Positions 1-21,179 of a DNA stretch of 21,179 nucleotides are shown in pieces. The first letter of the stretch is position 1; each line of letters opens with the position of its first letter. The stretch is from Halanaerobiales bacterium. Its GTDB lineage: Bacteria; Bacillota_F; Halanaerobiia; DY22613. The position numbers were made by a program, and so were the translations under genes. The stretch spans positions 1 through 21,179 of the forward strand of contig JAGMES010000071.1 in the NCBI GenBank assembly GCA_023128035.1. The letters run 5' to 3'. Under the pieces are notes generated by a model, which saw only the letters and a program-made list of their open reading frames with translations, was not told where the DNA came from and ran no database searches.

Positions 1-57
1 TCATCACTATATATAGTATGTGAGTTTTTGTGGGACTACTTTTTGTGGGTTAATCAT
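1..57. repeat. Dispersed palindromic repeat, copy 1 (partial, cut by window edge)
   Basis: The first 57 bases match one arm of the long palindromes at 3891-4013 and 16655-16782. Shared blocks include TATGTGAG, TTTTGTGGGACTA and CTTTTTGTGGGTTAATCAT. Only the right arm and perhaps part of the loop are visible. The end of the repeat overlaps the last base of the mreD stop codon. The visible arm most closely resembles the complement of the left arm of the 16655 copy, so the three are one family. Mobility is inferred; no coding sequence is seen in it. Confidence 0.75.
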
Positions 58-542
58 TAATAATAATATATTTTTTTCTCTAATAAGTACAAACTAGGAT
101 AAATAGGAATAATACAAACTAGATTAGTTATCGCAAGGGGAAAAATTTTAGCTTTTAATGCCCACAAAGGGGAAATAGAGAAAATTAATTGCTCTGATAA
201 AAATAAAAAGAGAAATTCATGCACAAAAGTCATGATAAAAACTATCATCATCGGAATAATAATATGGTTTTTAAAAATTTTTCCTTCCAACAGGCCTGCA
301 AGATATCCTACAATAATTTTTAGTAAAGTATTAACCCCGAAATTACCCAAAAGCAAATCTAATAAAATTCCTGCACCTAATCCTAACTGAATGCCAAACA
401 GGGAGCCCCTTAAAAGGGCTCCACAAATTACAACAATCATTAATAAATCTGGAATTACACCTAACGGTCTAACCAAGATAAAAAAAGTTGATTGCAATAC
501 AATAGCAAATAACAAAATTCCTCCATAAATTAGCTTGCGCAT
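57..542 (-). CDS. mreD: Rod shape-determining protein MreD
   Basis: MreD is an integral membrane protein of the elongasome. It works with MreB and MreC (and usually RodA/PBP2) to direct lateral wall synthesis. The 161-residue product is almost entirely hydrophobic, with about five predicted membrane helices and the family's short polar loops (LLRGSLFG after helix 2; LLDLLLGNFG). Length is normal for Firmicute MreD (about 160-170). The ATG is preceded by a GGAG site (GAAGGAGAAAAATT), which supports this start. It lies 12 bp downstream of mreC and is the last visible gene of the maf-radC-mreBCD operon. Its stop codon touches palindromic repeat copy 1. Sequence conservation in MreD is low, so the call rests on hydropathy, length and position after mreBC. 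Confidence 0.93.
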   Translation of the reverse strand: MRKLIYGGILLFAIVLQSTFFILVRPLGVIPDLLMIVVICGALLRGSLFGIQLGLGAGILLDLLLGNFGVNTLLKIIVGYLAGLLEGKIFKNHIIIPMMIVFIMTFVHEFLFLFLSEQLIFSISPLWALKAKIFPLAITNLVCIIPIYPSLYLLEKKIYYY

Positions 543-554
543 AATTTTTCTCCT

Positions 555-1385
555 TCAAAACTCAAGAATTATTAAAACTTCCTCTAAAGGTGATAAGTTT
601 AGAAAAGGTTTTATCTCAGCCTGCTGAATCGCTCCAAAATTTTCCTCTTTAATTCGGATTACTTCACCAATAGGAATCCCCATAGGAAAATTACTGGTTG
701 TCAAGCCAGAAGTTACTACAAAATCTCCTTCTTGTATGTCAGTATCCCAGGCGATTTGATCCAATAACAACATATCTTGTCTTTCAGCCAAACCACGAAC
801 GATTCCAATAGCTCTAGACTCTTCTCGTTCAATCCGACCACCAACTGCAAAATTCACCTCTGATAATAAAACCAGTGTAGCAGTATTTGCTGATACACTT
901 TTTATCTGCCCTACCAAAGCTCCATTATAGGTGATAACAGGCATCTTTTCCTGTATTCCATCACTATAACCTCGATCAATAATTATATCCTGTATCCAAT
1001 TATTAGGAGTCATTCCAATCACTTTGGCGCCAACTGTTTTAAAAGGAACTAATTCTTTAAATGCCAGCAGTTTACATAATCTATTATTTTCCAAAACAAT
1101 CTTATTATAGTCAGTCATTTGAAGTTGAAGTTTTTCTACCTGATCACTCAAACTTTTATTCTCTTCCTGTATCTCTTTTAAGTTAGTCAATAGAGTAAAA
1201 TATTCATTTACTGAATGATGAACGTTAGCTACAATTTTTTGGAAAGGTCGAAGAAATTCAGAAAGAACATTTTTTGGAAAATTAGTTTCTTTAATTGGCC
1301 CTCTCCAAATTAAAAATCCCATACTTAAGAGAACAATGATTATAATCAGGATAATCCAAGTTTTTTTTCCGCCAGATAACTTCAT
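555..1385 (-). CDS. mreC: Rod shape-determining protein MreC
   Basis: MreC is a bitopic membrane protein whose extracellular part forms a scaffold linking MreB filaments to wall synthases. The 276-residue product has a basic N-terminus, one membrane helix at about residues 10-28, a coiled-coil stretch at about 65-105 rich in Leu/Glu/Lys (LKEIQEENKSL, VEKLQLQM), and the C-terminal beta domain. Typical MreC signatures are seen: NWIQDIIIDRGYSDGI, then GALVGQIKSVSANTATLVLL, and VVTSGLTTSNFPMGIPIGEV. Length and order are normal for the family. It sits between mreB and mreD with short spacers (32 and 12 bp), consistent with one transcript. No defects seen. Confidence 0.97.
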   Translation of the reverse strand: MKLSGGKKTWIILIIIIVLLSMGFLIWRGPIKETNFPKNVLSEFLRPFQKIVANVHHSVNEYFTLLTNLKEIQEENKSLSDQVEKLQLQMTDYNKIVLENNRLCKLLAFKELVPFKTVGAKVIGMTPNNWIQDIIIDRGYSDGIQEKMPVITYNGALVGQIKSVSANTATLVLLSEVNFAVGGRIEREESRAIGIVRGLAERQDMLLLDQIAWDTDIQEGDFVVTSGLTTSNFPMGIPIGEVIRIKEENFGAIQQAEIKPFLNLSPLEEVLIILEF

Positions 1386-1417
1386 AATAAACCCCGCCTT
1401 TTGAAAATCTTCTTACC

Positions 1418-2458
1418 TTATGAAATTTTTTTAGGAGTAATTAAAACCCTTTTTAAAATATGAAGTTCATCTAAAACCTTTCCAGTTCCTAAGGCTACAC
1501 AATCTAGCGCATGTTCAGAAATATGCATTGGCATACCTGTCTCTTTAGAGATCAATTGATCTAAACCGCGAAGAAGTGCACCCCCACCAGTTAAAATAAT
1601 TCCTTTGTCCATAACATCAGATGCTAACTCTGGCGGAGTTTGTTCTAAGGTTCGTTTTACAGCACTTACAATACGATCAACAGGTTCCTTTAAGGCATCT
1701 TTGATCTCCTCCGCTGTAATTTCAATAGTTTTAGGTAAACCTGATACTAAATCACGTCCTCTAACTTCCCAACTATTATTCTGTTCTGGATCTACAATTG
1801 CTGCACCAATCTCAATTTTTACTTGTTCAGCAGTTCGTTCTCCAATCATCAGATTATAATTTTTTTTCACATAACGAACAATAGAATAATCCATCTCATC
1901 TCCACCAATTCGAATAGAAACACTGGTTACAATACCACCTAAAGAGATGACTGCAACTTCTGTAGTACCTCCACCAATATCCACAACCATATTACCTGCA
2001 GGTTCATGCACAGGAAGGCCTGCACCTATTGCAGCAGCCATTGGCTCTTCAATTAAATAAGCCTCTCTTGCCCCTGCATGTATTGCTGCATCATGAACAG
2101 CCCGCTTTTCTACTTCAGTTACACCTGATGGCACGCAAATAACTATTCTGGGATGAACAAGACGAATTCGTTTGTGAGCTTTATTAATAAAATGACGTAA
2201 CATCGCTTCTGTTACATCAAAATCAGCAATTACACCATCTTTCATTGGACGAATAGCTATTATATTACCAGGAGTCCGCCCAATCATTCTTTTTGCTTCT
2301 TCACCAACAGCTAGCACCTCACCAGTATCTTGTTGCTTTGCAACTACAGACGGTTCACGAATAGTAATCCCCTTACCTTTGAGATATACTAGAGTATTTG
2401 CAGTCCCCAAATCTATTCCCATATCTCGAGAAAAAGGAGCACTAAGAAACTTAAACAT
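1418..2458 (-). CDS. mreB: Rod shape-determining protein MreB (bacterial actin)
   Basis: MreB is the actin-like ATPase that forms membrane-associated filaments guiding cell-wall synthesis. The N-terminal phosphate-1 motif DLGTANT is present near residue 15, followed by the conserved [62 protein letters not shown] (phosphate 2) and [13 protein letters not shown] (adenosine) segments. I place the start at the ATG ending at 2458, giving 346 aa. It has AAAGGTGG seven bases upstream, and translation begins [19 protein letters not shown] as in other MreBs. The frame can extend upstream only to a TTG at 2476, which would make the ribosome site coding. It is followed by mreC and preceded by radC, the usual Firmicute order. 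Confidence 0.98.
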
Positions 2459-2487
2459 GTTTTTTCCACCTTTCAAACTTTAGTGTA

Positions 2488-3177
2488 TCAAATAATACCG
2501 CGTTCTTTTAAACTTATATATTGTTTATCTCCTAAAATGAGATGGTCCAATATTTGAATTCCTAAAATTTTACCACTTTGACATAGTCGCCTGGTTACTT
2601 CTAAATCTTGATAGCTAGGTTCTGGATTTCCACTTGGATGATTATGGGCCAATATTACAGCAGATGAGCTTCTTCGAATTGCTTCACGAAAAACTTCTCT
2701 AGGATGAACTATGGTTTCATTTACACTCCCTCTTGATACCTCTTCAATTGCAAGAATCTGATTTTGATTATCTAAAAGAACTATCCAAAAAACCTCTTTT
2801 TTCAAAAATCGCATCTTAGGCATCAGCAATTCAACCAGTTCTGTTGCTGAATGAATTCTCTTTTTCGTATGTTGAGCTGATTGAACCCTTTTAGTCAATT
2901 CTCCAAGGGCAACTAAGTGAACAGCTTTAGCTTGTCCTATGCCTTGAATATTCATCAGTTCTTCTACACTCACATCTAGAAGACCTTTTAATCCATTAAC
3001 ATAACCCAAAAGCTTCTCTGCAAGCCCAATGGCTGTTTGGTTTCTTGTACCAATACGTAGAATAATTGCTAATAACTCAGAATTAGAAAGATTTTCTGGG
3101 CCAAATTTGACAAGTTTTTCCCGTGGACGCTCTTCAATAGGAAGATCTGTAATCCGAAAATGTGCATTTTTGCCCAT
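2488..3177 (-). CDS. radC: RadC-family (UPF0758) JAB1/MPN protein
   Basis: RadC proteins have an N-terminal helix-hairpin-helix region and a C-terminal JAB1/MPN/Mov34 metalloprotease-like domain. The old link to DNA repair is weak and the true substrate is unknown. The 229 residues open with the standard ITDLPIEERPREKL and carry the HhH-like VEELMNIQGIGQAKAVHLVALGEL at about residues 70-95. The JAMM zinc motif follows as AHNHPSGNPEPSYQD (HxHP then Asp) at about 176-190, and all metal ligands are retained. Start ATG at 3177 has AGGTG upstream. Length is normal. It lies between maf and mreB, a conserved neighbourhood in Firmicutes, probably on the same transcript. Confidence 0.96.
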   Translation of the reverse strand: MGKNAHFRITDLPIEERPREKLVKFGPENLSNSELLAIILRIGTRNQTAIGLAEKLLGYVNGLKGLLDVSVEELMNIQGIGQAKAVHLVALGELTKRVQSAQHTKKRIHSATELVELLMPKMRFLKKEVFWIVLLDNQNQILAIEEVSRGSVNETIVHPREVFREAIRRSSSAVILAHNHPSGNPEPSYQDLEVTRRLCQSGKILGIQILDHLILGDKQYISLKERGII

Positions 3178-3209
3178 TTTTCACCTCATTTATAGAGATT
3201 ATGAAACTA

Positions 3210-3803
3210 CTAAAAAAGTCCTATTCCTCCTTGATTTAACATCTCTATAGTTCTCAATATCGGCAAGCCTACCACATTGAAAAAGCAGCCATCAATCTTT
3301 TTAACAAAAAGGGCACCTTTTTCTTGGATAGCGTAAGCACCTGCCTTATCCATCGGTTCTCCACTTTCCACATATCTCTCAATCTCTGAATCAGTTAACT
3401 CACGAAAATAAACCTGAGTGATCTCAACATCCACCCAATGCTGCTCAGTTTCGCTGTCTACAACTGCTATACCAGTCATTACTTGATGATTCCGCCCACT
3501 CAATCTCTTTAACATTTGAAAAGCTTCCTCTTTTGAGCTAGGCTTTCCTAATACAGTTTGTCCATCCACTACAAGTGTATCAGCACCAAGAACTAAAAAC
3601 TTCTCTTTTGTAGTGACTTTCTGAGCCACCTTCTGAGCCACATCTGACGCTTTTAAAAGAGCTAAGTCACCTACCAATTTTATCGGATCTGACTCCGAAA
3701 TGTTCTCTTCAACAGTACTAGGGATAATTTCAAAATCCAGCTCAATCTGTTTAAGCAAATCTCTTCTTCTTGGAGAAGCAGACGCTAAAATCAATTTTTT
3801 CAT
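3210..3803 (-). CDS. maf: Maf family nucleoside triphosphate pyrophosphatase
   Basis: Maf/YhdE proteins hydrolyse non-canonical or UTP/dTTP-type nucleotides and are linked to septum and cell-cycle control. The sequence begins MKKLILASASPRRRDLL, the family's nucleotide-binding signature SASPRR. It continues with LGADTLVVDGQTVLGKP, the SGRNHQVMTG segment and MDKAGAYAIQEKGALFV, all diagnostic. The start at 3803 (197 aa) is chosen because GGAGGT lies seven bases upstream; the frame extends only to a TTG at 3818 inside that ribosome site. It is the first gene of the minus-strand maf-radC-mreBCD operon and has an extended -10 element about 30 bp upstream. Confidence 0.97.
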   Translation of the reverse strand: MKKLILASASPRRRDLLKQIELDFEIIPSTVEENISESDPIKLVGDLALLKASDVAQKVAQKVTTKEKFLVLGADTLVVDGQTVLGKPSSKEEAFQMLKRLSGRNHQVMTGIAVVDSETEQHWVDVEITQVYFRELTDSEIERYVESGEPMDKAGAYAIQEKGALFVKKIDGCFFNVVGLPILRTIEMLNQGGIGLF

Positions 3804-3833
3804 TAGTAAAACCTCCAAACAACCACTCTTTTT

Positions 3834-3842
3834 ATTATATCA
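3834..3842 (-). promoter_or_regulatory. Extended -10 promoter for maf-radC-mreBCD
   Basis: On the minus strand the sequence reads TGATATAAT about 30 bp before the maf ATG. This is a perfect TATAAT with the TGn extension. No good -35 hexamer is present 16-18 bp upstream, which is usual for extended -10 promoters. Assignment is by pattern only. Confidence 0.55.
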
Positions 3843-3890
3843 TAAAACTAGAAATCTGCTACACTAACTTAGTTACCAAATTTTATTAAG

Positions 3891-4013
3891 ATGATTCGCC
3901 CACAAAAAGTAATTTAGTCACACTTGCATACCATATAAAGTACTGACCCCGCCATTTCAGTACTTTATATGGTAGGCAAGCTCTTGTGCGACTACTTTTT
4001 GTGGGTTAATCAT
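3891..4013. repeat. Dispersed palindromic repeat, copy 2
   Basis: A nearly perfect 123-bp palindrome. The outer left arm ATGATTCGCCCACAAAAAGT is matched by the complement of the right end (ATGATTAACCCACAAAAAGT). The inner arms ACCATATAAAGTACTGA and TCAGTACTTTATATGGT are perfect complements around a 10-base loop (3947-3956). It lies between the hemL 3' end and the maf promoter. It has no coding capacity, no obvious target-site duplication and no U-tract after the hairpin, so a non-autonomous mobile element or RNA-processing palindrome is more likely than a simple terminator. Confidence 0.85.
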
Positions 4014-4099
4014 TACATATAATGATTATTTCAATAACCGCAGGACGATTTCCTTTAACTTTTACATAATTTTCACTTAGATTTTCATTCTTTACGAAA

Positions 4100-5383
4100 T
4101 TAGGTCTTTAGTCTTCGTAATACCTTCTTATTCGCTTCAATCGTCTCATCAATCTCTGATTCTGTATGAACCAAAGAGATAAAACCTGCCTCAAATTGAG
4201 AAGGAGCTAAATAAATTCCTTCTTCAAGCATTCCCTTAAAGTATTTTGCGTAAAATTCAGTATCTGAACTACGAACAGTTTTATAATCTTTTACTTCTTG
4301 ATCTGTGAAGAAAAGAGAGAACATTGATCCAGAGCGAGTTAAAAAAGCTGGGACATTTAATTCTTCTAAATTCTGACGAATTCCATCTTCTAACCTTTTA
4401 CCCATTAACCAAAGCTGATCATAAACCCCAGGTTTTTGTAAAAGGGATAAAGTAGAGATTCCAGCTGCCATTGCGAGTGGATTTCCTGAGAGAGTACCTG
4501 CTTGATAAATTGGGCCTTCAGGAGCTAAGTGTAACATAATCTCCTTTTTACCACCATAAGCACCAACAGGCAAACCACCTCCAATAATCTTACCGAAACA
4601 GGTAAGATCTGGATCAATATCATAAAGTTCTTGAGCTCCACCATAAGCAACTCGAAAACCAGTCATTACTTCATCAAAGATAAGTAGAGTGCCATACTCT
4701 TTCGTCAACTCTCTAAGACCTGACAAATATCCCTCTTTAGGTAATATCAATCCCATATTACCTGGAATTGGCTCTAAAATAACCGCCGCTATCTCCTCAC
4801 CACGTTCAGCGAAGATTTTACACAATGTTTCCAGATCATTATATGGCGCGGAAATTGTATTTTTAGCAAAATCTTTTGGTACACCTGGACTTGTAGGAAC
4901 GCCTAAGGTAGTTGCACCTGACCCTGCCTCAATTAAAAGATAATCAGCATGGCCATGATAACATCCTTCCAACTTCACGATTAGATCTCGATCAGTATAA
5001 CCTCTCGCAAGCCTAATCGCACTCATCGTAGCTTCTGTTCCTGAATTCACCATTCTAATCATCTCTACTGATGGAACAGCTTCTACGACTATTTGAGCTA
5101 GAATTGTCTCCAGTTCTGTTGGCGCTCCATTTCCATATGTAAGAACTTCTTCTAAAGCAGCTAATACATCAGGATGACGATGTCCAACAATCATTGGCCC
5201 CCATGATCCAATATAATCAATATATTCATTTCCATCAATATCATAAAGCCATGCACCCTTAGCTCGATTTATAAAAATCGGACTACCTCCTACAGACTTA
5301 AAAGCACGGACAGGACTATTTACTCCTCCAGGGATAACCTTTTTCGCTTCTAAAAAAGCTTCTTTAGATTTATTCAAGTTCAT
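4100..5383 (-). CDS. hemL: Glutamate-1-semialdehyde 2,1-aminomutase, possibly defective
   Basis: HemL is a PLP enzyme that converts glutamate-1-semialdehyde to 5-aminolevulinate, the step after HemA in C5 tetrapyrrole synthesis. The 427-residue frame is open throughout and shows the family landmarks: [51 protein letters not shown], and [17 protein letters not shown] with the PLP lysine at K265. GGAGGTGA precedes the ATG. One thing is odd. The conserved G-x-S-F-G-A-P-T loop reads [10 protein letters not shown] at about residues 83-92, so Ser-Phe is missing, as by an in-frame 6-bp loss. The gene overlaps the hemD remnant and no hemB lies between. With hemA, hemC and hemD broken upstream, activity here is doubtful, though the rest looks normal. 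Confidence 0.9.
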
Positions 5384-6066
5384 CTATGTCACCTCCAAAA
5401 TATTGAACAAGGGCTTTTAAAAGACCCGCAATAGTATATTCTTTAGCTATTAAGTTTACATTACCACCCAATTCTTCTATGGTCTTTGCAGTAATTGTCC
5501 CTATGCAAGCTGTAGTTATATTTTTAAGCATTTCAGATAAAGATGCTGGCTTTAAAAGTTCTACAAGATTCCTGACCGTTGAGGAACTTGTAAAAGTGAT
5601 AGCATCAATTTTACCTTCCTTCAATATTTGAGCCAAATCAGAAATTCCCTCACCGATTACAGTCTGATAAACAGCCACCTCATCTACAAATGCTCCTTTT
5701 TTTGCAATGTTTCTGGTAAAACAGCTCTAGCCTTTTGAGCACGAGGTAGAAGAATTTTTGCACCCTGAAGATCACTTATACTAGTTAAACCATCAGCCAA
5801 TTCTTCAGCAACAAATTTATTAGGAACAAAATCAACTCTCAACCCATAGGCTTTAAGCCTTGCTGCAGTTTCAGAACCAATGGCAGCTAATCTAGCTTTT
5901 CCTAAAACTCGTACATCTAGACCTTTTTCAAATAGTCTTTGCACAAAATATTCAACACCATTAACACTAGTAAAAATGATCCAATGATATTCTTCCAAAC
6001 TTTTTAGTTTTTCATCCAAAGACTCCCAATTTAATGAAGGCTTAATTGCAATAGATATTTCCTGTA
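5370..6066 (-). pseudogene. hemD: Uroporphyrinogen-III synthase HemD, degraded
   Basis: HemD closes hydroxymethylbilane to uroporphyrinogen III. Two frames carry it. The upstream piece (to 5684) includes WESLDEKLKSLEEYHWIIFTSVNGVEYF and ILLPRAQKARAVLPETLQKK. The downstream piece (5370-5678 and slightly upstream) includes VYQTV and IDAITFTSSSTVRNLVELL. Adding one A to the A7 run at 5697-5703 (minus strand) restores one continuous frame reading LQKKGAFVDEVAVYQTV, exactly what the family has. The N-terminal 40 or so residues are missing: homology begins at about 6064 (EISIAIKPSLNWESLDE) immediately after a hemA remnant. It has both a truncated head and a frameshift, so it is probably non-functional. 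Confidence 0.87.
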
Positions 6067-6731
6067 ACGAATCATTTCTGCTTTTTCTCGTAATGCTTTA
6101 ATAATCGGTTAAACTTCACGAATTCGTAACCAATGCTCAAACTTCACCTCTTCTGTGTGGATCAATTTCTGAGCAAGATTTATCTCATCTTTATAGCCTT
6201 TATGAAGCCATTCCACGGCAATCTGCTGTAAATCGTCTATATTATATACCTTCACATTAGAAAGATGCAATGAAGGATCAACATCTCTCGGAGCAGCAAT
6301 ATCTATAAGCAATAATGGTCGCTGATTACTCTTTAACCGAAATTCTAAATCCTCAGAAGTTATGCTTCTCTAACTTGACCAAGAATCTGTTCTTCACCCA
6401 ATACCATCGAATCCATTCCTGATACCACTCTATATAAATGGTTTACAACCTCTAAATCCTTATATGTATAGACATATTCATGAAGATCATCTTTTTTTAT
6501 ATCAGTGCGTTCCTCTAACCATCTCCAGATTAGTTTTTCAACATTTAAATCTTTAAGTAAGAAATATAACTCTGTTCGATTACATGTTGTAAGAATAATT
6601 GTTTCCGAAATCCCTTCTTCTAAACAAAAATATTGGATCATCTCTCCAATCTCTCGATTAGTCAAAGCCATCTTTTCACGCAATTCAAGGGATGCTGATT
6701 TATAATTTGCTCCCAATAAAAAAAGTCCCAT
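6067..6731 (-). pseudogene. hemA: Glutamyl-tRNA reductase HemA, degraded by deletion, frameshift and stop
   Basis: HemA reduces glutamyl-tRNA to glutamate-1-semialdehyde. Residues 1-123 (6360-6731) are a normal catalytic domain start, with LGANYKSASLELREK, catalytic Cys50 in TTCNRTELY and GMDSMVLGEEQILGQVREA. A TAA follows at once. In another frame the sequence resumes with ITSEDLEFRLKSNQRPLLL, IDIAAPRDVDP and VKVYNIDDLQQIAVEWL. So about 125 residues of the NADPH-binding domain are deleted. An in-frame TAA at 6109-6111 then interrupts REV-stop-PIIKALREKAEMIR, which otherwise continues the family sequence to about 6067, where hemD homology begins. The dimerisation domain is lost. This cannot encode a working reductase. 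Confidence 0.92.
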
Positions 6732-6808
6732 ATTCCCACTCCCTCTAGGCTTTCACATTCATTATAATTCAAGTCTTATCATAACATATAACAAAAAAAT
6801 TTTCCATA

Positions 6809-7513
6809 CTACTTCTCTTTTTCTCCTACATGTAAAGCAACAATCCCACCTGTTAACGGATAGCTTCTCACTTTTTTTAATCCAATCTTTCTAAAAATTT
6901 CTTCAAGTTGGAAACGATCAGGGAAGTGGGTTAAGGAATCGGGAAGATAATTATAGGGGTCTTTCTCTCTACTGATTAACTCTCCTAAACTTGGTAATAA
7001 ATGATAAAAATAAGTATAATAAATACTTCTAAATAAAGGGTTTTCAGGTTTTGAGAGTTCCAACGAGATTACTACTCCATGAGAACAAACCACTCGCTTC
7101 ATTTCACTTAACGCAGTAAAAATGTCATCTACATTTCGTAAACTAAATGCCATGGTAGCACAGTCAAATTTGTCATCTTCAAAAGGAATCTTCATTGCGT
7201 TACCATATTGGAACGTTATCTGTTCTCTGTTTGGAAAATTCAGCAGATTCTTCTTTCCCTGTTCCAGCATTTCTTTACTAAAATCAAGACCGATGATTTT
7301 TGAATCAGGTATTTTCTGGGCAATGGACAGGGAGAGTTTTCCAGTTCCGGTGCAAAGGTCTATTATTTCTTTTGCATCACTATCTTTAACAATTTGAGCG
7401 GTGAATCGTCGCCAATAGCGGTCACGTCCAAATGAGAGAAATGTGTTTGCTATGTCGTAATATTTAGCTATTGAGTCAAAGAGATTTTGAATATAAAGTT
7501 CTTTTCTTCTCAT
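6809..7513 (-). CDS. UbiE/MenG (COQ5)-family C-methyltransferase
   Basis: A SAM-dependent class I methyltransferase of the UbiE/MenG type, which in other organisms performs the last C-methylation of menaquinone or ubiquinone. The 234 residues show FDSIAKYYDIANTFLSFGRDRYWRR at the N-terminus, SAM motif I IDLCTGTGKLSLSIA at about 50-64, and the acidic ribose-binding residue in KIIGLDFSKEML. The family motif DCATMAFSLRNVDD is present, and the C-terminal region ends in LTGGIVALHVGEK, close to the usual GGIVALHxG. AAGGAGAT precedes the ATG. It lies just upstream of the dead hemA, on the same strand. No menaquinone pathway gene is in view and Rnf does not need quinone, so I leave the substrate open. 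The family assignment is strong, the specific substrate is not. Confidence 0.9.
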   Translation of the reverse strand: MRRKELYIQNLFDSIAKYYDIANTFLSFGRDRYWRRFTAQIVKDSDAKEIIDLCTGTGKLSLSIAQKIPDSKIIGLDFSKEMLEQGKKNLLNFPNREQITFQYGNAMKIPFEDDKFDCATMAFSLRNVDDIFTALSEMKRVVCSHGVVISLELSKPENPLFRSIYYTYFYHLLPSLGELISREKDPYNYLPDSLTHFPDRFQLEEIFRKIGLKKVRSYPLTGGIVALHVGEKEK

Positions 7514-7567
7514 AAAACCTATCTCCTTACTAGACTTTTGTAGAACTACAATAATATCTTTTCCATT

Positions 7568-8707
7568 CTATATAAAAAACATCAGCGCCACAACCGAAGT
7601 TACCGCCAATGAATTAAACAACAATGGTGCTCCTCCCTTTTCAAACAAATATCCTCCCACTATATTACCAATGATTGCACTAATACTAGTATTAACTGTC
7701 TGTAACAAAGTTTGTCCGGTAGTTCGAAACTCTTTTGATACAATTTCATCTACAAAAGTCACACTTGCGATCACAATTAATCCAGAAGAAAGACCGTGTA
7801 AAGATTGAACCAACAATAAAGCGATCGGTAATGTAACCCGAGCTTGGAGAATCCAACGCAAAGTAAAGATTGATGTCCCTAAAATAAAGGACGAAGTATA
7901 ACTAAACCGTCTTAAAAATCGATCAAAACCGTAAAAAATCGGTATTTCTGATAAACTCCAAAGAGCTAAAGCAAACCCTAATAGCCCTATTTTTCCATCT
8001 GCTAATTGATTAAAATAGACTGGGAAAAATGTCAAATGAGTAGCTAAAGTTACACGAATCAAAAATATAAAAATGAAAAAATATAATAATTGCCGATTTC
8101 TAAATAATAGCTTAAGATCCGTTAATTTCGGAGTCTTTAATCCTTTCCCCTTAACTGGAAAGGAAATAGATACCATTAAAGTTGTAAAAAGAACTAAAGC
8201 ATACACCACAAATATCTTATTCAACCCAAACCGATAAAAAATCTGGCCTATAAAAGTTACTACTAAAAGATAACCTATTGATCCAAAAAGTCTAATCTTG
8301 CCATACTCCTGCCTTTTTCCTTTAAGAGCAGTTAAGATTATACTATCTGTTACTGGAACTATTGGCCCTTGAAAGAAATAAAACATACCAAACATCAATG
8401 CAACTGTTAAAAAATGATCTGCCAACCCTACAAAAGAAAAGACCACCATTGATCCAAAAAGAGCGAGTTGTAATAGTCTTTTCTGTGCTTTCTTTAAATC
8501 AACTAATACACCCCAAAGAGGTAAAGTTAGAAAGATTACTAATTTCCCAATAGAATTAATTATACCTATCTCAGTTCCAGGCATTCCAAGCACTTCTCGT
8601 AAGTACACATTTCTAAAAGCAAGAACTGCAAAAGACATATAAAAGATAAAATTAAACAAGCGAAAAGAGCGAATCTCCTTTTTCATCTCCAAACTATATT
8701 CATTCAT
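7568..8707 (-). CDS. Major facilitator superfamily transporter (MFS_1-like, LacY/NupG-type)
   Basis: A 379-residue polytopic membrane protein with 11-12 hydrophobic segments. The loop between helices 2 and 3 has an MFS motif-A-like pattern (PLWGVLVDLKKAQKRLLQ) and the second half has LHGLSSGLIVIASVTFVDEIV. The overall pattern resembles the MFS_1-like/nucleoside-permease and 3-phenylpropionate-type porters; the substrate cannot be read from the sequence. I chose the ATG at 8707 because AAAGGAGA lies nine bases upstream; the frame's farther ATG at 8749 has no ribosome site and lies just inside the expected transcript start. A near-consensus promoter sits at 8756-8784. It is divergent from the peptide/radical SAM locus, so export of a peptide product is possible but not supported by more than position. 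Confidence 0.88.
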   Translation of the reverse strand: MNEYSLEMKKEIRSFRLFNFIFYMSFAVLAFRNVYLREVLGMPGTEIGIINSIGKLVIFLTLPLWGVLVDLKKAQKRLLQLALFGSMVVFSFVGLADHFLTVALMFGMFYFFQGPIVPVTDSIILTALKGKRQEYGKIRLFGSIGYLLVVTFIGQIFYRFGLNKIFVVYALVLFTTLMVSISFPVKGKGLKTPKLTDLKLLFRNRQLLYFFIFIFLIRVTLATHLTFFPVYFNQLADGKIGLLGFALALWSLSEIPIFYGFDRFLRRFSYTSSFILGTSIFTLRWILQARVTLPIALLLVQSLHGLSSGLIVIASVTFVDEIVSKEFRTTGQTLLQTVNTSISAIIGNIVGGYLFEKGGAPLLFNSLAVTSVVALMFFI

Positions 8708-8755
8708 GCTATATCGTCTCCTTTGATCATTCTTAATAATTATTCGCATTGAACT

Positions 8756-8784
8756 ATTATAACAGTAGATTTAGAAAAGTTCAA
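8756..8784 (-). promoter_or_regulatory. Sigma-70 type promoter for the MFS gene
   Basis: On the minus strand TTGAAC (8779-8784) and TATAAT (8756-8761) are separated by exactly 17 bp. The expected transcript start lies about 40 bp before the ATG at 8707. Confidence 0.7.
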
Positions 8785-8917
8785 ATATATTTTCTAACTT
8801 ACAATTATCATATTAAAAATTTCTTAAATTTAACTTTATAAGTTTTTTTTATTATTATTGTTTAATAAACTATTTTTAAAAAGGGTTTTATCTATTAGTA
8901 CCGAATTCCTTATTTAT

Positions 8918-9126
8918 ATGGGGAGAAGACACTTCTAAAAGGAGGTGCACAGGATGATTAATAAACTTTGGGACTTAACAAATTACGATTGGGAAATATT
9001 AGGAGAATCCAATCAAGATTATGGAGTTGGCGACATTATTGATCCTATCAATGTAAAATAATTATTCATCAATTTTTTTACCTATTTTCTATACTTTGAG
9101 AATAACCTAACTTTGCTTCTCCCCAT
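8918..9126. repeat. 11-bp inverted repeat bracketing the small peptide gene
   Basis: ATGGGGAGAAG (8918-8928) and its exact complement CTTCTCCCCAT (9116-9126) flank the peptide coding sequence. The left arm also overlaps a small local hairpin AGAAG-ACA-CTTCT (8924-8936) directly before the GGAGG ribosome site, so two mutually exclusive pairings are possible in the transcript. This may be regulatory or may be chance. Confidence 0.45.
8954..9061 (+). CDS. Putative 35-aa RiPP precursor peptide
   Basis: A short ORF starting at ATG 8954 behind GGAGG (GGAGGTGCACAGG) and ending with TAA. The product has 35 residues, with W6 and W13, Y11 and Y23, five Asp, two Glu, four Asn, and no Cys, His, Arg, Phe or Ala. 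Net charge is about -5. Notable segments are LWDLTNYDWEILGE (7 to 8 aromatic or acidic residues) and the C-terminal QDYGVGDIIDPINVK. It lies 100 bp before a radical SAM/SPASM peptide-maturase-like gene on the same strand, the usual arrangement of precursor and maturase. Lack of Cys excludes sactipeptide or ranthipeptide thioethers; aromatic or Asp/Asn side-chain crosslinks are a possible class. I do not recognise the family. It could be a leader peptide rather than a product. Confidence 0.62.
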   Translation: MINKLWDLTNYDWEILGESNQDYGVGDIIDPINVK

Positions 9127-9161
9127 TTTAACGACTTTACTAGTCTAAGGAGGGACAATCA

Positions 9162-10193
9162 ATGAAATATCGCCCTTTGAGAATAGTTTGGGAACTTACA
9201 AATGCTTGTAATGCCAAATGTATTCATTGTGGCTCAAGATCTGGTAGTCAAAGAGAACATGAATTAACAAAAGAAGAAGCTCTTAAGGTTTGTGATGAAC
9301 TCAAAGAATTGGGATGTAAACATGTCACTTTAATCGGTGGGGAGTTTTTCTTACAACATTATTGGGAAGCAATAGTAAAGAGATTGTTAGATAATGGTAT
9401 TAAAGTTGGTCCATTAACTAATGGAATTTTACTAAACGATACCAATTTACAAAAACTAAAAAACCTCGGTCTTAAAGAAGTCTTTATCAGTATTGATGGC
9501 ATTGAGAAAACTCATGATCATATTCGTGGAGTACCAGGACTTTTTGATAAGATCATTAAAAATATTAAAAAAGCACAAGAAATGGGCTTTGTAGTTGGCG
9601 TCAATACTTCTGTTTCAGCAATAAATCTCGATGAGATACCAGATTTATTTACATTGTTGAAGGAAATAGATGTAAAACTTTGGCAAGTTCAAATTGTTGA
9701 AGATATTGGAAATGCACAGGATAATCCTAAGTTAGCTTTGACTTTAGAAAATGTCTACCGTCTAACTAAATACATAGCAGAATTTAGAAAACAAAAGGAT
9801 ATGAGAGTTATTTTAGGAGACAACATTGGTTATTTTGTTTCCTTCGAACCAATGCTTAGAGATCAACCTTTTACAGGTTGTGCTGCAGGACGATTTGCAC
9901 TTGGAATCGAATCTAATGGAAATATTCGCGGTTGTCTTTCAATAATTAGTACTCCAGAAACCGTTGAAGGTAATGTACGTGAACGTTCACTAATTGAGAT
10001 TTGGAATGACCCAGAACTTTTTAAACTTTACCGTCAACGAACTGTTGAAAAACTGACTGGTTTTTGTGCCCAATGTGAATATCGTAATCTATGTCGTGCC
10101 GGATGTTCATCTCTTGCACACTCTCTAACAGGTGGTTTTTATGACAATCCATTTTGCCTTCATAGATACGAACTCGAAAACAACTTGATATAA
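9162..10193 (+). CDS. Radical SAM/SPASM protein, putative peptide maturase
   Basis: A 343-residue enzyme of the radical SAM superfamily with a C-terminal SPASM domain. The [4Fe-4S]-SAM motif is CNAKCIHC (C16, C20, C23), followed by the SAM-binding GGEF (usually GGEP) in LIGGEFFLQ and SIDGIEKTHDHIRGVPGLFD. The SPASM region has C240 (GCAAGRFALGIESNGNIRGC), C258, C302, C305, C311, C315 and C332, enough for two auxiliary Fe-S clusters. Relatives modify ribosomal peptides (PqqE, MftC, AlbA type) or act in tetrapyrrole chemistry (NirJ/AhbD type). The small upstream peptide gene favours the former. AAGGAGGG precedes the ATG. A strong terminator follows at 10235. No transporter, protease or RiPP recognition domain is evident beside it. 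Confidence 0.88.
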   Translation: MKYRPLRIVWELTNACNAKCIHCGSRSGSQREHELTKEEALKVCDELKELGCKHVTLIGGEFFLQHYWEAIVKRLLDNGIKVGPLTNGILLNDTNLQKLKNLGLKEVFISIDGIEKTHDHIRGVPGLFDKIIKNIKKAQEMGFVVGVNTSVSAINLDEIPDLFTLLKEIDVKLWQVQIVEDIGNAQDNPKLALTLENVYRLTKYIAEFRKQKDMRVILGDNIGYFVSFEPMLRDQPFTGCAAGRFALGIESNGNIRGCLSIISTPETVEGNVRERSLIEIWNDPELFKLYRQRTVEKLTGFCAQCEYRNLCRAGCSSLAHSLTGGFYDNPFCLHRYELENNLI

Positions 10194-10234
10194 TACATGA
10201 ATGAATATAAACTTTTATATGCGAAAATTCTACT

Positions 10235-10271
10235 AAAAAAGGATGTTGGCAAAAAACCAACATCCTTTTTT
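10235..10271. terminator. Bidirectional rho-independent terminator (radical SAM operon / rnf operon)
   Basis: A perfect 9-bp stem GGATGTTGG / CCAACATCC (10241-10249, 10257-10265) with a 7-base loop, preceded by A6 and followed by T6. It therefore works in both directions. It ends the plus-strand peptide/radical SAM transcript and the minus-strand rnf transcript, whose stop codon begins at 10274. Confidence 0.93.
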
Positions 10272-11258
10272 CTATTTCTTATATGTCACATCAATTGCAT
10301 TCTTCTTACACTTTTCAAAACAAGCGCCACACTTGATACAAATCTCAGGATCAATCTCATGCATTTTTTTGACTTCACCCTTGATTGCGCTCACAGGACA
10401 AACACGAGCGCATAAGGTACAACCAATGCAGTTATCGTTAATCTTGATCTCTTCAACTCTTTCACCATCAAAATCAATGGTTCCCATCGGACATTTTTCT
10501 GCACAAATACCACAGTTAATACATTTATCATAATCAATAATTGCTAAATTATCTTTCATCTTGATAGCATCAACAGGACAGTTTTTAGCACAAATTCCAC
10601 ATCCAATACAACCCACTTTACATACCTGCCGAACTTCTTTACCGCTCAAATAAGCAGAACAGCGAATATGATTCTTGCGAGATTCACTAACCAAAGTAAT
10701 AATAGCTTTTGGACATGCTTGTACACATTTTCCACAACCAGTACAGAGTTCAAGGTCAACAACAGGTAAGTTATCGTCACTCATTTTAATAGCACCAAAT
10801 GGACAAACAGCAGCACAGTCACCAAATCCTAAACATCCATATTGACAGCCTTTGCTACCTCCACCTACTGCAGTAGCAGCTTTACAACTTTGAATTCCTC
10901 GATACTCAGAACGTTGGATAGCTTGGGATATACCACCTTTACAGAGAACCTGAGCTATATATTTTTCACCAACTTTTGCAGTAACACCCATGATTTTAGC
11001 AATTTGTACAGCAGTACTTGCACCACCTACTGGACAAGCGTTAATATCGGCATTTCCAGCTACTACTGCATTAGCAAAACTACTACATCCTGGATGGCCA
11101 CAACCACCACAGTTAGCGCCTGGTAGAGCGGTTTCTATTTCTGCAATGCGAGGATCTTCCTCAACAGCGAATTTTTTTGAAGCAATTGCAAGGCCAGTTG
11201 CAAAGAATGCACCTAAAGCGCCCATGCTTAAAAGAGAAGATATATATATATTAGCCAC
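10272..11258 (-). CDS. rnfB: Rnf complex subunit RnfB (multi-cluster ferredoxin subunit)
   Basis: RnfB accepts electrons from reduced ferredoxin for the membrane Rnf complex. The 328-residue product has an N-terminal membrane anchor (about residues 6-26) and then the Fe-S domain C50-x2-C53-x4-C58-x16-C75 (GANCGGCGHPGC). Six ferredoxin-like motifs follow: CLGFGDCAAVCP, CTGCGKCVQACP, CIGCGICAKNCP, CINCGICAEKCP, CIGCTLCARVCP and CIKCGACFEKC. This long form is known from Clostridia and acetogens. The start is GTG with AGGAGGTGA six bases upstream. Unlike the other rnf genes, which overlap or lie within about 20 bp, it is separated from rnfA by 197 bp containing a palindromic element. It is the last gene of rnfCDGEAB. 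Confidence 0.97.
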   Translation of the reverse strand: MANIYISSLLSMGALGAFFATGLAIASKKFAVEEDPRIAEIETALPGANCGGCGHPGCSSFANAVVAGNADINACPVGGASTAVQIAKIMGVTAKVGEKYIAQVLCKGGISQAIQRSEYRGIQSCKAATAVGGGSKGCQYGCLGFGDCAAVCPFGAIKMSDDNLPVVDLELCTGCGKCVQACPKAIITLVSESRKNHIRCSAYLSGKEVRQVCKVGCIGCGICAKNCPVDAIKMKDNLAIIDYDKCINCGICAEKCPMGTIDFDGERVEEIKINDNCIGCTLCARVCPVSAIKGEVKKMHEIDPEICIKCGACFEKCKKNAIDVTYKK

Positions 11259-11322
11259 TTTGGGTCACCTCCTATTTTGGTTAATTAAAGTCGAAATAAT
11301 AACTGCGTTATTTTTTCTTAAA

Positions 11323-11434
11323 TTTAACGACTTCAGAAGGATATTCAAACTCCCACTGAAGCTTTGAAATTATTGTAAGACTTCCACCCCCACCTGTAGC
11401 GGAGGAGAATTTCACCTTCTGAAATGTCGTTAAA
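11323..11434. mobile_element. Small palindromic element with terminal inverted repeats between rnfA and rnfB
   Basis: A 112-bp segment bounded by TTTAACGACTTCAGAAGG (11323-11340) and CCTTCTGAAATGTCGTTAAA (11415-11434), inverted repeats that differ by a 2-base insertion. Inside are CTCCCACTGAAG and the hairpin-forming CCCCCACCTGTAGCGGAGG, reminiscent of IS200/IS605-type end structures, plus GAAATT/AATTTC inner arms. The sequence CTGCGTT occurs on both flanks (11303-11309, 11439-11445). It has no ORF. A MITE or palindrome-associated (IS605-derived) element is my inference. It could instead be a structured intercistronic RNA. Confidence 0.5.
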
Positions 11435-11455
11435 CAATCTGCGTTTCAGCTTTTG

Positions 11456-12046
11456 TTACATAGGAATCAGACCAGAGAAACCCATGAACGCCAAGGCCAT
11501 AATACCAGCAATAATTAGTGCCAAAGGAACACCCTTCATTGCTTCAGGAACATCAGCAAACTGCAAGCTTTCCCGAATTCCAGCTAGAAGAACAATGGCC
11601 AAAGTAAAGCCTACTCCACCACCAAGACCAAAAATTGTACTTTGGATAAAATCGTAACCTTTCATTGGGATCAGAAGTGCTAAACCCAAAATTGCACAGT
11701 TAGTAGTAATAAGTGGTAAAAAGATCCCCAAAGCCTTATAAAGAACAGGGCTAATCTTTTTGATGAACATTTCAACCAACTGTACTAATGAAGCAATTAC
11801 CAAAATAAACGCAACATATTGTAAAAATTCAAGATGTAATGGCTCTAAAATAAAATTCTGAATAAAGTAGGCACTCATTGCTGTTAAAGTCATAACAAAA
11901 GTTGTAGCCATACCCATACTAAATGCTGTCTCAACCTGTTTCGAAACCCCCAAGAAGGGACAGATTCCTAAGAATCTGGATAAAACAAAGTTATTAACCA
12001 GAACAGAAGCAGTAAAAATCAATAACAGATCAACAGTATAATCCAC
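11456..12046 (-). CDS. rnfA: Rnf complex membrane subunit RnfA
   Basis: RnfA is one of the two related hydrophobic subunits (with RnfE) that form the ion-translocating core of Rnf and resemble NqrE/NqrD. The 196 residues form about six membrane helices. Family motifs include [20 protein letters not shown] near the N-terminus and [11 protein letters not shown] near the middle; the Cys residues in CPF and TNCA are the sites known to bracket an intramembrane Fe-S cluster. GTG start with AAGGAGGGGG upstream. It lies 18 bp after rnfE. Length is normal. Confidence 0.97.
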
Positions 12047-12064
12047 TTGTTCCCCCTCCTTTCA

Positions 12065-12661
12065 CTATTTGGACTTGGTCAGATAATTCATAACCCCTAA
12101 GAGTACTCCTAGAGTTAAGAACGCACCCGCTGGTAATACCATAATTGTCCAAGGAGTCCACCAAGATGTGAAACCAGGAATTGCTCCACCAAAGATAGTT
12201 CCCATACCTAAAATTTCACGAATTGAACCAAGTAAAGTTAATGCCCATGTAAAACCTAAACCCATACCTACAGCATCAATCACAGAATCACCTAGAACAT
12301 TTTTCGAAGCAAATGCCTCCAAACGTCCCAAAATGATGCAGTTAACTACTATTAAAGGTATAAAAAGTCCCAATACTTCAGCAATATCTGGAAAATAAGC
12401 TTTTAATCCATAGTCTGCTATCGTAACAAAAGTAGCAACAATGATAATATAAGATGGTATTCTTACTTTAGATGGAATTATATTCTTAGCCAAAGAGATT
12501 ATAATCTCTGAGAAAATCAAAACAAACGATGTTGCTAAACCCATTGCAAGACCATTTACAGCTGCATTAGTTACAGCTAGGGTCGGACACATACCTAAAA
12601 CCAGACGAAAGACTGGATTCTCATTCCACAAACCATTGGTAAAAGTCTGCACACGAGACAT
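12065..12661 (-). CDS. rnfE: Rnf complex membrane subunit RnfE
   Basis: RnfE is the partner of RnfA in the membrane core of Rnf (NqrD-like). The 198-residue product starts with a short soluble N-terminus (FTNGLWNENPVFRLVLGMCPTLAVTNAA), followed by about six helices. VNCIILGRLEAFASKN contains the second conserved Cys of the intramembrane Fe-S site; the first is in GMCP. The ATG overlaps the rnfG stop (TAATG), indicating translational coupling. No defects seen. Confidence 0.97.
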   Translation of the reverse strand: MSRVQTFTNGLWNENPVFRLVLGMCPTLAVTNAAVNGLAMGLATSFVLIFSEIIISLAKNIIPSKVRIPSYIIIVATFVTIADYGLKAYFPDIAEVLGLFIPLIVVNCIILGRLEAFASKNVLGDSVIDAVGMGLGFTWALTLLGSIREILGMGTIFGGAIPGFTSWWTPWTIMVLPAGAFLTLGVLLGVMNYLTKSK

Positions 12662-13215
12662 TATAACTCACCTCCAAAGGCTTCCTCTACAGCTTTGAGG
12701 GTATTCTGAATAATAGTGGTCACCGCATCTGAAGAAATTGTAGCACCAGAAATCGCTTCAACTTCCATTTCATTAGCAACAGGACGTTTCACCACAGAAT
12801 AATTACCAAAAGGCTTATTTTCATAGTTTGATTTAAAACCAGTTTCAGTAATCCGTGCACCCAAACCAGGAGTTTCCAAGTGGCTTAAGATTTTAATAGC
12901 AGAGATCTTCTTTTCAGTAGGAATGAAACCTACCATCATTTTAATCTCACCCTGGAATCCGCCACCTTTAGCTTCAACGGCAATACCGATAGGATTACCA
13001 TTTGCATCGATACCCTGATAATAAGAGAAATCTCCCTTTTGCTTCAGTTCATATGATTCGATACCAGGTAATACTTCTGCAATCGCGTTTTGCTTTTTAA
13101 CTTCAGCATTATGAATAATTTTATCATTAGTCATATTAAAGGTAAACGCCAATACTAACCCTGAGAGAATCGCAATAACTGTCAAAACCAAAATCATTCT
13201 TGACATCTCTTTCAT
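12661..13215 (-). CDS. rnfG: Rnf complex FMN-binding subunit RnfG
   Basis: RnfG is a membrane-anchored flavoprotein on the outer face of the complex. The 184 residues comprise one N-terminal membrane helix (about 7-27) and an FMN-binding domain. ETPGLGARI (114-122) and the covalent FMN attachment motif SGATISSDAV, with Thr159 the predicted phosphoester-linked residue, are intact. The ATG overlaps the rnfD stop (TAATG), with GGAGGTG inside the end of rnfD. Its stop overlaps the rnfE start. The length is typical of Firmicute RnfG. Confidence 0.97.
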   Translation of the reverse strand: MKEMSRMILVLTVIAILSGLVLAFTFNMTNDKIIHNAEVKKQNAIAEVLPGIESYELKQKGDFSYYQGIDANGNPIGIAVEAKGGGFQGEIKMMVGFIPTEKKISAIKILSHLETPGLGARITETGFKSNYENKPFGNYSVVKRPVANEMEVEAISGATISSDAVTTIIQNTLKAVEEAFGGEL

Positions 13216-14129
13216 TAGCGTTTCACCTCCCCATAAGTCCGAGGTCGAGTATATCTATTCAACAATGGTACTGCCATGTTCATCAATAGAATGGAGAATA
13301 ATACACCCTCTGGATATCCACCCCAAAGACGGATGAATACCAAAATAACTCCTGCACCGATACCATATATCCAACGTCCTAATTTGGTTATTGGACTGGT
13401 TACCATATCAGTTAACATATAAAATCCACCCAGCATCAAACCGCCTGCTAAAAGATGAAAAATTGGATCTGCTCCAAATACAGCAGTCAAAACTGCTACT
13501 GAGCCAAAATAACCTAGAGTAATTCGATAGTCAACATATCCTTTATAGATCAGATAAGCACCACCAAGGATAACAGCAAGAGCAGAAGTCTCGCCAAGAG
13601 AACCACCAATATTACCAATAAACATGTTCCAATAGTTCACAGTTGCTCCAGCCAGTGGAGTAGCAGATGCAGTTGCATCAACACCAGCTCCAGGTAAAAA
13701 CCAACTAGTCATTTCTACAGAAAAAGCGGCTATTAAAAACGCACGACCCACCAAAGCTGGATTGAATGGGTTAAAACCAAGACCACCAAATATTTGTTTT
13801 CCTAGAGAAATCGCGACGATGGCACCTAAAGCAGCCATCCAAAGAGGTACTCTAGGAGGCAAAGTTAATGCTAATAAAAGACCTGTTAAAATTGCACTTC
13901 CATCAAAGATAGTAACCTGTTTGCCTCTCAATTTTTGCCAAACAGCTTCAGTAAGAACACTAAAAACTACACATGTCAAAATAACTAAAAATGCTTGAAG
14001 TTTAAAATAATATACCGCCATCAAACAAGCTGGAATCAATGAAAGATTCACAGTATGCATAATGCGAGATACTGTATCTACATCACGTACATGTGGTGAT
14101 GAAGTAACGATGAATTTTGGATTAGACAT
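13215..14129 (-). CDS. rnfD: Rnf complex membrane flavoprotein RnfD
   Basis: RnfD is an NqrB-like polytopic subunit with covalent FMN. The 304 residues start SNPKFIVTSSPHVRD, as in the family, and form about 9-10 membrane helices. GFNPFNPALVGRAFL and GGFYMLTDMVTSPIT are diagnostic. The FMN-attachment motif is SATPLAGAT, with Thr157 as the probable site. The start at 14129 is preceded by GAGGGGGG. It lies 20 bp downstream of rnfC and overlaps rnfG by one base. Confidence 0.97.
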   Translation of the reverse strand: MSNPKFIVTSSPHVRDVDTVSRIMHTVNLSLIPACLMAVYYFKLQAFLVILTCVVFSVLTEAVWQKLRGKQVTIFDGSAILTGLLLALTLPPRVPLWMAALGAIVAISLGKQIFGGLGFNPFNPALVGRAFLIAAFSVEMTSWFLPGAGVDATASATPLAGATVNYWNMFIGNIGGSLGETSALAVILGGAYLIYKGYVDYRITLGYFGSVAVLTAVFGADPIFHLLAGGLMLGGFYMLTDMVTSPITKLGRWIYGIGAGVILVFIRLWGGYPEGVLFSILLMNMAVPLLNRYTRPRTYGEVKR

Positions 14130-14149
14130 CTTTGATCCCCCCTCGTCTT

Positions 14150-15475
14150 TTATTTCTGTTTCCTGCGTTCAGCGAGTACTTCAGCTTTACCCAAACGAAT
14201 ATAATGAATCAGTGGGCGTTTTGCAGGACAGATATAGGAACAAGAGCCACACTCAATACAATCTAAAACATCATATTTGTCCATCTCAGCATACATTTGA
14301 TGCTGTGAATAATTTGCTAAAGTAATAGGCATAAGAAAAACAGGACAAACATCAACACAACGACCACAACGGATACAAGGCTGTGGTTCAAAGTCTGTCA
14401 CCTCTTCTTGTGTAAGAACTAACACACCAGAAGTACCTTTTAACACAGGAACATCAAGATTATGAATCGCAGGACCCATCATGGGACCACCTAAGATCAC
14501 TTTACCAGGAGTTCCATTAAAACCGCCAGCATATTCAACTAGTTCAGATACAGATGTACCAACTTTAGCAACTACGTTCTTAGGCTCCTTGATGCCGTGT
14601 CCTGTTATTGTCACAGTTCTGTCGATCAATGGCATACCTGTTTTGATCGCACGAGAAACAGCTACAGCGGTAGTTACATTGTTAACAACACATCCAGCAT
14701 CAGCAGGTAAACCGCCAGAAGGAACTTCTCGACCAGTGATGGCCGTAATTAACATTTTCTCGCCACCTTGTGGGTACTTAGTTTCTAAAGCAACCACTTC
14801 AATCTCAGAGTCACCCTCACATGCTTTAATCATAGCATCGATAGCATCTGATTTATTATCTTCAATACCGATATAACCTTTGTTAACTCCTACAGCTTTC
14901 ATTAATGCTTTCAAACCAAAGATCACTTCTTCTGGCTGCTCCAACATAATCCGATGGTCTACGGTCAAATATGGCTCACACTCTGCTGCATTTAAGATAA
15001 CATTATCAACAGTTTTACCTTCAGGAATTGAAAGTTTAACATGGGTTGGGAAAGAAGCACCACCCATACCTACGATCCCTGCTTCACGAACAATCTTTCT
15101 GATCTCTTCACTTGATAAAGAGCTCAGATCACCTTTTGGTTGTACATCTTCATGCACAGTATTTTGTCCATCTGACTCAATAACTACTGCTAAAGATTTC
15201 CCACCTGCTCCTACCTCTACTTCTTTGATTGCTTTAACTACTCCAGAGATACTAGCATGAATTGGGGCAGAGACAAAACTTTGACTGTCTCCAATTTTCT
15301 GGCCCACTTTGACCTGATCACCAACCTGGACAAGTGGTTCGCAGGGTGCACCAATATGTTGACGCATAGGGATCACAACTAAAGATGGATCCTTAAGCTT
15401 TTCTAAAGCTTTTTTCGCAGTCAACTCTTTATTATAGGCTGGATGGATACCCTGCTTGAAAGTCTTGACTTTCAT
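14150..15475 (-). CDS. rnfC: Rnf complex NADH/FMN subunit RnfC
   Basis: RnfC is the peripheral subunit that hands electrons to NAD+ through FMN and two [4Fe-4S] clusters. The 441 residues start MKVKTFKQGIHPAYNK. IVGMGGASFPTHVKL (glycine-rich, nucleotide/FMN site) and AAECEPYLTVDHR lie in the first half, then the SLBB-like region. The two cluster motifs are CIRCGRCVDVCP and CIECGSCSYICPAKRP. I place the start at 15475 because GGGGTG lies seven bases upstream. The frame extends to 15526, but that extension is hydrophobic and unlike RnfC. It is the first gene of rnfCDGEAB. Confidence 0.97.
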   Translation of the reverse strand: MKVKTFKQGIHPAYNKELTAKKALEKLKDPSLVVIPMRQHIGAPCEPLVQVGDQVKVGQKIGDSQSFVSAPIHASISGVVKAIKEVEVGAGGKSLAVVIESDGQNTVHEDVQPKGDLSSLSSEEIRKIVREAGIVGMGGASFPTHVKLSIPEGKTVDNVILNAAECEPYLTVDHRIMLEQPEEVIFGLKALMKAVGVNKGYIGIEDNKSDAIDAMIKACEGDSEIEVVALETKYPQGGEKMLITAITGREVPSGGLPADAGCVVNNVTTAVAVSRAIKTGMPLIDRTVTITGHGIKEPKNVVAKVGTSVSELVEYAGGFNGTPGKVILGGPMMGPAIHNLDVPVLKGTSGVLVLTQEEVTDFEPQPCIRCGRCVDVCPVFLMPITLANYSQHQMYAEMDKYDVLDCIECGSCSYICPAKRPLIHYIRLGKAEVLAERRKQK

Positions 15476-15752
15476 ACTTTTCACCCCTTTTACAAATAAA
15501 ATAAAAGCTAAAAAATCCCAGTACAAATTTTGACACTTTCTTTACCACCATAACATATTCGGGATTAAAGTCCAAAATCCTTTCAGTTTTCATTAGTTTT
15601 TCTTTTCACAATCATTTCAAATGTCTTTATTTGATAGTATTTTATAATAAACATTACTTTATGATTATATCGTGGATTTCTTCAAATTAGAATTAAGCTG
15701 TTTAAAATGCAATAAGTAAATATTGGAAAGAAAATTTTAATGATAAAATATA
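15476..15752. other. rnf leader and intergenic region
   Basis: About 280 bp with no gene between rnfC and the mrp terminator. On the minus strand a TATAAT (in CGATATAATCAT near 15665) is present without a good -35. Closer to rnfC, GGATT-N9-AATCC could fold locally, while AATCCC could instead pair with a GGGATT followed by T6, about 45 bases further on. That is a weak attenuator-like arrangement. No recognised riboswitch or Rex-type operator was seen. Confidence 0.4.
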
Positions 15753-15796
15753 AAAGCACCTTAGGTCACAAATAAATGTGAATCTAAGGCACCTTT
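15753..15796 (-). terminator. Terminator downstream of mrp
   Basis: On the minus strand a hairpin forms from GGTGCCTTAG and CTAAGGTGC with an inner TCACA/TGTGA pairing and a 6-base loop. It is followed by TTTTATATTTT. It lies about 55 bp after the mrp stop and separates the mrp cluster from the rnf operon. Confidence 0.75.
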
Positions 15797-15851
15797 CATA
15801 TCTTATAATAAAATCTAAACTATATATAATTTTCACCAAAATGTTTATTCA

Positions 15852-16613
15852 CTATGTAGTTAGTTCTAATTTTTCTTTTAACCAATCAAATTTTATTTTA
15901 TCATACTCTTCAACTTTGCCAGTATCATTTAACTTAGCAAATTCAGGATCAATAGGAAGTTGAGCTAAAAATGGAATTCCTAATTCTTTTTCAATACTCG
16001 CCCCTTTGCCCGGGCCAAATAATTCAATCTTCTCACCACAGGTAGGACATTTAATATAACTCATATTTTCAATCAGACCCAAAATAGGTAGTTCAAGCAT
16101 CTTTGCCATTTTCAAAGACTTTTTAACTTCCATATATACCATATCTTGTGGAGAAGAGACCAAAACAATGTGATCTACTGGAATTGATTGCATAACTGTC
16201 AAAGGAATATCTCCTGTTCCTGGAGGAAGATCCAGTACAAGATAATCTAGTTCGCCCCATACTACATCTGTCCAGAATTGGCCTACAGTCTGAGCCAACA
16301 AAGGGCCTCGCCAGATAACAGGGTCATCCTCATTTTCTAATAAAAGATTAAGAGACATAATTTCAATCCCTGTTTTAGTCTTTATAGGAAATAAGCCTAC
16401 ATCTGTTTGTTTTGGTCTATCACTTGCACCGAACATTTTAGGAATACTAGGGCCAGTAATATCAGCATCCAATAAACCTACTTTATATCCCAAACGCCTA
16501 AGTTCAACTGCAATAAGTGCTGATACTGATGATTTTCCAACCCCACCTTTTCCACTCATAACAGCTATAACATTTTTTACATTACTTAAGTCATTTAATG
16601 CTAACTTCTCCAT
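15852..16613 (-). CDS. mrp: Mrp/NBP35 (ApbC)-family P-loop ATPase, Fe-S cluster carrier
   Basis: Mrp/ApbC/Nbp35 proteins bind a [4Fe-4S] cluster between two subunits and deliver it to apoproteins. The product has 253 residues. The deviant Walker A SGKGGVGKSS is at 20-29, then LLDADITGPSIPKMFG, VIWRGPLLAQ, LDYLVLDLPPGTGDIPLT (Walker B region), the CPTC cluster-binding pair in MSYIKCPTCGEK, and LPIDPEF near the end. The start at 16613 is chosen for its strong AAGGAGG site eight bases upstream; an in-frame ATG at 16634 has none. Upstream lies palindromic repeat copy 3, then the MinD-ferredoxin genes. It may therefore have its own promoter. A terminator follows at 15753-15796. Confidence 0.95.
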   Translation of the reverse strand: MEKLALNDLSNVKNVIAVMSGKGGVGKSSVSALIAVELRRLGYKVGLLDADITGPSIPKMFGASDRPKQTDVGLFPIKTKTGIEIMSLNLLLENEDDPVIWRGPLLAQTVGQFWTDVVWGELDYLVLDLPPGTGDIPLTVMQSIPVDHIVLVSSPQDMVYMEVKKSLKMAKMLELPILGLIENMSYIKCPTCGEKIELFGPGKGASIEKELGIPFLAQLPIDPEFAKLNDTGKVEEYDKIKFDWLKEKLELTT

Positions 16614-16654
16614 CAACTTTTCCTCCTTACCCATCTCTATAAAATTTTCATGCT

Positions 16655-16782
16655 ATGATTCGTCCACAAAAAGTATTTAGTCCCACAAAAGCTCACATAC
16701 CTTATATGTACTGAGACCTCCTAATTCAGTATTATATATGATATGTAAGCTCTTATGCAACTACTTTTTATGGAATAATCAT
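16655..16782. repeat. Dispersed palindromic repeat, copy 3
   Basis: A 128-bp imperfect palindrome of the same family as copies at 1-57 and 3891-4013. It starts ATGATTCGTCCACAAAAAGT and ends with TTTTTATGGAATAATCAT. The centre pairs GTACTGA with TCAGTA. It begins one base past the stop codon of the MinD-ferredoxin gene (16784) and ends about 40 bp before mrp. It has more mismatches between arms than copy 2. No ORF is present. Confidence 0.8.
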
Positions 16783-16783
16783 A

Positions 16784-17668
16784 TTATAATCTTTCTAACA
16801 CTTGTTGATAGATTTCAAATATTGCTCTTGAACTAACACTTTCTTTATATTCCACTGGAACTATCCCTGAACCGATAGCAGTTGGAATATTCTTATCAAA
16901 GGGGATCTTTCCAACAACTTCAACTCCTCGCCCTTCACAATAATCTGTGATACTTTCAGTCATCTCATCATCTAAATCTGATTTATTGATACAGACTACA
17001 GCTTTAACATCAAAATACTCTGACAAATCTAAAATTCGTTCTAAATCATGTTTACCCGATACAGTTGGTTCTGTAACCATCAAAGCTAAATCAGTTCCTG
17101 AAAAGGAAGAGATCACAGGACAACCTATTCCTGGAGGACCATCTACTAAAAGAACTTCGCTTGCTTCATTTTCACTTACTTCTCTAGCTTTTTTTAAAAC
17201 TTGAGAAACTAATTTACCTGAATTTTCCTCAGCAATCCCCAGAGTAGCATGTACCATTGATCCAAAACAAGTTTTAGAAACATACCATTCCCCTGATAAA
17301 CTATCCTTTATGATAATGCCTCCATGAGGACAAACATAGCCACAAACTGTACATCCCTCACAAAGAATCGGATTGACTTTTACTATACCCTGTTCTAAAT
17401 TTTTTTCAATAGCCTGAAAACGACAGATCTTGATACATTCCTGACATTGTTGACATTTCGCTTGATCAATCTTAGCTATCTTTCCCCCATAAAAATCATG
17501 TCTTTCAATGATCTCTGGTTCTAGAAGTAAATGCAAATCTGCTGCATCTACATCACAATCTGCCATAGTCATCTGCGTTTCAGTAGCTTTTCCCAGGGCA
17601 GCAAAAGAAGCTGTTATGGTTGTTTTACCTGTACCACCTTTTCCACTGATAACCAATAATTGCTTCAT
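16784..17668 (-). CDS. MinD-superfamily ATPase with inserted 2x[4Fe-4S] ferredoxin domain (downstream paralogue)
   Basis: A COG1149-type protein: a ParA/MinD-like P-loop ATPase interrupted by a bacterial ferredoxin domain. The 294 residues carry Walker A GKGGTGKTT at 9-17, ADCDVDAADLH, then two [4Fe-4S] motifs C72/C75/C78/C82 and C103/C106/C109/C113 with CP. The second half of the ATPase follows with VLLVDGPPGIGCPVISS, ALMVTEPTVSGKHDLERIL and CINKSDL. It overlaps the upstream paralogue by four bases (ATGA). Such pairs occur with Mrp and NifX-like genes in many anaerobes; the role is not established but is probably Fe-S or metallocluster related. Palindromic repeat copy 3 begins one base after its stop. 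Confidence 0.93.
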   Translation of the reverse strand: MKQLLVISGKGGTGKTTITASFAALGKATETQMTMADCDVDAADLHLLLEPEIIERHDFYGGKIAKIDQAKCQQCQECIKICRFQAIEKNLEQGIVKVNPILCEGCTVCGYVCPHGGIIIKDSLSGEWYVSKTCFGSMVHATLGIAEENSGKLVSQVLKKAREVSENEASEVLLVDGPPGIGCPVISSFSGTDLALMVTEPTVSGKHDLERILDLSEYFDVKAVVCINKSDLDDEMTESITDYCEGRGVEVVGKIPFDKNIPTAIGSGIVPVEYKESVSSRAIFEIYQQVLERL

Positions 17669-18522
17669 ACTTTACTCCCCCTTACAATCTCCTCAAAAAG
17701 CTGCTTGAATTCTTCTTTAAGCTCAGGAAACTCTTTCGTAAGCATATTTCCTCTGGCATAGCAGGCAGCGTATTCCCGTTTAAATGGAATTTTCAGCAAA
17801 ATTGGAATCTTCTCTAAAGAACAATATTCTTCCACTTTCGCTTCACCTAAATCAGCCCGGTTAATGATTACACCAAAGGGAATCTGTAGTTTTCGAACAA
17901 CTTCAACTGCTAATTTTAGATCATAAAACCCAAAAGGAGTTGGTTCAGTAACTAAAACAACATAATCTACAGCAATCAAAGTACTAACTACAGGACAAGA
18001 TGTACCTGGAGGAGCATCAAGTATAGTAACCTTATCATTAGAAATTTTATTTTTTAATTCATTGATAATCGGTGGAGCTAAAGGACTACCTATATTTAAT
18101 ATACCATGCATAAAATGAATGCCTAAAGCTTCACCTTCTTCAATCCAACCAACACCTCTTTTTTCCTCACGAATAGCATTAGTAGGACAGATAAAAGAAC
18201 AGCCACCACATCCATGACAAAGTTCTGGAAAAACTAAAATTTTTTCAGCAATCAATGAAATGGCATTATACATACAAAGATCAGCACATTTTCCGCAGGA
18301 GATACATCGTTTTTCATCTACTACAGGAACCAGTACTCCCACTTCTTCTCTACTGTGAAAAGAAGGATTAAAAAAAAGGTGAGAGTTAGGTTCTTCTACA
18401 TCACAATCAATAAGCTCTACTGGATATAGAGATTTAATCGAATATGCTAAATTAGTAGCGATTGTTGTTTTCCCAGTCCCACCTTTTCCACTAGCAATAG
18501 CAATAGTCACAGTACTTTTCAC
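17665..18522 (-). CDS. MinD-superfamily ATPase with inserted 2x[4Fe-4S] ferredoxin domain (upstream paralogue)
   Basis: A paralogue of the next gene with the same layout. The 285 residues have Walker A SGKGGTGKTT at 11-20, LIDCDVEEPNSHLFF, ferredoxin motifs C73/C76/C79/C83 and C102/C105/C108/C112 (CISCGKCADLC, CHGCGGCSFICP), VTILDAPPGTSCPVVS, VLVTEPTPFGFYDLKLAVE and INRADLG. The EEPN segment after the Asp is typical of this member of the pair, whereas the other has VDAADLHL. The start codon is GTG with AAGGGGA about nine bases upstream. Its stop overlaps the ATG of the downstream paralogue, so the two are probably made together and may form a heterodimer. Confidence 0.93.
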   Translation of the reverse strand: MKSTVTIAIASGKGGTGKTTIATNLAYSIKSLYPVELIDCDVEEPNSHLFFNPSFHSREEVGVLVPVVDEKRCISCGKCADLCMYNAISLIAEKILVFPELCHGCGGCSFICPTNAIREEKRGVGWIEEGEALGIHFMHGILNIGSPLAPPIINELKNKISNDKVTILDAPPGTSCPVVSTLIAVDYVVLVTEPTPFGFYDLKLAVEVVRKLQIPFGVIINRADLGEAKVEEYCSLEKIPILLKIPFKREYAACYARGNMLTKEFPELKEEFKQLFEEIVRGSKV

Positions 18523-18558
18523 AAAAATCTTCCCCTTCCAATGCTTCTCTATCCATTT

Positions 18559-18888
18559 TTAAACTGCTTTAAATTCACCTTTTTTATACTTTTTAACAAC
18601 TTCTGCTATAGTACCAGAAACTTCACAATAGATTTTTACATTTCCAGCCTGTAAAGCCTGACTTGCTTTTGGCCCAACCCGTCCTGTCAATACTGCTTCA
18701 GCACCTTGATCAGCAACAATACTTCCACTCTTAATTCCAGCACCAGAAGCAAAATTAACCGCTGGATTTTCAATAGCTTCAAAATTTTCTGTCTCTAAAT
18801 CAACTACCATAAAATAAGCACATCGACCAAATCTTGGATCAACCTCTGCATCCATTGTTGCACCTTGGGACGTAATAACAATTTTCAT
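18559..18888 (-). CDS. NifX/NifB-type dinitrogenase iron-molybdenum cofactor domain protein
   Basis: A 109-residue single-domain protein of the Nitro_FeMo-Co family (pfam02579), which in nitrogen fixers binds FeMo-co precursors (NifX, NafY, NifB C-terminus). In non-fixing anaerobes small stand-alone forms accompany MinD-Fd ATPases, and their cargo is unknown. Seen here are MKIVITSQGATMDAEVDPRFGRC at the start, FVVxD-like FMVVDLETENFEAIENPA, GAGIKSG and the VLTGRVGPKASQALQAG segment, all typical. The ribosome site GGAGGAG lies in the last codons of the upstream gene, two bases from its stop, so the two are translationally linked. No nitrogenase genes are in view. Confidence 0.93.
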   Translation of the reverse strand: MKIVITSQGATMDAEVDPRFGRCAYFMVVDLETENFEAIENPAVNFASGAGIKSGSIVADQGAEAVLTGRVGPKASQALQAGNVKIYCEVSGTIAEVVKKYKKGEFKAV

Positions 18889-18890
18889 AA

Positions 18891-19295
18891 TTACTCCTCC
18901 TCATTACTTTTATCTTCAAATAAAGCAAGTTCTTCTAATCTTGTAGCGACTTGATTCATTTGATTTTTTAAGATTTGAGCTTCTTGTAATAAAATTTCTT
19001 TCTCTGTTTTAAATTCCTCAACTTTATTTACAGCAGTCGCACCATTTATCCATCTATTTCGACCTAATCCTACTCCACCGCCTATGTTCATTCCACGTCC
19101 CATACCTTTTCTAAACCCATTGCCACATCTCATTCCTCTTCCCATACCCATGCCTAAACCGTTGTTAAAACCTCTGCCAACACCTCTACCATTAGCAAAA
19201 CTCATATCTTGCCTATAATCTACAACACAATATCCTCTACCTTTTCCAGTCATAGGACCTTGATTCATAGGGCCAGTTCCATCACCAAATGGCAT
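18891..19295 (-). CDS. DUF5320-like Gly/Met/Arg-rich small protein
   Basis: A 134-residue protein starting MPFGDGTGPMNQGPMTGKGRG, the signature of the DUF5320 proteins that accompany NifX-like genes in anaerobes. The middle (about 35-85) is a low-complexity run of Gly, Met, Arg and Asn with repeating GMGRGM-like units and two Cys (GYC and RCGNG). The last 45 or so residues form a probable coiled coil (EEFKTEKEILLQEAQILKNQ) with an acidic tail ending NEEE. Function is unknown; metal or cluster handling is suggested only by context. The start at 19295 has GGAGGG seven bases upstream. The frame could extend to 19331, but that would run into an operator and the transcript start. First gene of the DUF5320-nifX-minD-minD cluster. 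Confidence 0.85.
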   Translation of the reverse strand: MPFGDGTGPMNQGPMTGKGRGYCVVDYRQDMSFANGRGVGRGFNNGLGMGMGRGMRCGNGFRKGMGRGMNIGGGVGLGRNRWINGATAVNKVEEFKTEKEILLQEAQILKNQMNQVATRLEELALFEDKSNEEE

Positions 19296-19324
19296 GACAT
19301 TCCCTCCTTCAAATCTGTTTTTTT

Positions 19325-19371
19325 TGGGCATATGCTCATTTATATTTTACTCCTATTATGAGCATATGTCA
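19325..19371. promoter_or_regulatory. Two operator-like palindromes flanking the promoter core
   Basis: TGGGCATATGCTCA (19325-19338) and TGAGCATATGTCA (19359-19371) are both imperfect versions of the 14-bp palindrome TGAGCATATGCTCA; their centres are about 34 bp apart. One overlaps the -35 box and the other lies over the start of transcription. As a pair they also form an 11-bp inverted repeat (CATATGCTCAT / ATGAGCATATG). This placement suits a dimeric repressor binding cooperatively. The regulator is not in the window. Confidence 0.65.
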
Positions 19372-19372
19372 A
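19344..19372 (-). promoter_or_regulatory. Near-consensus sigma-70 promoter of the DUF5320-nifX-minD cluster
   Basis: On the minus strand a perfect -35 TTGACA (19367-19372) and a TAAAAT -10 (19344-19349) are separated by exactly 17 bp. The expected start is near 19336. Both ends of the promoter overlap or touch operator-like palindromes. Confidence 0.85.
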
Positions 19373-19480
19373 TAAAAATTTTAGGTAAGGATAAAAAAAG
19401 TGTTCTGCTTGGACTGCTAGCGATGTGCTTTATTAGGCTAAGTAGGAAAAAGTATACTCATTAACTATTCCTTATCTTAT

Positions 19481-19510
19481 ATTATATCATATAATATCAT
19501 AAAATATCAT
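19481..19510. repeat. Three 10-bp tandem units ending ATATCAT
   Basis: Consecutive 10-mers ATTATATCAT, ATAATATCAT and AAAATATCAT share the last seven bases at exact 10-bp spacing, one helical turn. They lie about 60 bp upstream of the -35 box of the small plus-strand gene. They may be a protein-binding array or simple AT-rich drift. Confidence 0.4.
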
Positions 19511-19568
19511 AATGTAAAATCCAACTGTGCAGACTTTTTCAAATCATTCTTGAAAATAATAAATAAAT

Positions 19569-19597
19569 TTGAAAATTTATTAAAGGGATGATATAAT
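19569..19597 (+). promoter_or_regulatory. Sigma-70 promoter of the small plus-strand gene
   Basis: TTGAAA (19569-19574) and a perfect TATAAT (19592-19597) are separated by 17 bp. The expected transcript start is about 19604, which lies downstream of the first in-frame ATG (19598). That ATG cannot be used from this promoter. Confidence 0.8.
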
Positions 19598-19642
19598 ATG
19601 TGTAAAGATAAAGAGAAAAAAAATAATAAGGAGGAAGAACAT

Positions 19643-19858
19643 ATGACCTCTGTAGCGAAACCTTGTACTCCTGATGTTTCTCTTAAGAAATCTTTAAAGG
19701 AGATGCTTTTAATTAGACAAGGTAAATTACCAAAAAGAAGCTGGAAACAGTTTAAAAAACAATTAGAAGATGATTTGCATCTTGAAGTAAATAATGAGAG
19801 TGCGTATAAAGTAAGAGTTATTGTTACTACTCAGGCATTCCATTATTGGGATGCCTGA
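19643..19858 (+). CDS. Small protein of unknown function (71 aa)
   Basis: The start at ATG 19643 is chosen because AAGGAGG lies eight bases upstream and the promoter excludes the earlier ATG at 19598. The 71 residues are basic and helical in the middle: SLKKSLKEMLLIRQGKLPK, then RSWKQFKKQLEDDLHL. There is no signal peptide and no membrane helix. The amphipathic helix followed by PKRSW recalls small antitoxin-like or DNA-binding ORFs, but I do not recognise the family and no toxin partner is adjacent. The last 12 or so codons (VTTQAFHYWDA and stop) lie within the 16-bp terminator stem, so the C-terminus may be an accidental read-in from a lost stop. It is a single-gene transcript. Confidence 0.6.
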   Translation: MTSVAKPCTPDVSLKKSLKEMLLIRQGKLPKRSWKQFKKQLEDDLHLEVNNESAYKVRVIVTTQAFHYWDA

Positions 19859-19875
19859 GTAGTAACGAGTTTTTT
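19823..19875 (+). terminator. Strong terminator overlapping the end of the 71-aa gene
   Basis: A 16-bp perfect stem, GTTACTACTCAGGCAT (19823-19838) with ATGCCTGAGTAGTAAC (19851-19866), with a 12-base loop and then GAG and T6. The TGA stop (19856-19858) is in the descending arm. On the opposite strand no U-tract follows, so it acts mainly on the plus-strand transcript. Confidence 0.9.
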
Positions 19876-19921
19876 ATAAAAGTATTTGGAGAACTCTTGA
19901 CTGTCCAGTAAATGACAAACA

Positions 19922-20923
19922 TCATATTAAACAGTTTTTCGTAATTTTTACTTTTTTATTTGTTGCATCAAGTTCAATTTCACAACCTATCGGTAAAGTT
20001 AACATTGGATGTGTATGGCAACAATCAAAATCAGCAATAAATGGTATCTTTTTATCTCCTAATACTTCTAATAGTATTTCATATGGTTTCTTCCCAGTCT
20101 TTAAATCATCAAACAATTCATGTTTCCCGAGTATAATTCCAGAAATTTTATCAAATACACCATTTAGCTTCAATAAAGAAAAACTTTTCTCAATATCTCC
20201 AGCATCTTTTCTGCTATCTTCTAGAAAGAGTATATCTCCATTTATTATTTTAGGCATATATTCACTGCCCCAAATACCCTTTATTGTAGTCAAATTCCCA
20301 CCAATTAATCTTCCTGTAATCTTCCCATCATATACTGTTATCAATTTGTTTTCTCTTTGTTCTTTTCCCCTGTCTTGCCTTTCCCAATCTAAATATTCTT
20401 CTGTCCAAGTTAATGGAGTCATTAAAGTATATGGAAATTGAACTTTATTTGTAATAATATCTTCGAAATATTGATACGTATACTCAACAAACGGAGGAAA
20501 TTCTCCAAATGATGCAACTAATGCAGGTCCATAAAAAGTATTAATTCCTGTTTTTGCATATATTGCAAGCAAAATAGCAGTAATATCCGAATATCCTATT
20601 ATTATTTTAGGATTTCTTTTAAATTCATCGTAATCTATATAAGGAAGAATTGAATTTGAGTTCTTTCCTCCAATTGTAGCCATTATACATTTTATTTCTG
20701 GATTTCTAATTAAGCTATTTAATTCATCTGCTCTTTCTTTTATGTTCCCAGACCTATAAAAATCGTATTTTTCAGTCAAATCTCCATCTGCAATTTTAAA
20801 CCCCTTATTCTCCAAATATTGCTTTGCTCTTTTAAATCTTATCGGATTAGTACATGTTATTGGTAATGATGGCGAGAAAATACCAATTATATCACCTTTT
20901 CCTAACTTTTGTATATTTTTCAT
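19922..20923 (-). CDS. S66 family peptidase (LD-carboxypeptidase / MccF-like)
   Basis: S66 serine peptidases include LdcA, which trims the terminal D-Ala from muropeptides during wall recycling, and MccF, which inactivates microcin C-type peptidyl-nucleotides. The 333 residues carry IGIFSPSLP near the N-terminus, IGGKNSNSILPYIDYD, the nucleophile in GYSDITAI (Ser112), GGNLTTI, the predicted catalytic Glu235 in LFLEDS, and the catalytic His302 in DCCHTHPMLTLPIGC. The NSNSILPYIDYD segment and the length are closer to MccF-like members than to short LdcA. The usual Gly before the catalytic His is Cys here. GGAGGG precedes the ATG. It has no signal peptide, so it is cytoplasmic. It stands alone on its strand. 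Confidence 0.9.
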   Translation of the reverse strand: MKNIQKLGKGDIIGIFSPSLPITCTNPIRFKRAKQYLENKGFKIADGDLTEKYDFYRSGNIKERADELNSLIRNPEIKCIMATIGGKNSNSILPYIDYDEFKRNPKIIIGYSDITAILLAIYAKTGINTFYGPALVASFGEFPPFVEYTYQYFEDIITNKVQFPYTLMTPLTWTEEYLDWERQDRGKEQRENKLITVYDGKITGRLIGGNLTTIKGIWGSEYMPKIINGDILFLEDSRKDAGDIEKSFSLLKLNGVFDKISGIILGKHELFDDLKTGKKPYEILLEVLGDKKIPFIADFDCCHTHPMLTLPIGCEIELDATNKKVKITKNCLI

Positions 20924-21179
20924 TATATACCCTCCATTTTTTCACTAAACTTATTTATTACTAACCGCACATACTGAAGCTTAATTCCACTGCAAAAAGG
21001 GTAGGTATATCTCTTAAAACTGAGTTCTAAAATTTTCAACTTCCTTTTTTAGGTAATACAATACTAATTTTACACTGTGAATCGCTCCCTATGAACTATA
21101 ATTGTATATATTATAATTATATATCTGCCAATTTAACCTTATTTTACTTGTTTCAGGGCATAGCTATCCTATAATCAGA
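20924..21179. other. Upstream region of the S66 peptidase gene, no gene seen
   Basis: About 256 bp of AT-rich DNA with several TATAAT-like words on the minus strand near 21100-21120 but no convincing -35/-10 pair. The window ends here. No ORF, RNA gene or clear palindrome beyond short AT-rich ones is seen. Confidence 0.4.

Follow-up and report, generated by a model that had tools for sequence, protein, structure and literature searches.

A 35-codon precursor gene beside a compact, splicease-like radical SAM/SPASM enzyme in a Halanaerobiales bacterium

The stretch of DNA analyzed here (the window, 21,179 nucleotides of a Halanaerobiales contig) carries on its forward strand a 35-codon open reading frame that ends 100 bp before a gene for a radical SAM/SPASM protein (Table 1). 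The encoded peptide is MINKLWDLTNYDWEILGESNQDYGVGDIIDPINVK, and its start is preceded by the Shine-Dalgarno sequence AGGAGGTG; another possible start in this frame is the GTG at 8945. The enzyme gene begins with ATG at 9162, downstream of AAGGAGG at 9147-9153. The sole terminator-like site within 8600-10400 follows the enzyme gene, and the fold of 10194-10290 has a z score of -4.99. Reading the sequence thus confirms the layout described in the original prediction, in which both genes have good ribosome-binding sites and share one terminator. The short frame had also been called too small for usual gene calling, which is not quite so, as it is already present in a protein collection (P0137). 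The peptide has no NCBIfam or Pfam match and no leader of the Nif11/nitrile-hydratase type.

Table 1. Positions of the cassette features in the window.
Feature	Position	Strand	Basis or remark
Shine-Dalgarno of precursor gene	8940..8947	+	read from sequence
Precursor peptide gene, 35 codons	8954..9061	+	ORF read; ATG 8954, stop ends 9061
W6-D7-L8 codons, presumed recognition motif	8969..8977	+	W and L invariant in 18-row alignment
D22-Y23-G24 codons, presumed X-Y-G splice site	9017..9025	+	Tyr at W+17 to W+20 in 22/22 peptides
Radical SAM/SPASM enzyme gene, 343 aa	9162..10193	+	splicease-like; without N-terminal leader-binding domain
CNAKCIHC radical SAM cluster motif (C16, C20, C23)	9207..9230	+	Cys invariant in 69 rows
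SPASM region, seven Cys (C240, C258, C302, C305, C311, C315, C332)	9879..10157	+	invariant in 69 rows
Intrinsic terminator	10235..10271	+	15-pair stem and T tail

The enzyme contains the domains PF04055 and PF13186, and all ten of its cluster cysteines are invariant in 69 aligned rows that include the window enzyme. An AF2 model (mean pLDDT 92.2, pTM 0.90) consists of a radical SAM barrel and a SPASM region only. The best VIA-align match of this model is SuiB, which we take to be a peptide-crosslinking SPASM enzyme, and the alignment covers SuiB residues 102-439 only; the best PDB sequence match is SkfB (6efn). The window enzyme has no counterpart to the residues before about 102 of either protein. 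We assume this N-terminal part of SuiB and SkfB to be an RRE, so the window enzyme has no fused RRE. Foldseek and VIA-align recover the common radical SAM/SPASM fold, which does not distinguish chemistry. The GGEF motif, singled out earlier as departing from the usual form, is ordinary for this group: in the clade members read (see below), F, C, I or M stands after GGE, and representatives of the PlpX and GDL types carry GGEA.

The two best-scoring NCBIfam models are TIGR03913 (GDL type, 264.1 bits against a curated cut-off of 591.75) and TIGR04103 (nif11 maturase 3, 254.6 bits against a curated cut-off of 725), with a gap to the third-best family at 172 bits. The enzyme is far under both curated cut-offs, and it lacks the last 122 positions of the TIGR03913 model and the last 67 of the TIGR04103 model. 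We take TIGR04103 to be the model behind IPR026482 and, presumably, to describe the PlpX, tyramine-excising splicease type. Lower scores, again under the cut-offs, were obtained for MftC (TIGR03962, 134.2 bits, cut-off 265), for WgkB (NF050035, 129.9 bits, cut-off 650), which we assume to be a crosslinking maturase, and for PqqE (TIGR02109, 111.4 bits, cut-off 381.35). No Xye, Fxs, Grr or Yhh cyclophane model appears among the best 25 of 90 families.

A 90-row tree puts the window enzyme in a sampled clade of 33 rows that is separate with a support of 99/100; the branches joining this clade to the PlpX/GDL clade have no settled order. All 33 clade rows have the motifs HCGS and WQxQ, as do 50 and 48, respectively, of the 57 other rows; both are missing from all four of the other radical SAM proteins of the Halothermothrix metagenome-assembled genome (G001, introduced below) in the tree. 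A third candidate motif, [ND]-x-[IV]-G-aromatic/His, does not hold (23/33 clade rows, 31/57 others). Sequence comparison thus suggests that the enzyme is kin, roughly, to the PlpX- and GDL-type families. A Nostoc TIGR04103 enzyme (853 bits) adjoins a Nif11 precursor that ends in ALYGLPPELF, and an Azospirillum TIGR03913 enzyme (764 bits) adjoins three DUF1843 peptides with LYG, PYG and MYM.

Of 5.8 billion proteins searched, 1033 match the window enzyme at E<=1e-20; among the best 120 of these, 69 (window included) have 53-100% identity, after which identity drops to 44%. A scan of one genome per species (84,980 species), which reaches only genes matching two peptide patterns, returned 49 related loci, eight of them clade members. 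Seven lie in the single Halothermothrix genome G001 (L001-L005, L007 and L008, on contigs with coverages of 79-84x by their titles) and the eighth (L006) in a SAR324 metagenome-assembled genome. Whole-genome searches agree, with seven and one strong matches and then a wide drop; two of these matches extend across the stop codon at the gene end. Of 398 genomes sampled in the G001 phylum, one has clade members (at most five candidates were scored per genome, which recovered five of the seven G001 copies); three others have relatives only, at E<=1e-60 and with open frames 514-533 aa long. Clade members occur in one of two genomes of the G001 order and in one of 52 of the G002 phylum. Genomes with clade members are therefore few. 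A viral origin was rejected, as the 58 pattern matches in a scan of viral_contigs include no relative.

The RnfB encoded in the window is 82% identical to that of G001 and 84% to that of another genome, G003, which places the organism near the order of the Halothermothrix genome. G003 has no clade enzyme at E<=1e-90. The cassette stands alone amid other genes, and neither an exporter nor a peptidase is obvious beside it. A partnership with the divergent MFS gene (7568-8749) was considered and rejected, as the closer match of that gene (70%) is in G003; in G001, with seven clade enzymes, the match is only 34% (two genomes searched). An exporter common to the clade loci of G001 was not seen by eye in their ORF lists. 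The relatives of RnfB and the MFS protein are about 80 kb apart in G003, so the surroundings of the cassette are not conserved there. Beyond the cassette terminator lies what is presumably an rnf electron-transport cluster (10272-15526, minus strand). Upstream, genes that we take to be hemA-like and hemD-like members of the heme pathway appear only as four short ORFs (5370-6731), next to a presumed hemL (4100-5383) that looks whole; gene decay or a mistake in the assembly may account for the short ORFs.

A related small peptide is encoded beside nine of the nine clade enzymes with readable surroundings (the window, the seven in G001, and L006). The original prediction had named homologues lacking a small ORF as the observation that would count against it; these loci contain no such case and support its view of a RiPP locus made of a small peptide and a SPASM maturase. 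In G001, one peptide precedes each enzyme at L002, L003 and L004, four in tandem precede it at L001, two precede and two follow it at L005, and three precede and one follows it at L007. At L008, a single peptide lies 1.6 kb before the enzyme, with a B12-type radical SAM gene between them. Twelve of these 16 G001 peptides were first found by a ribosome-site filter alone and four by a filter requiring a W early on together with W-L or Y-[GSCMA]. Together with the window peptide, 17/17 starts have a GGAGGTG or GGTGGTG site upstream.

A 17th G001 peptide is an orphan (L101, 7808-7921, minus strand; G001:C2, L086), of 37 aa with two YM sites. It has a good ribosome-binding site and lies directly after an NRPS-looking gene, on a contig that carries none of the seven clade enzymes. 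A scan of the 5.1-Mb G001 genome with degenerate start patterns gave 18 matches (15 beside clade enzymes, the orphan, and two unrelated short frames; the L007 copy with a GTG start is outside this count), and the same patterns reversed gave none. Among the 18 proteins listed by a profile search, 13 belong to G001 and one to the window, and the remaining four, on other contigs, are new (P0129-P0132). The family now totals 22 peptides of 28-41 aa, 17 of them in G001. In 16 of 16 chosen pairs, which are not independent and of which nine cover the first 13 codons only, ps exceeds pn (0.35-1.37 against 0.15-0.38, with values of ps above 1 reflecting very few synonymous sites). A chance ORF beside an unrelated radical SAM enzyme can hardly be reconciled with the peptides at all nine readable loci, this excess of ps, and the genome-wide pattern scan. 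The genes are a real precursor/maturase pair.

Close to their N terminus, the peptides have W-[NDE]-L in common. In an 18-row alignment W6 and L8 do not vary, and both are kept in 22/22 peptides, with the W-L motif being partly a search criterion for the peptides found later. The position five residues after W (Y11 in the window peptide) is Y in 12, L in six, F in three and M in one. Two residues on (W13), W occurs in eight, Y in seven, F in six and V in one, so that it is aromatic in 21/22. MAFFT places the core Tyr wrongly when it aligns the peptides, and distances were therefore counted from the W motif. Membership in the family did not depend on a Tyr, yet one lies at W+17 to W+20 in all 22 peptides, against a mean of 6.9 and a maximum of 13 when the remainders of the peptides were shuffled (2000 shuffles; the interval was picked after inspecting the peptides). 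With one peptide per enzyme, Tyr is found in 8/8, which was never reached in 20,000 shuffles.

The residue after the core Tyr is G in seven peptides, M in six, C in five and S in four. For other Tyr residues after W, the next residue is E (8), N (5), D (4), S (4) or A (1), or the peptide ends there (3). Both Tyr counts omit the second YM of the orphan, at W+15, and, in one L007 peptide, a YL at W+16. The residue before the core Tyr varies (D, C, P, L, V, I, A, E or K), also among peptides of one locus: it is E, K, L and D in the four L007 peptides and L, V, I and A in the four at L005; in all four L001 peptides it is C. The interior between W and Tyr is variable, and the tail after the Tyr is four to 17 residues long. 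Both G001 enzymes with YM peptides (L007 and L008) belong to one 10-row group with a support of 100/99. That the enzyme tree tracks the residue after the core Tyr is suggestive only, since YG enzymes are spread over several groups.

Three genes upstream of clade enzymes (L002:4257-5741, L004:4232-5716 and L008:4512-5993) encode proteins of 493-494 aa that resemble B12-dependent radical SAM enzymes, all under cut-off. Some sibling peptides may therefore be modified further; the window pair has no such neighbor.

We lean towards the view that the window pair is a compact, splicease-like RiPP cassette in which tyramine would be excised at D22-Y23-G24, given the kinship of the enzyme and the conserved XY[G/M] site. 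According to part of PMC11002830, PlpX (subclass IPR026482) together with PlpY excises tyramine from Xaa-Tyr-Gly. In the window, the enzyme, without an RRE or a visible PlpY, would recognize the N-terminal segment M-I-N-K-x-W-D-L as a handle, act on the Tyr 17-20 residues downstream, and remove tyramine from the peptide backbone (loss of C8H9NO). The product would be a ketoamide in which the residue before Tyr sets protease specificity; the fixed Tyr with a varied preceding residue looks like a P1 series. Passages of PMC10373908 and PMC11117315 describe spliceotide products as protease inhibitors. As spliceotide ketoamides inhibit proteases, the product made here is, by analogy, probably a protease inhibitor as well.

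The cassette resembles the PlpX/PlpY spliceotide system of Pleurocapsa in having a radical SAM/SPASM enzyme with HCGS and WQxQ and an X-Y-G precursor (DYG in the window peptide; YG in 7/22 of the family). It differs in that the enzyme has 343 aa, against a 412-position model whose cut-off it does not reach, in that the 35-aa window peptide has no Nif11/NHLP leader, and in that PlpY was not seen and siblings have YM, YC and YS. The 15 of 22 peptides with M, C or S after Tyr depart from the XYG rule of PlpX and argue against splicing. So do the scores far under both cut-offs, the model positions that the enzyme lacks, its separate clade with the unsettled deep branches, and the aromatic residue kept at W+7. 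No PlpY candidate was seen by eye among ORFs of at least 20 aa within 8600-10400, and a PlpY-like match was absent from G001 and G002 at E<=1, a weak test that used as its query a single Nostoc neighbor ORF, PlpY-like by position and size. The GDL type (TIGR03913) has the best-scoring model, and its Azospirillum precursors are short (61-64 aa), carry LYG, PYG or MYM, and number three per enzyme. However, its model spans 477 positions with a long C-terminal part, and its peptides have Y-X10-GDL and no W-L motif; the window peptide contains no GDL.

Part of PMC10533398 reports that the leader is dispensable for PlpXY and that a ten-residue tag can suffice, although in a table printed there 14 of 16 tag placements in FtsZ failed. 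PlpXY consists of two proteins, and its use on FtsZ took elaborate tag optimization. A passage of PMC12710340 calls PlpY too small for a proper RRE fold. The clade probably represents a compact branch of known spliceotide biosynthesis. A broader proposal, which we advance tentatively and would not yet bet on, is that it forms a self-sufficient class of compact splicease: an enzyme of about 345 aa, with no RRE or PlpY and no need of a long leader, that would use a W-[NDE]-L handle and excise Tyr before Gly, Met, Cys or Ser, such that the seven enzymes and 17 precursors of one genome would make a library of ketoamide inhibitors differing in P1.

If this chemistry is correct, a small and possibly partner-free enzyme with a short encoded handle could be used to install alpha-keto-beta-amino residues, and the accepted splice motif would widen beyond XYG. 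There would also be a natural series of ribosomal ketoamides that vary in the residue before the splice site, so that the link of this residue to the protease target could be tested, and many precursors of 28-41 aa, easily missed by annotation, would be added. We found no description of this enzyme/peptide family in titles or abstract openings, a search that did not cover Scott et al. (2022).

The original prediction weighed aromatic crosslinking alongside Tyr-Gly backbone chemistry. A carbon-carbon or ether crosslink would run via W6, the aromatic at position 13 and/or the core Tyr. In keeping with this, 22/22 peptides retain W6 and the core Tyr, and 21/22 the W+7 aromatic (W-L being in part a search criterion), and the enzyme shares the radical SAM and SPASM fold of the crosslinking maturases SkfB, SuiB, WgkB and XyeB. 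In contrast to the SkfB/SuiB type, the window peptide has no Cys and the enzyme lacks a counterpart to the N-terminal part of SuiB and SkfB. The spacing from W to Y varies from 17 to 20 across a variable interior, TIGR03913 and TIGR04103 score about twice as high as WgkB, and the best 25 families include none of the four cyclophane models. In addition, the precursors of the two nearest families (one Nif11, three DUF1843) have the Tyr site without the W-L block. The W-L-aromatic block looks more like a recognition segment, and recognition by the W-L segment is what we infer. As the W+7 aromatic is kept and WgkB is among the relatives, crosslinking is kept as an unlikely reading. The RiPP assignment and the radical chemistry thus stand, and of the reactions first suggested Tyr-Gly backbone chemistry fits the comparison best, with aromatic crosslinking less supported. 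Thioether classes (sactipeptides and ranthipeptides) are excluded for the window peptide by its lack of Cys. The Cys-free character noted earlier holds for this peptide but not as a family trait (12/22 are Cys-free).

Action at the core Tyr without splicing (decarboxylation, Cbeta oxidation, or a bond from Tyr to its neighbor as in mycofactocin) seems to us rather improbable. MftC acts on a C-terminal Val-Tyr; here four to 17 residues follow the Tyr, and the window peptide has no C-terminal Val-Tyr. MftC is a relative of the window enzyme, yet its score, like that of PqqE, is far under the cut-off. In siblings with S, C or M after Tyr, the side chain of that next residue could take part in the reaction; the Gly after the window Tyr has no side chain. 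For mycofactocin, PMC8326336 mentions a tyrosine and a neighboring valine.

It is very improbable that the pair, although real, makes a small redox cofactor or a signal rather than a protease inhibitor. The isolation of the cassette, with no obvious exporter or peptidase adjoining, would suit such a product; the strong variation of the pre-Tyr residue and of the C-terminal tail and the several peptides per enzyme argue against it.

The SAR324 locus L006 differs in its precursor (7084-7380), where FWNL and AYG, with a W-Y spacing of 20, form the tail of a 98-aa protein with an NHLP leader of the Os1348 type (40.6 bits, cut-off 40). HSSHS also occurs in this NHLP-like precursor, and the gene after it is HxsB-like, just under cut-off (357 against 370); two radical SAM systems may act on this one peptide. 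Among the matches listed, its only homologue is itself. A second NHLP-like precursor was recognized by eye at 12663-13029 and is cut by the locus end.

Of the more distant loci, 23 were inspected as well (L071, L073-L075, and 19 of the 41 in the scan that fall outside the clade) with a ribosome-site filter, up to 1.5 kb on each side. We judged five to have a plausible XYG precursor (L009, L010, L012, L071 and L075) and 18 to have none, which weighs against splicing. At L075:1157-1492, a candidate XYG precursor with AYG and, by eye, an NHLP-looking leader lies beside a related enzyme. Further candidate precursors beside related enzymes are secreted-looking proteins, by eye, with KYG or IYG in Melainabacteria (L010:110-385; L012:5198-5518 and 5622-5963). 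On an Agathobacter rectalis plasmid (NZ_CP143948.1), L071:4791-4898 encodes the 35-aa peptide MFNLEELSLEFVKISELKTSKNLFGPVMYGTGVRM, which has MYG and is absent from the PLSDB gene table. A radical SAM gene related to ours (37.9% identity to the window enzyme) begins 81 bp further on and is followed by an MFS transporter gene; this may be a spliceotide locus in a human gut species.
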